Part shown: positions 1 through 64,000 of the stretch, in pieces
Numbering within the stretch: the first letter of the stretch is position 1
Layout of the letters: each line of letters starts with the position of its first letter
Source: Opitutaceae bacterium
GTDB taxonomy: Bacteria; Verrucomicrobiota; Verrucomicrobiia; Opitutales; Opitutaceae
Assembly (NCBI GenBank): GCA_030648295.1
Contig: JAUSID010000163.1
Span: 1 to 64,000 of the forward strand
Length of the DNA stretch: 64,000 nucleotides
Direction of reading: 5' to 3'
Position numbers and translations under genes: made by a program
The notes under the pieces: generated by a model
What the model was told of the DNA's origin: nothing
Databases searched by the model: none
The model's input: the letters and a program-made list of their open reading frames with translations, nothing else

Positions 1-1184
1 GAAAGATGCTGAATAATACTCACCAGCGGCAGGAAGAGGGCGATGACGATCGTGCCGACCATCACGGCCATGAAGACGATCATGATCGGCTCGATGATTG
101 AGGTCAGGCCCGCGACGGCGTTGTCGACTTCCTCGTCGTAGGTGTCGGCGATGCGGGCCAGCATGTCGGGCAGCGCACCGGTTTCCTCGCCGACTTCGAT
201 CATGCTGGTGACCATGCCGGGGAAAATGTGCGTCGACTCGAGCGGCTTGGCCACGTTGTCGCCTTCCTTCACGCGGTCATGGACCACGTTGATTGCGTTC
301 GCGACATGGACGTTGCCGCTGGTGTCGCGGGTGATCATGAGCGCCTGGAGAATCGGGACGCCGCTCGCCAGCAAGGTGCCAAACGTGCGGGTGAAACGGG
401 CGATCGCCGCCTTGAGGAACAAGTCGCCGAGCACCGGCATGTGAATAAGGAGCCAGTCGATGATCCGCCGCCCAAATTTGGTTTTCGCGAACAACTTGAA
501 CGCGATGAACGCGCCGATCACCCCGCCAATCGCGAGGAGATAGTGGGCCTTCATGAAATTGCTGACGTTGAGCAACCCCTGCGTCAGCGCCGGCAGCGCC
601 TGGCCCTTTAGCAGACCAGAGAAGATGTCCTGAAACTTTGGCACGACGAACACCATCAGCACTGAGACGATGGCCGCGGCCACCATGACGATGATGATGG
701 GATAAATCATGGCGGCTTTCACCTTGCCGGCGATTTTCTGCGCCTTCTCCATGAACACCGAGAGCCGCTCGAGCACCGTGTCGAGCACGCCACCGGCCTC
801 CCCGGCTTTGACCATGTTGATGTAGAGTCGATCGAAGACCTTCTCGTTTGCCGCCAGGCCGTCGGAAAAGTTTCCGCCGGAACGAATCGTGTCTGCGATG
901 TTTTCGATCACACCGCGCCACGCGGCGCGCTTTTCCTGCCGGGCGAGCACTTCGAGGCTGCGCAGAATCGGCATACCCGCCTTCACGAGCGTGGCCAACT
1001 GCCGGGTGAACACCGCGACGCCCTTGGCATTGACTGGCCGGCCAAAGGAGCGACCGCGGCGGCGTTTCGACGCCGCCGTCGAGCCGCTCACCAGAGCGGC
1101 GGCGGCGCGCTGGCCGGGTTTTTTCGGCGAGGGCGGCGGGACGGCGCCGGCGAGCGTTTGGGGGCGAACGGAAAGTTTGGCCAT
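1..1184 (-). CDS. pilC: Type IV pilus inner-membrane platform protein PilC (type II secretion F family), 3' end beyond window
   Basis: The frame is open from an ATG at 1184 to the left edge and gives at least 394 residues, close to the usual 400-410, so only a few C-terminal residues are missing. After a basic, Pro/Ala-rich N-terminus come the first T2SSF domain (FTRQLATLVKAGMPILRSLE, about residues 58-78) and a hydrophobic segment (IYPIIIVMVAAAIVSVLMVF). The second T2SSF copy (FTRTFGTLLASGVPILQAL) and a final membrane helix reading into the left edge follow. This is the polytopic platform that couples the PilB and PilT motors to pilin insertion and removal. It lies downstream of pilB on the same strand, as in most type IV pilus operons. 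A 350-bp repeat-containing gap separates it from pilB, so it may have its own promoter. The family assignment is firm. Confidence 0.93.
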   Translation of the reverse strand, partial: MAKLSVRPQTLAGAVPPPSPKKPGQRAAAALVSGSTAASKRRRGRSFGRPVNAKGVAVFTRQLATLVKAGMPILRSLEVLARQEKRAAWRGVIENIADTIRSGGNFSDGLAANEKVFDRLYINMVKAGEAGGVLDTVLERLSVFMEKAQKIAGKVKAAMIYPIIIVMVAAAIVSVLMVFVVPKFQDIFSGLLKGQALPALTQGLLNVSNFMKAHYLLAIGGVIGAFIAFKLFAKTKFGRRIIDWLLIHMPVLGDLFLKAAIARFTRTFGTLLASGVPILQALMITRDTSGNVHVANAINVVHDRVKEGDNVAKPLESTHIFPGMVTSMIEVGEETGALPDMLARIADTYDEEVDNAVAGLTSIIEPIMIVFMAVMVGTIVIALFLPLVSIIQHL

Positions 1185-1534
1185 GTTGGAGCGGCGGTAA
1201 CGGACTCAGGACTGACGAACGCGGGGATGGTTTGGTGTCACGACTACGGCGCCAAATCTAATCATGGGCAACGGCGTCGGAGATTGCGTGTGGCACGGGC
1301 GTCCCGCCCGTGGGGAAGGGGTTGGTGTGGCATGGCGTCTCGCCCATGGAGTGCATTTCGATCTGCCAACATGGGCGGGACGCCCATGCCACGCCGGCAG
1401 GTCGCGAAACAATGACGAAATGCAAACATCACCGTAGCGGCGCGCCAGCCAGCCGATCGGCTGTGGTCGCGCTTCATCGACTCGCTGGCGCTCGTCGCTA
1501 CGACCAGTCTCTGCCGCTCGCACCTGCGAAGTCC
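1185..1534. repeat. pilB-pilC spacer with a palindromic repeat cluster
   Basis: No gene is seen in this 350-bp spacer. It holds three palindromic units of the GTGGCACGGGCGTCCCGCCC family at about 1290-1313, 1325-1349 and 1370-1392. Each can form a short GC-rich hairpin, and the outer units are inverted relative to each other. The same family recurs at 9712-9738, 32399-32489, 41510-41537 and, inside a gene, at 49635-49851. The rest of the spacer shows nothing recognisable. Confidence 0.8.
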
Positions 1535-3229
1535 TCACGTGTACTTGATGACCTCCTCGATCGTTGTGTGTCCATCGAAGATGGCCCGCATGCCGTCGTC
1601 GCGGAGCGTTCGCATCCCCTGCTCAATCGCCTTCTGCCGGATGACCAGCGTCGGTGCCTTGGCCGTGATGAGATCGCGCACGGGTTCGGAAATCCGCAGC
1701 CACTCGTAGATGCCGAGCCGGCCACGATAACCGGACTGGCTGCAACTCGGGCAGCCGCGGCCGTAGTAAAACTGCCGGTCGCCAACGCTCTCCCGCGCGA
1801 TGCCCACCTGGCTCAGCAGGTCCGCGGGCGGCAGGTAGGAGGATTTGCAGTGCAAGCAGACGCGGCGGACCAGCCGCTGCGCAATCACCGCCTCGAGAGT
1901 CGAAGCAATCAGGAACGACTCGACGCCCATGTCGATCAGCCGGGTCACCGCGCCGGCGGAATCATTGGTGTGCAGGGTCGAGAGCACGAGGTGGCCGGTG
2001 AGCGACGCCTGGATTGAAATCTGCGCCGTTTCGAGGTCGCGGATTTCGCCGACCATGATGACGTCCGGATCCTGGCGCAGGAACGACCGCAAGGCGGCGG
2101 CGAACGTGAGGCCGACATGCGGGTTCACCGGCACCTGCATGATGCCCTCGATGTCGTATTCGACCGGGTCCTCCGCCGTGAGCAGCTTCAGATCGACAGT
2201 ATTGATGATCCGGAGACAGCTGTAGAGGGTGGTCGTCTTGCCGCAGCCGGTCGGACCCGTGGCGATGAAAATTCCGTTTGGGCGGCGCACCGTTTCCTGG
2301 ATGCCGTTGAAGACGTCCTCGGGCATGCCGAGCTGGGTGATGTCGAGTTGCACGGCCGACTGGTCGAGGACGCGCAACACGACGCTCTCGCCGAACTGCG
2401 TCGGCAGCGTCGACACGCGCAGGTCCACCACGCGGCCGCCGATGGTGATCTTGATGCGTCCGTCCTGCGGGACGCGCCGCTCGGCGATGTTGAGGCTGGC
2501 GAGCACCTTGATGCGCGAGATGATGGGGAGCGCGAGGGCCTTGGGTGGCGGCGCCATTTCGTACAACGCACCGTCAATCCGGTAGCGGATCTTGAACTCG
2601 TGCTCGAACGGCTCGAAGTGGATGTCGCTCGCCTTGTCGCGAATCGCCTGTCCGATGACGAGGTTGACGAACTTGATGATCGGGGTCTGTTCCGCCATCG
2701 ACTCGAGATCACGCTCCGACAACTCGCGGCCTTCTCCGGGGGCGAACGAGTCGGTTTTGATCTCCTGGAGCAGGTCGTCGATGCTCTCCTGGTCCTCGCC
2801 GTAGTGCTGCTTGATCTGGATGTCGATCTTGTCGGGGTCGGCGAAAAACAGCCGCACGTTGCGATCGAGCGCGAAGGCCAGGTCGTCCACCGCCTGGGTG
2901 TTGAACGGGTCCGTCACCAGAAGATCGATACTGGAGTCGTCGGCGCGGATGGGCATGACGCCGTAATCGCGGGCCAGCTTGCCGGTGACCGCCGCGATTG
3001 CCTCGCCTGGAAACTGCACCGGGACCTCGCGGACGTAGTCGTAGCCGAGGTGCTGCGAAATCCGCTGCAGCAGGTCGGACTTCTCGATGATCCCGAGATC
3101 AACGACGACATCGGCCAGCGGTTTCCCCGTCGCCTTGTGTTCCTCGTTGAGCGCGTCGAGTTGCGCCGGATCGACGAGCCGGTGCTCTTTGAGGAATTCG
3201 TAGATGGCCGTGCTGTGGCTGGGGAACAT
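1535..3229 (-). CDS. pilB: Type IV pilus assembly ATPase PilB / GspE family (copy 1)
   Basis: A 564-residue extension motor that powers pilin polymerisation. The N-terminal MshEN-like domain (about 1-140) is followed by the GspE core: Walker A GPTGCGKTTT (325-334), Asp box TAEDPVEY (351-358), Walker [11 protein letters not shown] (389-398) and His box TGHLVLSTLHTND (411-423). A tetracysteine zinc site is present (C458/C461 and C493/C496). The frame extends upstream to 3268, but those 13 residues are encoded by an octamer repeat array, so the ATG at 3229 (MFPSHSTAIYEF) is preferred. No Shine-Dalgarno is visible and the leader is pyrimidine-rich. A paralogue lies at 5035-6798 on the other side of pilT. 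One copy may serve the pilus and the other a related secretion or alternative pilus machine, which cannot be decided from sequence. Confidence 0.93.
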   Translation of the reverse strand: MFPSHSTAIYEFLKEHRLVDPAQLDALNEEHKATGKPLADVVVDLGIIEKSDLLQRISQHLGYDYVREVPVQFPGEAIAAVTGKLARDYGVMPIRADDSSIDLLVTDPFNTQAVDDLAFALDRNVRLFFADPDKIDIQIKQHYGEDQESIDDLLQEIKTDSFAPGEGRELSERDLESMAEQTPIIKFVNLVIGQAIRDKASDIHFEPFEHEFKIRYRIDGALYEMAPPPKALALPIISRIKVLASLNIAERRVPQDGRIKITIGGRVVDLRVSTLPTQFGESVVLRVLDQSAVQLDITQLGMPEDVFNGIQETVRRPNGIFIATGPTGCGKTTTLYSCLRIINTVDLKLLTAEDPVEYDIEGIMQVPVNPHVGLTFAAALRSFLRQDPDVIMVGEIRDLETAQISIQASLTGHLVLSTLHTNDSAGAVTRLIDMGVESFLIASTLEAVIAQRLVRRVCLHCKSSYLPPADLLSQVGIARESVGDRQFYYGRGCPSCSQSGYRGRLGIYEWLRISEPVRDLITAKAPTLVIRQKAIEQGMRTLRDDGMRAIFDGHTTIEEVIKYT

Positions 3230-3304
3230 TCGGGAAGGGACTAAGGGACGAAGGGACCAAGGGACCAAGGGACCAAGGGACTAAGGGAGTAAGGGAGTAA
3301 GGGA
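3230..3304. repeat. Octamer tandem array (GGGACCAA-type) in the pilB leader
   Basis: About eight imperfect copies of an 8-bp unit (GGGACCAA, GGGACTAA, GGGAGTAA) lie directly against the pilB start codon. On the pilB coding strand it reads as a CU-rich leader (TCCCTTGG repeats). Similar units occur at 3759-3796, 28361-28378 and 40212-40262. The upstream gene's 3' end (3305) abuts the array. Confidence 0.85.
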
Positions 3305-3748
3305 TTAAATCGGGCCGCGAGTTCCGGTGAGGCGGACGATGCTGATAACGACGAGACTCGTTACGGCGGCTGCGAGCCGGGCTATTTTCCCTGCGTTCTT
3401 TTCGACCGAACTGGTGAGACCATAAAGACACGCGAAAGCCTGACGACCCTGTGCCGTAAGTTGTTCGGCCGATTTCTCGTCGAGATACTGAAGGCGTTGG
3501 GCGAGATGAATGAAGTACTGCGTTTCCGCGAGAGAGCCGCGGGCGATGTAGAGGAAGTGAAGGTAATCCTTCTGACTTTCACGCAACGCACCCTCGACAA
3601 TGTTCGCCGCGACCGAGCTCGCCGATCGACGTAGCTGACTCGTCAAACCATAGAGCTCTTCACGCGGAAACGCCCGGGTTCGTTCATAGATCGCAACGGT
3701 CAGGTCGTCAGCCAAACGCCACGCATCAATCTTCGTGTAGTCTCTCAT
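3305..3748 (-). CDS. Four-helix-bundle protein of the 23S rRNA intervening-sequence (IVP/S23) family
   Basis: A 147-residue protein with the family hallmarks DAWRLADDL near the N-terminus, FPREELYGLTSQLRRSASSV (about 28-47), NIVEGA (49-54) and FLYIARGSLAETQYFIHLA. These proteins form small helical bundles that often assemble as pentamers. They were named after ORFs in 23S rRNA intervening sequences, but most copies, like this one, are not inside rRNA. Their biochemical role is unknown. The last 25 or so residues are a hydrophobic then basic extension not typical of the family. The gene sits between pilT and pilB, with octamer repeat arrays on both sides. That arrangement suggests it was inserted into the pilus block rather than being part of the machine. 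Confidence 0.85.
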   Translation of the reverse strand: MRDYTKIDAWRLADDLTVAIYERTRAFPREELYGLTSQLRRSASSVAANIVEGALRESQKDYLHFLYIARGSLAETQYFIHLAQRLQYLDEKSAEQLTAQGRQAFACLYGLTSSVEKNAGKIARLAAAVTSLVVISIVRLTGTRGPI

Positions 3749-3758
3749 GGCAGCCAGA

Positions 3759-3796
3759 GTCCCTTGGTCTTTTAGTCCCTTAGTCCTTTAGTCCCC
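3759..3796. repeat. Octamer array (GGGACTAA-type) between pilT and the four-helix-bundle gene
   Basis: About five degenerate units of the same 8-bp family as at 3230-3304, here in the opposite orientation relative to the downstream gene (purine-rich on its coding strand). Confidence 0.75.
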
Positions 3797-3823
3797 CGGA
3801 CGGATTTCGTTCGGAATTTTTCA

Positions 3824-4906
3824 TCAGAGATCCCGTAACTTGAGCCCCATCTGCAGGAACTTTTCGCGCATGACGTTCGGGTCCTGCGCTTTTTCCAGGG
3901 CTTCGTCGGGGGCGACGAGTTCGCGATTAACCAGGCTCATGAGGTGGGTGTCCATCGTGATCATGCCGAGGTTCGCGCCGGTCTGGATGTCCGACGAAAT
4001 CCGGAAGGTTTTGTTTTCGCGGATCAGCGAGCCGATTGAGGTCGTGTTCACCATGATCTCGTAAGCGGCGATGCGGCCGCCGCCGACCTTCTTGCACAGC
4101 ACCTGGGAGATGACGGCGACGAGCGAGGACGCGAGTTGCGTCCGGATCATGTCCTTCATGTTGGCGGGAAATGCGTCGACAATGCGGTCGACGGTCTTCG
4201 CGGCGCTGTTGGTGTGCAGCGTGCCGAAGACCAAGTGGCCCGTTTCCGCCGCGCTGATCGCCGCCTCGATGGTCTCGAGGTCACGCATTTCACCGACCAT
4301 GATGACGTCGGGATCCTGGCGGAGGGCACGGCGGATGGCTTCGGAAAAGCTCGGCACATCGACGTGCACCTCGCGCTGCGTCACGATGCAGCGCTTGTGG
4401 TTATGATAATACTCGATCGGGTCCTCGATGGTGATGATGTGTCCGTCGCGGGACTCGTTGATGTAATTGATCATCGAGGCCAGCGTCGTCGACTTGCCGG
4501 AGCCGGTCGGACCCGTGACCAGAACCAAACCACGCGGCCGGTAAAGCAGTTCGCGGATCTTGTCCGGCAGCCCAATATCGCGCAGACCGAACATCTTGTA
4601 CGGGATCTGCCGCAGGACCATGCCGTAGTTGCTTTTCGACTTCAGCACCGACACGCGGAATCTCGCCTTGTCGCCGAACGCGAAACCGAAGTCCGCGCCG
4701 CCATTCAGCTTCACGTTGCTGATGTGGCCGTCGGGCGTGATCGAGAGCATCAGCTTCTCGGTGTCGGAAGGCGTGAGCGGCGGCCCGTCGATCGGGGTCA
4801 TGCTGCCGCTCAGCCGGATGGTCGGCGGCTGGCCAACCTGGAGGTGGAGATCCGATGCGCCCTGGTCGACCACCAGGTCGAGCAGATCATTCATTTCGTA
4901 GCTCAT
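3824..4906 (-). CDS. pilT: Twitching motility retraction ATPase PilT
   Basis: 360 residues, the usual PilT length. This is the cytoplasmic motor that depolymerises the pilus and drives retraction and twitching. Visible motifs are Walker [11 protein letters not shown] (131-140), Asp box [11 protein letters not shown] (158-168), Walker [13 protein letters not shown] (200-211) and His box [14 protein letters not shown] (221-234). The C-terminal IGSLIRENK motif (291-299) corresponds to the PilT-specific AIRNLIRE signature and separates it from PilB and GspE. The N-terminal PAS-like domain begins [19 protein letters not shown]. The start at 4906 is preceded by a 7-bp repeat array on the mRNA side and no ribosome-binding motif. 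It lies between two pilB-like genes on the same strand. Confidence 0.95.
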
Positions 4907-4930
4907 GGGGAAAAGCCGACGATGTCGGCG

Positions 4931-4963
4931 GGAGCAGGGAGCAGGGAGCAGGGAGCAGGAAGC
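4931..4963. repeat. Heptamer array (GCAGGGA) in the pilT leader
   Basis: Four to five tandem copies of a 7-bp unit lie 25 bp upstream of the pilT ATG, CU-rich on the pilT mRNA. A short stretch of related sequence (TTCCTGCTCCC) occurs at about 60907-60925. Confidence 0.8.
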
Positions 4964-5034
4964 AAACCGCCACTGCTTCCTGTTCCTCTCACTCTACTCC
5001 GATGGGTTGATAGTTGGAAATAACTCACGGCGGG

Positions 5035-6798
5035 CTAGCTGGCGTCGCCGACGGTGATGGAGACGACCTCCTCGATCGTGGTCAAACCGGCGGTGACCTT
5101 GCGGGCGCCATCTTCACGCATCGTCCGCATGCCGAGCGAGCGCGCTTTCTCGCGCAGCTTGGCCGTGCCGACATTTTCATAAATCATTCGCTGCACTTCT
5201 TCGTTCACCACGAAGATTTCGAAAATGCCCATCCGGGCCCGGTAGCCGGTGGAGTTGCAATCGGCACAACCGTCGCCCTTCGCGAAGGTGGCGTGGGCGG
5301 CCTGCGCCGGGTTGATATTCAAGGCGCGGAGCTCCCTCGCGTCGGGGGTGTAGGACCGCTTGCACTTCAGGCAGATTTTCCGCACGAGCCGCTGCGCCAT
5401 TATCGCCCGCAGCGACGTCGAAACGAGGAACGGCTTCACGCCGATGTCGATCAAACGCGTGACCGCACCGGGCGCGTCGTTCGTGTGCAGGGTGGAGAAC
5501 ACCATGTGGCCGGTGAGCGACGCGTTGATCGCGATCTCCGCCGTCTCCAGGTCGCGGATTTCCCCCACCATGATGATGTTCGGCGCCTGGCGCAGCATGG
5601 CGCGAAGCGCGGACGCAAACGTCATGCCGACGTCATGGCGCACCGGCACCTGGTTGATGCCATTGAGCTGATATTCGACCGGGTCCTCGACGGTGATGAT
5701 TTTGCGGTCGGGCTTGTTGATGAAGTGGAGGCAGCCGTAGAGCGTGGTCGTCTTGCCGGAACCGGTCGGGCCGGTGACGAGCAGGATGCCATCGGGGAGG
5801 GTGATCAGTTTTTCGAACGTTGCCGCGTCGTCGGACAGGAACCCGAGTTCCGGCAGGCCGAGTTGCAGGCCCTCCTTGTCGAGAATACGCATCACGATGC
5901 TCTCGCCGTGGGCCGTCGGCAGCGATGACACGCGCAGGTCGAGTTGCTTGCCGTTCATCCCGATCTGAATGCGGCCGTCCTGCGGTATCCGTTTTTCGGC
6001 GATGCTGATGTTCGCCATGATCTTCAGCCGCGAAATAATCGACAGCTGGAGCCGCTTCGGCGGGTTCTCGACCTCCAGCAACACGCCGTCGATCCGGTAC
6101 CGGACGCGAAACCGTTTCTCGAGCGGCTCGATGTGGATGTCGGACGCCCGGCGCTGGATGGCCTCGAGGATAATCTGGTGGACGAGCTTGATGATCGGCG
6201 CGTCAGCTTCGGTGTTCGACACATCCGCGGCCGCATTCGCCTCGGTCGTTACGGCCGATGCATCCGCGCCCGTCCCGGAAAGATCGTTGAGCAGCTCGTC
6301 AATCGAGTTCGCGTCCTTGCCGTAGAATCGATCGATCGCGGCGGTGATTTCCTCCGGCGTCGCGACCACAGGCTCGAGCGGCATTTTTACGGTGTAGCCG
6401 AGCGCGTCGAGTCCATCAGTGTCGAGGGGATCGGCGATCGCCAGCCGCAGCTTGCCGCTCTCGCGGCTGAGCGGGACCACTTGATGCTTCGCCGCCAGCG
6501 CCCGTGGAATGAGTTCCAGCGCATCGCCGGTCACGCGAATGTTGGACAGGTCCGGCGCCATCGGCATGCCGAACTCGGTCGCGAGCAATTCGGCCACCTG
6601 CCGGCTGCTGATTGCGCCCTGTTGCGCGAGAACGTCGAGCACGTGAGGCGCGGGCTTCGCCGATTCGGCGTGGCCGGCGGCGATCGCTCGCGCCGCGTCG
6701 ACCTGCGCCGATTGCAACACGCCGCGGTCGACCGCCAATTGCAGGACAAAGTCGTCGGCCGCACTGGCGGCCGGCGATGGAACGGTGCTGGAATTCAT
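5035..6798 (-). CDS. GspE/PilB-family ATPase (copy 2)
   Basis: A 587-residue paralogue of the ATPase at 1535-3229. The N-terminal MshEN/GspE-N domain (about 15-165) is followed by an Ala/Thr/Asp-rich linker (165-200) and the motor. The motor shows Walker [13 protein letters not shown] (341-352), Asp box [13 protein letters not shown] (368-380), Walker [13 protein letters not shown] (407-418) and His box [14 protein letters not shown] (428-441). Cysteine pairs at C476/C479 and C511/C514 suit a zinc site. The ATG at 6798 (MNSSTVPSP) is chosen over an upstream start at 6873 because the extra 25 residues resemble no family N-terminus. A 128-bp gap separates it from pilT. Having two PilB-like motors around PilT could reflect subfunctionalisation or a second pilus. 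Family certain, precise role not. Confidence 0.9.
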
Positions 6799-6978
6799 CG
6801 CGGAGGGAAGTGCGTCAGGAAAGCGATTGACTGACGCACGGCGCAAGTGTTGTGGCCGGGCCGCTGGCTGCAAGGCAGCCGCGAAACGTATCTAATTCGC
6901 AACGAGCGTCCCTCGAAATCGCCTGCAAGCAGGCTCCTACCTCCTGGCAACCTGGTTTCATCTGGAACACGAAGGGAA

Positions 6979-9054
6979 TTATTTCGGCGCCAGGCTGAGC
7001 AGGAACTCGGCGTTCGATTTCGTCTTCTTTAAGCGGGTGATCAGCATCTCCATCGACTCGATGGGACCAAGCCCCTGCATCGCACGGCGCAGGCCGTAGA
7101 TGCGCTGCAACTCGTCGGGGTGGTAGATGAGCTCCTCTTTCCGGGTGCCCGATCGATCGATGTTAATCGCGGGGAAAATGCGCCGCTCGACCAGTCCGCG
7201 ATCGAGGTGCAGTTCGCTGTTACCCGTGCCCTTGAACTCCTCGAAGATGATTTCGTCCATCCGGCTGCCGGTGTCGATCAGCGCGCTCGCGATGATCGTG
7301 AGGCTGCCACCGCCCTCGATGTTGCGGGCGCTGCCGAAAAACCGTTTGGGTTTCTGGAGCGCGTTGGACTCGAGGCCGCCCGACATCGTCTTGCCGCCGC
7401 TCGTGAGCGCGTTGTAGGCGCGGGCGAGCCGCGTGATCGAGTCGAGGAGGACGACCACATGTTCGCCCATCTCGACGCGGCGCCGGCAGATCTCGATCAC
7501 CATCTCGGCGCAGTGCACGTGGTTTTCCGGCGTCTCGTCGAACGTGGACGAGACAACCTCGCCCTTGGTGTGCCGGCGGAAATCGGTGACTTCCTCGGGC
7601 CGCTCGTCGATCAGGAGGAGGATCAATTTCACCTCGGGGCTGTTGGCCGAAATCGAGTTGGCGATGTTCTGAAGCAGGATCGTCTTGCCCGTGCGGGGCG
7701 GAGCGACGATCAGTCCGCGCTGGCCGAAGCCGATCGGCGTCAGGATGTCGACCGCCCGCATCGACACGTCCTTGGTGTGGACTTCCGTGTTCTCGAGCAG
7801 GATGCGCTGGAGCGGGTAATACGGCACCAGTTCCTCGAAGGGCATGACCTTCGAGATGTCGTCGGGCGTCATGCCCATGATCGAGTCGATCCGCACGACG
7901 GACGGGCAGCGTTCGCCCTCCTGGGGCGGCTGGAGCGTGACCTCGACGCGGTGGCCGCGCTTGAGACCGTAACGCTTGACGAGACTCTCGGCAAGGTACG
8001 CGTCTTCCGGATACAGCCGGTAGTTGACGTGCTCGTGCACGACGAACGAGCCGCGATCGTTCTGGTCGACATACCCGAGATCGCGCAGTGAGCGTTTTTT
8101 CTCCGCCGCGAACTTGAAGATTTCCGTGAGGACCTGTCGCCGGTTTGGCACCCCATCCAGAGTGATGCCAAGGCGGCGGGCAAATCCGGTCACGTCCGCG
8201 AGGTTTTGCGCGTAAATCTGGTTCAGCCAAAGCGGCTCGCCCTCGCCGTTGGAAAGCTGGTCGGCCAGCGCATCGAGCGCGGCGAGATCGTTGAAACGCG
8301 ACGGATTCGGCAGGTCACCGAACACCGGTACATTGCTCGGCGGCGGCGGTTGGGGAGGGTGCTGCTCGCGTCCCGGTCCGCCACCTCCGCCCCCTCCGCC
8401 ACCCGGCTGCCACGGTCCGCCACCATGGCGGCCGCGTTTGCGTTTGCCATGCTTCCAGAAGCCGCGATCGCCGCCTTGGCCCTGCCAGTCGCCGCGCCCG
8501 CCACCACCGCCCTGATGCTGCTGCTTATGCTGCGGTTGATTCTGATTGGGATGCGATTGCTGCGGCGCCGGAGCACCTTGGGCCGTGCCCGCGCTCGCAT
8601 CGGATCCCGATGGGGGAGCAGACGCTTCGGCGGGCGCAGTTTCGTCACGGCGCTCGGCCGGTTCTTGGCGATCGGCGGGTGCGGGTCGTTCCTCGACGCG
8701 GGGCGCCTCGGCTTGTTCGCGTTCGGACGCCGGCCGTTCGGATTCACGTTCCGGTTGCGGAATGCGTTGCTCCTGGCTTGAGCGCTCGGGTTCGCGGGCA
8801 CGATCGGGTTCCCAAACCCGCTCGGGCTCGCGTTGCGCCGCCCCGGGGGCGGGGGCCGATTCACGTGGCGTGGGCCGCTCGTCATTGTCGCCCGTGGGAA
8901 TCTCCATTTGCACCGGCTTTCCGCGCTTCGGCGCTTTGGCCTTGTCCGATTTCTCGGCTTTCGGCTTCACGACGCGTGGCCGACGGGTTTTCTTCTCGGC
9001 TGCGGAGCCGCGGGCGGTGGACGGCGAATCGTCGGATTTGGGAGGTAGGGCCAT
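6979..9054 (-). CDS. rho: Transcription termination factor Rho with a long disordered N-terminal region
   Basis: A 691-residue hexameric RNA helicase (E. coli Rho has 419). The core starts near residue 250 and has a Rho-N-like helical part, a cold-shock-type RNA-binding part (300-385), Walker A APPRTGKT (451-458), and the Rho-type [13 protein letters not shown] and [11 protein letters not shown] motifs. The canonical GFLR stretch of the primary RNA-binding site is replaced by [20 protein letters not shown]. Residues 1-245 are low-complexity: first Lys/Arg/Pro, then Glu/Arg/Pro, then Gln/His, then poly-Gly with basic patches. Such extensions are known in Rho of Actinobacteria and Bacteroidetes, where they can bind RNA or phase-separate. 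The ATG at 9054 is preferred. A TTG at 9126 that overlaps the coaE stop would add 24 residues. Transcribed after coaE. Confidence 0.95.
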
Positions 9055-9122
9055 GTAGGAAGATACTGAAGAAGAAGAAGCGGCGGCCGCGTCGGTCAGA
9101 CGCGTGTTTTTACGCCGAAGTT

Positions 9123-9704
9123 TCAAGCCGCCGCCAGGACTAGGGCCAAACGGTCAACCTGGGCTTCGAGGAACTGGGTGGGGCCCTCGTTCCACAAGAC
9201 AAAGTCAGACAGCTCGATCTTTTGCGCCAGCGGCAGTTGCTTGGAAATTCGCTGCCCGGCGAGCACGCGCGGAAGGCCGCGTTGCTCCAGTCGGGCGAGT
9301 TGCTGGGCCGGAGCACAGGCGACGCAAACCGTGAAATCAAACCAATTCTCCAGCGCTTTTTCGAAGAGCAGGGGAACTTCGACCGCCCAGTTCGCGGTGG
9401 GTTCGGCCGCAAACGCAGCCCGCCAAGCCGCGAAAACCAGCGGGTGGGTCAACTCTTCGATCCACTGCCGCTCCGCATCGGTGGCGAAAACCTTGCCCGC
9501 GAGGGCCGGCCGGTCGACGCGCCCATCGGGGGTGAGCACGGCTTCGCCGTAGCGTGCCCGGACCGCGGTGATGACTTCCGGTTGGACGAGCACCTGTTCG
9601 CGCACGATCTGGTCCGAATCAAGCCGGCGATAACCCCGTTGCTCGAACAACCGCGCCGCCGTTGACTTGCCGCAACCCAAGCCCCCCGTGATGCCCAAAA
9701 TCAT
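9123..9704 (-). CDS. coaE: Dephospho-CoA kinase
   Basis: 193 residues. It catalyses the last step of coenzyme A synthesis by phosphorylating the 3'-hydroxyl of dephospho-CoA. The N-terminus MILGITGGLGCGKST carries the P-loop (7-15), followed by the family's DSDQIVREQV, VDRPALAGKVF and VEVPLLFEKALENWFD. The frame continues upstream to 9884, but that extension is encoded by a palindromic repeat (translated IMGGTPMPRK) and unrelated sequence, so the ATG at 9704 is the start. It is the first gene of the coaE-rho-pilus run on the minus strand. The stop codon is 68 bp from the chosen rho start. Confidence 0.95.
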   Translation of the reverse strand: MILGITGGLGCGKSTAARLFEQRGYRRLDSDQIVREQVLVQPEVITAVRARYGEAVLTPDGRVDRPALAGKVFATDAERQWIEELTHPLVFAAWRAAFAAEPTANWAVEVPLLFEKALENWFDFTVCVACAPAQQLARLEQRGLPRVLAGQRISKQLPLAQKIELSDFVLWNEGPTQFLEAQVDRLALVLAAA

Positions 9705-9711
9705 GGTGCTC

Positions 9712-9738
9712 TTACGTGGCATGGGCGTTCCGCCCATA
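9712..9738. repeat. Single palindromic repeat upstream of coaE
   Basis: One GTGGCATGGGCGTTCCGCCC-type unit immediately 5' of the coaE start codon, in the divergent spacer between coaE and the HD-domain gene. It could place a hairpin in the coaE leader. Confidence 0.7.
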
Positions 9739-9960
9739 ATCCGACTGTCCGAAGTTTCGTCCACTGGGAGGCGTGCCGTGACCCGCCAGGCGCCGGGTTT
9801 TCCGGTGACACCCTGATTACGACTGTGAAAACGGGGCTCAATTGCACGGCGGTCGAGCTTTGAGCTTGCGGCAGCATTCCGCAAATTCTTAATCGGCCCG
9901 CGCTCCGCGACGCCGGCTGCGGTGCCTTATCCTACCCTCAACCTTTCCCACCCGCTGGCT

Positions 9961-10827
9961 ATGTTTCCGATTGTCGACACCAAGAATGCCGCTGCTGTCG
10001 CGGCATTCGCCGAGCAGAAGTTCGTGATCATGTATCCCGGCGCGAACCCGGCGTGGCTGAAGACGATTTTTCGGGACGTCGAACAGCTTTTCACGGGTGG
10101 TCATCCCGACTACGCGCCGGTCGACCTGCGTTATCATGACCTCGAGCATACGCTCCAGGCGACATTGTGCCTCGTTCAACTGCTCGACGGCCGCCACGGC
10201 GCGGCGGTCGAACCCCGGGTGGATTCCCGGCAGTTCGAGCTGGCAATGGCATCGGTGCTGCTGCACGACGCCGGTTACCTGAAGCTCAGGGCGGACACCC
10301 TCGGAACCGGCGCGAAGTACACGTTTTGCCACGTGCTCCGCAGCTGTGCGTTTGCAGCCTCCTATCTGCCGGGGCTCGGAGCCGTCAACCACGAGGTCGA
10401 GGCCGTGCTCGGAGCAATCAACTGCACTGGTCCGACGAAGGAAATCAGCCGGCTGCGTTTCCGGGATCAGGTCGAACGGGTGATCGGCTGTTCGCTGGCC
10501 ACCGCTGATTACCTCGGCCAGATGGCCGCGGTCGATTACCCGGACGAACTCGAGATTCTGTACAGCGAGTTCCAGGAGTCGGATGACTTCATTCACTTGC
10601 CCCCGTCGCGCCGGACCTTCAAGTCGGCCGAGGATTTGATTGAGCGGACGCCAATGTTTTGGCGGAAAATCGTGCTCCCGAAACTGGAGAGCGATTTTCA
10701 GGCGGTGTATCGGTTCCTGGCGCGGCCGTATCCGCACGGGCCCAATCTCTACCTCGAAGCGGTCGAGCGAAACATCGCTGCGGTGAAGCGGCAGCGGACA
10801 TCCTCGCGACTCGTGCCGCAAGAATAA
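9961..10827 (+). CDS. HD-domain protein, probable metal-dependent phosphohydrolase
   Basis: 288 residues. The H...HD...D pattern of the HD superfamily appears as YHDLEHT (58-64) and LLHDAGYLK (101-109), with further His at CHVLRSC and NHEVEAVLGAI. The spacing resembles 3',5'-cyclic nucleotide phosphodiesterase-type HD domains, but the substrate cannot be read from the sequence. The ATG at 9961 is used. A GTG at 9922 would add 13 residues without similarity value. The gene is divergent from coaE and is followed closely by comM, only 39 bp downstream on the same strand, so the two may be co-transcribed. Confidence 0.75.
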   Translation: MFPIVDTKNAAAVAAFAEQKFVIMYPGANPAWLKTIFRDVEQLFTGGHPDYAPVDLRYHDLEHTLQATLCLVQLLDGRHGAAVEPRVDSRQFELAMASVLLHDAGYLKLRADTLGTGAKYTFCHVLRSCAFAASYLPGLGAVNHEVEAVLGAINCTGPTKEISRLRFRDQVERVIGCSLATADYLGQMAAVDYPDELEILYSEFQESDDFIHLPPSRRTFKSAEDLIERTPMFWRKIVLPKLESDFQAVYRFLARPYPHGPNLYLEAVERNIAAVKRQRTSSRLVPQE

Positions 10828-10866
10828 CGTCGCGTCCCTCGGCCACCGCGGTCGAAATGTCAGCGC

Positions 10867-12408
10867 ATGCTCGCGACGATCGCCTCGGCCGCCCTGCAAG
10901 GGATCGACGCCGAGGTCGTCCACGTCGAAGTGAACGCCGGCGAGACGGGTGATCCAAAATGGCACCTGGTCGGGCTGCCGGACGCTGCGGTCAAGGAATC
11001 GTGTGATCGCGTTTTCGCCGCCCTGAACAACAGCGGCTTCCATCCGCCGCGGACCCGCACGACGATCAACCTTGCGCCGGGTGATCTGCGCAAGGAGGGG
11101 CCAATGTATGATCTGCCCATCGCACTCGGCATCCTCGCGGCGACGCGGCAGCTGCAGGCGGAGAATCTCGACGAGTGGTTGATTGCGGGTGAGCTCAGCC
11201 TTTCGGGGGCAACGCGGCCGGTGCGCGGCGCACTCGCGATGGCGCGGCTCGCGCGCTCGCTGCGAAAACGCGGGATGCTCGTGCCGGGAATTTCGGCCGA
11301 CGAGGCGGCGCTGGTGGAGGGCGTGTCGGTATATCGCGTCGATTCACTGGATCGCGCCGTGCGGTTTCTCAGCGGCCAGCTACAACTCCAGCGCGTCGAG
11401 CGCACCCGGAGCCGGCGGTTTCCCACCGCGGGCGGTACGGATGGCCTGGCTGATTTTTCGGAAATCAAGGGCCAGCACGCGCTGCGTCGCGCCGTCGAAG
11501 TCGCCGTGGCCGGAAACCACAATCTGCTGATGATTGGCCCGCCGGGCGCCGGCAAATCGATGGTCGCGAAGCGGATTCCCTCGATCATGCCGGAGCCGAT
11601 TCTCGATGAGCATCTCGAGATCCTGAGCATCCACTCCGCGGCCGGCCGTACCATCAGCGGGGAAATGAACTGGGATGCGCGGCCGTTCCGTTCACCGCAT
11701 CACACGGTTTCGGATGTGGCGCTGCTCGGCGGCGGCACGATTCCGGGGCCGGGGGAAATCTCGCTTGCCCATCACGGTGTGCTGTTCCTCGACGAACTGC
11801 CCGAGTTCAAGCGCTCGGCGCTCGAGGTGCTGCGGCAGCCGCTGGAGGATGGTGAGGTGACGATTTCGCGCAGTGCCGGAAAGGTGACGCTTCCGTGCGC
11901 GTTCATGCTCGTCGCGGCGATGAATCCCTGCCCGTGCGGATATCTTGGCGATTCGAAACACGAGTGCCGGTGCACGCCGACCCAGATCCAGCGATACCGC
12001 GCCCGGATCAGCGGGCCGCTGCTGGATCGGATCGATCTGCACATTGAGGCGCCGTCGCTGTCGCTGGCCGAGTTGCGCTCCGATCGACCCGGTGAATCCT
12101 CGACCGCGATGCGCGAACGCGTCCAGGCGTCGCGGTTGCGACAGCAGGAGCGGTTCAAGGGGACGAAGATCACCTCGAACGCGCGGATGACGCATGCGCA
12201 AATCCGGAAGCACTGCACCATTGACGCCACGATGGGCGATTTGCTCCAGCACGCGATGGAGGAGCTGCATCTTTCCGCCCGGGCATATGATCGGATCCTG
12301 AAAGTCTCCCGTACAATCGCGGATTTGGCCGGGGTCGAAAAGATCGAGTCCGCCCATCTGCTCGAGGCGATCCAGTATCGGAGTCTGGATCGGACGGTGT
12401 TTTATTAA
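10867..12408 (+). CDS. comM: ComM/YifB family Mg-chelatase-like AAA+ ATPase
   Basis: 513 residues, the typical length. The N-terminal ChlI-like domain ([40 protein letters not shown]) precedes the AAA+ module with Walker [11 protein letters not shown] (222-231) and a Walker B in [13 protein letters not shown]. The characteristic Cys-rich insert [18 protein letters not shown] and a C-terminal Mg_chelatase_C helical domain follow. In naturally competent bacteria ComM is a hexameric helicase that promotes branch migration during integration of transformed DNA. Its presence beside a type IV pilus cluster is compatible with natural transformation, but ComM/YifB is widespread and is not proof. It converges with the yhaM-like gene across a hairpin repeat. 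Confidence 0.93.
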
Positions 12409-12410
12409 GC

Positions 12411-12475
12411 CCTGGGAGCGCGGGCGTCCCGCCCGCAATGATTCGGAATGCGGGCGAGACGCCCGCGCTCCCAGG
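12411..12475. terminator. Inverted palindromic repeat pair between convergent genes, possible bidirectional terminator
   Basis: Two 27-bp arms (12411-12437 and 12449-12475), complementary at 26 of 27 positions, surround an 11-bp loop. Each arm is itself a small palindrome (GCGGGCGTCCCGCCCGC). It lies 2 bp after the comM stop and just before the stop of the convergent gene. No T-run follows, so termination is inferred from position and fold only. It belongs to the GGGAGCGCGGGCG repeat family found at eight places in this window. Confidence 0.6.
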
Positions 12476-12486
12476 GAAGAGATCGC

Positions 12487-13500
12487 CTACAGCAACTCCT
12501 GCTGCTCCGGTGAGGAAATCTTCCGCGTCAACAGCGGCGAACTCAGGCCGGGCAGCCGCTCGGAGAACTCGTCGGTTTCGCCGGCCTGCCGCAGCGCGCG
12601 CTGCACCATGCCCATCTTCGCGTCGAGGTTGTCGATCATCGAGACGAACACGGCCTCGGGCGTCGCGGCGTAAACGGCCGCGCCCCACTCCGGTTCGCCC
12701 TGGTGCGAAAGGATGATGTGCTCCAGCCGCTCGAGCCGCTCCGGATCAAGCCGCGCCTTGATGCCGTGCTTCCGCGCCAACTGGTATCCAAGTACCACAT
12801 GCCCTTGCAGAATCCCCCGCCGGCTGCGCCGCGTCGCGAGCGTGCCTTCGTATTCGATGGCCTTGCCCGTGTCGTGCAGCAGCACGCCCGCCATCGCGAG
12901 GTCGGGATCGACCTCGGTGTAGAGCGGCAGCAGCGCCTTGCAGGCCCGCGCCATGTGGGTCGTGTGCTCGAGCAGCCCGTGACGATACGCGTGGTGCATC
13001 GCGATCGCCGCCGGCGACCACCGGAACGTTTCGCCGATTTCCTCGCACACGCCGCGGACCGTCATTCGCAGCTCGTCCTGTTTGATGCTGTCGATGAATG
13101 TCTGGAACTCGGTCCACAGTGCTTCGTGATTCTCCGGTGCGGTCTCAATCAGATTTTCGAGCAACCCCGGTACACCCAGCTCGCCCTCGGCCAGCGCCAC
13201 CGCCTTCGCGAGTCGGGGCGAGAAACGGCCCTGATAAAAATCAACCTTGCCCTCGATTCGAACGACCGCGCCTTCGCCCGCCGCCTTTAGCGCTTCGAAC
13301 ACCGGGCTGTCGTTGAAGACGGTGCAGCTGAATGACCCGCTGCGGTCGCCCAGTTCCAGACTGTAGAATGGGTTTCCGTTGGACGCGGTTTTCGCCGCCA
13401 GTTTTTTCAGTACGAGCAGGCTCGTGAAAGGGCGGCCGTTCGAGCCGGGCTCGAGCGCCTTGAGCTCGCGAACAATCAATGTGGAAATCACTTCAGGCAT
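12487..13500 (-). CDS. YhaM-like 3'-5' exoribonuclease (OB-fold plus HD domain)
   Basis: 337 residues. An N-terminal OB-fold (about 25-105: KTASNGNPFYSLELGDRSGS, VVRIEGKVDFYQGRF) is followed by an HD phosphohydrolase domain with HHAYRHGLLEHTTHMA, GVLLHDTGKAIEYE and ILSHQG. This arrangement is that of YhaM/CBF1, a Mn-dependent 3'-5' exonuclease of RNA and ssDNA. The start at 13500 (MPEVISTLIVRELKALEPG) matches the usual YhaM beginning, while an upstream start at 13560 adds an unlikely 20 residues. The upstream gene on the same strand ends 56 bp before the start. Confidence 0.85.
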   Translation of the reverse strand: MPEVISTLIVRELKALEPGSNGRPFTSLLVLKKLAAKTASNGNPFYSLELGDRSGSFSCTVFNDSPVFEALKAAGEGAVVRIEGKVDFYQGRFSPRLAKAVALAEGELGVPGLLENLIETAPENHEALWTEFQTFIDSIKQDELRMTVRGVCEEIGETFRWSPAAIAMHHAYRHGLLEHTTHMARACKALLPLYTEVDPDLAMAGVLLHDTGKAIEYEGTLATRRSRRGILQGHVVLGYQLARKHGIKARLDPERLERLEHIILSHQGEPEWGAAVYAATPEAVFVSMIDNLDAKMGMVQRALRQAGETDEFSERLPGLSSPLLTRKISSPEQQELL

Positions 13501-13556
13501 GGCGTGGCGCGCTGGTTGCGCCCGTGTGCCGGTAGAAGAGCGGACCGGCGCGCTGT

Positions 13557-14135
13557 TCACAAGCTTGCGGGTTCGGCGTGCAGCTTCACCAGTTTCGTAT
13601 ATGCCCGGAAATACGGATGGCCCACATCGCGCAACAGCGCGTAGAAAACCGTCTCCGATGGCAGCACATGCACGCCGCTGCGAGTGAGCGAATCGAGGCA
13701 GGTCCGCGCATCATCCGGACGCCGCGCGCCGACCGCATCGCTCAGGATGGTGACCTGCAAGCCCGCGGCGAGCGCCGCGATCGCGGTCTGATACACGCAC
13801 ACCGAGGTCTCGACGCCGCAAATCAACAAATGCTGGACCTCGCGCACCCGAAGCAACGCGTCGTGGATCCCTTCGTCGCCGAGCGCGGAAAACGCATTTT
13901 TTCCCCAGATCGGAGCCTGCGGCGCGAGGGCGACGAGGCCGGGCGAGGTGCTGCCGAGCTTTTGCGGAACCTGCTCGGTGAACGCCAGCGGCAACCCGAT
14001 TCCGACCGCCGCGCTGATCGCGAACTCGCAGCGTTGGTGAACCCGGGCGCCCTCGGTGATCGCCTGCACGAACACCGGCTGCATGTCCACGCAGAGCAGA
14101 AACGTGTCATCGGGAACGGAGGTTGGGGAGGGCAT
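13557..14135 (-). CDS. Isochorismatase-family cysteine hydrolase
   Basis: 192 residues with the family catalytic triad D17 (LLCVDMQPVF), K79 (IWGKNAFSA) and C113 (GVETSVCVYQTA), preceded by the usual cis-peptide Val-Glu. It most resembles the subgroup of short hydrolases (YcaC/PncA-like) of unknown or varied amide substrates. It is not evidently linked to the menaquinone genes in this window. It lies 9 bp downstream of the phosphatase gene and upstream of the YhaM-like gene on the same strand, suggesting a three-gene unit. Confidence 0.85.
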   Translation of the reverse strand: MPSPTSVPDDTFLLCVDMQPVFVQAITEGARVHQRCEFAISAAVGIGLPLAFTEQVPQKLGSTSPGLVALAPQAPIWGKNAFSALGDEGIHDALLRVREVQHLLICGVETSVCVYQTAIAALAAGLQVTILSDAVGARRPDDARTCLDSLTRSGVHVLPSETVFYALLRDVGHPYFRAYTKLVKLHAEPASL

Positions 14136-14144
14136 GGCGACGAG

Positions 14145-14804
14145 TCAGGGCGTATACCGTTGGCGGGCTTTTACCTGAATGAAACGTTTTTCCGGCAACT
14201 CGAGCGCGGTCAAATGTCCGCCGAGCACGCAGCCGGTGTCGATGCCGACCGACCATTTCAGCTGGTGGATTTCCGGCCGCGGCGTGTGGCCGTACACGAC
14301 AAACGGCGGACCGTTCCAGCGTTCGGCCCATGCCGGCGCATCGGGAGCATCGGCGCGCTTCGCCGGTTTGCCGCTGCGATCGATGACCTGGATGCGCGTC
14401 ACGACCTCGGCGGGCTGCGCCTGCCAGGGCTGGTCCGGCAGGAAACCGCCGTGCACGAACACGGTGCCGAGGGTCGGGTCCTCGAATGTGAGCCGCATTT
14501 TTTCCAGGTACGTCCAGTCCTCGGGCCGAAGATTTTCGACCGTGTCGAGATCGTGTTCCTTCAGGCACTTCCTGTCACCGGAACGCCGATACTTCAGCAG
14601 CCGCAGCTCGTGGTTGCCGAGCAGTGCGGTGGCCTTGAGTCGCCGCGCCAGATCCAGCACCTTCAGGCTGTCGGGCCCGCGGTTGACGAGATCGCCCAAC
14701 AGGATGAGCCGGTCCTCGCTGGCCAGGGCGAGCCGATCCACCAATTCGGCGAATTCAGCATGACAGCCATGGATGTCGCCGATGGCGATAAGGCGCCCGT
14801 TCAT
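14145..14804 (-). CDS. PP1/PP2A-like metallophosphoesterase
   Basis: 219 residues with the calcineurin-like signature GDIHGCHAEF (9-18), GDLVNRGPDS (37-46) and LLGNHELRLL (61-70), plus VFVHGGF and YGHTPR toward the C-terminus. This matches bacterial serine/threonine protein phosphatases of the lambda-phosphatase/PrpA type, though diadenosine tetraphosphatase-like members look similar. It is the first gene of an apparent run with the isochorismatase-family and YhaM-like genes on the minus strand. Confidence 0.85.
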   Translation of the reverse strand: MNGRLIAIGDIHGCHAEFAELVDRLALASEDRLILLGDLVNRGPDSLKVLDLARRLKATALLGNHELRLLKYRRSGDRKCLKEHDLDTVENLRPEDWTYLEKMRLTFEDPTLGTVFVHGGFLPDQPWQAQPAEVVTRIQVIDRSGKPAKRADAPDAPAWAERWNGPPFVVYGHTPRPEIHQLKWSVGIDTGCVLGGHLTALELPEKRFIQVKARQRYTP

Positions 14805-15238
14805 GCGGCCGGAATTGGGGGTGCAGAACGCAAGGGAGCAGAAAGGAGATAATCGGAGTGTGCCCCAAGAAAAAAAGGGGCACCTGGGGGCGCGGGGCGC
14901 GGGCTGTTCAGCGCGGATATTCGGTGGCTGGAAAGTGGCCGCAGCTTTTCGTCGCAGGTTTTCCCTGGGAGCGCGGGCCTCTGGCCCGCATCAGTCGATT
15001 GTGTCGGCCGAACGAACTTTCGAGAGCTTTGGCGGGCGGGACGCCCGCGCTCCCGGGGAAGCATTGTTGTGTGATTGTCTTACGCTAGAGTTTGGCCGTT
15101 CGCCGCACGCCAAATTCTCTGCCAATAACCAGACTTAAAGCCCGCTCGGTGCGGGTGATCACGTTGCAGCAGAAAAAATCCGAACGTCTCCGAGTTCCGG
15201 GCTAGCATCCCCGCCCGCGGCCATTAGATCAGAGCTCC
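14805..15238. repeat. Spacer with palindromic pair
   Basis: No gene is seen. A GGGAGCGCGGGC-family pair lies at 14964-14990 and 15031-15058 in inverted orientation with a 40-bp loop. The segments 14805-14960 and 15060-15238 show no recognisable promoter or RNA gene. Two divergent genes start from this spacer. Confidence 0.7.
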
Positions 15239-15790
15239 ATGGAAATGCATCTGCAACCGCTCGCGTCGTCCTGCTGCGTATCGGGCGAGCCGTTTGTCGA
15301 GGGCGCCCGAGTCGCCAGCTACCTCGTCCGCAACGCCGGACTCGAGATTGTGCGCTTCGACCTGCTGGAAGCGCAGGCCGGGAATTTTGCGCCGGAGGGT
15401 TTCGTGGCCTGTCGCTGGGTCCAGGTGTTCAAGCCGCGCCGGCCGGGCGAGAATCCCGAACGTGAGCTCAAGCTCACGACCGAGACTTTGTTCTTCGCGC
15501 TGACCGACCCGTCGACCGAACCGACGCCCGAGAACACCCGGCTCGTGCAGTTCCTCGCGCTGATGCTGGAGCGAAAGCGTATTCTCCGGCCGAAGGGCCG
15601 GACATCCGATGGAGCGCGGTTGCGCTACGAGCACGCGAAAACCAAACAGATGTTCGAGGTGTCCGCGGCCGAGCTGACGCCCGAGTTCTTCGTCGCCGTC
15701 CAGGAGCAACTCAGTGTGTTGGTGGGAGTGCCGAAGCCGAAAATTGAGCCGCCGCAAAGCGCCGAACCCCAGCCCGCCCGGACGGAGTGA
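15239..15790 (+). CDS. Conserved hypothetical protein
   Basis: 183 residues, soluble and acidic in its middle, with no signal peptide or membrane segment. It begins MEMHLQPLASSCCVSGEPF, has a hydrophobic core pattern (ASYLVRNAGLEIVRFDLLEA) and a helical stretch ENTRLVQFLALMLERKRIL, and ends in a Pro/Glu-rich tail. A WVQVFKPRRPGENPE segment is likely exposed. I do not recognise a family. It is preferred over the antisense frame 15224-15796 because its codon usage and hydrophobic periodicity look protein-like. It faces the Ldh-family gene convergently. Confidence 0.6.
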   Translation: MEMHLQPLASSCCVSGEPFVEGARVASYLVRNAGLEIVRFDLLEAQAGNFAPEGFVACRWVQVFKPRRPGENPERELKLTTETLFFALTDPSTEPTPENTRLVQFLALMLERKRILRPKGRTSDGARLRYEHAKTKQMFEVSAAELTPEFFVAVQEQLSVLVGVPKPKIEPPQSAEPQPARTE

Positions 15791-15931
15791 CGCCACGCGG
15801 CCGGCGGGTCCGGCTGGTCGAACCGCGTCCGCCCCGAGTTGTTTTTGCGGCCCGCCGCGGGCCGGCGCCTTTTTCCTGGTTGCGCGGGTTTTCGCCGGGG
15901 CGGCTTTTTTCGTCGGTCGCGTCCGCCGCGC

Positions 15932-17023
15932 TTACTCCGCGACCTTGAACTCCGAAACTGTCCACTTCGGCTTGCGTGCCTCGGTCGCGAGTTCGTTGAA
16001 GGCGTTGATCTCCGCTTCCGTGAACAGCAGCCCGCCATTCTTTGCGCTGCGGGCCGCGAACTGCGCCTCCGGCTGACCGGGCAGCAGGCAGTTTTCGTTG
16101 CCGTGGCCCAGGATGTCCTGGATGACCGACTTGACGTTTTCAGGCTGATTGCGGCCCTTCGCGAATGCGCCGGCGTTCATCGCCTCCGGCTTCCACACTT
16201 GGAAGAAAAACGTGCACGTGCCCTTGTCGTCGCCGACCTGATCCCAGCGATTTCGAATCGTGGGCAACGAGCCGCCGATGAACGCGCCGATGATTTCATT
16301 CATCAGCGAAAGCCCGTAGCCTTTGTGAGCGCCGAATGGCAGCAGGTATTTCGCCTGAGAGGGGTCCGTGGTTGGCGTGCCGTTGGCGTCGACCGCGGCA
16401 TTCGGCGGAAGCTGTTTTCCCTCGCGCGCGAGCTGCTGCACGCGACCCATCGCGACGACCGAGGTGGCCCAGTCGATCACGATTGGATACCCGATCGCCG
16501 CCGTGGTGGGAAAGCCCCACGAGTGCGGATTCGTGCCGAGCGTCGGATATTTTCCGCCGAACGGGACGACCTCGGCGAGCGCCGCGGTGCAGTTCGTGTA
16601 CGCGATGTAGCCGCGTTTGGCCGCATCCATCACGTAGCCGCCGCCCCAGAGGTAGTGAAACGCGTTGTCGACCGACACCATGCCAACGCCGTACCTGTCG
16701 GCGAGTTTGATGGCCGTCTCGATCGCGGCATAGCCCGTTGCCTGGCCGAGCTTGCGATTCGCATTCCATACCTGCGCGGCGCGGAACGGCACCTTCACCT
16801 TTTCGATCTTGGCCTTTGGCTTGCAGCCGCCGGCGCCGGAGCCGAAGAGGTGATCGAGATGCAGCGCCTTGAGCGCGTTGTGGGTGCGAATGCCATGGCG
16901 CGTGGCCTCGGCGCAGAAGCGCGCGCCGGCGGCCGCCTCCTGGCCGGAGTAGCCGCGTTTCTTATACGCAGCTGCGACGAGGGCGTTGTGCTTTTCTTCA
17001 GGGACGACGTGGAAGATTTCCAT
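15932..17023 (-). CDS. Ldh-family (malate/L-lactate/ureidoglycolate dehydrogenase-type) oxidoreductase
   Basis: 363 residues of the Ldh_2 (PF02615-type) NAD(P)-dependent 2-hydroxyacid dehydrogenases, which have a fold distinct from classical lactate dehydrogenase. Landmarks are HGIRTHNALKAL, the VSVDNAFHYLWGGGYVMDAA segment, NCTAALAEVVPFGG, GTNPHSWGFPT, ATSVVAMGRVQ and LLPFGAHKGYGLSLMNEI. The substrate (malate, lactate, ureidoglycolate or other) cannot be told. The upstream reading frame to 17131 is the translation of a nonamer repeat array, so the ATG at 17023 is the start. Two other 2-hydroxyacid enzymes follow at 17200-19933. Confidence 0.88.
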   Translation of the reverse strand: MEIFHVVPEEKHNALVAAAYKKRGYSGQEAAAGARFCAEATRHGIRTHNALKALHLDHLFGSGAGGCKPKAKIEKVKVPFRAAQVWNANRKLGQATGYAAIETAIKLADRYGVGMVSVDNAFHYLWGGGYVMDAAKRGYIAYTNCTAALAEVVPFGGKYPTLGTNPHSWGFPTTAAIGYPIVIDWATSVVAMGRVQQLAREGKQLPPNAAVDANGTPTTDPSQAKYLLPFGAHKGYGLSLMNEIIGAFIGGSLPTIRNRWDQVGDDKGTCTFFFQVWKPEAMNAGAFAKGRNQPENVKSVIQDILGHGNENCLLPGQPEAQFAARSAKNGGLLFTEAEINAFNELATEARKPKWTVSEFKVAE

Positions 17024-17150
17024 AAGGGAAGACGGGAAGACGGGAAGACGCGGAAGATGCGGAAGACGTGGGAGACTGGGAAGACGGGAAGACCGGGGAG
17101 ACGGGGAAGACCGGGAAGACCGGGAAGACACGGAAGACGGCGAAAGTGGT
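17024..17150. repeat. Nonamer tandem array (GGGAAGAC-type) in the Ldh-family gene leader
   Basis: About thirteen imperfect copies of an 8-9 bp unit (C)GGGAAGAC begin 3 bp upstream of the start codon. On the gene's coding strand it is CU-rich (GTCTTCCC). A second array of the same unit lies upstream of the pyruvate carboxylase gene at 23998-24110. Confidence 0.85.
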
Positions 17151-17199
17151 GAAGTGGCCGAGTCTTTCGTGTCTCGCGTTCTTCGCGTCGCGTTCTTCG

Positions 17200-18180
17200 C
17201 TACACGACTTTTTTTACGGCAACTTCGGGATTGATCTGCGCCAGCGGCTTGTCGCCGTGCATGGCGAGGATCAGGTTCTTCACTGCGGCGGTGGCCTGGC
17301 GCTGGACGCTCTCGAACGTGCGGGAGCCGATGTGCGGCGTAACGATCACGTTCGGGAGTTTCAGCAGCGGGTGATCCGGCTTCGGCGGTTCCTCGTCGAG
17401 CACGTCGGTGCCGTAGCCGCCGATCTGCCCCGATTTGAGACCGGCCACCATGTCGGACGTGTGCACGATTTCACCGCGGGCGCAGTTCAGGATCAGGACG
17501 CCCTTCTTCATTTTCGCGATGCTCTTCGCGTTCACCATGTCGCGCGTCTCGGGCGTGAGGTTGGTGTGGAGCGAGATGTAATCGGACGCGGCGTAGATTT
17601 CGTCCACCGACTGCACGCGTTTCACGTTGTGTGCGCTCGCGAACTTTTCGTCCCAATAAACGTCGAACCCGATCACGTTCATCCCAAAGGCGCGCGCGCG
17701 AATGGCGACTTCCTTGCCGATCCGGCCGAGTCCGATGATGCCGATGGTTTTCTCGAGGAGTTCGTGCCCGGTCTTGCGCTTCCAGCTGCCGCTGCGCGTC
17801 GAATCGGTGTGGTAGAAAAAATTCTTCTCCATCGCCAGGAGGAGCAGGAAGGTGTGCTCGGCCACCGTGGTGTGATTCACGCCGGGGGTGAAGAGCAACG
17901 GGAGGCCGAATTCGGTGCACGACTTCACGTCGATCTTGTCGACGCCGATGCCGTACTTGGAAAGCACCTTCAGCTTCGGCCGCGCCTTCTCGAGGACCTT
18001 CCGGGTGATCAAGTCGTCACCGCAGATATAGCCGTCGACGTCGCCGACGAGCGCGAGGGTGTCCGCCTCGTTGAGCGGGCCGCGGGCACGGATGACTTCC
18101 CAGCCCGTGTCGGCGAGAAGCTTGTGGTGCTCGCCCGGCGTGTCTTGGAACGAGGTGGTTGTGAGCAGGATCTTGGTCAT
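17200..18180 (-). CDS. D-2-hydroxyacid dehydrogenase (SerA/phosphoglycerate dehydrogenase-like)
   Basis: 326 residues. The substrate domain contains LKVLSKYGIGVDKIDV. The Rossmann domain has the dinucleotide motif GIIGLGRIGKEVAIRA and D179 for NAD binding (VIGFDVYWD). Catalytic Arg (NCARGEIV), Glu (VLDEEPPKPDHPL) and His (VTPHIGSRT) are present. It lacks the regulatory ACT domain of long SerA, so lactate, glyoxylate or other 2-oxoacid reduction is as likely as serine synthesis. The ATG at 18180 (MTKILLTTTSF) is used. It is transcribed toward the Ldh-family gene (176-bp gap). Confidence 0.88.
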   Translation of the reverse strand: MTKILLTTTSFQDTPGEHHKLLADTGWEVIRARGPLNEADTLALVGDVDGYICGDDLITRKVLEKARPKLKVLSKYGIGVDKIDVKSCTEFGLPLLFTPGVNHTTVAEHTFLLLLAMEKNFFYHTDSTRSGSWKRKTGHELLEKTIGIIGLGRIGKEVAIRARAFGMNVIGFDVYWDEKFASAHNVKRVQSVDEIYAASDYISLHTNLTPETRDMVNAKSIAKMKKGVLILNCARGEIVHTSDMVAGLKSGQIGGYGTDVLDEEPPKPDHPLLKLPNVIVTPHIGSRTFESVQRQATAAVKNLILAMHGDKPLAQINPEVAVKKVV

Positions 18181-18496
18181 GGCAAAGGAACGGTGGTTTT
18201 CGCACACGCGCCGATCCGACGGAAGGAGAAAGTGTGTTCATGACAGCGTCCTGGGAGCGCGGGCGTCTCGCCCGCCCAAACCGGCGGTTAACGGACGATT
18301 CCCTGTCGTGGGATTTTGCAGCAGACAGGTCGTTTGCAGCCGACGATGAAGCAAATTGCGGGCGAGACGCCCGCGCTCCCAGGGAGTCAGCTACAATTTT
18401 CATTACCGCCGCGAAACCACCGGCGATGAGCCGCTAATATCCGCGGCTGGATTTCCGGGATTGTTTTCGTGGCGGCCCGGCGGAAAGCTTTACGCC
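18181..18496. repeat. Divergent spacer with palindromic pair
   Basis: No gene is seen. A GGGAGCGCGGGC-family pair (18250-18276 and 18357-18384, inverted, 80-bp loop) occupies the space between the divergent D-2-hydroxyacid dehydrogenase and FAD oxidase genes. The upstream frame of the FAD oxidase runs through the right arm, giving a spurious repeat-encoded N-terminus. Confidence 0.75.
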
Positions 18497-19933
18497 GTGA
18501 AATCGTTTGGTCGTGCCACCCGGCTCCTTCAGCGCCGCCTCGGCTCCCGCATCGTCCTCACGGATGATGCCGCGCTGGATGAGGCGTCGTTCGACAGCGC
18601 GAAGATTCCCTTCCGGCCTGAAGCCGTCGTCCGGGCGCGGAATGAGGCCGACATCGCGGTCATGCTCGAGCTGGCCAATGCGCATCGCGTGCCGGTCACG
18701 ACCCGCGGCCGCGGCACGACGCTCACCGGCGCGGCGACGCCCGTCCGCGGTGGCTGGGTGCTCGATACCCTCGCACTCAACGCGATCACCATCGATGGCG
18801 AATCGGGCATGGCGCACGTGCAGGCCGGCGCGAAGGTCGCCGACATCCAGCGCGCCGCCGAGGCGAAGGGCTGGTTTTATCCGCCGGATCCGTCCTCGAA
18901 GGAGTATTGCACCATTGGCGGCAACATCGCCTGCAACGCCGGCGGGATGCACGGCGGAAAATACGGCGTCACCCGCGACTTCGTGATCGCGCTGCGCGGT
19001 TTCCTGCCCACGGGGGAGCTGGTGGAGTGGGGGACGGCGACGAAGAAATTCTCCGCCGGATTCAACCTGCGCGATCTGTGGATCGGCAGCGAGGGCATGC
19101 TCGGCGTGATCACCGGTGCGGTGCTGAAACTCATCCCGCAGCCGGCCGAACGATGGACGCTGCTCACTTCGTTCAGGAACGAGACGCACGCGTTGCGTTC
19201 CGCGCTCGCGCTCTTCCGGCTGCGGGTGCAACCGGCGATTTGCGAATTTCTCGATCGCGGCAGCGTCATGTGCGCGGAGCGGGCGACGGGGAAGGTCGTG
19301 TTCCCCGGGCAGTCGGGTCGCCCGGTGATCCTGCTCGAACTTGCCGGCTCGAAACTCGAGGTGCGCGAACAACGCGCGACGCTGCTCGCGTGGGCGAAGG
19401 AGCACGCGGTCGCGCACCAAGCGGCGCGGAACCGCGGGGAGGCCGAACAGTTGTGGTCGGTGCGGCGGAAGTGCTCGGGCGCGATGTTCGAACTCGGTGA
19501 CGCGAAGCTCAACGAGGACGTCGTCCTGCCGATGCGAAACTATGTCCGGTTCGCACTGTTTCTCGCCAAACTGTCGCGCGACTCCGGGCTGCACATTCCG
19601 ACCTTCGGCCACCTCGCCGACGGCAACCTGCACGTGAACATCATGTATCACAAAGCCGATCCGGCGGAGTGTCGCGCGGCGGAGAAGGCGGTGCAGCGGC
19701 TGATGGAAACGGTCGTGACACTGGGCGGCGCGATTTCGGGCGAGCATGGAATCGGCCTCGCGAAGACGCCGTTCCTGCGCCTCCAGCATTCGCCGGCGCA
19801 GGTGCGCGCGATGAAGGCGGTGAAGGATGCGCTCGATCCGCGCGGCATCCTCAATCCCGGAAAAATGTTCGAGCGCTTCGAAGTTTGGAAATACCCGCGG
19901 CTCCAGGTGAAGCTGCCGTGGGATCACAAGTGA
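18497..19933 (+). CDS. FAD-linked 2-hydroxyacid oxidase (GlcD / D-lactate dehydrogenase-like)
   Basis: 478 residues starting with GTG (VKSFGRATRLLQRRLG). The PCMH-type FAD domain shows TTRGRGTTLTGAATPVRGG, SSKEYCTIGGNIACNAGG and DLWIGSEGMLGVIT. The C-terminal FAD-oxidase domain shows FGHLADGNLHVNIMY and GGAISGEHGIGLAK. This is the architecture of glycolate oxidase subunit GlcD and D-lactate dehydrogenase (cytochrome). No GlcE or GlcF partner is adjacent. It stands divergent to the D-2-hydroxyacid dehydrogenase, so the three neighbouring enzymes may share a 2-hydroxyacid substrate pool. An ORF from 18356 reads through a palindromic repeat and is not the likely start. Confidence 0.88.
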   Translation: MKSFGRATRLLQRRLGSRIVLTDDAALDEASFDSAKIPFRPEAVVRARNEADIAVMLELANAHRVPVTTRGRGTTLTGAATPVRGGWVLDTLALNAITIDGESGMAHVQAGAKVADIQRAAEAKGWFYPPDPSSKEYCTIGGNIACNAGGMHGGKYGVTRDFVIALRGFLPTGELVEWGTATKKFSAGFNLRDLWIGSEGMLGVITGAVLKLIPQPAERWTLLTSFRNETHALRSALALFRLRVQPAICEFLDRGSVMCAERATGKVVFPGQSGRPVILLELAGSKLEVREQRATLLAWAKEHAVAHQAARNRGEAEQLWSVRRKCSGAMFELGDAKLNEDVVLPMRNYVRFALFLAKLSRDSGLHIPTFGHLADGNLHVNIMYHKADPAECRAAEKAVQRLMETVVTLGGAISGEHGIGLAKTPFLRLQHSPAQVRAMKAVKDALDPRGILNPGKMFERFEVWKYPRLQVKLPWDHK

Positions 19934-20339
19934 TGCCCGTGACGGCTTGCGATGCCGCGAAGCCGGAATTTTGGAACGCGTCCGCCGGTTCCAGTCGAAT
20001 GTAGCCGTGTTTCGAAGGTCTGCCTCCACGTCCGGGTGCGGTGGCGAGCGGCAGATTTTCGTGCGGCAAGTGACGTTTCCATTCACCGGATTGTACCGCC
20101 TGCAATTGCCGTAATGAGAAAACGGATGCGCCGGTAAAAATCCATGATTAAATCACCCCTGCGTCAGGATACGCGTATGCCATCGCTCACTTGGATTCTT
20201 CGCTGCGCTCAGAATGACACGCAGGGGAGGTATTGATGAATTTTCACACAGTCTGTTACCTCGACCGCTACGTAGGTGCGATTCCTCGGGGGCAGGATCG
20301 AAGTGTTGTAGCAGCCTGTGACGAGGCTGGAATTCGCGC
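19934..20339. other. Intergenic space with dispersed repeat motifs
   Basis: No gene is supported in this 406-bp convergent spacer. It holds a TTCTTCGCTGCGCTCAGAAT-type repeat at about 20192-20219, a motif I recall as common between genes of many bacteria. It also holds one TGTAGCAGCCTGTGACGAGG unit at 20308-20334, related to the pairs at 29373, 42652 and 57057. The remainder is slightly AT-richer than its surroundings and featureless. Confidence 0.6.
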
Positions 20340-23300
20340 CTATCCGCCGGCGCGAATTTTCAGCAACAGGTCCTTCGACTCGACGGTGTCGCCGAGCGCG
20401 GCGAACAGTTCCGCCACCACGCCGTCACACGGGGCGTAGACCGTGTTCTGCATTTTCATCGCCTCCATCATCATCAGCTTTTCGCCCTTCTGGACCTTGC
20501 TGCCGACCGAGACGACGAGCTGTGCGATCAGCCCGGGGATGGGTGCCGCCACCTGCGTCGGATCTTCGAGGTCGGCTTTGGGCCGGGCCTTCGCTTTTGG
20601 CGCGATGCTCTTGTCGAGGATGAAGGTCTCGCGCGAAATGCCGTTGAGTTCGTAGCTGATGGCGCGGCGGCCGTCCTTGTCGGGCTGGCCGATCGAAACG
20701 AGCCGGATGATCAGCACCTTGCCTTCCTCGATGCTGACCGAGATTTCCTCGCCGGGATTCAGGCCATAGAAAAACGCCGGCGTCGGCAGTACGCTCACAT
20801 CGCTGTACGCCACCTGGTGTTTCGCGAAATCGGCGAACACCTGTGGGTACATGAGATGTGAATACAAGTCGTCGTCGGTCGCCGTCCGCTTCAGCTTGTC
20901 CGTCAGTTCGGCGCGGGTCCTTTCGAGGTCGAGCGCGGTCGCCACCGTCGCGGTCCGCTCGACTTTCCGGCCGAGCTTCTGCGAGGTGGCCGCGACATAT
21001 TTTGCCCGCGCCTCCTGGTGGCGCTTCTGGCCGAGGATGACCTTCCACACCTGGTCCGGCCAGCCGCCCTCCGGCCAGCCCAGGCCGCCCATCATCATGT
21101 CGATCACACTCTCGGGAAACGCGGTCGAGCCCGGCTCCAGGTTGACCACGTCCGCGGGCTTGATCCCGCGGCTGAAGAGGAACAGCGCGAGATCGCCGAC
21201 GACCTTCGAACTCGGCGTGACCTTCACGATGTCACCAAAAAGTTGATTCACCTCGGCGTAGGTGCGCGCAATCTCGGGCCAGCGATGGGCGACGCCCATG
21301 GCCGCGGCCTGCTCTTTCAGGTTCGTATACTGGCCGCCGGGCATCTCGTGCAGATAAACCTCGGCCGAGCCGCTCTTGGGCGCAGTATCGAACGGGCGGT
21401 AGTATTCGCGGACCAGCTCCCAATAATCGGAAAACTCGTTCAACGCCTCGAGGTCGAGGCCGGTATCGCGCGGGGTGTGCTGGAGGGCCGCGACGACGGA
21501 GTTGAGGTTTGGCTGCGAGGTGCTGCCGCTCATCGACGCGATCGCCAGGTCGACGACATCCACCCCTGCGTCCGCCGCCCGCAGTACACTGGCCGAGGCG
21601 ACCCCGCTGGTGTCATGGGTGTGAAAATGAATGGGCAGATCCGTTTCGTCGCGCAGCGCCTTGATCAGTTTGTGCGCCGCATACGGTCGGCACAGCCCGG
21701 CCATGTCTTTGATCGCGAGGAAATGCGCGCCCATCCTCTCGAGTTCCTTCGCCAGCCGCACGTAGTACGTCAGCGAGTATTTGTCGCGCCGTTCATCCAG
21801 GATGTCGCCCGTGTAGCACAGCGCCGCCTCGCAAACGGCGTGGGTCTCGTTCACCGCCTCCATCGCCACCCGCAGGTTCGGCAGGTAGTTCAGCGAGTCG
21901 AACACGCGGAAGATGTCCATGCCATTCGCCGCGGCGTGCTTCACGAATCCGGCGACGACGTTGTCCGGATAGTTGGTGTAGCCCACGGCGTTCGCGCCGC
22001 GGAAGAGCATTTGAAAGCAGATGTTCGGCACCCGCGCCCGCAGCTGCCGCAGCCGCTCCCACGGATCCTCGCTCAGGAACCGCATTGCGGTGTCGAACGT
22101 CGCGCCGCCCCACATCTCGAGCGAGAACAGCTCCGGCGCCCGCCGCGCCAGCGCGTCGGCGCAGGCGAGCATGTCGTAGCTGCGCACCCGCGTCGCCATC
22201 AGCGACTGGTGGGCGTCGCGCCACGTTGTATCCGTGATCAGGAGGCGTTTCTCCTTCCGCGCCCACTGGGCGAACTTGCGTGCGCCGAGCAGCATCAGCA
22301 TCTGCCGCGTGCCGCGCGGCGCCACCATCCGGTGAGCGTAGGCGGGGGTCGGGGCGGCGAGCAGCGGCTTGTCCGGCCGGTAGCCCTTGGCGTGCGGGTT
22401 GCCGTTGACGATCACGTTGCCCAAAAACGTGAGCAGCTTGGTGGCGCGGTCGCGGCGCGGTTTGAACTTGAAGAGCTCGGGCGTCGTGTCGATCAGCGTC
22501 GTCGTCGCCTGGCCGGTGCGAAACTGGGTGTGCGCGATGACGTTCTCGAGAAACGGGATGTTCGTCTTGACGCCCCGGATACGGAACTCGGACAGCACGC
22601 GCCGCGCGCGATTCATCGCGATCTCGTACGTCTGGCCGCTGGTGATGCTTTTCACCAGGAGCGAGTCATAGAACGGTGTGATCACCGCTCCGGCGTATCC
22701 CATGCCACCGTCGAGCCGCACGCCGAACCCGCCGGGCGAGCGGTACGCGAGGATCCGGCCGTAGTCGGGATTGAACTTGTTCTCCGGATCCTCGGTCGTG
22801 ATCCGGCACTGAATCGCATACCCATTCCGCGGAATGGCGTCCTGCCGCGGCATGCCGACCGCGGGGGAGTGGAGGGCGTGCCCCTGCGCAATGAGGATCT
22901 GGGCGCGAACCAGATCCAGTCCGGTGATCACCTCGGTCACCGTGTGCTCGACCTGGATACGCGGGTTCATCTCGATGAAGAACCACTCGTGCCGGTCGAG
23001 GTCGTAGAGGAATTCGACCGTGCCGGCGTTGTCGTAGCGGATTTCGCGCGCCATCCGCGCCGCGGCCTCGCACAGATCACGGACGATGTTTTCCGGCAGC
23101 CCGAACGACGGCGCCACCTCGACCACCTTCTGGTGGCGCCGCTGGACCGAGCAGTCGCGCTCGTGCAGGTGAATCACGTTGCCATGCTTGTCGCCGAGAA
23201 CCTGGACCTCGATGTGCTTGGCGCGCGGGATGTATTTTTCGAGGAAGACCGCGGGGTTGCCAAACGCGCGGCCGGCCTCCGCCTGCGCCTCGTCGAGCAG

Positions 23301-23954
23301 CGGAGTCAGGTCCGCGGGTTTTTGCACCACGCGCATCCCGCGGCCGCCACCGCCGAAAGCCGCCTTGATGATCAGCGGAAACCCAATCGTCTTCGCCGTT
23401 TTCAGCGCTTCCTCGCGGTCGGTGATGGGCTCCTTCGTGCCGGGCAGCGTCGGCACCCCGATTTTTTCGGCCAGGGCGCGGGCCGCGGTCTTGTCGCCCA
23501 TCATGTCGAGCAGTTCGGCGCGCGGACCGACGAAGACGATGCCGGCGCGATCGCAGGCGCGGGCGAACTCCGCATTCTCCGCGAGGAAGCCGTAGCCGGG
23601 GTGAATCGCGTCGACTCCTTTTTCGCCGGCGATCCCGACGATGCCGTCGATGTCGAGGTACGCCGCGACCGGGCCCTTGCCGGTGCCAACCTGGTACGCC
23701 TCATCCGCCTTGTAACGGTGAATGCAGAGCCGGTCCTCGTGCGCGAAGACCGCGACGGTGCGAAGATTCAGTTCGGTGCCGGCGCGAAAAATCCGCACCG
23801 CGATCTCGCTGCGGTTCGCAGCCATCAGCTTTCGAATCGGCCGAACCGAGTCGGTGCCCGCGGGAAGCGCGGCGGAAGCGGCGGGGCGCTCCAGCGTGGC
23901 AGCCGGCGACTTCTTCCTGGACGCAGTGCGGGTCGTGGGTCTCGTGAGAGGCAT
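20340..23954 (-). CDS. pyc: Pyruvate carboxylase (single-chain, biotin-dependent)
   Basis: 1204 residues. It carboxylates pyruvate to oxaloacetate (anaplerosis, gluconeogenesis). Domain order is biotin carboxylase (about 40-490: RKLMAANRSEIAVRIFRAG, FGGGGRGMRVV, FIEMNPRIQVEHTVTE), carboxyltransferase (about 575-840: LLITDTTWRDAHQSLMATR, FDTAMRFLSEDPWERLR), the PC-specific linker domain, and BCCP with the biotinylation motif MEAMKMQ (K1167). Residues 1-35 are a basic Ser/Thr/Ala-rich extension not found in most homologues. The ATG at 23954 (MPLTRPTTRTASRKK) is used because the frame further upstream (to 24227) is repeat-derived. A start at the Met of KLMAANRSEI would cut into the conserved domain. 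Confidence 0.96.
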   Translation of the reverse strand: MPLTRPTTRTASRKKSPAATLERPAASAALPAGTDSVRPIRKLMAANRSEIAVRIFRAGTELNLRTVAVFAHEDRLCIHRYKADEAYQVGTGKGPVAAYLDIDGIVGIAGEKGVDAIHPGYGFLAENAEFARACDRAGIVFVGPRAELLDMMGDKTAARALAEKIGVPTLPGTKEPITDREEALKTAKTIGFPLIIKAAFGGGGRGMRVVQKPADLTPLLDEAQAEAGRAFGNPAVFLEKYIPRAKHIEVQVLGDKHGNVIHLHERDCSVQRRHQKVVEVAPSFGLPENIVRDLCEAAARMAREIRYDNAGTVEFLYDLDRHEWFFIEMNPRIQVEHTVTEVITGLDLVRAQILIAQGHALHSPAVGMPRQDAIPRNGYAIQCRITTEDPENKFNPDYGRILAYRSPGGFGVRLDGGMGYAGAVITPFYDSLLVKSITSGQTYEIAMNRARRVLSEFRIRGVKTNIPFLENVIAHTQFRTGQATTTLIDTTPELFKFKPRRDRATKLLTFLGNVIVNGNPHAKGYRPDKPLLAAPTPAYAHRMVAPRGTRQMLMLLGARKFAQWARKEKRLLITDTTWRDAHQSLMATRVRSYDMLACADALARRAPELFSLEMWGGATFDTAMRFLSEDPWERLRQLRARVPNICFQMLFRGANAVGYTNYPDNVVAGFVKHAAANGMDIFRVFDSLNYLPNLRVAMEAVNETHAVCEAALCYTGDILDERRDKYSLTYYVRLAKELERMGAHFLAIKDMAGLCRPYAAHKLIKALRDETDLPIHFHTHDTSGVASASVLRAADAGVDVVDLAIASMSGSTSQPNLNSVVAALQHTPRDTGLDLEALNEFSDYWELVREYYRPFDTAPKSGSAEVYLHEMPGGQYTNLKEQAAAMGVAHRWPEIARTYAEVNQLFGDIVKVTPSSKVVGDLALFLFSRGIKPADVVNLEPGSTAFPESVIDMMMGGLGWPEGGWPDQVWKVILGQKRHQEARAKYVAATSQKLGRKVERTATVATALDLERTRAELTDKLKRTATDDDLYSHLMYPQVFADFAKHQVAYSDVSVLPTPAFFYGLNPGEEISVSIEEGKVLIIRLVSIGQPDKDGRRAISYELNGISRETFILDKSIAPKAKARPKADLEDPTQVAAPIPGLIAQLVVSVGSKVQKGEKLMMMEAMKMQNTVYAPCDGVVAELFAALGDTVESKDLLLKIRAGG

Positions 23955-23997
23955 CAGGCGTGGATTGCGGGATTTAGGTAGAACCGTGGACAAGGGA

Positions 23998-24165
23998 AAG
24001 GGGAAACGGAAAAAAACGGAAGACGCGGAAGACGGGGAAGACGGGAAGACGCGGAAGACGGGGAAGACACGGAAGACATGGAAGAGGGGGAGACTCGAAA
24101 GACGCGGGAGATAGCGGCGACGGTCTGGATCCCCTCTTGAGAGGGGTGTCGCGAAGCGACGGGGT
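23998..24165. repeat. Nonamer array plus short palindromic motif upstream of pyruvate carboxylase
   Basis: About ten copies of the GGGAAGAC-type unit (23998-24110) lie between the pyc start and the divergent ATPase gene, CU-rich on the pyc mRNA. They are followed by CCCCTCTTGAGAGGGGTGTC (24132-24151) with a second small hairpin, CGCGAAGCGACG. A cognate of the latter motif occurs at 56993-57032. No gene is seen in the 314-bp spacer 23955-24268. Confidence 0.8.
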
Positions 24166-24268
24166 GTGTTTGTTCGATTACGGCGGGTGACCAACAACTC
24201 TCTCTCGTCGGGTCGACTCCCGATCACTTTGGCTCGCGGTCGGCGGACTGGCGCGCGAATCTCCGTCC

Positions 24269-25258
24269 GTGATCGCTTCGGTCGCGTTTCGGAAATTCAA
24301 GGCCTTGCGCAAGACGCAGGTGGCGCTGTTGCCGTTCAACTTGGTCATCGGCCCGAATGGCAGCGGCAAGACCAGCCTGATCGAGTCGCTGCTCCGGCTG
24401 CGGACGCTCGCGCCGTTGCCGCAGGCAACTGCCCGGCGCGACAAATCGGCACCCGAAGGACCGCAGATTACCTTCAAGTTCGAGCCGCCACACGACGCGC
24501 TCACCGCCCTGATCAGTTGCACGTCCGAGGAGGTCTGCAACCTGCTCGAGATTCACCCTCCGGAGGCCGCGGACTGGCCGGCGCTCCGCACCCGCCTTGC
24601 ATTGATTCGCGGCTATGTCCTCGACCATTCTGTCATGGGTGCGCCGGCAAAACGCGAAGACGGCGCATCCCTGGCTTCGGACGGTCATAACCTGGCCGCG
24701 GTGCTGGCGCGAATGAGCACGGCGGCGCCGGACGAATTCTCCGCGCTGACTGCGCACCTCCTGCGCATCATGCCGGAATTCCATTCGCTCGAACTCGTCA
24801 CGCATCCGGACGGTCGCGTGGAGTTCGGATTGCGCCTCGCGGAGGATGGGCTGCTCACGGCGGCGGAGTTGTCCCAAGGCATGCTCTACCTCCTCGCCAT
24901 CCTGACGCTCGCGTTCGACCCGGCACCACCGCCGCTGCTCTGCATCGAGGAGGTCGATCGCGGAATTCATCCGCGGACATTGCGTGAAATTCGCGATGCG
25001 CTCTACCGGCTGAGTTATCCAAAGTCGTTCGGGCTGCAGCGGGCGCCGGTGCAGATTGTGGCGACGACGCACTCGCCGTATTTGATCGACCAGTTCCGCG
25101 AGCATCCGGAGGAAATCGTGATTTCACAAAAACACGGGCGGGCGGCTCGTTTCGAGCGATTGTCCGACCGCGCGGATCTGCCGGAGCTTCTGCGGGAAGG
25201 GTCGCTTGGTGACATGTGGTTCAGCGGCATCCTGGGCGGCGTGCCGGATGAACCATGA
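24269..25258 (+). CDS. ABC-type AAA ATPase (AAA_21 / RecF-OLD-like), partner of the downstream TOPRIM-like gene
   Basis: 329 residues with GTG start. It carries an ABC/SMC-type ATPase core without the long coiled coil of SMC proteins. Visible motifs are Walker A IGPNGSGKTS (27-36), an ABC signature-like ELSQGMLYLLAIL (200-212), Walker B LLCIEEVDRGIHP (223-235) and H-loop TTHSPYLIDQ (266-275). The LASDGHNLAAVLARM segment (135-149) is typical of the AAA_21 group of standalone ATPases. Such ATPases are found beside nuclease or TOPRIM partners in phage-defence systems (OLD, Gabija, PARIS, Septu). The stop codon overlaps the next start (ATGA, 25255-25258), so the pair is translationally coupled. 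Flanks are repeats and unrelated metabolic genes. A role in defence or DNA repair is inference. Confidence 0.85.
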   Translation: MIASVAFRKFKALRKTQVALLPFNLVIGPNGSGKTSLIESLLRLRTLAPLPQATARRDKSAPEGPQITFKFEPPHDALTALISCTSEEVCNLLEIHPPEAADWPALRTRLALIRGYVLDHSVMGAPAKREDGASLASDGHNLAAVLARMSTAAPDEFSALTAHLLRIMPEFHSLELVTHPDGRVEFGLRLAEDGLLTAAELSQGMLYLLAILTLAFDPAPPPLLCIEEVDRGIHPRTLREIRDALYRLSYPKSFGLQRAPVQIVATTHSPYLIDQFREHPEEIVISQKHGRAARFERLSDRADLPELLREGSLGDMWFSGILGGVPDEP

Positions 25259-25926
25259 ATGTGGCGGTGTTGAGCGAGTCTCCGGCGGATGAAGCGGCCC
25301 TCCGCTTTCTGGTGGGCGCGGTCCTCGGCCGGCCGCCGCGGCTCGTGGCGCCGGGATTCCGCGCCCGTGGCTGGCCCAACGTGGCGCAGGTGCTGCCGGC
25401 GGTCATCCGTCATCTGCATTTCAATACAGATGCGCAACTGCTCGCCGTTGTGGTGGATGCGGACGATTCGGTCGTCCACGGGCGGTCGCATGATACCCCC
25501 GGCTACTTTCATCCGCATTGCCGGATGTGCCAGCTGCGTGCCGTTTTTCGCCAGACGAACAAGAAGATCGCGCGTTCGCCACGGCCGCACGCGAGTGCCG
25601 GCGGCGTGCTGCGCGGCGTCGGTGTCGCCGTGCCCGCGGTCGAAGGCTGGTATCTCTGCGGACGGGACGACTCGGTGACGGAGTCCGCGTGGGTGGCGGG
25701 GCAGGAGAGCGGGTACCGGCCGTATTCGCGGGCCGAACTCAAGCTGCGCGTTTACGGCACCGACCGGCCGAGTCTGCCGCTCCAAATCGAATGCGCCCTG
25801 CGGGAAATCGAACGGCACCGGCGCGACACCCGGCGCCTGGAATACGATTTTCCGGGGTTTGCCGCGCTGGCGGACGATGTCCGCGCCGCCGGGCGCAACC
25901 AATCGGAGGGACGACTTGCGCCGTGA
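25255..25926 (+). CDS. TOPRIM-like (DUF4276-type) protein coupled to the ATPase
   Basis: 223 residues starting inside the stop of the ATPase gene. The N-terminus MNVAVLSESPADEAALRFLV has the acidic residue (E8) and the strand-turn-helix that open TOPRIM folds. LLAVVVDADDSVV (62-74) supplies a DxD pair (D68, D70), and VAVPAVEGWYLCG (124-136) supplies a further Glu. The C-terminal DFPGFAALADDVR resembles the end of DUF4276 proteins. TOPRIM partners of ABC ATPases usually are metal-dependent nucleases (OLD) or toxins acting on nucleic acids. A cysteine/histidine cluster (HPHCRMC, 86-92) lies between the DxD and the last Glu and might bind metal. The family call is by motif only. I cannot confirm it without a profile search. 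Confidence 0.65.
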   Translation: MNVAVLSESPADEAALRFLVGAVLGRPPRLVAPGFRARGWPNVAQVLPAVIRHLHFNTDAQLLAVVVDADDSVVHGRSHDTPGYFHPHCRMCQLRAVFRQTNKKIARSPRPHASAGGVLRGVGVAVPAVEGWYLCGRDDSVTESAWVAGQESGYRPYSRAELKLRVYGTDRPSLPLQIECALREIERHRRDTRRLEYDFPGFAALADDVRAAGRNQSEGRLAP

Positions 25927-26149
25927 AAATCCATCCGCACAGTTCCATCTGGAAGAATTCGATCGCAGAAACCGGAAACCGGAACCGAATACCGGATTCC
26001 CACGACTGGAACTTGAGCCGTCCAGTGCCGGATTCCAATGAACACCGCTTTCCGGTATCCGGTATCCGACATCCGCTATCCCGATGCGGCGCCGAAATGC
26101 TTTGAACGTTCGTCGCGTTTACTTGCATAAAATCTCTTCGCGTTCCGCC
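25927..26149. repeat. Degenerate repeat spacer before the Aas-like gene
   Basis: Contains runs of ACCGGAAACCGGAACCGAAT-type units at about 25968-25997 and their inverted form (TTCCGGTATCCGGTATCC) at about 26050-26068, giving a potential long stem. No gene is seen. The upstream frame of the Aas-like gene starts in the inverted half. Confidence 0.6.
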
Positions 26150-28372
26150 ATGCCCCTGTTCCGCCGGCGTTCCCACCTGCCGCTTTACCTCGAGATTGTC
26201 GCCACGCTGATCGCGCGCGTGCTGTATCGCGTGCGGACTCGTGGCGCGGAGAACATTCCCGCGACCGGCGGCGTGCTGCTGATCGCTAACCACATCTCGT
26301 ATGTGGACGTCGTGGTGCTCCAGCTGGCCTGTCCGCGGCCGATCCGCTTCGTCGGCTACAAGGGACTGCGTCACAATTGGTTTTTCAACTGGTGCTTCGA
26401 GGTCAGCGGATGCATCAGCGTGTCGGACCGGCAGCCGCTCGATGGGATGCGCGCCGCCATGCGCGCGCTCAACCAGGGCGAACTGGTGCTCGTCTTTCCC
26501 GAGGGGCACATCTCGCGCACGGGCCAGCTGATGGAGGTGAAGAAAGGATTCGAGGTCATGGCCCGCCAGACGAACGTGCCGGTGATTGCCGCGGCGACGG
26601 ACGGATTGTGGGGCTCGATTTTTTCGTTCGCGGGCAACAAGTACCTCTGGAAATCGCCGCGGTTGATGCCGACGCCGGTCTTCATCGCGTTTGGCGAGGC
26701 GACACCGGCCGCCGGGGTGAGCACGGCGTGGGCACGGCGACAGCTGCTGGACCTGGGCGAAATAGCGTTCAACGAACGGCCGATGCTCGGGCGCCATATC
26801 GGCCGTGAGTGCGTCCGCACGCTGACGAAGCATCCCGGGCGGCTGCTGTTGGTCGACCGGGCGGTGGGCCGCCGGGCGATCAAGTGCGCGCAACTGTATG
26901 CGGTCGCCGCCGTGCTCTCGCGTCGCATTCGTGCGACCATCCCGGAGCGGCGGGTGGGGATCGTGCTGCCGCCGGGGGCGGGGGCATTCATCGCGAACCT
27001 CGCAATCACGTGCGCGGGAAAAATTCCCGTCAACCTGAACTTCACCGGTGGTCGCGCCGCGCTGGAGACGACGTTCCACATCGCTGGAATCAATACGATC
27101 ATCTCGGCGGAACCGGTGCGGGCGAAGCTGCCGAATTTCCCGTGGCTTGAACGGACGCTCGACCTGAAGGCGGAGATCGAGGCGTGCGGAGGCAAACGCG
27201 CCATCCTGCCGTGGCTGCTCGCGGCCTGGCTGCTGCCGAACCAGTGGTGCGCGGCTCTGCTGCGGCTGCCGAAGCGCGGCGATCGGGAGGAGGCCGGGGT
27301 GCTTTTCACCAGCGGCAGTTCGGGCGAGCCCAAGGGCGTCGCGTTGACGCACCGCAACATCCTCGCGAACTGCGCGCAGATTTCATCGCTCTCGATTCTG
27401 CCGGAATCGGCCTCGCTGGTGGGCAGCCTGCCGGTGTTTCACAGCTTCGGGTTCACCGTCACGCTCTGGTATCCGATGCTGCGCGGCTGTCGCGTGGTCA
27501 CGGTGCCGAGCCCGCTCGAAACGAGGAAAATCATCGAAGCCATTCGTGACGAGAAGGCGACGGTATTGCTGGGCGCGCCGACTTTCATCCGGCCGTTTCT
27601 GAAGAAGGCCGAGCCCTCGGAACTCCGCTCCCTTGACCTCGTCGTGACCGGCGCGGAAAAGCTGCCGGACGATCTGTATCGCGGATTCCTCGAGACATTT
27701 CACATCGAGATCCTCCAGGGTTACGGGCTGACCGAGACCACGCCGGCCACCAACATCAACCAGCCCCATCCGCCCGTCGTGCTCTCGACCAATGTGCCCC
27801 AGGTGGGCAAGCGCACCGGCAGCGTGGGTCGCATGATGCCGGGCATGACCGCGCGTATCATGGATCCGGACACCGGCAAGCATCTGCCGCTGACGGAAAG
27901 CGGCGTCGTGCTTTTTCGGGGCGCGAACGTCTTCGAGGGTTACCTCGATGATCCGGAAAAGACGCGGGCCGCATTCAAGGATGGCTGGTTCATCACCGGC
28001 GACCTCGGGCGATTTGATCAGGACGGCTTCCTGTTCATCGAAGGCCGGCTGTCGCGGTTTTCGAAAATCGGCGGCGAGATGGTGCCGCATGGCACGATTG
28101 AACAAAAAATCCTGGAGGCGTTCGGCTGGGAGCAGTTGGAGAGTCAGGTCATATTCGTGACCGGCATTCCGGACCCGGCGAAGGGCGAGGCGCTCGTCCT
28201 GCTGACCACGAACGAAATCACGCCCGAACAGCTGCGGTCGCGGCTGGCCGAACTGGGTGTGGCCAATCTTTGGGTGCCGAAGATCGTGAAGCGCGTGGAC
28301 AAGATCCCGATGCTCGGCACGGGGAAGACCGATCTGAAGCGCTGCCGCGAACTGGCGTTGCTAAGGGACTAA
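26150..28372 (+). CDS. aas: Aas-type bifunctional acyltransferase / acyl-ACP (CoA) synthetase
   Basis: 740 residues. The N-terminal PlsC-like acyltransferase (about 1-200) has the HX4D motif in ANHISYVDVVVL and FPEGHISRTG. The C-terminal AMP-binding domain has the P-loop VLFTSGSSGEPKGVALTHRN, GYGLTETTPATN and the GDLGRFDQDGFLFIEGR hinge. The fusion is that of E. coli Aas, which re-acylates 2-acyl-glycerophosphoethanolamine, although the transporter half (LplT) is absent here. It may equally activate exogenous fatty acids for phospholipid synthesis. The ATG at 26150 fits the PlsC start. The 3' end is overlapped by a GGGACTAA repeat (28361-28378) that supplies the stop codon. Confidence 0.85.
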   Translation: MPLFRRRSHLPLYLEIVATLIARVLYRVRTRGAENIPATGGVLLIANHISYVDVVVLQLACPRPIRFVGYKGLRHNWFFNWCFEVSGCISVSDRQPLDGMRAAMRALNQGELVLVFPEGHISRTGQLMEVKKGFEVMARQTNVPVIAAATDGLWGSIFSFAGNKYLWKSPRLMPTPVFIAFGEATPAAGVSTAWARRQLLDLGEIAFNERPMLGRHIGRECVRTLTKHPGRLLLVDRAVGRRAIKCAQLYAVAAVLSRRIRATIPERRVGIVLPPGAGAFIANLAITCAGKIPVNLNFTGGRAALETTFHIAGINTIISAEPVRAKLPNFPWLERTLDLKAEIEACGGKRAILPWLLAAWLLPNQWCAALLRLPKRGDREEAGVLFTSGSSGEPKGVALTHRNILANCAQISSLSILPESASLVGSLPVFHSFGFTVTLWYPMLRGCRVVTVPSPLETRKIIEAIRDEKATVLLGAPTFIRPFLKKAEPSELRSLDLVVTGAEKLPDDLYRGFLETFHIEILQGYGLTETTPATNINQPHPPVVLSTNVPQVGKRTGSVGRMMPGMTARIMDPDTGKHLPLTESGVVLFRGANVFEGYLDDPEKTRAAFKDGWFITGDLGRFDQDGFLFIEGRLSRFSKIGGEMVPHGTIEQKILEAFGWEQLESQVIFVTGIPDPAKGEALVLLTTNEITPEQLRSRLAELGVANLWVPKIVKRVDKIPMLGTGKTDLKRCRELALLRD

Positions 28373-28396
28373 GGGACCTGACCTCTGACACACCGC

Positions 28397-29377
28397 ATGC
28401 GCATCGACTGTCATGTTCACGTGGTCGGCAATGGTACGGGCGGGACGGGATGCTGGTATCGGCCCCGTGGGATCACGCGTTACGGCGTGCCGCTTCTGCT
28501 GCGGAGTGTCGGGCTGACCGCGGCCGCACTGGAGGGTGACCTGGATCGGCTGTATGCGGAGCAACTGCTGCGCTTCGTCCGCGAATCATCCCTCGACGCG
28601 GCGGTCATCCTCGCCCAGGACGAACCGTATCGGGAGAACGGCGACGTGATCGCGGACACGGGTTCGTTCTATGTGCCGAACGACTTCGTCCTCGGCCTGG
28701 CGCGCGCCCATCCGGAATTTCTTCCGGCCGTCTCGATTCACCCCGCGCGCCGCGATGCGCTGGCCGAACTCGAGCGCTGCCTCGCGGCCGGCGCCGTCAT
28801 GCTGAAATGCCTGCCGAACTGCCAGAACATCGACTGGAACAACCCCGCTTACAGCCGGTTCCTCGAGCGGATGGCGGAGAGCGGACTCATCCTCCTTGCG
28901 CACACCGGCAGCGAGCGCACGCTGCCCGTGATCGCGCCTGAACTGGCGACGCCGCGGGTGCTGACCCGCGCGCTCGAGATCGGCGTCACGTGCATCGCCG
29001 CGCACAGCGGCACCGGGCTGATGCTGCTGGATCCGGACTACTTCGACGTATTCGTCGAGATGGCACAGCGTTTTCCGCGGCTGTACGGCGACAACAGCGC
29101 GCTGGCCTCCTGCAATTTTCGTCTGCGCCCGGGCGCGCTGCGGCGGATGCTGGAACCGGATTTGCAGTCCCGGATCCTGCACGGCAGCGACGTGCCCGTG
29201 ACGGTGACCGGGGCTCTGGCGTGGGCGTTCGGTCTGATCAGCTGGCGGGAGTGGCGGGCGTCCGCCGCGATTCCGAATCCGATCGAACGCGACGCGCAAT
29301 TGAAGCGCGCACTCGGTTTCGAGGAGGCGACATTCACGCGGCTCGCGACGCTGCTGCGGCGACGACCGGCTTCGTAG
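28397..29377 (+). CDS. Amidohydrolase-family (TIM-barrel) metal-dependent hydrolase
   Basis: 326 residues of the Amidohydro_2 type. The metal ligands appear as HVH at the start (MRIDCHVHVVG, H6/H8), a candidate His in LLAHTGSE, another in CIAAHSGTG, and the Asp in LHGSDVP. SIHPARRDALAELERCLAAG and MLKCLPNCQNIDWNNP are the barrel segments seen in 2-pyrone-4,6-dicarboxylate lactonase/ACMSD relatives. The true substrate is unknown. It starts 24 bp after the Aas-like gene and is probably co-transcribed with it. Confidence 0.8.
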   Translation: MRIDCHVHVVGNGTGGTGCWYRPRGITRYGVPLLLRSVGLTAAALEGDLDRLYAEQLLRFVRESSLDAAVILAQDEPYRENGDVIADTGSFYVPNDFVLGLARAHPEFLPAVSIHPARRDALAELERCLAAGAVMLKCLPNCQNIDWNNPAYSRFLERMAESGLILLAHTGSERTLPVIAPELATPRVLTRALEIGVTCIAAHSGTGLMLLDPDYFDVFVEMAQRFPRLYGDNSALASCNFRLRPGALRRMLEPDLQSRILHGSDVPVTVTGALAWAFGLISWREWRASAAIPNPIERDAQLKRALGFEEATFTRLATLLRRRPAS

Positions 29378-29445
29378 CAGCCGAGGTAACGAGGCTGGGA
29401 TTTTCGGTTTACGGGCCATCAGCCTCCTTACGTCGGCTGCTACGC
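29373..29445. repeat. Inverted pair of GTAGCAGCCGAGGT-type repeats
   Basis: Two inverted arms (29373-29400 and 29419-29445) overlap the end of the amidohydrolase gene and can form a hairpin. Further copies occur at 20308, 42652 and the pair 57057/57113. The convergent SLC13 gene ends at 29533, so this may also serve as a terminator. Confidence 0.7.
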
Positions 29446-29532
29446 TCGACCGCTCGTCCGACGGAATCTGCGGCTGCCCCGCGACAAGCTCGGGGCCCTG
29501 AGACCTGTCGAACGGGGAAGCCGCAGCCACTT

Positions 29533-31320
29533 TTATGATCCCAACGTCAGCGGCCAGAATTTCGGCACCAGCCAGATTGCAAGGGCGAAGACCACGATTA
29601 CGAGCGGCCCGCCCACCCGGATGAAATCGATGAACTTGTACCGACCCGGCCCGTACACCATCAGGCAGGCGGGTTCCAGTGGAGTGAGGTACGAGCAGCT
29701 CGCCGCCACGGCGATCGCGACGGCGAACGCGCGCGGATTGAGGTCCAGCCGCACCGCGGTCTGCACCGCAATCGGCAGGATCACCGCGGCGGCCGCCTGG
29801 TTCGACATCGGCTGCGTGAGCAACACGGTGAGCAGAAAAAAACCGCCGAGCAGCCAGGTGGGATCGAGGGCCGAGGTCGCATCTGCCACCCGCTCCGCCA
29901 GGTATTTCGCCGTGCCGGTATCGTCCATGGCCGAACCGAGCGCGAGCATGCAGGCAATCAGGATGACGACCCGCCATTCAATTTCACGGTAGGCTTCCGC
30001 GGGCGTGATGCACCGCGTGACGAATGTGAGGAAGGCGCCCAGCAACATCGCGACGGCCAGCGGGAGCACGTTGATTGTCGCGAGAATCAGCGCGGCCGCG
30101 AAGATTGCCATCGCGCGCCACGCCCGGGGGCGTTTCGGGGCGGTTTCGTTGACCGCGTTCAATACGCTCAGCGCGCCGTCTTCTGCGATGCGCGCGATGG
30201 ACTCGGTTCGCCCCTGCACCAGCAGCACGTCGCCGACGCGCAGGATGGCGTGACTCAGCTTGTCGAGCAGGTTCCGGCCGTGGCGGTTCAGCCCGAGCAC
30301 CTGAAGCCCATAGCGCTCGCGAAAACCAATCCCGCGCAACGTCCGGCCCACGAGCGGTGATCCGGGCACCACGAGCGCCTCGACCAGCGACGCGTCCTCG
30401 CTCTTCAAATCCGGGTCGGAGAGGGTGACATCCGGCCGGATTTCGATGCCGGCGGTCTCCTTGATCTTCAGCAGTTCCTTGCGCGGGCATTCGACGAGAA
30501 GCACGTCACCGGCGCGGAGCACCATGTCGCGTCGCGGCCACAGATACTTGTCCGGATCGCGCAGCACGCGAATGACGGTCAGGTCGAGATCGCGGCCGAG
30601 GTTCGCCTGGGCGAGGGTTTTGCCGACGAGCGGCGAATCGCCCAGGATCAGAATCTCGCTGATGTAGGAGCGGACGCCGAATTCCTCCAGCAGACCGGAC
30701 GGCGGCGCCCGGTTCGGGATCAGTCGCCGGCCGATGAAAAACATGTACGTGATTCCAGTCAGCGCGATGGGGATGCCGACGGGCGCGAGTTCGAACATGC
30801 CGAGCGGAGCGAGCTCGAGATTCGTCATCAGCCCGCTGACGACGAGATTGGTCGAAGTGCTGATGAGCGTGACCGAACTGGTGAGAATCGAAGCGAATGC
30901 GACCGGCATCAGCAGCGAGGAAGGCGAAACCTTCGATTTCGCGGCGACCCCGAGCACCACCGGAAGAAAAAACGCCGCGGCCGCGGTGTTGCTGATGAAC
31001 GCGCTCAAGGTCGCGACCGCGAGCATGATGACGAGGAGCAGCGTGTTCATCCCCGTGCCGGCGTGCCGCAGGATCGCGCGCCCGACCAGATCGACTACAC
31101 CGGTTTTGATCAACGCTGCGGTCATGATCAGCAGCGCCAGGATCATCATGACCGTGTCGCTGCCGAATCCCGCAAAGGCATCCTTCGGCGTCAGCAGCCC
31201 GCTGAGAATCAGCGCGAGCACGAGCCCGAGGGCGACGACGTCACTCGACACCCAGTCGAAGGAGAAGAAGACGAGCGCGACGAGAACCAGGGTAAGCAGC
31301 AGACCAATCTCGAAAGTCAC
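29533..31320 (-). CDS. SLC13/DASS-family permease with two RCK_C (TrkA-C) domains
   Basis: 595 residues with GTG start. About five to six membrane helices (1-195) precede two cytosolic RCK_C domains (about 205-375: SPLVGKTLAQANLGRDLDLT and SPLVGRTLRGIGFRERYGLQ), followed by a second membrane half. The ISNTAAAAFFLP and QPMSNQAAAAVILP segments are the paired Ser-Asn-Thr-type motifs of the sodium/dicarboxylate-sulfate symporter superfamily. This layout matches bacterial proteins annotated as sulfate or C4-dicarboxylate permeases (SAC1/YbhI-like). The substrate cannot be fixed. No neighbouring gene suggests a pathway. Confidence 0.88.
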   Translation of the reverse strand: MTFEIGLLLTLVLVALVFFSFDWVSSDVVALGLVLALILSGLLTPKDAFAGFGSDTVMMILALLIMTAALIKTGVVDLVGRAILRHAGTGMNTLLLVIMLAVATLSAFISNTAAAAFFLPVVLGVAAKSKVSPSSLLMPVAFASILTSSVTLISTSTNLVVSGLMTNLELAPLGMFELAPVGIPIALTGITYMFFIGRRLIPNRAPPSGLLEEFGVRSYISEILILGDSPLVGKTLAQANLGRDLDLTVIRVLRDPDKYLWPRRDMVLRAGDVLLVECPRKELLKIKETAGIEIRPDVTLSDPDLKSEDASLVEALVVPGSPLVGRTLRGIGFRERYGLQVLGLNRHGRNLLDKLSHAILRVGDVLLVQGRTESIARIAEDGALSVLNAVNETAPKRPRAWRAMAIFAAALILATINVLPLAVAMLLGAFLTFVTRCITPAEAYREIEWRVVILIACMLALGSAMDDTGTAKYLAERVADATSALDPTWLLGGFFLLTVLLTQPMSNQAAAAVILPIAVQTAVRLDLNPRAFAVAIAVAASCSYLTPLEPACLMVYGPGRYKFIDFIRVGGPLVIVVFALAIWLVPKFWPLTLGS

Positions 31321-31542
31321 GCTCCTATCGTGCGTTCAGCGGCCGCGGGGTTCCCGCGGTTTGGTGTGGCATGGGACGCTGGCCGCATGCCGTTGGACCA
31401 CCGCACGACGGTGGCCAGCTGCGGCGATGTGGTCGCACGGTGCTTGAGCCCGTGCTTTGGTCCTTCCGAGCCTCGGTCTTGAACCGAATATCGTCTCCGA
31501 ACCGGTGCAGCCGGAAAGCGCCGCACTAACAATGGCGTTGGC

Positions 31543-32283
31543 CTACTTGTCACGGCCTGCCGCCCAGAGAACTCCGCGCGCCACGACGTCGACGAACACC
31601 GGATCGTGCCAGGTTGCGTTGCCGTGGCCGAAAGTGGTCCCGAACACGCGGGCGCCGTGATAATTGTTCACCCAGATCACGGGATAATCATTGCCGTCCT
31701 TTTCGCTCTTTGAAACCGCGAGCGCCTTGGCGGCGGGCCAGAGCTTCTCGATCACATACAGCTCGTCGCGCGGCGTCGTCCATTGCTCCGGAAATTGCTT
31801 CATCGTCGGGTGATCACGGACTACCCGCCGGACGACGTACTCACTCTGATGATCGTGCCGGCGACTCGTCACGCCGAGGAATTCCCGCCAGTCGTCGATC
31901 GTCGCCGCGCGATAGGTGTGCATCGCGCAATGGATCACCACCGCCGGTTTGCCGGCCTTGTGCGCGGTGGTGATTTTCCGGATGTAGTCGGCGTCCGCGG
32001 TGTTCGCGAAACACTCGTTGTGCACCACCACGTCGTAGGGTTTCGCCCAATCCGGGTTGTGGTAGAGCGGGATCATCGCGGTCGTGCCTGAGCCGCCTTC
32101 GTTCACCACCGTCCACTCCACGAGCGCGAGTTTCGCGACCGCGTCTTTGAGCAATTTGGCCTGGGTGGGATAATCGTGACAGCAGCCGCCCGTGATCAGG
32201 AGGGCGCGAACCGGTTTTGCCACCGGTGCGGCCAAGGCCGGGCTGATTCCTAGCAGCAGAAAAAGGAAGAGGCGTGATTTCAT
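31543..32283 (-). CDS. Secreted ThuA-like domain protein
   Basis: 246 residues with a signal peptide (MKSRLFLFLLLGISPALAA, cleavage likely after ALA). The ThuA domain reads RALLITGGCCHDYPTQAKLL, DVVVHNECFANT, VVIHCAMHTYR and VFGTTFGHGNATWHDPVF. The fold is class I glutamine amidotransferase-like but without enzyme evidence. ThuA proteins are linked to trehalose or sugar turnover and are abundant in Verrucomicrobiota and Planctomycetota. The start at 32283 places the signal peptide properly. It is monocistronic, flanked by repeats and far from other sugar genes. Confidence 0.88.
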   Translation of the reverse strand: MKSRLFLFLLLGISPALAAPVAKPVRALLITGGCCHDYPTQAKLLKDAVAKLALVEWTVVNEGGSGTTAMIPLYHNPDWAKPYDVVVHNECFANTADADYIRKITTAHKAGKPAVVIHCAMHTYRAATIDDWREFLGVTSRRHDHQSEYVVRRVVRDHPTMKQFPEQWTTPRDELYVIEKLWPAAKALAVSKSEKDGNDYPVIWVNNYHGARVFGTTFGHGNATWHDPVFVDVVARGVLWAAGRDK

Positions 32284-32736
32284 CGGGCAGGGGAGCATGG
32301 GGGACGGGGAGTCTTGCGGAGGAAGCGCCGGCGGCGACCAAAAACTTCCCGGTAGCGCGGCTAAGGGCGCATCTCACTTTTCTGCACCGTGCGCAAAGTG
32401 GCACGGGCGTCCCGCCCGTGGACGGCGCTCCGCGCCGCAAACATGGGCGAGACGCCCATGCCACAACACGGGCAAGATGCTCGTGCCACGACGGGCGCAC
32501 ACGCGCTGTGCAAAAAACTGAGATGCGACCCGTGGCTAATTGATATCACGTCCCGAACACCATACCCATCCTGAGGCCGCGCGGTGGGCGGCCGTCGCGT
32601 TTACGACGGTGCCGGGCTGCGTCACGGGGCGGAGAGGCGTATTGGCGCAGGCCACCGTAGGCGTAGACCCGACCCAAAATCCCGTTGCCGCCGCGGAACC
32701 ATGTTTTCGCAGGGGGGACAGTGACCTTGTTCAACC
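32284..32736. repeat. Spacer with palindromic repeat cluster
   Basis: No gene is seen in this 453-bp divergent spacer. Three GTGGCACGGGCGTCCCGCCC / CATGGGCGAGACGCCCATG-type units lie at 32399-32489, followed by about 240 bp without recognisable structure. Confidence 0.7.
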
Positions 32737-32991
32737 ATGGATTCCTCCGACGACATTGCTGCCCGAATCCTCGCTTCCATCGCCGCGCTGCCGCTGCACG
32801 AGCAGGCAGACGCGATTCACGCGCTCATCGGCAGTGCCCTCAAGCAGATGCCCTTGGAAACGATCCTGGAAATGCGTGCGGAAATTACGGGGCAATTTGA
32901 CGAAGATAGCTCGATTGTCCGCTCAACCCTCGACCTCATCGACGGCCAGCTGGCGTTGCGCGAAATCGCCGGGCCGGCAATCTGGCGCTGA
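32737..32991 (+). CDS. Small hypothetical protein
   Basis: 84 residues, predicted largely helical: DIAARILASIAALPLHEQAD, then QMPLETILEMRAEITGQ and STLDLIDGQLALREIAG. The amphipathic pattern and GC-rich third positions support a real protein. It has no signal or membrane segment. No family is recognised. It might be a small regulator or antitoxin-like helical protein, but nothing adjacent acts as its partner. It is followed by a GNAT gene on the same strand 123 bp downstream. Confidence 0.5.
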   Translation: MDSSDDIAARILASIAALPLHEQADAIHALIGSALKQMPLETILEMRAEITGQFDEDSSIVRSTLDLIDGQLALREIAGPAIWR

Positions 32992-33114
32992 GCCGCGGCT
33001 GGGAATTCATCGATTGCCGCTTTTTTCCGGCAACGGTTTGACCTGATTGGCGTCTGGCTTCCGTTGCGTTGGCCCGTCACCGAACTCCGATAACGCCGTC
33101 CATCGCGTACCTCC

Positions 33115-33684
33115 ATGCCAGCAAATCCAGCCATCGACGCGAAGCTCGAGCTTGCCTCCGCCAGCGATGCGTCGACGATCTGTACGCTGCGGATGGCGGC
33201 AGCGAAGGGCCTCACTGATCAGTTCGGCATCGGGACGTGGTCATTCGTGGCGGAATCGGAAGCTGGCGTTCGCACCGACATGATTGCGGCGAACGTATTC
33301 GTAGTTCGGAGTCACGGTGAACTGGTCGCGACGCTGAAACTCGGCACGCGGAAACCGTGGCTGGGCGAGATTGGATTTTTCACGCCGTGCGCGCGTCCGA
33401 TTTATCTCACGGCGATGGCGGTGGCGGCGAGGGAGCAGCGGAGCGGAATCGGCCGCCGCTGCCTCGAACAGGCGCGCGCGGAAGCGGCGCGGCTGAATGC
33501 GGACATTATCCGGCTCGACACGTACGACGGGCCCGCCGGCGCGGCCGACTTTTATCGGAAGTGCGGATTTCGCGAAGTCCGCCGCGCCGAGTACAACGGT
33601 ACGCCGCTGGTGTGGTTCGAGGCCGCCGTGACGGTGGTCGCGAGCGGCCAGCCGGGCGTCCCCGTGGCCACCACGTCGCGTTGA
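33115..33684 (+). CDS. GNAT-family N-acetyltransferase
   Basis: 189 residues. The acetyl-CoA binding region is YLTAMAVAAREQRSGIGRRC (R/Q-x-x-G-x-G/A motif at QRSGIG), followed by ADIIRLDTYDGPAGAADFYR and the GFREVRRAEYNG strand, the usual GNAT order. The first 25 residues are variable. The acceptor substrate cannot be deduced. The neighbours are a small hypothetical gene and a repeat-rich spacer. Confidence 0.85.
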   Translation: MPANPAIDAKLELASASDASTICTLRMAAAKGLTDQFGIGTWSFVAESEAGVRTDMIAANVFVVRSHGELVATLKLGTRKPWLGEIGFFTPCARPIYLTAMAVAAREQRSGIGRRCLEQARAEAARLNADIIRLDTYDGPAGAADFYRKCGFREVRRAEYNGTPLVWFEAAVTVVASGQPGVPVATTSR

Positions 33685-34400
33685 GTTGTCAATTCAGTCG
33701 AAGGTGGAGCCGCTTGACCTCAAGCGGCTGATCTGACGGTACCCGTAGCAAAGCGCGTTGGGGTCAACGCGCTCCACCTTTGAGTGCGTTCGATCTCACA
33801 CGGGAAAACACACGCGGTGTCCATTGTTACGGCTGCGTCGATCGAGGCCAGAGAGGACCGGAAAACCTCAGCCTTGGTGCTGTGCGGCTGCTACGAAAAC
33901 GATCGTGCTCGTTGAGCGGTGTGTGAGCTGAGGTGACCATGCCATTATCGCGCGCAGCGCGAAACAAGGATTCCGCCGAAACGACGCGTGAATCGCGGAA
34001 AACGCGTCGGGTTTCCTTGCCCACGCTTCCAGCGCGGCATGGCGATCGTGCGACCGGCAGGAGAGGTTTTGATCGAGATCGAAGCCGCCGCTGCGACGGC
34101 GAATGGCGGAGGCGGCCAGGAGGTGGCATTCGGCCGCGCCGCACTGATGGCCATGATGGGCGAGCAGCCGATGCTCGAAAGCGTGAAGATTGTCGAGGGC
34201 GACCCCCCGGTCTCCGCGCCTCGAACGGACCCGTAGCCGCTAATTCCTCTCGCGGTGATGACCGCAACCGGGAGCAATGCCCCAAACACTTTGACCGCGG
34301 ATTACGCGGATAGGGTGAAAATGGCGCCGCCATTTTCGTTTAGCAGCATGTCGGTAGCGATCGACATCGCACATTTTTGCCGGAATCGGCCGACAGGCTG
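33685..34400. other. Repeat-bearing spacer, possible gene remnant
   Basis: 716 bp without a secure gene. 33701-33780 is a compound palindrome: outer arms AAGGTGGAGC/GCTCCACCTT and inner hairpins AGCCGCTTGA/TCAAGCGGCT and GCGCGTTG/CAACGCGC. A short plus-strand frame (34039-34236, 65 codons, MAIVRPAGEVLIEIEAAAA...) has gene-like codon usage and could be a small protein or the tail of a decayed gene. No homology is evident. The rest shows nothing. Confidence 0.45.
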
Positions 34401-37223
34401 CTACAGACTGAACGTCGAGCTCACGACGAACTGCCGCGCTCCGGGCGTGCGGCGGGAGAAGATCACTTTCTGGCCCGTGCCATCGTCCTCGGCCGTCCAC
34501 GGCAGCATCGTCCGATCGTCGAGGACATTCTGCACCCGGAGCTGCGCGACCCAGCGGACCTTCCGGTTCACGGCGGAAAACGAGCGGCTGTATTCGAGCC
34601 ATGCGTCGACATTCGACGAAGGGATCGAGTAATACGGCCGGGTGAGATCGAGCATCGCTCCGCGCCGCGCAAAGCCGATGACGGGCGCGTTGCGCCACCG
34701 ATACGCCGAGCCCACGGCAAAATTCTTCAGCCACGTGCCGCGATCGAACTGGTAGCGGCCGACGACGTTGGTCTGCCACTCGAACACGCGCGTTTGCCGA
34801 ATCCCAATCAACTGCGCGTCATCGCTCGCCTGCGCCTGGATTCGCGCCACGAGTTCACCGACGGTCCGGCCGTCGTTGCTCACGACGGGGGCCGACGCGC
34901 GCGCCAGCCATTCCGGGTAATTCGCGGCCAGATACTTGAAGGTGTAGCGGCCCTGCTCCTCGAGCACGTTGATGTTGCGGCTGGCATTCACCATCAGCCG
35001 GAAGTTGCGCGTGGGATTCGCCACCACCTGGAATTCCCAGCCGTTGGTCTTCTGCGACCGCACGTCGCCCCAGCTCGGATCGATCCGCCGGCGCGAATCG
35101 ATCGCGTCCCAAATCGCATTGATCCAGTTCGTCTTGTTCCCGCGGATCGTCGTGTCGTTGATGTTCTGCTGCTGGGTTTCGAAGTAGCCGATGGAGCCGG
35201 TCACGCGCTCGTTGAGCAGCGAGAACTTCAGCCCGGTGTCGTAGCCCTGGCCGCGGCGCGCCGGCAGCAGCTCTTTTGCCAGCGTGCGCGTGGACTGGTT
35301 CACCGCCTGGTAGTTCGTCGAGCGATTGAAGAACAGGCTGACGTTCCGGTGCACGTTGAAGACGACGCCGATCAGATACGGCCGGCCGACGCCATGCAGC
35401 GCGGGCAGCGGCTTGCCGCCCCACGGGCCGCTGGAGAAAACGCCGCGCGCGTCCTCCACGTATTCGGTTTGTGACAACACCGATTCGTCGCGGCGCAGCC
35501 CGCCGGTCAACGCCACGAGATCGTCGAGCAGCTTCGCCTGGCCGGCGAGCACGAGCGACTCGGTCCGCGCGAAATTGTTGCGCGGCGCGACCGTCGGCAG
35601 CCAGGCGGAGCGGATGCCGTTCTCATTGATCGGCGCCCAATCGGACACGAAGTAGTCGGTTGCGTCCGGCGTGAAATACCAGCGGCGTCGGATCGCATTG
35701 CGCGAGTCGCCGAGATCCGCGACCGAGCCGGGCAGCGGCGTCTCGTTCACCGAGAGCAGCGTTTGGAGCCAGCTGTGCGTCGCCTCGTTGCTGTAGAGTC
35801 CGGCGACGGTGAACTTGCCGAGGCTGCGGCCGAAGAGTTTCACCTGCCGGAAATCCTTCTCGTAACTGAGCGTCGCGCGCAGCTGGTTCGTATCGCTGCC
35901 GCTCTTCTCCCATTTTGGCGCCTGCTCGTTGTAGGGCACGCCGACGTTCGGATTGGGCCGGCCGTTCGGGAGCTGAGCGTTGGGATCGATCTGGATCGAG
36001 AAGCCGAAGCCATTGCCGTCGAAGTTCTCGCGGTAGCCATGGTCGTGCTTGCCTCCAACTTCCAGATACAGCCCGTCCGCGAGCTTGTGCTGGTAGATCA
36101 GCGTGTAGTTCTCGTTGTCGAAATCGACGTGATCGGCGTCGCCCGCCCAGTAGCGATCGAGCGGCAACACGCGATTCGGGGTGCCCGCGCCGAAGCTGTG
36201 CGACTTCGTGGCGGTCGTCCGCGAGGTGCGGTCTAGCGGCCGCGCGCCATAGCCCATTCGTCCCCAGTTCATCGCGCCGATGCCGGGAATGTAGAGGGGA
36301 TAGCCGGCCGAGCTGAGAAACTCGACGCCGTTGGTGCCGGTGGTGCGCTGCGCTGTCGGGATGACCGGCCGGCCGGCGTTGATCCAGGTGTTGACCCAGT
36401 CGAACGGCGCGAACGTGCGCGGCAGTTTTTTCCGCATGTGGTTCGATTCGATCTCGGTGTAAAGCGTGCCGTTTTTCAGCGGCTGCCAGGTGAGCGCGGC
36501 GTAGACCGAGTCACGGCGATTCTTCGACGGCTTGATGTTGTTGCCGCGATCGTCGTGCAGCAAATCGAGCCGCAGCGCGAGGCGGTTGCGGACGAGGGGG
36601 AGGTTGGCGTCGACCGAGCCGCGGTAGCCGTCGAACGAGTCGGCGCGAAAGTCGAAACGGTAGAAGTTCTGGTTGAGCGCCGCCTTGTTGGTCGTGACAT
36701 CGAGCGCGCCGCCGGGGTTGCCGATGCCGAAGAGAATCGAATTCGGCCCGCGCGTGAACGTGAGCCGCGACGAGTTGTAGGCGTCGGCCGGCGTGAACGA
36801 GGTGAAGAAGTTCGCCGACAGCGAGTCCGACCGGTAGCCGCGCACGACGAAGGGCGTGCCGGTGCGGTTGCCGTTGCCGTTGGTGTCGTTCTCGTTCGTG
36901 GCGTAGCTCGACGTGCTCGGCATGAAGTTGACGACGTCGTCGTAGTTGAGCGCACCGATGTCGTTCATGAACTCGCTCGTCACAATCGTCATCGCCGAGG
37001 CGACGTCCTTGGCCTGTGCCCGCAACCGTGTGCCAGAGAGCGTCTCGGTCGCAGTGTAGCCGGTGTCGTCGCTCGCGTTGATTACGAAGGGCGACAACTC
37101 GACCGCTGGTTCGGTGGCGGGCGCGGGACTCGGCGCGGCGGGAGTGCGGGTTTGCGCGAGGCATGACGCCGCGCCGAAGCACAAGGCAATCAGAGTACGA
37201 AGGCGGAGCAGGATGGAGGTCAC
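34401..37223 (-). CDS. TonB-dependent outer-membrane receptor
   Basis: 940 residues with GTG start giving a signal peptide (SILLRLRTLIALCFGAASCLAQ). The mature N-terminus VELSPFVINASDDTGYTATE is the form typical of Opitutaceae/Verrucomicrobiota receptors. The plug domain follows (SAMTIVTSEFMNDIGALNYD, FVVRGYRSDSL, FTRGPNSILFGIGNPGGALD), then a beta-barrel with repeated aromatic strands. It ends FVVSSTFSL, without the usual terminal Phe. It imports a siderophore, glycan or other large ligand. No substrate-processing gene is adjacent, so the ligand is unknown. A TTG 39 bp upstream gives a longer, less likely N-terminus. It lies 207 bp downstream of alaS on the same strand with a palindromic pair between. 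Confidence 0.93.
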   Translation of the reverse strand: MTSILLRLRTLIALCFGAASCLAQTRTPAAPSPAPATEPAVELSPFVINASDDTGYTATETLSGTRLRAQAKDVASAMTIVTSEFMNDIGALNYDDVVNFMPSTSSYATNENDTNGNGNRTGTPFVVRGYRSDSLSANFFTSFTPADAYNSSRLTFTRGPNSILFGIGNPGGALDVTTNKAALNQNFYRFDFRADSFDGYRGSVDANLPLVRNRLALRLDLLHDDRGNNIKPSKNRRDSVYAALTWQPLKNGTLYTEIESNHMRKKLPRTFAPFDWVNTWINAGRPVIPTAQRTTGTNGVEFLSSAGYPLYIPGIGAMNWGRMGYGARPLDRTSRTTATKSHSFGAGTPNRVLPLDRYWAGDADHVDFDNENYTLIYQHKLADGLYLEVGGKHDHGYRENFDGNGFGFSIQIDPNAQLPNGRPNPNVGVPYNEQAPKWEKSGSDTNQLRATLSYEKDFRQVKLFGRSLGKFTVAGLYSNEATHSWLQTLLSVNETPLPGSVADLGDSRNAIRRRWYFTPDATDYFVSDWAPINENGIRSAWLPTVAPRNNFARTESLVLAGQAKLLDDLVALTGGLRRDESVLSQTEYVEDARGVFSSGPWGGKPLPALHGVGRPYLIGVVFNVHRNVSLFFNRSTNYQAVNQSTRTLAKELLPARRGQGYDTGLKFSLLNERVTGSIGYFETQQQNINDTTIRGNKTNWINAIWDAIDSRRRIDPSWGDVRSQKTNGWEFQVVANPTRNFRLMVNASRNINVLEEQGRYTFKYLAANYPEWLARASAPVVSNDGRTVGELVARIQAQASDDAQLIGIRQTRVFEWQTNVVGRYQFDRGTWLKNFAVGSAYRWRNAPVIGFARRGAMLDLTRPYYSIPSSNVDAWLEYSRSFSAVNRKVRWVAQLRVQNVLDDRTMLPWTAEDDGTGQKVIFSRRTPGARQFVVSSTFSL

Positions 37224-37281
37224 GGTGGCGTTATCACGCCGGCAGACGGGCGCGTGACGCAAATGGAAAAGATCGGTTTCC

Positions 37282-37378
37282 GCTGGGAGCGCGGGCCTCT
37301 CGCCCGCAACAGGACATGGCGGGCGAGACCCAGCCTTCGCCAGAGGCTTCGGCGGGCAGGCTGCCCGCGCTCCCAGGG
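37282..37378. repeat. Palindromic pair between alaS and the TonB receptor gene
   Basis: GGGAGCGCGGGC-family arms at 37282-37307 and 37351-37378, inverted, with a 43-bp loop that carries a further CGGGCGAGACC half. It may act as a terminator for alaS or an mRNA-stabilising hairpin. Confidence 0.75.
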
Positions 37379-37430
37379 GACTTCGGACCGGGGCACTTGC
37401 GTCTGGGTCCGCTCCACCCGGCTCTACACC

Positions 37431-40211
37431 CTAGGTTTTCGCAGCAGCGAAAACCTCCGCGAGCTTCGCCACGTCGCGGCCGCCGCCCATCGCGAAATCG
37501 GGTTTGCCGCCACCCTTGCCGCCGAGTTTCTGGCTGAGCTCGTTGACCAGCTTGCCGGCCTGATGCCCGGCCTTCACGGCGGCCGGCGAGCAAAATGCGA
37601 CCAGCGAGGCCCGGTCGCCGAACACCGCGCCCAGTTGGACGACGCCTTCGCCGATTTTCGCCAGGATTTGCGCCCCGAGCGAACGCAGCGACTCGGGCGC
37701 ATCGACGCTCACGACCGCGGTGACAAACTTCAGCCCATCCCGCGCCACAGCTTTGGCCGCGAGCTCGTCGGCGAGTCCGGCGGAAGCCTTTTGCTCGTAG
37801 CTCTTCAGCTTCTTCTCGAGCTCCTTCTGGTGCGCGAGCACGGTCTCGATCTTCTGCACGACATCGAGCGGGCCGGCGTTGAGCTTCGCGTTGACGGCGG
37901 CGAACGCGGCTTCGCGTTGGGACATGAATTCATACGCGGCCTGGCCCGCCACCGCCTCGATCCGGCGCGTGCCGGCGGCAATCGCCATTTCCGCCACGAT
38001 CCTGATCAATCCGATCTCGCCCGTGGTCGTCACGTGCGTGCCGCCGCAGAGTTCGCGGCTGTAACCGCCGATATCCACCACGCGGACAATCTTGCCGTAT
38101 TTGTCGCCGAAGAAGGCGAGGGTGCCCTCGGGTTTCTTGTCGAATTCGGTTTCGTAGGTCTCGACGTGTGCGTTGTCGATCACGCGCTCGTTCACGAGCC
38201 GCTCAACCTCGTGCAGCTGCTCTGGCGTCATCGCCTCGAAGTGTGAGAAGTCGAACCGCATCCGCTCGGGGGTTTTCGACGTGCCGGCCTGACGGACATG
38301 CGTGCCGAGGGTTTTCCGCAGCGCCCAATGGATCAGGTGCGCGGCGGAGTGGTGGCGCGAGATGGCGCGGCGACGGGAGATGTCGATGGTCAGCGAAGCG
38401 GGCGAGTGACGAGTGATGAGTGACGAGTGACGGGCGTCGTCCGGCGAGAGCTTGTGGAGATGCCGGCCGGCCTTGTCCTTGACCGTGTCGGTGATTTGCA
38501 CCGTGTGACCGGCCACGACCGCCGTGCCCGTGTCCCCGGCCTGTCCGCCCATCTCGGCGTAGAAGGGAGTGCGATCGAAAACGAGAAACACGTCGTCGCC
38601 ACTGTGGATCACATCGGTGACGATCGCCTCCACCGGCTTCTCCGTGTCGACGATGTAACCAGTAAACAGCGACGCCTCGTAGCTCGCGGCCGCATCGCCT
38701 TCGGTGGCGGCGACGATGACTTCTTTTTTGTGCGCGGCGCGGGCACGATCGCGCTGCTGGTCCATCAACTTCTTGAATCTCACCTCGTCGACCGTGTAGC
38801 CGTGGGAAGTCGCGATAAGCTTCGTTAGATCGAGGAGCATTCCGCGTTCGTCGTGAAGTTTGAACGCGAAATCACCATCAATGACTTTACTTGGAAAGCG
38901 AGGATTGGTTGGAACTGTGAGGCTCGGGTTGTTGCCGAGACCGATATAATCGAGAAGCATCTTCACTCCGGCGCTCACTCTGGCGCGGTAGGATTTTTCT
39001 TCTTCTTCCAAGACTCTCTCGACGACGTGGCGGCTCTGAATCAGTTCTGGAAAGACGTGCCCAAGGGATTCAATAACCGGACCGACAAGCTGTTTTAAGA
39101 AACCTTCCGGGAGTTTTAGATACTGCACACCGTAATAGGTAGCCCGCCCGCAGATTTTCTTAATGACGTAGTTGCGCTCGTCGTTTCCGGGCAGGATGCC
39201 ATCAGCAATCGCGCAAGAAACACAGCGGGCATGATCGGCAAGCACGCGGAATGCCACGTCGATGTTTTCCTGCTCGCTAAGGCCTTCTCGGCTCTGCGGG
39301 ACGGTTCGCTTATAAATCTTCCCTGATAATTCGGAAATCTTTCGGAAAAGTGGCGCGAACACGTCTGCATTGTAGTTCGACGGATCCTTCTCCTTCGAGA
39401 AATCCTTGAACCCATTCGTCGTCGCGTGAATCCCGGCCACGCGTTCGAACCCCATGCCGGTGTCGACGTGCTTCGCGGCGAGCGGCGAGAACGTGCCGTC
39501 GGCGTTCGCGTTGAACTGGATGAAAACGTGATTCCAAATTTCGATGCAGCGTGGTGAGCCCGCGTTCACGAGCTTCCGACCGGCGGCTTCGTCGTCGGCC
39601 GGCAGCAGGTTGAAATGGATCTCCGAACAGGGACCGCACGGGCCCGTGTCGCCCATCATCCAGAAATTATCCTTCTTGTTGCCGTGCACGATGTGGACGG
39701 CCGGATCGAGCCCTTCCTGCTGGAAAATCGCCGCCCAGATATCGTAAGCCTCCTGATCGAACTCCGACGGGTCGCCCTTTTTCTTGTCCGGCGAGTAGAC
39801 CGTGGCGAAGAGCCTCTTGGCTGGAATGCCCCAGACCTTCGTGATCAGCTCCCAGCCCCACTGGATCGATTCGCGCTTGAAGTAGTCGCCGAAGGACCAG
39901 TTCCCCAGCATCTCGAACATCGTGTGGTGGTAGGTATCGAATCCCACGTCCTCGAGGTCGTTGTGCTTGCCGCCGGCGCGAATGCATTTCTGCGTGTCGG
40001 CCGCGCGCGTGTCCTTGCCCGGGCGGACGCCGGCCCATTTCGAAACATCGGGCGCGCGATCACCGAGAAAGATCGGGACGAACTGGTTCATGCCCGCGTT
40101 CGTGAACAGCAGTCCGGGCGAGTCCGGCATCAGCGACGACGAGGGCACGATCGTGTGGCCGTGGCGGGCGAAGAAATCGAGGAAGCTCTGGCGAATCTCG
40201 GCGGAGGTCAT
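37431..40211 (-). CDS. alaS: Alanyl-tRNA synthetase
   Basis: 926 residues. The class II catalytic core (1-420: MTSAEIRQSFLDFFARHGHT, SSSLMPDSPGLLFTNAGMNQ, RRYHHTMFEMLGNWSFG-type GFDTYHHTMFEMLGNWSFG) is followed by the editing domain with zinc ligands HHSAAHLIH and CGGTHV, and a C-terminal DHHA1 part. The start at 40211 directly follows an octamer array. Two anomalies: residues about 594-603 (RHSSLITRHS) are encoded by four 7-bp repeats (38404-38431) just before the first editing zinc motif. The segment 38761-39420 (residues about 265-484) has about 51% GC by hand count against 65-70% in its flanks. All catalytic motifs are intact, so the enzyme should work. Confidence 0.97.
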   Translation of the reverse strand: MTSAEIRQSFLDFFARHGHTIVPSSSLMPDSPGLLFTNAGMNQFVPIFLGDRAPDVSKWAGVRPGKDTRAADTQKCIRAGGKHNDLEDVGFDTYHHTMFEMLGNWSFGDYFKRESIQWGWELITKVWGIPAKRLFATVYSPDKKKGDPSEFDQEAYDIWAAIFQQEGLDPAVHIVHGNKKDNFWMMGDTGPCGPCSEIHFNLLPADDEAAGRKLVNAGSPRCIEIWNHVFIQFNANADGTFSPLAAKHVDTGMGFERVAGIHATTNGFKDFSKEKDPSNYNADVFAPLFRKISELSGKIYKRTVPQSREGLSEQENIDVAFRVLADHARCVSCAIADGILPGNDERNYVIKKICGRATYYGVQYLKLPEGFLKQLVGPVIESLGHVFPELIQSRHVVERVLEEEEKSYRARVSAGVKMLLDYIGLGNNPSLTVPTNPRFPSKVIDGDFAFKLHDERGMLLDLTKLIATSHGYTVDEVRFKKLMDQQRDRARAAHKKEVIVAATEGDAAASYEASLFTGYIVDTEKPVEAIVTDVIHSGDDVFLVFDRTPFYAEMGGQAGDTGTAVVAGHTVQITDTVKDKAGRHLHKLSPDDARHSSLITRHSPASLTIDISRRRAISRHHSAAHLIHWALRKTLGTHVRQAGTSKTPERMRFDFSHFEAMTPEQLHEVERLVNERVIDNAHVETYETEFDKKPEGTLAFFGDKYGKIVRVVDIGGYSRELCGGTHVTTTGEIGLIRIVAEMAIAAGTRRIEAVAGQAAYEFMSQREAAFAAVNAKLNAGPLDVVQKIETVLAHQKELEKKLKSYEQKASAGLADELAAKAVARDGLKFVTAVVSVDAPESLRSLGAQILAKIGEGVVQLGAVFGDRASLVAFCSPAAVKAGHQAGKLVNELSQKLGGKGGGKPDFAMGGGRDVAKLAEVFAAAKT
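38404..38431. repeat. Four tandem heptamers (GAGTGAC) inside alaS
   Basis: Four 7-bp units (GAGTGAC, GAGTGAT, GAGTGAC, GAGTGAC) on the plus strand, read in alaS as RHSSLITRHS. Homologues normally have a short loop here between the Val-Asp strand and the HxxxH editing motif. Confidence 0.85.
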
Positions 40212-40262
40212 GGAAAGGGACAAGGGACTAAAAGACCAAGGGACCAAGGGACCAAGGGACTG
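40212..40262. repeat. Octamer array (GGGACCAA-type) in the alaS leader
   Basis: About six units between leuB (stop at 40267) and the alaS start. CU-rich on the alaS mRNA, same unit as at 3230-3304. Confidence 0.85.
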
Positions 40263-40266
40263 ATGC

Positions 40267-41370
40267 TCAGCCGAGTTCGCGGATCACCGCGTCGGCCATC
40301 GCTTTGGTGCCGACGGCTTTTCCGCCGAACGCGATGTCGCTGGTGCGGGTGCCACCGGTCACGGCCTTCTTCACCGCCGCCTCGATCCGCACCGCCGTTT
40401 TCTCCAGCCCGAAGCTGAACCGCAGCATCAGCGCGACCGACAGAATCTGCGCGCAGGGATTCGCCACGCCTTTGCCGGCGATGTCCGGCGCAGTACCGCC
40501 GGCCGGCTCGTAGAGCCCGAACGGCAACCCCAGCGAGTTCTGGCCCGCGCCCAGTGACGCCGACGAGAGCATGCCGAGCGAGCCGCAGATCACCGCCATC
40601 TCATCCGAGAGAATGTCGCCAAACATGTTTTCGGTGACGAACACGTCAAACTGGTTCGGGTTGCGCGCGAGCTGCATCGCCGCGTTGTCGACATACATGT
40701 GGCTGAGTTCGATGTCCGCCGCGTGTTTCGCGACAAATTCGGTCACGGTCTTCCGCCAGAGCACGGAGGTCTCGAGCACGTTGGCCTTGTCGATCGAGCA
40801 CAGCCGCTTCTTCCGTGCGCGCGCCGCGGTGATTGCGGTGGCGGTAATCCGCTCGATTTCACTCTTGCGGTAAACCATCGTGTCGACCGCCTGCACGTCG
40901 CCGTCGGGCAGCGTCGTGGTTTGCTTCGGCTGGCCAAAGTACAACCCGCCCGTCAGCTCGCGGATGCAGACGATGTCGATGCCTTCGGGGATCCGATCGG
41001 TCTTCAGCGGCGATGCGTCCGTGAGCTCTCGATACAGCAGGCCCGGCCGGATGTTCGCGAAGAGGGTGAAGTGCTTCCGCAGCGGCAGCAGCGCGGCCCG
41101 CTCGGGCTGCTCCTTGGGCGGCAGGTTTTCCCACTTTGGGCCGCCGACCGAGCCGAAAAGGATGGCATCCGACTGCTCGCAGAGCTTCAGCGTCGAATCG
41201 GGCAGTGCTTTGCCATGATTGTCGATTCCCGCGCCGCCGACGTCCGCCTTAGTGTAGGACAATGTCAGGTTCTCCTGGCGGGCAACGTGCTCGAGCACGC
41301 GCAGCGCCTCGGTCATCACCTCGGGCCCGATGTAGTCTCCCGCGAGAACGGCGAACTTCAATGTCGACAT
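40267..41370 (-). CDS. leuB: 3-Isopropylmalate dehydrogenase
   Basis: 367 residues. NAD-dependent oxidative decarboxylase of leucine biosynthesis. Landmarks are [16 protein letters not shown] (the usual GDGIGPEV with Tyr replacing one Gly), [25 protein letters not shown], the [11 protein letters not shown] loop, [20 protein letters not shown] and the adenosine-binding [18 protein letters not shown]-type substrate recognition agrees with IPMDH rather than isocitrate dehydrogenase. The ATG at 41370 is supported by the [11 protein letters not shown] start. leuA, leuC and leuD are not in the window. It lies upstream of alaS on the same strand. Confidence 0.95.
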
Positions 41371-41740
41371 GGAAAACCGGCAGAGTGGCAAGCCGGCGGG
41401 CCGAGTGGCAAGCCAGCGTTGCGCGAGTGCACCGGTCATTCGGGGTACTCAAGCGCGGGCGGGGCGGAAAGGGCGCATATCGGGGTTGCCGGTGCCTGGG
41501 TTCTGACGTGGCGCGGGCGGGACGCCCCTACCACGTCGACCGACAACTCGGAGATCCGCGCCTCCGGAGCGATCGACAAAATGAAGCTTGAGCCGCACGA
41601 CCGTCGGGACAAGGAACACGCCAACAACGGCCGGGTTTGGCTGTTGGGATTCGGCGCCTTTCGGGTGCAGTGTTTGATCGAGGCGCGAAAGAACCCGGTC
41701 GACTTCCAGCCACCTCATTCAGGAGCAATAACGAACAACG
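41371..41740. other. Divergent spacer with one palindromic unit
   Basis: 370 bp between leuB and the TIM-barrel gene. One GTGGCGCGGGCGGGACGCCC-type palindrome at 41510-41537. An AGGAG at 41717-41721 lies 19 nt before the downstream ATG, too far for a normal Shine-Dalgarno. Nothing else is recognised. Confidence 0.55.
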
Positions 41741-42637
41741 ATGAATACGATGCGTCGGGATTTTCTTAAGCTAACATTGGGCCTGGCGGCCACCTGTGCC
41801 GCCGGCTCGCTGGCGCGGGGTGCCGATGCCGAAAAGAAGGCGCGAAAAGGAGGCAAGAGGAAGAAGGCTGCGGGCGGCAGGAAAATTCCGATCGGCTGCC
41901 AGCTTTACGCGGTGCGGAGCGAGTTCACCAAGGACGTTCCCGGCACGCTACGAACGCTGGGCCAGATGGGCTACGAGGGCGTCGAGTTCTGGGGCTACCG
42001 CGGCACGCCGAATGTTTACAAGGATGCCGCCGGGAAAGACTGGAGCGCGGCCGAACTGAAAAAGCTGCTCGATGGGAACAAGCTCGAGTGCTGCGGGATT
42101 CACCTGTCGGTGGCCGCGCTACAGGACGCGAACCTCCAGACCTCAATCGATAACAACAAGGTTCTCGGCAACAAGTATCTCAACATCGCGTCGGCGCAGA
42201 AGGAGATGGAGTCGGCTGAATCGATCAAGAAATTCGCCGAGTTCCTCAACCGGGCATCCGACAAGGCGGCCGCGCAGCAGATGCTGGTCGGTTATCACTG
42301 CCACGGCGGCGACTTCAACAAGGTGGGCGGCCGGATGGCGTACGAAATGTTGTTCGAGCAACTCAAGCCCGAGGTCAACATGCAGGTCGACATCGGCCAC
42401 GCGCTCAAAGCCGGGGTCGATCCGATCGTTTACTTCAAGAAATTCGCGGGACGCGCGAAGACGGTCCACCTGCGCGAAGCCGAGGACAAGATGTTCGACA
42501 GTCCCGGATACCAGGAGCTGTTCAATGTCATGGAAACGGTCGCCGGAACCGAGTGGTACATTGTCGAGGAAGAGAAGGGCAACAACTTCGACTTCTCGCG
42601 CCAGGGAATCGAGAAGCTGCGCAAACTCGGGAAGTAG
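41741..42637 (+). CDS. Exported sugar phosphate isomerase/epimerase-like TIM-barrel protein
   Basis: 298 residues. The N-terminus MNTMRRDFLKLTLGLAAT is a twin-arginine-type signal (RRDFLK) with a cleavage region near SLARGADA. A very basic Lys/Arg/Gly linker (residues 31-48) follows, then the AP_endonuc_2/xylose isomerase-like barrel: IGCQLYAVRSEF, GYEGVEFWGY, CCGIHLS, VGYHCHGGDF, VDIGHALKAGVDP and TVHLRE. Such proteins are numerous in Verrucomicrobiota and Planctomycetota and probably act on sugars or polyols in the periplasm. The catalytic substrate is unknown. An ATG 9 bp further in (MRRDFLK) is an alternative start. Confidence 0.85.
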   Translation: MNTMRRDFLKLTLGLAATCAAGSLARGADAEKKARKGGKRKKAAGGRKIPIGCQLYAVRSEFTKDVPGTLRTLGQMGYEGVEFWGYRGTPNVYKDAAGKDWSAAELKKLLDGNKLECCGIHLSVAALQDANLQTSIDNNKVLGNKYLNIASAQKEMESAESIKKFAEFLNRASDKAAAQQMLVGYHCHGGDFNKVGGRMAYEMLFEQLKPEVNMQVDIGHALKAGVDPIVYFKKFAGRAKTVHLREAEDKMFDSPGYQELFNVMETVAGTEWYIVEEEKGNNFDFSRQGIEKLRKLGK

Positions 42638-42651
42638 CCGAAGCAGGCTTT

Positions 42652-42776
42652 TGTAGCAGCCGAGGTGACGAGGCTGGATATTCGTTTCACCATCCGGTGA
42701 GTGGAGCCGCGGCGCCCCCGCCGCGGAGATGAGCACAACATACTGCAGTACGCCGCGGCGAGGGCGCCGCGGCTCC
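42652..42776. repeat. Composite repeat: GTAGCAGCCGAGGT unit plus GC-rich inverted pair
   Basis: One TGTAGCAGCCGAGGTGACGA-type unit (42652-42678) is followed by two inverted arms rich in GGAGCCGCGGCGCC (42702-42726 and 42752-42776) separated by an AT-richer loop. No gene is seen in 42638-42909. Confidence 0.7.
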
Positions 42777-42909
42777 AGTGAATGTTCGTTGTGTGCAGCC
42801 CCGTGGCGCTGGACCCAAGGCTCATCACGCGCCCGGATCATGCCCCCGCGGAAAACGCCGCTTCCGCCTTTTCCATTGCACGCACCAGCAAACCCCTTGG
42901 ATTGGCGCC

Positions 42910-43545
42910 GTGAACCTGCATGTCCTGCCTGCCGGTCCGATTCAGACCAACGCGTACCTGCTCACGGCGCGCGAACTTGGCGAAGCCATTCTCATCGATG
43001 CGCCGGGCGGTATCTGGGCGGTGATTGAGCCGATCCTGGAGCGGGAAAAATGCCGGCTCGCTCAGCTCTGGCTCACGCACGGCCATTGGGATCACACGCA
43101 GGGCGGCGCGGAAGTCGTCCGGCAGTCACAGGCCCGAGTGTGCGCGCATCCGGACGATCGTGTGATGATCGAGACGCCCGAAATCATGGAGCGGTTCATG
43201 GGCGAGCAGCTGAACCTTCAGCCGATTCACGTCGACCGCTGGGTGAAGCAGGGCGAACAGCTCGTTGCGCTGGGCACGACCGCGGAAGTCCGGCACGTGC
43301 CCGGACATTGTCCCGGCAACGTGCTTTTCTATTTCGCCGCCGCCGGCGCGGCATTCGTGGGCGACGCTCTTTTCAACGGCGGCATCGGCCGCACGGATTT
43401 GCCCGGCGGCGATTTTGCCCAACTCGAACGGGCGATTCGGGAGCAAATCTACACGCTGCCCGATGGCACCGTTGTGTTTCCCGGACACGGGCCGAAGACG
43501 ACCGTCGCCGACGAAAAGGCGCACAACCCGTATGTCAGCGCCTAG
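42910..43545 (+). CDS. MBL-fold metallo-hydrolase (glyoxalase II-like)
   Basis: 211 residues with GTG start (VNLHVLPAGPIQTNAYLL). Metal ligands are THGHWDHTQGG (HxHxDH), HVPGHCPGN, GDALFNGGIGRTDLPGG and the final FPGHGPKT. The order and spacing are those of the short glyoxalase II/YcbL group, which hydrolyse thioesters such as S-lactoylglutathione analogues. The exact substrate is uncertain. An ATG 132 bp upstream would add an Arg/Pro/Gly-rich segment unlike the family. Confidence 0.87.
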   Translation: MNLHVLPAGPIQTNAYLLTARELGEAILIDAPGGIWAVIEPILEREKCRLAQLWLTHGHWDHTQGGAEVVRQSQARVCAHPDDRVMIETPEIMERFMGEQLNLQPIHVDRWVKQGEQLVALGTTAEVRHVPGHCPGNVLFYFAAAGAAFVGDALFNGGIGRTDLPGGDFAQLERAIREQIYTLPDGTVVFPGHGPKTTVADEKAHNPYVSA

Positions 43546-43647
43546 CGCATTTTTCAGAGTCGTTTTGCTATTTCGTGCCTTGCTGTCTTCGTCCGTGACT
43601 TCGGCCGTCGTCACTCTTTCGATCATGCGGGCTCCGGGTTTCCAGCA

Positions 43648-44814
43648 ATGAACAACCAATCCGAACACGAACCGTTCATGCGCCGCGCGCTGGCGCTGGC
43701 GCACGGCGTGTGGGGTTCGACGCACCCCAACCCGATGGTGGGTGCAGTCATCGTCGAGGAGGGCCATGTCGTTGCCGAGGGCGCGACGGCCCCGGATGGC
43801 GGCCCGCACGCAGAGCGCCTCGCGCTGCTGGCGCGCGGAAAAACGCCGCGCCCGGGCGCCACGATGTACGTGACGCTGGAGCCCTGTTCGACCGCCGGCC
43901 GGACCGGCGCGTGCACCGATGCCATCATTGCGTCCGGCATCCGTCGCGTGGTTGTCGGGGCGACCGATCCCAATCCCGCCCATGCGGGCCGCGGCTTCGA
44001 ATTATTGCGCGCCGCCGGGCTCGAGGTGATCACCGGGGTCCTCGAGCGCGAGTGCCACCAGCTAAACCTCGTATTCAATCATTGGATCACCCACGGCGGC
44101 CCGATGATCGCGGCGAAGGTCGCTTCGACGCTCGACGGCAAACTCGCGTGCCGGACGGGCGAATCGCGCTGGATTACCAACGAGGCCGCGCGCGCCGACG
44201 TGCACCGCTGGCGGCGGCTTTTTCCCGGCATCGCCGTCGGCGCGATGACGATCCTCAAGGACAATCCCCGGCTCACCGCCCGTCGGCCCGGCGAGCCCGA
44301 GTGGTGTCCGCTGCGTTTCGTTTTCGATGGGCTGCTCCGCACCGTCGTGGACAAGAACCTGCCCGCGGTGTTCACCGACGAGTTTCGCGAGCGCACGGTC
44401 GTCGTGACGACCCCGCACGGGGGGCTCGGCTACGTGCGCAAACTTCGCGACATGGGGATCCAGGTCTGGACCTTCGAGTCGCCGACGCAGCGCGTGCCGT
44501 TCGGCGATTTCCGGAAACGCTGCGCGGAAGAGCGGATTGCCGGCGTGCTGGTCGAGGGGGGCGCGCAGTTGATCAGCGAGATGCTCCGGGCGCGGCAGCT
44601 CGATTATCTTTTCGCCTATCACGCGCCGGTCCTGCTGGCCGACGACAAGGCCAAGACGATTTTCAGCGGGCTGCGACCGGAACGGATGGAGCACGCGGTC
44701 CGGCTGGCAGACGTCATTCACGAGAATTTCGACGGCGATTTGCTGATGCGCGGCCGGTTCGTGTATCCGGAAAAGCTGCTCATCGACGAGACAGTGTTCG
44801 GTGCGCGCGGATGA
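43648..44814 (+). CDS. ribD: Bifunctional riboflavin biosynthesis deaminase/reductase RibD
   Basis: 388 residues. The N-terminal cytidine-deaminase-like half (1-145: THPNPMVGAVIV, GGPHAERLAL, TLEPCSTAGRTGACTDAI) has zinc ligands His in HAE and the two Cys. The C-terminal reductase half (150-365: IAAKVASTLDGKLA, RTGESRWITNEAARADVHRW, GVLVEGGAQLISEML) binds NADPH. Together they convert the first riboflavin pyrimidine to 5-amino-6-ribitylamino-uracil phosphate. No other rib gene is in the window. rdgB follows 16 bp downstream, so the two are probably one transcript. Confidence 0.95.
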   Translation: MNNQSEHEPFMRRALALAHGVWGSTHPNPMVGAVIVEEGHVVAEGATAPDGGPHAERLALLARGKTPRPGATMYVTLEPCSTAGRTGACTDAIIASGIRRVVVGATDPNPAHAGRGFELLRAAGLEVITGVLERECHQLNLVFNHWITHGGPMIAAKVASTLDGKLACRTGESRWITNEAARADVHRWRRLFPGIAVGAMTILKDNPRLTARRPGEPEWCPLRFVFDGLLRTVVDKNLPAVFTDEFRERTVVVTTPHGGLGYVRKLRDMGIQVWTFESPTQRVPFGDFRKRCAEERIAGVLVEGGAQLISEMLRARQLDYLFAYHAPVLLADDKAKTIFSGLRPERMEHAVRLADVIHENFDGDLLMRGRFVYPEKLLIDETVFGARG

Positions 44815-44830
44815 ATGCTTCGCGGCGCTG

Positions 44831-45472
44831 ATGAAGCTGTATCTGGCATCAGGCAACGCGCACAAGGTGGCCGAGCTACAGGCGCTCGCGGACGCATCGC
44901 GGCTGCCGGTGCAGATCATGGCGGCGACCGTCGTCGGTGGCATGCAGGTGGTCGTCGAGGATGCGGGGACCTTTGCCGGCAACGCGGGGAAAAAAGCGCT
45001 CGCCTTGCTCCCGCGGCTGCCGGCCGGCGCGTGGGCACTGGCCGACGACAGCGGGATCTGCGTCGATGCCCTCGACGGCCATCCGGGCGTCGAGTCGGCG
45101 TACTTTGCCGGGCCGCAGGGCGATGCAGCAGCGAACCTGGCGAAGCTTGTCCACGTCATGCGCGACGTGCCGGACGAGCGGCGCGGCGCGCATTTCAGAT
45201 GCGTGCTGTTCCTGGCCGGCCCGGGCGGCGAGCGGCACGTGTTCGAGGGGCGCTGCCCCGGCCGGCTGCGCCGCGAACCGCGCGGCGGCGCCGGATTTGG
45301 TTACGATCCCCTGTTCGTGCCCGATGGGTTCGCGGAAACGTATGCGGAACTCGGTGACGCGGTGAAGAACCAGATCAGCCACCGGGCGCAGGCGTGGCAG
45401 AAGCTCGCCCGGGAGTTTTTCGCTCCGCGAAAAACTAGGATTTCCCCTCGCGAAATCCCTGGGCGTAGATGA
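44831..45472 (+). CDS. rdgB: Non-canonical purine NTP pyrophosphatase (RdgB/HAM1)
   Basis: 213 residues. It removes dITP, dXTP and ITP from the nucleotide pool. Motifs are LYLASGNAHKVAEL at the N-terminus, FAGNAGKKAL, ALADDSGICVDALDG, GVESAYFAG, FGYDPLFVPDG and KNQISHRAQAW. The start at 44831 matches the family, and an ATG 30 bp upstream lies in the ribD spacer. The last 12 or so residues (TRISPREIPGRR) lie in a 38-bp tail overlap with the convergent response-regulator gene. Confidence 0.94.
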   Translation: MKLYLASGNAHKVAELQALADASRLPVQIMAATVVGGMQVVVEDAGTFAGNAGKKALALLPRLPAGAWALADDSGICVDALDGHPGVESAYFAGPQGDAAANLAKLVHVMRDVPDERRGAHFRCVLFLAGPGGERHVFEGRCPGRLRREPRGGAGFGYDPLFVPDGFAETYAELGDAVKNQISHRAQAWQKLAREFFAPRKTRISPREIPGRR

Positions 45473-46097
45473 CCGCGGCCTCGGCCCGGCGCGACACGTG
45501 CAGTTTTTCGAATACCGTGCTCAGGTAGTTCTTCACCGTCTTCTCGCTCAGCCCGAGTTTCAGCGCGACTTCCTTGTTCGTGCAGCCCTCGGCGATGAGC
45601 GCGAGCACGCGCTTCTCCTGCGGCGAGAGCGACGCGAGCGCATCGCGACCACTGCCGCCCGACTTTACCAGATGCATCAGCCGCGCCGTGACCGCCGGAT
45701 CGAGAATCGATTTGCCCGCGGCGACATCGTGGATCGCGCTCACCAGGCCGCGGCCGTCGACCTCCTTCAACAGGTAGCCGTGAGCACCGGCGCGGATGGC
45801 CTCGTCCACCATCGCGTCGTCGACGACCGAGGTGAGAAACAACACGCGCGTGTCGGGTGACGTCTGGAGAATCTGCCGGCACGCTTCAAATCCCGTGCCG
45901 TCGGGCAGCCGGATGTCGAGCAGCACGACGCGCGGCCGCACGCGCGCGCACGCGGCGACACCGCTGGCCACGGTGCCGGCTTCGGCCGCGACCTGGATGT
46001 CGGGCTCGGTGCCGAGGAGCGCGCGCAGGCCCATGCGGACCACCTCGCTGTCATCGACCAGGACCACGCTGATGGGTGGGCTCGCAGCTTTGCTCAT
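45435..46097 (-). CDS. LuxR/NarL-family response regulator
   Basis: 220 residues. The receiver domain (1-125) has the acidic pocket DD (15-16), phosphoacceptor D61 (VVLLDIRLPDG) and K at LLKEVDG. The C-terminal GerE helix-turn-helix (about 150-215) reads LSPQEKRVLALIAEGCTNKE and LGLSEKTVKNYLSTVFEKL. It is the DNA-binding partner of the histidine kinase gene, whose stop overlaps this start by 4 bp (ATGA). The target genes are unknown. The 3' end overlaps rdgB antisense by 38 bp. Confidence 0.93.
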   Translation of the reverse strand: MSKAASPPISVVLVDDSEVVRMGLRALLGTEPDIQVAAEAGTVASGVAACARVRPRVVLLDIRLPDGTGFEACRQILQTSPDTRVLFLTSVVDDAMVDEAIRAGAHGYLLKEVDGRGLVSAIHDVAAGKSILDPAVTARLMHLVKSGGSGRDALASLSPQEKRVLALIAEGCTNKEVALKLGLSEKTVKNYLSTVFEKLHVSRRAEAAVIYAQGFREGKS

Positions 46098-47161
46098 ACG
46101 GTAGTGGATTGAAGAATCGGAAGAGTCGCAATGACCCGTGCGCCTTCGCCGGGCCGGCTCGTCACGCGCAGCGTCGCGCCGATGCGGGTGGCGCGCGCGT
46201 TCATGTTGCCGAGCCCGTGCCCCCCCTCGCGACCGGCGATCGCGTCGAAGCCGACACCGTTGTCCTGCACGAGCAGGCAGATTTCGCGATCACCCTGGTG
46301 CACTCTCACCGTGATCATCGAGGCCCCACCGTGCCGCAGCGCGTTGCTCACCGCCTCGCGCACGATTTGCAGCGCCTCGAGCGCCTGCTCCGGCGTGAGC
46401 AACGCCGCCGCCACGTCGTCGATTTTGATGTCGAATCGCGTGTCGCGGCCGGAGCGGAGATCGGCGAGGGTCGTGTCGAGCGCGTGCGCGAATCCCGCCT
46501 CGCGCAGCCGATCGGGCGCGAGACCGGTGATGTAGGTGCGGACGTCGCGGATCGCCTCGTTGATCCGGGCGCGCGTCTGCTCGAGCCGGCGATCCGCCTC
46601 CTGCGGATTCGAGGCGAGCAGCGCCCGGACGGATTCGATGGTGAGCCCGACGGCATAGAGCGACTGGATGATGCCGTCGTGCAGATCGCGACCGAGCCGG
46701 ATTTTTTCCTCGAGCGAGCGGGTCAGCAGCTGCTGTTTCAGGTGCGCATCCTCCTCGGCCCGCCGCCGGACGTGACGTTCGCGGGACAATTCCTCGCCTT
46801 GGGCGACGGAATTCTGCGCCAGTCGCGCGAGGGTGCCGATCTCGTTGCGCGCCGCGGAAAACGGCCCGCGCGAATCGGCACTCGGACCCGGCCGGGTGGC
46901 CAGGCTCACGACGAGCGGCAGCACAAGGGCGAGCGCGACGAGACCCAGCCCGAGGGCGTAGCGTTGTGACAAGGCGAGCGCCCGCGGAGCCGGCCGCGAC
47001 CCGTCGCCGGCGGAACCATTGGCAACGACCGTGCCGGAGACGCTGTGCTCTGCGCCGGGACCGAGCCGCGCCCCGCGCCACGTCGACATCGCGAGCAGCG
47101 AGACCAGCGCGACCAGCACCACGAAAAGGGCGACGGCGAGGAATCGCGGCAGCGGGTTCAT
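46094..47161 (-). CDS. NarX-type sensor histidine kinase (HisKA_3/HATPase)
   Basis: 355 residues. Two membrane helices (about 8-25 and 68-88) enclose a short periplasmic loop of about 42 residues without a recognisable sensor fold. Then come a coiled linker and the DHp domain with the phosphoacceptor in LGRDLHDGIIQSL (H161). The ATPase domain has EAVSNALRHGGA, VQDNGVGFD and GHGLGNMNARA. With so small a periplasmic part the signal may be sensed within the membrane or by an accessory protein. The 4-bp overlap with the response regulator indicates one transcriptional unit. It is divergent from metG. Confidence 0.92.
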   Translation of the reverse strand: MNPLPRFLAVALFVVLVALVSLLAMSTWRGARLGPGAEHSVSGTVVANGSAGDGSRPAPRALALSQRYALGLGLVALALVLPLVVSLATRPGPSADSRGPFSAARNEIGTLARLAQNSVAQGEELSRERHVRRRAEEDAHLKQQLLTRSLEEKIRLGRDLHDGIIQSLYAVGLTIESVRALLASNPQEADRRLEQTRARINEAIRDVRTYITGLAPDRLREAGFAHALDTTLADLRSGRDTRFDIKIDDVAAALLTPEQALEALQIVREAVSNALRHGGASMITVRVHQGDREICLLVQDNGVGFDAIAGREGGHGLGNMNARATRIGATLRVTSRPGEGARVIATLPILQSTTV

Positions 47162-47302
47162 GAGGTTTTGCTGCGCAAGAACCTAGGGTGGCATTGCGCG
47201 TGGAGTGGAAATGACAGTGCGACTGCGACCGCTTGGAGCAACCCTTAGCTTTTGGGCCTAGATTTTTGCCGACAGTGCATTCACAACCTAGGGTTTCACG
47301 CA

Positions 47303-48985
47303 GTGAAGACCTTCTACATCACCACGGCCATCGACTATGTGAACGGCGCGCCGCACCTCGGGCATGCGTACGAAAAGGTGCTGACCGATGTCATCGCGCG
47401 TTTTCGCCGGCAGATGGGCGACCGCGTTCATTTTGTCACCGGGACCGACGAGCACGGGCAAAAGGTGCAGGCCAGCGCCCGCAAGGAAGGCATCGAGCCG
47501 CAGGCGTATGTCGACAAGACGTCGGCGGAATTTCGCGCGCTGTATGATCGCCTCGCCGTTTCCTACGACGACTTCATTCGCACCACGGAACCGCGGCACA
47601 AGAAAGTGGTGCGCGAGATTCTGCAGCGGCTGTTCGACCAGGGAGAAATCTACCAGGACGAATATCGCGGCTTCTACAGCACGCGGCAGGAGCAATTCCT
47701 CCAGGAAAAGGACCGGCTGCCGGACGGTTCGTGGCCGGAAATCTTCGGCGAGGTCACGCAGATCATGGAGAAGAATTATTTCTTCCGGCTGCGCAAATAC
47801 CAGGATTGGCTGATCGACTATCTCCGCACGCACGAGGATTTCGTCTTCCCCAAATACCGCCAGAAGCAGGTGCTGGAGTTCCTGAAGGAGCCGCTCAACG
47901 ACCTTTGCATTTCGCGGCCAAAGGAGCGGCTGGAGTGGGGGATCTCGCTGCCGTTCGACGAGAAGTACGTCACCTATGTCTGGTTCGACGCCCTGTTGAA
48001 TTACTACTCCGCGGTGGCAGACAAGGGATTGTGGCCGGCGGACTTCAATCTCATCGGCAAGGACATCCTCGTGCCGCCGCATGCGGTGTATTGGCCAATC
48101 ATGCTGCATGCCGCGGGGCTGCCTCCGCCGAAAGCCCTGCTCGTGCACGGCTGGTGGCTGCAAAGCGGGGCGAAGATGTCGAAGAGCACGGGAGTCGCGA
48201 CCAATCCCCTCGACCTCGTGGATCAGTTCGGCGTGGACGCGTTCAGATATTTTCTGATTCGCGAGATGAACGTCGGCCAGGACAGCGAGTTCACGGTCGA
48301 GCAATTCCTCGTCCGCTACAACAGCGAGCTCGCGAACAACCTCGGCAACCTCGTGAACCGGACGTTGAACATGACGACGCGGTTTGCCGGCGGAGTCGTG
48401 CCGGCGGCAGGTGAAAACGAGGATCTCGAGCGGGCGCTCCAGAGCCTGTGGCTCGGCACGCGCGACGAGGCGATCGCGTTGTGCGAGCGATTCCAGTTTC
48501 ACACCGCGCTCGAGCGCGCGATGGTTTTTCTGACCGAGACGAATGCGTACATCGAGAAACGTGCGCCGTGGAGGCTCGCGAAGTCGGCCGACGCGAAGGA
48601 CCAGGCCTTGTTGCGCACGTCGCTCGCGACGATGGCGGAGGCGCTCCGGCTTGCGGTCGCCTTGATCCAGCACGTGACTCCGGCGACCACCGTGAAAATC
48701 AACTCCGTCCTCGACTACACGCCCGGCGCGATCTGGCGCGACGAACTGGAGTGGGGCGGCAAACTCGCCGGCCGGAAAGTCGCGCCCGCGCTGGTGCTGT
48801 TTCCGCGGCCGGCGGCGGAGGCGGGAGGGCAGGCGTCAGAGGTCAGAGGTCAGAAGTCAGCGGGCGGAAAACAGAAGCCAGAAGCCAGAGGACAGACAAC
48901 AGATGTCAGAGGTCAGACGTCAGAGGTCAGAGACGAGAAGTCGGGCGCGACAGATCCGAAACCAAAGGCCGGACCGCCGTCCTGA
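47303..48985 (+). CDS. metG: Methionyl-tRNA synthetase with repeat-derived C-terminal tail
   Basis: 560 residues with GTG start (VKTFYITTAIDYVNGAPHLG). Class I signatures are PHLGHAYEKV (HIGH variant) and GAKMSKSTGVATNP (KMSKS). The zinc-knuckle region reads YRGFYSTRQEQFLQEKDRL with no cysteines, so it is a zinc-less type. The conserved anticodon-binding part ends near residue 508 (KVAPALVLFPRP). Residues about 512-545 are translated from GTCAGAG-type heptamers (SEVRGQKS, TDVRGQTSEVRDEKS), so the tail is dispensable, low-complexity sequence. No C-terminal tRNA-binding (EMAP-like) domain is present. A TTG at 47252 would add 17 unconserved residues. Confidence 0.95.
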   Translation: MKTFYITTAIDYVNGAPHLGHAYEKVLTDVIARFRRQMGDRVHFVTGTDEHGQKVQASARKEGIEPQAYVDKTSAEFRALYDRLAVSYDDFIRTTEPRHKKVVREILQRLFDQGEIYQDEYRGFYSTRQEQFLQEKDRLPDGSWPEIFGEVTQIMEKNYFFRLRKYQDWLIDYLRTHEDFVFPKYRQKQVLEFLKEPLNDLCISRPKERLEWGISLPFDEKYVTYVWFDALLNYYSAVADKGLWPADFNLIGKDILVPPHAVYWPIMLHAAGLPPPKALLVHGWWLQSGAKMSKSTGVATNPLDLVDQFGVDAFRYFLIREMNVGQDSEFTVEQFLVRYNSELANNLGNLVNRTLNMTTRFAGGVVPAAGENEDLERALQSLWLGTRDEAIALCERFQFHTALERAMVFLTETNAYIEKRAPWRLAKSADAKDQALLRTSLATMAEALRLAVALIQHVTPATTVKINSVLDYTPGAIWRDELEWGGKLAGRKVAPALVLFPRPAAEAGGQASEVRGQKSAGGKQKPEARGQTTDVRGQTSEVRDEKSGATDPKPKAGPPS

Positions 48986-49046
48986 CCCACCAGTCATTTC
49001 GATCTCATGTCGTCTGACATCTGATGTCTGACATCTGACATCTGCC
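48836..49046. repeat. GTCAGAG heptamer arrays in the metG tail and menF leader
   Basis: Two runs. In frame with metG: 48836-48865 (about four units) and 48906-48940 (about five units), with degenerate units between. After the metG stop: 49010-49046, a partly inverted set (CTGACATCTGATGTCTGACA) that ends 9 bp before the menF start. Confidence 0.85.
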
Positions 49047-49054
49047 TCCGAACC

Positions 49055-50695
49055 GTGACCATCCTGCCGCTTAATCTTGCGACGAATGCCACGCCGGAGG
49101 CGTTGCTGGCATTTTTGGGCGAATGCCGCGCCGGAGCGGTTCGCGACGGCCATCCAAAGCTCGTCAGCATTTCGCTGGCGGTGGACGCGCTCGATCCGCT
49201 GGCGGTGCTCGAATCAATCTTCGAGCCGGACGAGCCGCATTTCTACGCGGAGCGGCCCTCGCTCGAGAGCGCGATTGCCGGCGCGGAAATCGCGACCGCC
49301 CACGAAGCGAGCGGAGCCGCGCGGTTCGCGTCCGTTCAACGGTGGATCGATCAGACGCTAGCGCACACGATCGCGGTCGGCGACGTTGAGGCACCGTTTG
49401 GCGGACCGCATTTTTTTGCGGGATTCACGTTTAGCGACGAGGTCGATCCGGGTGAGCCGTTCCCGCCGGCATTTGCCTTCGTGCCGCGCTGGCAGGTGTC
49501 GCTTGCCGGCACGACCACGACCGCGGTGGCAAACCTGCTCGTCACCGCGGACGCGGATGTCGCCGTTCAGGCGGAGCGGGTCTGGCGCGCGCACGCCAAG
49601 TTCCGGCATTTCGAATATGCCGGTGGCGGTGAAAGTGGCACGGGTGGCTTGAGTGGCACGGACGTCCCGGCCGTGATGCCCGGGATTGGGAGTGGCACGG
49701 GCGTCCCGCCCGTGATCTCCGGCATGGGCGGGACGTCCATGCCACATTCGGTCCAACATGGGCGGGACGCCCATGCCGCGACGAACACCAATCAAGAACA
49801 CGCGCGAGACGCCCGCGCTACTTCAGAACATGGGCGGGACGCCCATGCCACGGCGGAGCGGCAGGCGAAGGCAACGTTCACGACGCGGGAGGCTGGCGAT
49901 TACCGCGCGGCGGTGGCACGGGCGCTGGAACTGATCTCGGTCGGTGAACTCAACAAGATCGTGCTTGCGCGCGCGCAGGACCTCACGGCCAGTCAACCGT
50001 TACACCCGCTGCGAATGCTGAACGGGCTGCGGCAGCGGTTCCCGGATTGCTACGCGTTTTCCCTGGCCCACGGTCGCGGCCGGAGCTTTATCGGCGCGAG
50101 CCCGGAACGGCTCGTCCGCGTCAGCCGCGGCTCGGTCGAAACCGAGGCGCTCGCAGGCTCGATGCGCCGCGGCGCGACGGCAAGCGAGGATGCGGCGTTG
50201 GCGGCGGCACTGCTGCGCAGCGAGAAGGACGTCCGCGAACATCGGGAGGTGATCGACGACATCGTCGCGCGTCTGAAACCACTCGGGTTGCAACTCGAGT
50301 ACGCCGAACAGCCACAATTGCGCCGGCTGGCCAACGTGCAGCACCTGCACACGCCCGTGCGCGCGGCGCTGCCCGAGGGCGTCCGGCTGCTCGACATCGT
50401 CGCCGCGATGCATCCAACGCCGGCGGTCGGCGGCAACCCGCGGCAGTCTGCGGTGGCGCGGATTCGCGAGCTCGAGGGATTCGCCCGCGGACTCTATGCC
50501 GGCGCACTGGGCTGGCTGAATGCACGGGGGGGTGGGGAATTCTTCGTCGGCATCCGCTCGGCGTTGGTAGAGGGCGCCAGCGCGCGTGTTTTCGCCGGCG
50601 CCGGCATTGTCGCGGGCTCGACGCCGGAAAAGGAATTTGCGGAGACGGAACTGAAGTTTAAGGCGATGCTCGAAGCGCTTGTCGGCCAGGAGTGA
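49055..50695 (+). CDS. menF: Isochorismate synthase MenF with a repeat-encoded internal insert
   Basis: 546 residues with GTG start (MTILPLNLATNATPEALLAF). It converts chorismate to isochorismate, the entry to menaquinone. The chorismate-binding domain (about 270-545) shows GDYRAAVARALELISVGELN, KIVLARAQDL, FIGASPERLVRVSRG, VETEALAGSMRRG, LHTPVRAALP, HPTPAVGGNPRQSAV and the C-terminal FVGIRSALVEG and FAGAGIVAGSTPEKE. Residues about 191-268 are translated palindromic repeats (GTGVPPVISGMGG, HGRDAHAAT, HARDARATSEHGRDAHAT) and separate the N-terminal half from the active-site domain. Without them the length would be near 468, close to ordinary MenF. Reading frame and motifs are intact on both sides. 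menD follows on the same strand. Confidence 0.93.
   Translation: MTILPLNLATNATPEALLAFLGECRAGAVRDGHPKLVSISLAVDALDPLAVLESIFEPDEPHFYAERPSLESAIAGAEIATAHEASGAARFASVQRWIDQTLAHTIAVGDVEAPFGGPHFFAGFTFSDEVDPGEPFPPAFAFVPRWQVSLAGTTTTAVANLLVTADADVAVQAERVWRAHAKFRHFEYAGGGESGTGGLSGTDVPAVMPGIGSGTGVPPVISGMGGTSMPHSVQHGRDAHAATNTNQEHARDARATSEHGRDAHATAERQAKATFTTREAGDYRAAVARALELISVGELNKIVLARAQDLTASQPLHPLRMLNGLRQRFPDCYAFSLAHGRGRSFIGASPERLVRVSRGSVETEALAGSMRRGATASEDAALAAALLRSEKDVREHREVIDDIVARLKPLGLQLEYAEQPQLRRLANVQHLHTPVRAALPEGVRLLDIVAAMHPTPAVGGNPRQSAVARIRELEGFARGLYAGALGWLNARGGGEFFVGIRSALVEGASARVFAGAGIVAGSTPEKEFAETELKFKAMLEALVGQE
49635..49851. repeat. Cluster of palindromic repeats inside the menF reading frame
   Basis: About seven units of the GTGGCACGGGCGTCCCGCCC / CATGGGCGGGACGCCCATG family with diverged spacers, plus one CGCGAGACGCCCGCG unit of the sister family, all read in frame. 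The same family is otherwise intergenic in this window (1290, 9712, 32399, 41510). Confidence 0.9.
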
Positions 50696-50790
50696 GGGCG
50701 CGGCTGAGTTCGTTTTCAACGTGACCAACACGTCTGCCGCGCCGGTTCAGGTGACGGACATCCGGCCGTAGCGGACGCAAACCCGGCGCG
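50694..50790 (+). pseudogene. Possible remnant of a DUF1573-type gene
   Basis: Directly after the menF stop the plus strand reads EGAAEFVFNVTNTSAAPVQV, then TDIRP and a TAG. This matches the beta-sandwich strand pattern that precedes the SCGCT motif in DUF1573 proteins. The stop falls exactly where SCGC would be expected, and the following bases (GCGGACGCAAAC) resemble a decayed CGC-T-Q stretch. Only some 25 codons remain, with no start. The rest of the 314-bp menF-menD spacer shows nothing. Recognition is by eye. Confidence 0.35.
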
Positions 50791-51009
50791 CGAATAGCGC
50801 GGAGCCCAGCCCGCACCGAATGATGACGCGGTGGTCGACTCGAGCACCGAAAGTCGGGTTGCCTATGGGCCGCGGTGCCCGTGTGATTCCGGCGTGATTG
50901 TTTCGAATCAGCACCGCGCCATCGCCCGAATTCATGTTCGGGGCCTGACATCCTCGCGACCGCCCTCCGTCTCGCCGCGCGGTTCCACCGGTTGATCCGC
51001 TGCTCCCAC

Positions 51010-52755
51010 ATGTCGACGGCATCCTTCATCGATTTGCGAAACGTGAATTCGCTCTGGGCGTCGGTCCTGGTCGAGACGCTCGTCCGCGCGGGCGTTCGGC
51101 ACGCGGTGATTTCACCGGGCTCGCGGTCGACACCGCTGACGCTCGCATTTGCGGCGAATCCCGGAATCGAGGCGGTGCCAGTCCTGGACGAACGCTCGGC
51201 CGGATTCTTTGCGCTCGGACTCGCCCGGCACGACATGCGCCCGGTGGCACTGGTGTGCACGAGCGGCACGGCGGCCGCCAATTTTTACCCGGCAATCGTG
51301 GAGGCGCACGAAAGCGCCATCCCGCTGCTCGTGCTCACGGCCGACCGACCGCCCGAACTCCGCGCGTCGGCCTCCGGCCAGACCATCGATCAGCAGAAGT
51401 TGTACGGCGGATACGTTGAATTCTATCACGAGCTCGCGCTGCCCGAGCCAAACGAGCCATTGCTGCGATATTTGCGGCAGACCGTGGCGCACGCGCTGGT
51501 GCGATCGCATGCCGGCGGCGGTGCACCCGTGCACCTGAATGTCCCGTTTCGGGATCCGCTTGCGCCTCTGGCCGATGGCGGCGCGGCCGCGAATCTCGCG
51601 AATGCGGTCGATTGGGAGTTGTTCTTCCGCCACGTCGCGCCGCCGGCTCCGACGCGGATGCTGTCACCGCTGCCGCCGATTGTTCCCGATGTCCATGGCG
51701 CCATCGTCGTCGGACCGAACCAGCCGGCTAACGTGGACGAATTTGTCGCTTCCATCGGCGAAATCTCGCGGCGGCTTGGCTGGCCGGTGCTCGCCGACGG
51801 GCTTTCGCCGGTCCGGAACCACGCTGCGGGGATCGCACACGTGGTGTCGACCTACGACCTGATTTTGCGCAATGGCACGGCGGCGGAACGGCTGAAGCCC
51901 GAGGTCGTCCTCTGTATTGGCGGATGGCCTACAAGCAAGGTGCTGCGCGCGTGGCTGGAAAACTCCATGGCTCTCGTCTGGCTGGTGACGGAACGCCGCG
52001 ACAACCGCGATTCATTGCACGGCCGGACGGTGCCGCTGATGACGAGCCTGCCGGCGCTGGCGGGCGCGCTGCCGGTGGCGCAGGATCCGGGTGGTTACGA
52101 GCGGATGTGGTCGCGTTACGAGCAGAAGGCGCGCGTCGCGCTCGATGAACGGCTGCGGAACGAGAGCGGCCTTTTCGAACCGAAGGCCGCGTGGCTGCTG
52201 GCGCAGCAACTCCCGCCGCAAACGCCGCTCATCGTTGCGAATTCAATGCCGGTGCGCGACCTCGAGCATGTCTGGCCACCGGGCAATCGAGGCATTCGCC
52301 CGTGGTGCAACCGCGGCGCGAACGGAATCGACGGCACGCTTTCGTCAGCGCTCGGAGTGGCCCACGTGGCCGGCCGTCCCGCCGTGCTCCTGAGCGGCGA
52401 CCTCGCGCTGCTGCATGACTCGAACGGATTCCTGATTCGGCCGAAGTTCGGCGGCTCGCTCACGATTGTGCTCATCAACAATCGAGGCGGCGGAATCTTC
52501 GAGCACCTTCCGATCGCGGAGTTTGAACCGCCATTCGAGGAGTTTTTCGCCACGCCGCAGGAGGCTGATTTTGAAAAGGTCTGCGCGACCTACGAAGTTG
52601 GATACGAACTCGTCGCCGACTGGACGCAGTTCACGCGGCTGATTTCAACCCTCCCCGACCGCGGCATTCGCGTGCTCGAGATGCGGACGGATCGCAAACG
52701 CGACGCGGCGATGCGAAAGCAAGTGTTTGCCGAGATCGCAGCGAGCCTGGGGTGA
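51010..52755 (+). CDS. menD: SEPHCHC synthase MenD
   Basis: 581 residues, thiamine diphosphate-dependent. It adds a succinic semialdehyde unit from 2-oxoglutarate to isochorismate. Landmarks are ISPGSRSTPLTLAFA (the MenD signature), CTSGTAAANFYPAIVEA, VLTADRPPELRASASGQTID, HLNVPFRDPL and the C-terminal ThDP site GANGIDGTLSSALGVA with GDLALLHDSNGF and INNRGGGIFEHLPI. The start at 51010 (MSTASFIDLRNVNSLWASVL) is the family form. It is downstream of menF and, beyond the oppositely oriented kup, upstream of menB. Confidence 0.96.
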   Translation: MSTASFIDLRNVNSLWASVLVETLVRAGVRHAVISPGSRSTPLTLAFAANPGIEAVPVLDERSAGFFALGLARHDMRPVALVCTSGTAAANFYPAIVEAHESAIPLLVLTADRPPELRASASGQTIDQQKLYGGYVEFYHELALPEPNEPLLRYLRQTVAHALVRSHAGGGAPVHLNVPFRDPLAPLADGGAAANLANAVDWELFFRHVAPPAPTRMLSPLPPIVPDVHGAIVVGPNQPANVDEFVASIGEISRRLGWPVLADGLSPVRNHAAGIAHVVSTYDLILRNGTAAERLKPEVVLCIGGWPTSKVLRAWLENSMALVWLVTERRDNRDSLHGRTVPLMTSLPALAGALPVAQDPGGYERMWSRYEQKARVALDERLRNESGLFEPKAAWLLAQQLPPQTPLIVANSMPVRDLEHVWPPGNRGIRPWCNRGANGIDGTLSSALGVAHVAGRPAVLLSGDLALLHDSNGFLIRPKFGGSLTIVLINNRGGGIFEHLPIAEFEPPFEEFFATPQEADFEKVCATYEVGYELVADWTQFTRLISTLPDRGIRVLEMRTDRKRDAAMRKQVFAEIAASLG

Positions 52756-52767
52756 AGGTCTTTCCGA

Positions 52768-52832
52768 CCCGGGAGCGCGGGCGTCTCGCCCGCATTGCTC
52801 CGCTTGCGCGCCAGAGGCCCGCGCCCCGAGGC
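52768..52832. repeat. Palindromic pair between convergent menD and kup
   Basis: GGGAGCGCGGGCGTCTCGCC unit (52768-52794) with a diverged inverted partner (52807-52832). The position between two convergent stops suits a terminator role. Confidence 0.7.
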
Positions 52833-52848
52833 CAAGCCATGCGGCGCA

Positions 52849-54735
52849 CTACAACTGAATCGGCAAGCCCACCTCGATGATCTGCATCGGCGGGAGGTGA
52901 TAATAATCGCGGGCCTGGCGGGCGTTGCGGCTGAGGAAACCGTAAAAATGTTTCTGCCATTCCCACATCCGCGCGTCGCCGCCGGTGATGATCATCTCGC
53001 GGTTGAAATAATACGTTGCCTCCGACGGCTTCAGCGGCACGCCGCGTTCACCGATGTCCTCGATCAGCGCACTCACGTCGGGCGACTCCATGTACCCATA
53101 GCGCGCCAGCGCGCGCCACACGCCCTCGCCGATTTCGCGGACTTCCAGCCGCTCGTCGGCCACCACGTAGGGAACCTCTTCCGTGATGATGCTGAGCAGG
53201 ACAATCGTCTCGTGCAGGACCTTGTTGGCCTTCACGTGGTGCAGCAGTACGAGCGGCGTGCCGGTGGGGTTGCCGGCCATGAAGACGCCGGTGCCACGGA
53301 CGCGCGTGACGTGCTTGCTCGAGGCAATGCGCTTCAGTTCGTCCTCCGTGATTTCGTTCGCGTAAATTCGCCGGAAGATCTCCGACTTGCCCATCTTCCA
53401 CGTGACCATGACCGCGAGCACACCCAGCGCGATGGCCACGGGCAGCCAGCCGCCATCGGCAAACTTGTGCAGATTGGCGCTGAAAAAGGCGAGGTCGACG
53501 ATGAGGAACAAGCTGCAGATGACGGCCGCGCGCCCCGCCGGCCAGCGCCACGCGCGATACATCACGAAATAAAGCGCGATGGTCGTAACGATCATCGTGC
53601 CAGTAACCGCGATGCCATATGCCGCCGCCAGCGCGGAGCTGGACTTGAATTCGATCACGGTGGTAATCGAGCCGATTGCGAGTGCGATATTGATCAGCGG
53701 CAGGTAGATCTGCCCGCGCTGGTCCGGGTTCGTATGCTTGACCGTGAGCCGGGGGAAATAACCGAGCTGGATCGCCTGCCGGATGAGCGAGTACGCCCCC
53801 GAGATCAGTGCCTGGCTCGCAATGATCGCGGCGAGGACCGACAGCGCGAGCAGCCCGTACCGCAAGGGCCCCTCGGGCGCGATCGACAGGAAGGGGTTTT
53901 CCGCCGAGCCGTGGCCGGAAAGGAAATAGGCTCCCTGCCCAAAATAATTCAGCGTCAGCCCGGGCAGGACGATCCCGTACCAATCGCGCACGATCGCACG
54001 GCGGCCGAAATGGCCCATGTCGGCGTAGAGGGCCTCCACGCCGGTGAACGCGAGCACGACCGAGCCGAGGAGAACGCCGACTTCCTGCGGATGGGAAAAC
54101 AGAAGCCTGAGTCCGAGCAGCGGGTTCAGCGCCTTCAGAACCATCGGGGTCTCGATAATCCGCCAGAGCCCGAACCCGCCGAGGGTGATGAACCAAAGCA
54201 GCATCACCGGCCCGAAGATCCCGCCGATGAACTTCGTCCCCCGGAACTGGAAGGTGAAAACGGCCGCCAGAATCACGCAGGACAGGGGGACGACCAGGTG
54301 TTCGACGCCCGGCCAGACCAGCTTGATGCCTTCTACCGCGCCCAGGACGGTGATCGCCGGCGTGATCACGGCCTCGCCGCACAGCATCGCGGCGCCGATC
54401 AACACAATGATGGTACCGGCGTTGAGCCCGGTCCGCACACCGCGGTCCAGCCGGCCCAGTGCGAGCAGTGAGAAGATTCCGCCTTCGCCGCGATTATCGG
54501 CCCGGAGCACGAACTGCGTATACTTCACGCTCACCACCATGATGAGCGACCACACGATCAGGGACAGGACTCCGAGCACCCCGACGGCATGCTCCGCGGG
54601 CGGCAGCGCGTGGAGGCATTCGCGTATGGTATAGAGCGGGCTGGTACCGATGTCGCCAAATACCACGCCGAGCGCCCCCAGCCCCAAGGCCAGTTGAGCG
54701 GTCTTCCCCTGCGGCGCGGGTGACGATGTGTTCAT
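52849..54735 (-). CDS. kup: Kup-family potassium uptake transporter
   Basis: 628 residues, the E. coli Kup length. About twelve membrane helices occupy 1-430, beginning ALGVVFGDIGTSPLYTIREC (the KUP signature) and including YTQFVLRADNRGEGGIFSLL, CGEAVITPAITVLGAVEG, FQFRGTKFIGGIFGPVML and LSGHGSAENPF. The C-terminal cytosolic domain (about 430-628) has GTGVFMAGNPTGTPLVLLHH and the usual YYFNREMI. It is a low-affinity K+/H+ symporter. The start at 54735 (MNTSSPAPQGKTAQL) is chosen. The frame continues to 55728 over menB as an antisense extension, which is not coding. It interrupts the men gene run. Confidence 0.95.
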   Translation of the reverse strand: MNTSSPAPQGKTAQLALGLGALGVVFGDIGTSPLYTIRECLHALPPAEHAVGVLGVLSLIVWSLIMVVSVKYTQFVLRADNRGEGGIFSLLALGRLDRGVRTGLNAGTIIVLIGAAMLCGEAVITPAITVLGAVEGIKLVWPGVEHLVVPLSCVILAAVFTFQFRGTKFIGGIFGPVMLLWFITLGGFGLWRIIETPMVLKALNPLLGLRLLFSHPQEVGVLLGSVVLAFTGVEALYADMGHFGRRAIVRDWYGIVLPGLTLNYFGQGAYFLSGHGSAENPFLSIAPEGPLRYGLLALSVLAAIIASQALISGAYSLIRQAIQLGYFPRLTVKHTNPDQRGQIYLPLINIALAIGSITTVIEFKSSSALAAAYGIAVTGTMIVTTIALYFVMYRAWRWPAGRAAVICSLFLIVDLAFFSANLHKFADGGWLPVAIALGVLAVMVTWKMGKSEIFRRIYANEITEDELKRIASSKHVTRVRGTGVFMAGNPTGTPLVLLHHVKANKVLHETIVLLSIITEEVPYVVADERLEVREIGEGVWRALARYGYMESPDVSALIEDIGERGVPLKPSEATYYFNREMIITGGDARMWEWQKHFYGFLSRNARQARDYYHLPPMQIIEVGLPIQL

Positions 54736-54864
54736 CAGCGAGGGTGAAGTGTTTATAAACGTGGCCACGCGTCCAAGCAGTTTCACGTTTTTTCCCGAAT
54801 GTGCTTGATTAGACGGCAACCCACCGGTGGACAACGCGCGGAAAAGTTCCCACGCTTGCGCCGC

Positions 54865-55698
54865 ATGACTCCCGATTGGAAGGTCGCAAAGACCTACACT
54901 GACATCCTTTACCACAAGTCCGGCGGCATCGCGAAGGTGACCATCAACCGGCCGCAAAAGCGCAACGCGTTCCGGCCGTTGACGGTGACCGAGATGTTCA
55001 ACGCATTTTCCGATGCGCGCGAGGATCCCGGGATTGGCGTCGTGCTGCTGACAGGCGGCGGGCCGCACACCGACGGAAAGTACGCGTTTTGCGCCGGCGG
55101 AGACCAGTCGGTGCGCGGACATGCCGGGTACATCGATGAAGCCGGCGTGCCGCGGCTCAACGTCCTCGATTTGCAGAAATTGATTCGCTCGATGCCGAAG
55201 GTGGTGATCGCGCTGGTCGCAGGCCACGCGGTTGGCGGCGGACACGTGCTCCATGTGGTGTGCGATCTGAGCATCGCGGCTGAGAACGCGATTTTTGGGC
55301 AGGTGGGCCCGAAGATGGGCAGTTTCGACGGAGGCTTCGGCTCGAGTTATCTCGCGCGCATCGTGGGCCAGAAAAAGGCGCGGGAAATCTGGTTCCTCTG
55401 CCGGCAGTACAACGCGCAGCAGGCGCTCGCGATGGGGCTGGTGAACGCGGTGGTGCCGGTGGCGCAACTCGAGGCCGAGGGCGTGAAGTGGGCAGGAGAA
55501 ATTCTCCAAAAGAGCCCGCTCGCGATCCGGCTGCTGAAGAGCGGATTCAATGCCGAACTGGACGGCCAGGCGGGAATCCAGGAACTCGCGGGCAACGCCA
55601 CGATGCTCTACTATATGAGTGACGAGGCGAAGGACTTCATGACCGCGCAACGCGACAAGCGGAAGGTCGACGCGCGGAAGTACCCGTGGCTGCCTTGA
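54865..55698 (+). CDS. menB: 1,4-Dihydroxy-2-naphthoyl-CoA synthase MenB
   Basis: 277 residues of the crotonase fold. It closes the naphthoquinone ring of menaquinone. Diagnostic stretches are [74 protein letters not shown] and ARKYPWLP at the C-terminus. The ATG at 54865 ([14 protein letters not shown]) is the family start. An upstream ATG at 54799 adds a basic stretch in the divergent kup spacer. MenE, MenC, MenH and MenA are not in the window. Confidence 0.96.
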
Positions 55699-55857
55699 CC
55701 CTGGGAGCGCGGGCGTCCCGCCCGCCACTGCATTTCGGATTGCGGATTGCGGATTTCGGATTGGCGAGCCGGCGAGTGCTGAACGCGCCGGCTAAACAGT
55801 TCGGGTGAGTCGTCGCGCTCGGCGGCCGAATTAAATCCGCAATCTGAAATCCGCAAT
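55699..55857. repeat. Repeat-filled spacer between convergent menB and the HupE-like gene
   Basis: A single GGGAGCGCGGGCGTCCCGCC unit (55699-55726) is followed by CGGATTG-type heptamers (55736-55761) and their inverted copy (AATCCGCAATCTGAAATCC, 55831-55857). The latter two could pair as a stem around the spacer. No gene. Confidence 0.75.
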
Positions 55858-56994
55858 TCAGAAGAGCCTTACCGCGAATGCGCGCTCGATTAACCACACG
55901 GTTCCGAGAGCCAGCAGCGCAATCGACATCGCGATTCGAAACCGGCCCGCCCATGGGAATCGGCCAATGCGCATCAGGATCGGCCAGCAAATCGCGGCGA
56001 TCGCCAGCTGGCCCAATTCCACGCCGAGGTTGAACGACAGCAGGCAGCGGACGAGGCCTTCCGAGGGCAGCCCGAGCTCCCTCAGCACGGTCGCGAACCC
56101 GAATCCGTGGACGAGCCCGAACGCGAAGGTCAGGCGCCACCGATGGCCGGTGTCAGGGTCGCGCCACAAGTTTTCCGCCGCCACATAAACGATGCTCGCG
56201 GCGATGGCCGCTTCGACGACTCGCGATGGCAGCGACACGACGCCAAGTGCGGCGAGTGCGAGCGTCAGCGTGTGGGCCACCGTAAACGCGGTCACGATCT
56301 TCACCAGCTCGCGAAACCGTCGGACGAAAAACAGGGCGAGCAGGAACGCGACGTGGTCGTAGCCGAGAAAGATGTGAGTAACGCCCAGCCACAGATAACT
56401 CTGGAATTGCTCGAACGCGGGCACGCGGTACCCGGTGTCGAACAGGTAATCGGGTTCGAACCGCGTGAAGATGACGGGATTCTCCTGGCCGTTCCAAACG
56501 AAGCTTCCCAGCACGGTGTGCCGTTCGCCGAGCCGCTCGAAGAACCCGAACGTCAGCGCGACGGAATCTGGCGCGTGCAGCACGGGATTCCGAAACGTGA
56601 ACGTGACGAGCCGTTGCGAAAACTCCGCCGCGCGGATCGCTTCGTGGTCAGCTGCGGCCCAGGTCGGCGGCGCCAACGCACCAAACGCCGCCTCGCGTTC
56701 GTTGAGTTCGACAAAGATGTTCTGGCGCAGGTACGCGCCGATTGCCGGTGTCGCGGCCTCCAGTTCGTCACGAGTCAGTTGCTGGTCGCCATTGCGATCA
56801 AGCGGCGTCATCCGGCCGACCGTCGCCAAATCGTAGGTGAAGGTGAACGTCACCTCCTCCGCCGCGATTTTGACCTTGCTGTAGCTGGTGTCCGGCGTGT
56901 GCGCGCTGGCAATGCAGGCGGCGAAAAAAAGCGCGAGCAGCCTGAGGTTGCGCACGCGAAGCGGCGTGGAAGTGTGAGCGATTCGGGAGAACAC
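55858..56994 (-). CDS. HupE/UreJ_2-family membrane protein with an EF-hand-like loop
   Basis: 378 residues. A signal peptide (LLALFFAACIASA, to about residue 31) is followed by an extracytoplasmic domain with an EF-hand-type loop DRNGDQQLTRDE (66-77). A C-terminal six-helix membrane domain (about 195-378) shows FLGYDHVAFLLALFFVRRFR, FTVAHTLTLALAALGV and FGLVHGFGFATVLREL, which are the HupE/UreJ_2 signature histidines. Relatives are proposed metal (nickel or cobalt) permeases or accessory proteins, but the function is not proven. No hydrogenase or urease gene is near. ATG start at 56994. Confidence 0.8.
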   Translation of the reverse strand: MFSRIAHTSTPLRVRNLRLLALFFAACIASAHTPDTSYSKVKIAAEEVTFTFTYDLATVGRMTPLDRNGDQQLTRDELEAATPAIGAYLRQNIFVELNEREAAFGALAPPTWAAADHEAIRAAEFSQRLVTFTFRNPVLHAPDSVALTFGFFERLGERHTVLGSFVWNGQENPVIFTRFEPDYLFDTGYRVPAFEQFQSYLWLGVTHIFLGYDHVAFLLALFFVRRFRELVKIVTAFTVAHTLTLALAALGVVSLPSRVVEAAIAASIVYVAAENLWRDPDTGHRWRLTFAFGLVHGFGFATVLRELGLPSEGLVRCLLSFNLGVELGQLAIAAICWPILMRIGRFPWAGRFRIAMSIALLALGTVWLIERAFAVRLF

Positions 56995-57204
56995 ACCCCG
57001 GCGCTACGCGCCACCCCTCTCGGGAGGGGACCATGAAACCGCACACGATCGCACTTCGTAGCAGCCGAGGTAACGAGGCTGGATAATTCGGTTCACGAAA
57101 ACGTGGTAGAAGTCCAGCCTCGTCACCTCGGCTGCCACGCCTGGCCATGGGAGCGCGGGCAGCCTGCCCGCCGAAGCGTTTTCGCGAAGGCGGGTCTCGC
57201 CCGC
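56993..57204. repeat. Composite repeat spacer
   Basis: Three elements in order: a CCCCTCTCGGGAGGGG hairpin with its GGCGCTACGCGCC neighbour (56993-57032), an inverted GTAGCAGCCGAGGTAACGAG pair (57057-57083 and 57113-57139), and a GGGAGCGCGGGC pair (57146-57173 and 57187-57204). It occupies nearly all of the space between two minus-strand genes. No gene is seen. Confidence 0.75.
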
Positions 57205-57281
57205 AAGGCATTGATGCGGGCTGGCCCCCGTCCCCGGCGCTGCACACTCGCGCGCTGAAATCGAGGTTTTCTCTACCGTCC

Positions 57282-60200
57282 TCACTGCGTCGTCGTCTGC
57301 GCCGGCGTGTAGGTGATCCACATCGGCGAGACCCACACGAGTTCGCCATTCGTCTGCTCGCCGCGGAAATAATAATAACTCGTTTTCCCGGCCTTCGGCG
57401 CGGGATCGGTCCACGTCAGCTCGACATTCGCCTGGTTGGGCGTGACGGAATGAATTTCCTCGTCGTCCTTGACGAGTGTCACCTTGGCGAACGGCGAAGT
57501 CCCCGCGAGTTTGAGCCGCAACGTCGGGGCTTCGCTGCTGCTGAACGCGTCCCCGAGCATGTAGTCGCGGCCGTTCGCGCGGCAGCGATAGTCGGCGACG
57601 ATGTTGTCCGTGGCGCCATACGTGTGTCGCGCCCGCATCGCGCGCAGCAAAGCCTCGCGCGAGGTGTCTTCCGCGTAGACCATCGCATAACTGATGTGCG
57701 TCGAGTTGTGGTCGCTGCTCGATTGGAACGAGAATTGATAGCCCATCTTCAACGCGAGATTGACGAAACCCTTCGGTCGCCAGCCGCCGATCGAATCGTT
57801 TTCGGTCGGTGATCGTGGGGCGCCTGGCCGTTCGTAACTCTGGCGGCAGCCCTGGTAAATCTCGACCATCGGCTCGACATCCGGCGCATGATTGCGCCAG
57901 TCCGTCCCCATGTCGGTCGCGCTGGTGTGCGACGCGCACACGCCTTTGAAGTGCCGCAGGTATTCGTAGAGCATCATCGTGTCCGGCGCGGACACGAAGG
58001 GCTCGGGATTGGTCTTCGGCAGTCGCGGCAGGGTTCGGACGCCACGCTGGGCGAACACCACGTTGCGATGGCCTTCTGGATACGACACGCTGCGCTCGTA
58101 CGTGAAGGGCGGATCGAAGCGGCCCGGCAGCCGGAACGCGTCCGTCGTCTTCTGGATCAACCACCAGGTGTATTCGCGGCCGTTGCCATTGTCGTGATCG
58201 CCGTTGCCCAGCCAGTCCATGGCCGCGACATCGATGGCGTAGCGCCACATGTCCTCAACCGGCCCGTCGTTGCCGCCGTCGCCGGAGACTTCGGTGTGGC
58301 GGTGAAACTCGCCGCGCACGAGCTGCAGCGGCTTGCCGTCATACGTAATCCGCTGGGCCCGCGCGCGCTCAAGCGCCTCGCGTTCGGCCAATGTCGCGGG
58401 CGACGGCCTCACATTCGCCGCCGGAACGTTGCGGGCGGCGGCGAGTTTGAGTGAAACGGGCGTGGACGCCATTTCGAGCCGGCTCACGAAGATGTCGTTG
58501 TCGAACGGATCGCCCGCGGGCGGCCCGGCGTTTCCGACCCCGGCGCCGCGCGGTACATGGCGATCCATCCGGTGGTCGCTCGAGTGTGCGACGATGAAAC
58601 CGCCGCCGGGATGCGCTACGACTGCGGGTGTGTTGTAGAGCAGATTGTCGGAGTGGGGCAGGATTGTCGGACCAGTCCAGCGCTCGCCATCGTAGCTTGC
58701 GGCATAGTTCATCCAGACCGAGCCGATTGGAGTGTGAAACGTGCCCTCGCGGCTGCGCGCGAACAGCCAGATCCGGCCGTCACGATCGCAGGCAAGCCGC
58801 GCGATGTTATTGTAAGTGGTGGCGCCGACGGACTCGGCTTCCTGCCCCGCCTTCCGCTTCGACATGTCCGCCTCCGGGCGGTTGACGGGCAGGTTGCCCG
58901 GGCCGCGGCGAACGCGGCTGCCGGGAAGCGCCGACGCGACGGACTGTGCCGGTTCCTGCCACTGGTTGCCGGCGAGGACGAGCATGCCAATTTGGCGATC
59001 GCGATAAAGACCGATGCCCGACTCGCGATCGAGCGCACCCCAGTCCTTCCCCCAGGTCGGCCCGCTGCGTTCCCACGCGATCCAGAGTCTCGATTGTTTG
59101 TCGTAGGTGAGCGCGGCGCGCGCTTCGTACTCCTCGCTGTTCGCCACCGGTCGCGCCGCGCTGGGCGAACCATTGGCGGCGAATTCCCGTACCCATACGT
59201 CGTAGTCGCCCTTGTCATACGTGTCCCAGGCGATCGCGACTCGTCCGTCGCTCGCGGCCGCGATTGCCGGCACCCAGCAGTTCCCGGTCTGGGTGCTGAC
59301 GATGCGCTCCGTGCTCCAGCTGCCACTGGCGTCCAGGTGCCGTTCGACAATGCGAAAGCTGTTCTCGCGCGCCGCCTGCCACGCGACCCAGACCCGGCCG
59401 GAGGCATCGGTCGCCGCCACGGGCGAGACATCGGTCCCGGGGTGCGCCGAGAGCTTGGTGGCCGCCGAGACTTTCCCATCCGCGCCGACGCTCGCGGCAA
59501 AGATTTCGAAATTCGCGAGGGGTTTGTCCGGCCAGCTCGTGTTCTCCGACCAGATCACCCAGGTGCGTCCGCGGCTCTCGACCGCCACGGCACATTTGTA
59601 CAAATCGCCGCCGCCGCCGGTGATCGCGATGGGCTCGGACCACGTGCCGTTGCGCTGCGTCCGCAGCCACAGCCGATCGCCGCCGGCCGGTTTGGCCAGG
59701 AAGGCAAAATCAGTGATGGGCTCCGTCAGCATCCGTGCCCGCTCACCGCGATCGATCCCGGGCGTGAAGCTAATCCACGCCACCGAGGCGTTGCCGTCGG
59801 CGCCAACCGCGATCGCGGGAAAGTCGTCGTCGTCTCGTTTCGCGGTGAGCGGCCGCGTGGCCGCGACGCGCTCGATGTCGACGCTGCCTTTGAGCTGTTC
59901 CATCACGCGACCGTACGGAATATCCGAGAGCCGGAAGCTGAAATTGCCCTGCTTGGTCTCGACCTTGACGAGCGATGCCTCCGTCACAGCGCGCAGCACG
60001 AGCATGATGCCATTGTCGGCCATCATGCCGCCGCCTTTCTTCTTCGCCATTTTCTTCTGCGCGTTCGAACGGCGCACGGTCAGCGGCCGCGTCGAGGCGG
60101 TCCAGTGGTTGGCGTCGACCACGCGGTCGCCTTCCTGGAAGCGCCAGCCGTCGATCCGCTCGACCGCGCCCGGTGAAACGGTGACGTTCCCGTCCCAGGC

Positions 60201-60308
60201 CGTGTTGCCGCTATCCGTCAGGCCAAACCGAATACGCACGCCGACATCGGCGGAAAAAACCGGGACGGCGATGAAAGCCATCCACGCGAAGCGAATGATG
60301 CGAAACAT
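57282..60308 (-). CDS. Large secreted protein: N-terminal beta-propeller-like repeats and C-terminal PHP/DUF3604-like domain
   Basis: 1008 residues with signal peptide (MFRIIRFAWMAFIAVPVFSA). The first half holds at least six Asp-box-like repeats with Gly-Arg-x-Trp-x-x-Trp cores (DASGRVWVAWQ, ESRGRTWVIWSE, DKQSRLWIAWE, DRDGRIWLFARS), suggesting a beta-propeller. From about residue 665 it shows RGEFHRHTEVSGDGG, DWLGNGDHDNG, VCASHTSATD and SSSDHNSTH, a metal-ligand pattern resembling the PHP-related DUF3604 family. A small C-terminal beta domain ends it. A Lys-rich patch (KKMAKKKGGGMM) interrupts the N-terminal domain. It is probably an exported hydrolase, substrate unknown. The divergent glpF start lies 768 bp away. 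Confidence 0.7.
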   Translation of the reverse strand: MFRIIRFAWMAFIAVPVFSADVGVRIRFGLTDSGNTAWDGNVTVSPGAVERIDGWRFQEGDRVVDANHWTASTRPLTVRRSNAQKKMAKKKGGGMMADNGIMLVLRAVTEASLVKVETKQGNFSFRLSDIPYGRVMEQLKGSVDIERVAATRPLTAKRDDDDFPAIAVGADGNASVAWISFTPGIDRGERARMLTEPITDFAFLAKPAGGDRLWLRTQRNGTWSEPIAITGGGGDLYKCAVAVESRGRTWVIWSENTSWPDKPLANFEIFAASVGADGKVSAATKLSAHPGTDVSPVAATDASGRVWVAWQAARENSFRIVERHLDASGSWSTERIVSTQTGNCWVPAIAAASDGRVAIAWDTYDKGDYDVWVREFAANGSPSAARPVANSEEYEARAALTYDKQSRLWIAWERSGPTWGKDWGALDRESGIGLYRDRQIGMLVLAGNQWQEPAQSVASALPGSRVRRGPGNLPVNRPEADMSKRKAGQEAESVGATTYNNIARLACDRDGRIWLFARSREGTFHTPIGSVWMNYAASYDGERWTGPTILPHSDNLLYNTPAVVAHPGGGFIVAHSSDHRMDRHVPRGAGVGNAGPPAGDPFDNDIFVSRLEMASTPVSLKLAAARNVPAANVRPSPATLAEREALERARAQRITYDGKPLQLVRGEFHRHTEVSGDGGNDGPVEDMWRYAIDVAAMDWLGNGDHDNGNGREYTWWLIQKTTDAFRLPGRFDPPFTYERSVSYPEGHRNVVFAQRGVRTLPRLPKTNPEPFVSAPDTMMLYEYLRHFKGVCASHTSATDMGTDWRNHAPDVEPMVEIYQGCRQSYERPGAPRSPTENDSIGGWRPKGFVNLALKMGYQFSFQSSSDHNSTHISYAMVYAEDTSREALLRAMRARHTYGATDNIVADYRCRANGRDYMLGDAFSSSEAPTLRLKLAGTSPFAKVTLVKDDEEIHSVTPNQANVELTWTDPAPKAGKTSYYYFRGEQTNGELVWVSPMWITYTPAQTTTQ

Positions 60309-60395
60309 GGGGTAAGAAAAGCAGGCGCAGCGTGGGCGGATTTCCGCCCCAGCGCACGAATTTTCTGCGGGCAACCGTGAAATGGTGATTCAGCT

Positions 60396-60549
60396 GAACC
60401 GCGAATGGACGCGAACGTTGAGGATAACCGCGAATAGACGTGAATGGGCGCGAATGAACCGACGGACCGGCCCTTATCCGCGAATGGACCCGAATGAAGC
60501 AACCGGCCGGACATTAACCGCGAATGGGAGGCAAATGAACGCGAATAGA
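60396..60549. repeat. CGCGAATGGACGCGAAT-type tandem repeats
   Basis: Eight or so degenerate units of (ACC)GCGAATGGACGCGAA with internal spacers, in the divergent region upstream of the large secreted protein gene. No coding frame is supported here. Confidence 0.75.
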
Positions 60550-60633
60550 ATCCAAGCGTGGCGGAAGACTCCCGCGATCCGCTGCGTCTTGCACGGCGCA
60601 CGCGTCGAAAACCGCCCCGGCGTGCCGCCCCTA

Positions 60634-60713
60634 TTTGTCATCTAATAGATGACAAACCCGCCGTGCGTTCCCTCTAGAACCAATCCACCGATGTCATCTA
60701 ATAGATGACAAAC
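60634..60713. promoter_or_regulatory. Two direct copies of an AT-rich palindrome, probable operator pair
   Basis: TGTCATCTAATAGATGACA appears twice, at about 60636-60654 and 60692-60710, each flanked by matching AAAC. Centre-to-centre spacing is 56 bp (just over five helical turns). Each copy is a near-perfect palindrome (TTGTCATCTA/TAGATGACAA) in otherwise GC-rich DNA. It lies in the 768-bp divergent space between the secreted-protein gene and glpFK and so could bind a dimeric repressor or activator of either. The regulator is not identified in the window. Confidence 0.6.
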
Positions 60714-61076
60714 GTGTACGTGAATGTTGCCCGGTCAGTCCGCTGACTCCGGCGTCGTTGAAATCGGGCCACGGCAAATCCTCCGCGGGACCCCGACGCC
60801 GGAATACGCGCCGTGAAGTCGGACTGAAAGCGATCCTAATCAACGCCGGTGCCGCCGGTCGCGAGCGCGAAGATCATTCGTCATGGCTGCACCGCACCCG
60901 GTGGCTTGTTCCTGCTCCCTTTTCCCTGCTCCTTTCTCCGCGGCGCATGCTGCGATTGAAGACAAGACCCTTCGGCGTGACTGCGCCGCAGCCTGACAGA
61001 AGTGTTGTCGCCGGCGGGTTATTCCGTTGCATGGGCGGGCTTCGCTTCGGCTGAAACTCAACCCCTCGATTCCCGC
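60714..61076. other. glpF upstream region
   Basis: 363 bp between the palindrome pair and glpF. It contains a CU-rich stretch with TTCCTGCTCCC units at about 60907-60925. No gene, convincing sigma-70 promoter or riboswitch is visible, and there is no Shine-Dalgarno before glpF. Confidence 0.5.
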
Positions 61077-61823
61077 ATGAACCCGTACCTCGCAGAAGTT
61101 GTCGGCACCGCCTTGCTTGTTCTTTTCGGCAACGGCGTGGTGGCGAACATGGTGCTCACGAAAACGAAGGGCAACGGCGGCGGCTGGATCTGCATCACCG
61201 CCGGGTGGGCGTTTGCCGTCGCAATCGCCGTGTTCGCGGTCGGCCGGGTCTCGGGTGCGCATCTCAACCCCGCCGTGACGGTGGCACTGGCGAGCATCGG
61301 CAGTTTTGCGTGGCCACTCGTCCCCGGTTATATCGCGGCGCAGATGGTCGGCGCGATTATCGGCGCCGTGCTGGTTTACCTCAGCTACCTCGCGCATTGG
61401 GAACACACCGCGGATACCGGCCTGAAGCTTGCGTGTTATTCAACCGGACCGGCAGTTCGCCGTTTCGGCGCCGCGTTCATCACCGAGTTCATCGGCACGG
61501 CCGTGCTCGTATTCGGCGTGCTCGCTTTCGGGCGCGTGATCGCCGGTGCCGCAACGGAGCAGGCGGCGTGGGCGGCAACCGTCAACCTGTGGTTCGGGCC
61601 CGCGCTCGTGGGTCTGCTCGTGTTCGGGCTCGGGCTCTCGCTCGGGGGCCCGACCGGTTATGCGATCAATCCGGCGCGCGATCTCGGTCCGCGGATCGCC
61701 CACGCGCTGCTGCCCATTGCGGGCAAGGGCACGTCGGATTGGGAGTACGCCTGGGTGCCGGTGATCGCGCCGATCGTCGGTGGCGTGGCGGGCGCGCAAT
61801 TCTTCAAGGCGATCAACCTCTAA
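61077..61823 (+). CDS. glpF: Glycerol facilitator (MIP/aquaglyceroporin)
   Basis: 248 residues with six membrane helices and two half-helix NPA motifs: GAHLNPAVT (60-68) and [13 protein letters not shown] (194-206). The Asp after the second NPAR (D202) is the feature that marks glycerol-conducting aquaglyceroporins rather than water-only aquaporins. glpK starts 17 bp downstream, so the pair forms a glycerol uptake operon in which the kinase traps glycerol as glycerol-3-phosphate. The ATG at 61077 fits the family N-terminus ([18 protein letters not shown]). Confidence 0.95.
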
Positions 61824-61840
61824 CTCGTCACCCGTTTCCC

Positions 61841-63343
61841 ATGAGCAAACCACGCTACGTTCTCGCGCTGGATCAGGGCACCACGAGTTCGCGCGCCATC
61901 GTGTTTGGCCGCGCGGGTGAAATCATTGCGGTCGCCCAGAAGGAATTTCCGCAGATTTATCCGCAGCCGGGCTGGGTCGAACACGACCCGTTCGCGATTT
62001 GGTCGAGCCAGAATGCGACCGCGATCGAGGCGCTCTCGAAGGCGAACCTCGCCACCGATGCGATTGCAGCTGTCGGGGTCACCAATCAGCGGGAGACGAC
62101 GCTGGTGTGGGATCGCGAGACGGGGAAGCCGGTGTATAACGCGATCGTGTGGCAGGATCGGCGCACGTCCGACTACTGCGCGCGGTTGAAGCGCGAAGGC
62201 GCAGAGCCCTCCGTCACGGAAAAGACCGGGCTGCGGATCGACCCGTATTTCTCCGGCACGAAAATTCGCTGGATCCTCGAGAACGTGAGCGGCGCCCGCG
62301 CGCGCGCCGACGCCGGCAAACTCGCGTTCGGCACGGTTGACACCTGGCTGCTTTGGCAGCTCACGTCGGGGCGGAAGCACGTGACCGATGCGACGAACGC
62401 ATCGCGCACGCTGCTGTACAACATCCGGAGCGGCGATTGGGACGCCGACATGCTGAAGCTGCTCGGCGTGCCGCGTTCGATGCTGCCGGACGTGCGCTCG
62501 TCCTCCGAGGTATACGGCGAGGTTAGCGCGAATCTCTATCCCGCCGGCGCGCCGATTGCCGGCATCGCGGGCGACCAGCAGGCAGCGCTGTTCGGCCAGG
62601 CCTGCTTCACGCCGGGCATGGCGAAGAACACGTATGGCACGGGTTGTTTCCTGTTAATGAACACGGGCGAGAAGGCCGTGCCCTCGCGCAACAATCTGCT
62701 CACGACCATCGCGTGGCGCGTCGGTGGCAAGACCGAGTACGCCCTCGAGGGCTCGGTGTTCATCGCCGGTGCGGCGGTGCAATGGCTGCGGGACGAACTC
62801 CAACTAGTGAAATCGGCACGCGAGCTCGACGAACTCGCAGCGTCGGTGCCCAACGCAGGCGGGCTGTTCCTCGTGCCGGCCTTCGCCGGACTCGGCGCGC
62901 CGCACTGGGACCCCTACGCCCGCGGCACGGCGGTGGGGATCACCCGCGGCACCAACCGCGCGCACTTTTGCCGGGCGGTGATCGAGGCGATTGCATTCCA
63001 ATCGGCCGACCTGATCACGTGCATGGAAAAGGACAGCGGCATCGCGCTGAAGGAACTGCGAGTGGATGGTGGTGCGTCGCGCAGCCAGCCGCTGATGCAG
63101 TTTCAAGCGGATCTGCTCGGCACGCCGGTGGTGCGGCCGAAGAGTGTCGAGACAACCGCGCTCGGGGCGGCTTACCTGGCGGGCCTGGCCGTCGGGTATT
63201 GGGAAAGTCGTGACGACATCACGCGGAACTGGGCGGTCGACACGACATTCAAGCCCGCGCGACCCAAGGCCGAGATGCACGCGCTGCGCGCCGACTGGGA
63301 GCGGGCGCTCGAGCGAGCGAAAAGCTGGGAGAAGAGTGGGTGA
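61841..63343 (+). CDS. glpK: Glycerol kinase
   Basis: 500 residues of the FGGY kinase family. N-terminal phosphate loop [14 protein letters not shown] (9-22), [18 protein letters not shown], the [20 protein letters not shown] segment diagnostic of glycerol kinase, [37 protein letters not shown] and the C-terminal [23 protein letters not shown]-dependent phosphorylation of glycerol. It is coupled to glpF. glpD and a glpR repressor are not in the window. Confidence 0.97.
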
Positions 63344-63408
63344 GGGGGCGGAATTTCCCGTAAACGTCGCGCGTCGCCGTAGATTTTCCCGAGGATACGG
63401 AGTGTTTT

Positions 63409-63484
63409 CCCTGGGAGCGCGGGCGTCCCGCCCGCAATGAAAAAAGAGACTACAGTGGCGGACAGGATGCCCGCGCTCCCGGGG
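63409..63484. repeat. Palindromic pair between convergent glpK and the kelch gene
   Basis: GGGAGCGCGGGCGTCCCGCC unit (63409-63439) and inverted partner (63457-63484) with an A-rich loop. Possible terminator for both genes. Confidence 0.75.
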
Positions 63485-63542
63485 AAGACGCTCAAATCCA
63501 GAAGCGTCTTCCTCCTGCAGGCCCGCGCCAACACTTCCGCTG

Positions 63543-64000
63543 TCATTTTACCGGACGCGCGACTGGTGCAGGAGCTGTCGCACTCGCCAGCGCGAAGGCC
63601 TGAATCCGATCCGATTCGCTGTTGGGCAGATCGGTGTTGCCGCCGATGACGTAGATGACACCGCGGTGCACTGCCGCGGTGCTGTGGCGCAGGCCGGTGA
63701 AACCGGTCACCACGTTGATCGTTGCACGGGTTTTCAGGTCGTAAGCCGTCACCGTTCCCAAGTCGTCGTAATCCCCGAAGAGGAATAGATAACGGTCCAG
63801 GAACGCCAACGAGTGGGCGCTAATCCGGCGGCCCAGCGAAGGCAGCGTTTTCCAAACATTTTCCGCTGGCACAAACATCTCGACATCGGCCAGCCGCATC
63901 CGACCTCGATAGCCGGCGGGTACGATGATGAAGCCCGTCACGGTGGCGGCTGGTGCTTCGCGCGCGACCGCCATCTCCGCCGCCCTCGACCAGATACCCG
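63543..64000 (-). CDS. Kelch-repeat protein, 5' part beyond window
   Basis: The frame stays open to the right edge, giving at least 151 residues of C-terminus. Two to three kelch-type blades are visible: AEMAVAREAPAATVTGFIIV, then VEMFVPAENVWKTLPSLGRR with LAFLDRYLFLFGDYDDLGTV, and LRHSTAAVHRGVIYVIGGNT. It ends in an Ala/Pro-rich tail. Kelch propellers serve as binding scaffolds or, in bacteria, as N-acetylneuraminate epimerases. The partner or reaction cannot be told from this fragment. Confidence 0.75.
   Translation of the reverse strand, partial: GIWSRAAEMAVAREAPAATVTGFIIVPAGYRGRMRLADVEMFVPAENVWKTLPSLGRRISAHSLAFLDRYLFLFGDYDDLGTVTAYDLKTRATINVVTGFTGLRHSTAAVHRGVIYVIGGNTDLPNSESDRIQAFALASATAPAPVARPVK

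Follow-up and report, generated by a model that had tools for sequence, protein, structure and literature searches.

An in-frame REP array in the menF linker of an Opitutaceae bacterium, and RAYT transposases nested in frame in menF and other genes of Verrucomicrobiota

The isochorismate synthase gene menF, of the vitamin K pathway, carries in an Opitutaceae bacterium an array of short palindromic repeats within its open frame, and in six relatives the same linker of MenF holds a whole transposase gene of the RAYT type. In the window, by which we mean the entire stretch of 64,000 nt analysed here, the insert is very probably a GTGG-tagged REP array that has settled in a flexible and variable linker between the N-terminal part of MenF and its chorismate-binding domain, and from the sequence we infer that the array is translated. 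Transposable DNA usually breaks genes; here the frame is kept, and mobile DNA would turn into a protein linker and a protein domain.

The preliminary description of this DNA had placed some seven palindromic repeats inside the menF frame, and its account of the locus holds: at 49635-49851 we located six copies, plus half of a seventh, of a mobile, 23-nt, GTGG-tagged REP unit, in a frame that remains open over 546 aa. The half copy and two copies run forward, followed by four in reverse (Table 1), and together they make up most of the 85-residue MenF linker. The two variants of the REP unit that were tried are free of stop codons in all six frames; a copy that keeps the overall length divisible by three can therefore be read without interruption. 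Folded as single-stranded DNA, the array reaches -71.5 kcal/mol (z = -5.83).

Table 1. Coordinates of menF, its parts and the REP copies in the window
Feature	Position	Strand	Remarks
menF (isochorismate synthase)	49055..50695	+	single open frame, 546 aa; TIGR00543, PF00425
MenF N-terminal domain, residues 1-189	49055..49621	+	matched in the 105 loci with both ends readable
REP-laden linker, 85 aa, residues 190-274	49622..49876	+	mostly predicted disordered
REP tag and half stem (partial copy)	49635..49646	+	family D3
REP copy, stem variant	49653..49675	+	forward
REP copy, exact consensus	49692..49714	+	forward
REP copy	49723..49745	-	reverse
REP copy	49757..49779	-	reverse
REP copy, degenerate	49799..49821	-	reverse; 66% of reference copy
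REP copy, exact consensus	49829..49851	-	reverse
MenF catalytic (chorismate-binding) part	49877..50692	+	PF00425
Inverted REP pair outside menF	1290..1392	+	1290-1312 forward, 1370-1392 reverse; not flagged intragenic
REP copy outside menF	9716..9738	+	two core differences
Inverted REP pair outside menF	32398..32464	+	32398-32420 forward, 32442-32464 reverse; not flagged intragenic
Degenerate REP-like copy	41508..41534	-	read directly

The repeat unit in menF is a GTGG-tagged REP. In the genome to which the window belongs (G000; 9.12 Mb, 294 contigs, 96.6% complete), the REP core with up to three mismatches yields 147 matches against 2 for a reversed-pattern control; the core together with the other main variant yields 209 (control 1), the widest count, and a third, stricter pattern 179. 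The consensus, derived from 174 copies in 103 clusters, reads GTGG then CAYGGGCRTCYYGCCCRTG, with the tag conserved at 94-97% per base and present on one side of the hairpin only (174 copies with flanks). The stem covaries, with 37 double-sided compensatory cells among 60 distinct cores, compared with 12.9 on average and at most 24 in 500 shuffles, which ignore relatedness. Nearly half of the clusters (49/103) contain two to four copies, and 20 of 31 pairs are arranged forward-reverse. The nucleotide identity between the menF repeats and copies outside menF, on which the preliminary description had relied, is exact at 1290 and 32398, whereas the copy at 9716 has two core differences and that at 41508 is degenerate (Table 1); none of the REP clusters of the window beyond menF was flagged as intragenic in the census described below. 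Another hairpin-like family, tagged GGAG (for example, GGAGCGCGGGCGTCCCGCCCGCA) and distinct from the GTGG REP, occurs at 52772-52794, 55704-55726 and 63414-63436, the last copy having an inverted partner close by.

Both sides of MenF proved intact, as the preliminary description had claimed. TIGR00543 matches the protein with 332 bits (cut-off 224.75) and PF00425 (Chorismate_bind) matches residues 282-534 with 264 bits, also above its cut-off, both halves fitting isochorismate synthase and chorismate-binding models; the MenF equivalog models score below their own cut-offs. AlphaFold2, run on 41 sequences, models the window MenF with a mean pLDDT of 84.5. Ten-residue blocks of the N-terminal domain mostly reach a pLDDT of at least 85, and residues 188-268, between a helix (169-184) and a strand (275-279), fall below 50 and are predicted to be disordered, the remainder being confident. 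Every PDB match begins at residue 251 or later.

Were menF a decaying pseudogene, the REPs would simply have landed in dead DNA, and several observations agree with that: most REP clusters in G000 lie outside genes, other chorismate-binding paralogues (33-35% identity) exist in the same genome, and in one REP-carrying relative, G229, MenF is split over two frames. In the latter (L220), the N-terminal half is in a different frame from the linker and the catalytic part, which may represent a frameshift, a pseudogene or an assembly error, so that not every REP carrier is intact. Against decay, however, stand the open 546-codon frame, 114 invariant columns in the alignment of the window MenF with 40 relatives, the score well above the TIGR00543 cut-off, and the fact that the linker is in frame in all remaining REP or RAYT carriers that are readable at both ends. 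We therefore regard a menF pseudogene as very improbable. An assembly or frame error is also unlikely, given the open frame, the in-frame REP-RAYT menF genes of G031 and G232 (assemblies of 2 and 3 contigs) and, beyond menF, a RAYT in IspG of the one-contig genome G559.

We next consider REPs in other genes of G000. An intragenic census of 174 copies (fewer than the widest count of 209), which used a GC3 rule of our own making, returned 13 frames that span REPs, at 11 of the 103 clusters. Pfam-supported hosts are present at seven of these 103 clusters, REPs otherwise being mostly outside genes; they are menF, an ABC-F-like ATPase, the helicase HrpB, a GT9/GT2 protein, PurL, a solute-binding protein and a response-regulator protein. 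No Pfam match was obtained for one further long frame of the census, L259 (1138 aa), or for the short frames L003, L008 and L267. The HrpB linker served as a control: sought in the 26 REP-rich genomes defined below and read in 24, it contains clear REP peptides in four (G000, G001, G031 and G232) and, judging by eye, remnant-like strings in G028, G111, G113 and G139. Several sites are thus permissive, the menF linker among them, and the idea that menF is the sole hot spot is ruled out by this control.

Comparison with relatives shows how variable the MenF linker is. Of 110 loci, 105 had both ends of MenF readable, which after removal of duplicates and addition of the window and G001 gave 87 rows. 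In 74 of these the linker is 10-34 aa long and contains neither repeat type; the other 13 comprise four rows with REP peptides, three with a RAYT and six with a different string of the GVPSPR type. As the preliminary description had anticipated, the insert is missing or different in most relatives, and its residues, which differ across the 87 rows, are not an old conserved feature of MenF. In L034, L035, L038 and L085, another, longer palindrome (GVPSPR...GEGTPP or similar) occupies the same linker in frame and folds as a long, near-perfect hairpin; the GVPSPR-type linkers of L039 and L043 fold less well. On the MenF tree, the seven rows with REP or RAYT require at least seven changes, and their constraint to a single clade is rejected (p 8e-11), so that inserts apparently entered the linker more than once.

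Among 252 genomes of the family, 80 contain any REP copy by the stricter pattern, and 26 contain at least 17 copies, including G000 (179) and all six genomes with a RAYT in menF (17-126). These 26 REP-rich genomes divide into six with a RAYT in menF, seven with a REP-only linker (G000, G115, G139, G229, G231, G242 and G243, some judged by eye), two with a remnant-like linker (G028 and G111, by eye), six with none, and five in which MenF is absent or present as a fragment only. A RAYT in menF is thus found in 6 of 26 REP-rich genomes versus none of the 226 others, for which the Fisher p of 6.9e-7 is descriptive because the 17-copy threshold was chosen after the counts were known. In the genera g1, g46 and g65, species with a nested RAYT and species with a REP-only linker occur side by side.

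That several species carry the array at the same linker, and that it folds very stably, would also be expected if the array had a selected role in MenF, such as mRNA regulation via hairpins, enzyme localisation or the timing of folding. In related species, however, the array is absent or replaced by the other palindrome family, the linker peptides vary in both reading frame and sequence, and the HrpB linker exhibits the same recurrence, so that tolerance of the site explains what is seen at menF. We hold out very little probability for such a role, and retain the reading of a REP array lodged in a tolerant linker.

The search for RAYTs in the 252 family genomes (E <= 1e-20) placed six of its seven best matches inside menF, in frames of 800 aa (G031), 770 aa (G112), 724 aa (G066), 707 aa (G114), 833 aa (G232) and 443 aa (G001, at a contig end). 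A contig from Opitutia fen_1467 (L105, PLMW01000075.1), identical in sequence to that of G114, presents a 704-aa menF frame with a whole RAYT between REPs. Five of the frames lead from the MenF N-terminal part through the RAYT to the catalytic part without a stop; in G001 the contig ends early, and the N side alone is visible on it. As the search was unselected for frame, the finding that all five readable RAYTs share both the frame and the strand of menF counts as five of five. The NHVH motif and the tyrosine motif (Y...NP) are present in all six. PF01797 exceeds its cut-off in all four menF fusions scanned, and NF047646 (cut-off 80) gives 78.8 bits for the RAYT part of L139, 74.1 for the whole of L139 and 79.5 for L105. 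Codon differences between the menF RAYTs amount to 0.52-0.65 at third positions and 0.16-0.39 at first and second positions, and from this excess of third-position change the RAYT protein looks constrained. In the AlphaFold2 model of the L105 fusion, MenF is confident and the RAYT part, which is one sequence deep, is weak.

Each of the six menF RAYTs is flanked by REP-cluster sequence in direct repeat, the repeats being 26-196 nt long and 88-98% identical. The period of the best repeat pair is divisible by three at each of the six loci, so that recombination between the repeats would delete the RAYT and keep the frame; G031 has two additional repeat pairs with periods not divisible by three.

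The RAYTs in menF could descend from a single ancient insertion that was passed on by vertical descent, with many later losses of which REP scars remain. Indeed, they form one clade in a 15-row tree (92/96), and the RAYT data are compatible with the MenF topology (AU p 0.195). In a 54-row tree, however, the G232 RAYT stands apart and non-menF RAYTs are intermixed, with several weak forks, and since the clade is lost there we do not claim one origin. Across the six fusions, RAYT and MenF identities are uncorrelated (rho -0.17), which speaks against simple shared descent of one insertion, and GC3 differs between RAYT (0.55-0.73) and MenF (0.73-0.89). The RAYT topology is marginally rejected by the MenF data (p 0.043), both topology tests being weak, and grouping of the three menF-RAYT rows into one clade of the MenF tree is rejected (p 1e-74), so that many losses would be needed. 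Overall, a single ancient insertion appears rather unlikely.

Nested RAYTs are found elsewhere in the phylum. A search of 387 Verrucomicrobiota genomes (E <= 1e-40), which has three genomes with matches in common with the family search, yielded 44 RAYT matches, of which 27 lie in frames of at least 500 aa, five in frames of 390-499 aa and 12 in shorter ones; in the family search, frames of at least 500 aa enclose 12 of 96 matches. By themselves, long frames constitute weak evidence in GC-rich DNA, as exemplified by L172 and L207, where frames of 519-565 aa close no more than 45 codons from the RAYT. Since frame length proves little, Pfam was run on some of the RAYT frames: seven non-menF and two menF frames from the first searches, and 10 of the 14 loci obtained from the phylum search. 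Several hosts have protein domains on both sides of the RAYT. In MetH (L347), the Met_synt_B12 domain is split in frame, with positions 2-117 before the RAYT and 119-273 after it, and in IspG/GcpE (L349), likewise split in frame, positions 1-244 precede and 197-342 follow; in L349 the RAYT call is based on 49% identity over the query, Y1_Tnp being unreported by Pfam. A second IspG/GcpE locus, L351, shows positions 206-342 after the RAYT. HsdR (L160) has HSDR_N before and SWI2_SNF2 after the RAYT, in frame, and a double creatininase (L206 and L157) has one domain on each side, also in frame. In L211 (121-2892), the RAYT lies within a CARF-like and adenosine deaminase protein (Cas_NE0113, A_deaminase), possibly a defence protein, with host domains on both sides.

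In L202, L344, L345 and L350, Eco57I-type methylase matches for the most part follow the RAYT, which is preceded by long open frames. B12-radical-SAM domains (L348, L352) and an FAD oxidoreductase (L342) precede the RAYT, with no Pfam match after; the RAYT occupies one end of the frame in L341 (TatD) and L199 (DUF1638), and L159 gave no host match in Pfam. Restriction-modification genes recur among the hosts, as the four Eco57I-type loci and HsdR of L160 illustrate.

To 54 of 70 loci, those covering enough of the query, a fixed rule was applied, and it scored 19 RAYTs as nested on both sides, to which that of G001 was added by hand. The nested and stand-alone states require at least 12 changes on the 54-row tree. 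Direct repeats also flank most stand-alone RAYTs. The period of the best pair is divisible by three in 13 of the 16 nested loci that have a repeat versus 12 of 31 stand-alone ones (p 0.007, hand-counted); four nested loci in which no repeat was detected are outside the 16, and of two contig-cut loci, L184 was placed by hand with the nested and L353 was kept with the stand-alone ones.

These patterns suggest a way of life which we propose tentatively, as quite possible though somewhat short of probable. RAYTs of Verrucomicrobiota would live in the frames of household genes, stop-free between translated direct-repeat REPs, and would be made only as a domain of a MenF-, MetH- or IspG-type protein; the need of the host for an open frame would protect the transposase against decay, and recombination would offer a harmless exit that leaves REP-only linkers. 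REPs may have arrived in the menF linker by RAYT-driven single-strand transposition or by recombination between REPs, selection keeping the in-frame arrivals alone, and the disordered loop would spare the enzyme core, leaving the array neutral for MenF. By conjecture, the linker of the window could be an emptied state, in which recombination between REP repeats removed a RAYT; no RAYT relic is visible in it, however. In the window genome, no RAYT resembling those in menF reached E <= 1e-20, two partial matches of low significance (E 1e-6 and 3e-4) have no REP nearby, and none of 11 Y1_Tnp places has a GTGG REP in the 1.7-3.4 kb of flank covered. A cognate REP-flanked RAYT, present in the six relatives, was thus not found in this assembly at its 96.6% completeness.

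Inteins with homing endonucleases also place a mobility protein in frame inside a conserved gene; the flanks of nested RAYTs, in distinction, are in-frame REPs, and the proposal, if true, would describe an intein-like way of life minus the splicing. It would suggest a testable answer to how RAYTs persist, namely by hiding in a frame that the host cannot lose. The nested loci share with REPtrons and REPINs a REP-flanked RAYT that has the HuH and Tyr motifs; they differ in that, wherever the locus is readable throughout, the RAYT lacks a stop codon and its frame connects one part of the host protein to another. The repeatedly filled linkers of menF and hrpB constitute a natural experiment on insertion-tolerant loops.

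The menF array itself is of a kind already known, and from the same phylum. The preliminary description had named the Rickettsia RPE family as the only precedent, which does not stand: the main text of Di Nocera et al. (PMC3733652) reported in 2013 REPs inside ORFs, most often in Opitutus terrae (Verrucomicrobia), and in-frame ERIC, YPAL and Correia elements are among those covered in the review PMC2229807, with in-frame elements of other kinds in PMC10969869. Opitutus terrae has GTGG- as well as GTAG-tagged REPs, which occur as single, dimeric or grouped hairpins in ORFs such as uvrA, DNA ligase and RNA helicases, much as in our case; that main text differs in mentioning neither menF nor isochorismate and in describing REPs in ORFs, with no in-frame nested RAYT (PMC3733652). 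A cognate RAYT in the same genome is described there as usual and sometimes missing. RPEs resemble the array as in-frame palindromes in conserved genes, with a gmk case that is translated and active, and differ in their length of 105-146 bp (PMC2229807) and in the CGTC at one end in R. conorii; the REP of the window has a unit of about 23 nt and a GTGG tag, relatives carry RAYTs, and it does not qualify as an RPE. Our literature searches, made on titles and the openings of abstracts and with most subscription papers and all supplements out of reach, found no account of RAYTs nested in frame in host genes, and as far as they extend such nested transposases are undescribed. A few unexpectedly long members were discarded as fusions or annotation errors in an earlier study (PMC6006769); long “fusions” with Y1 transposases are not necessarily errors.

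Two further cases of repeats running into genes were noted on contigs that bear menF. On the L105 contig, MenD (4958-6844) contains an in-frame REP pair (GTGVPPV...MGKMPMP). In the window, the reading frame at the C-terminus of metG (48830-48985) traverses a series of short CAGAGGT/CAGAAGT-like repeats (SEVRGQ, PEARGQ), and TCTGACATC repeats related to these carry on into the gap between metG and menF.
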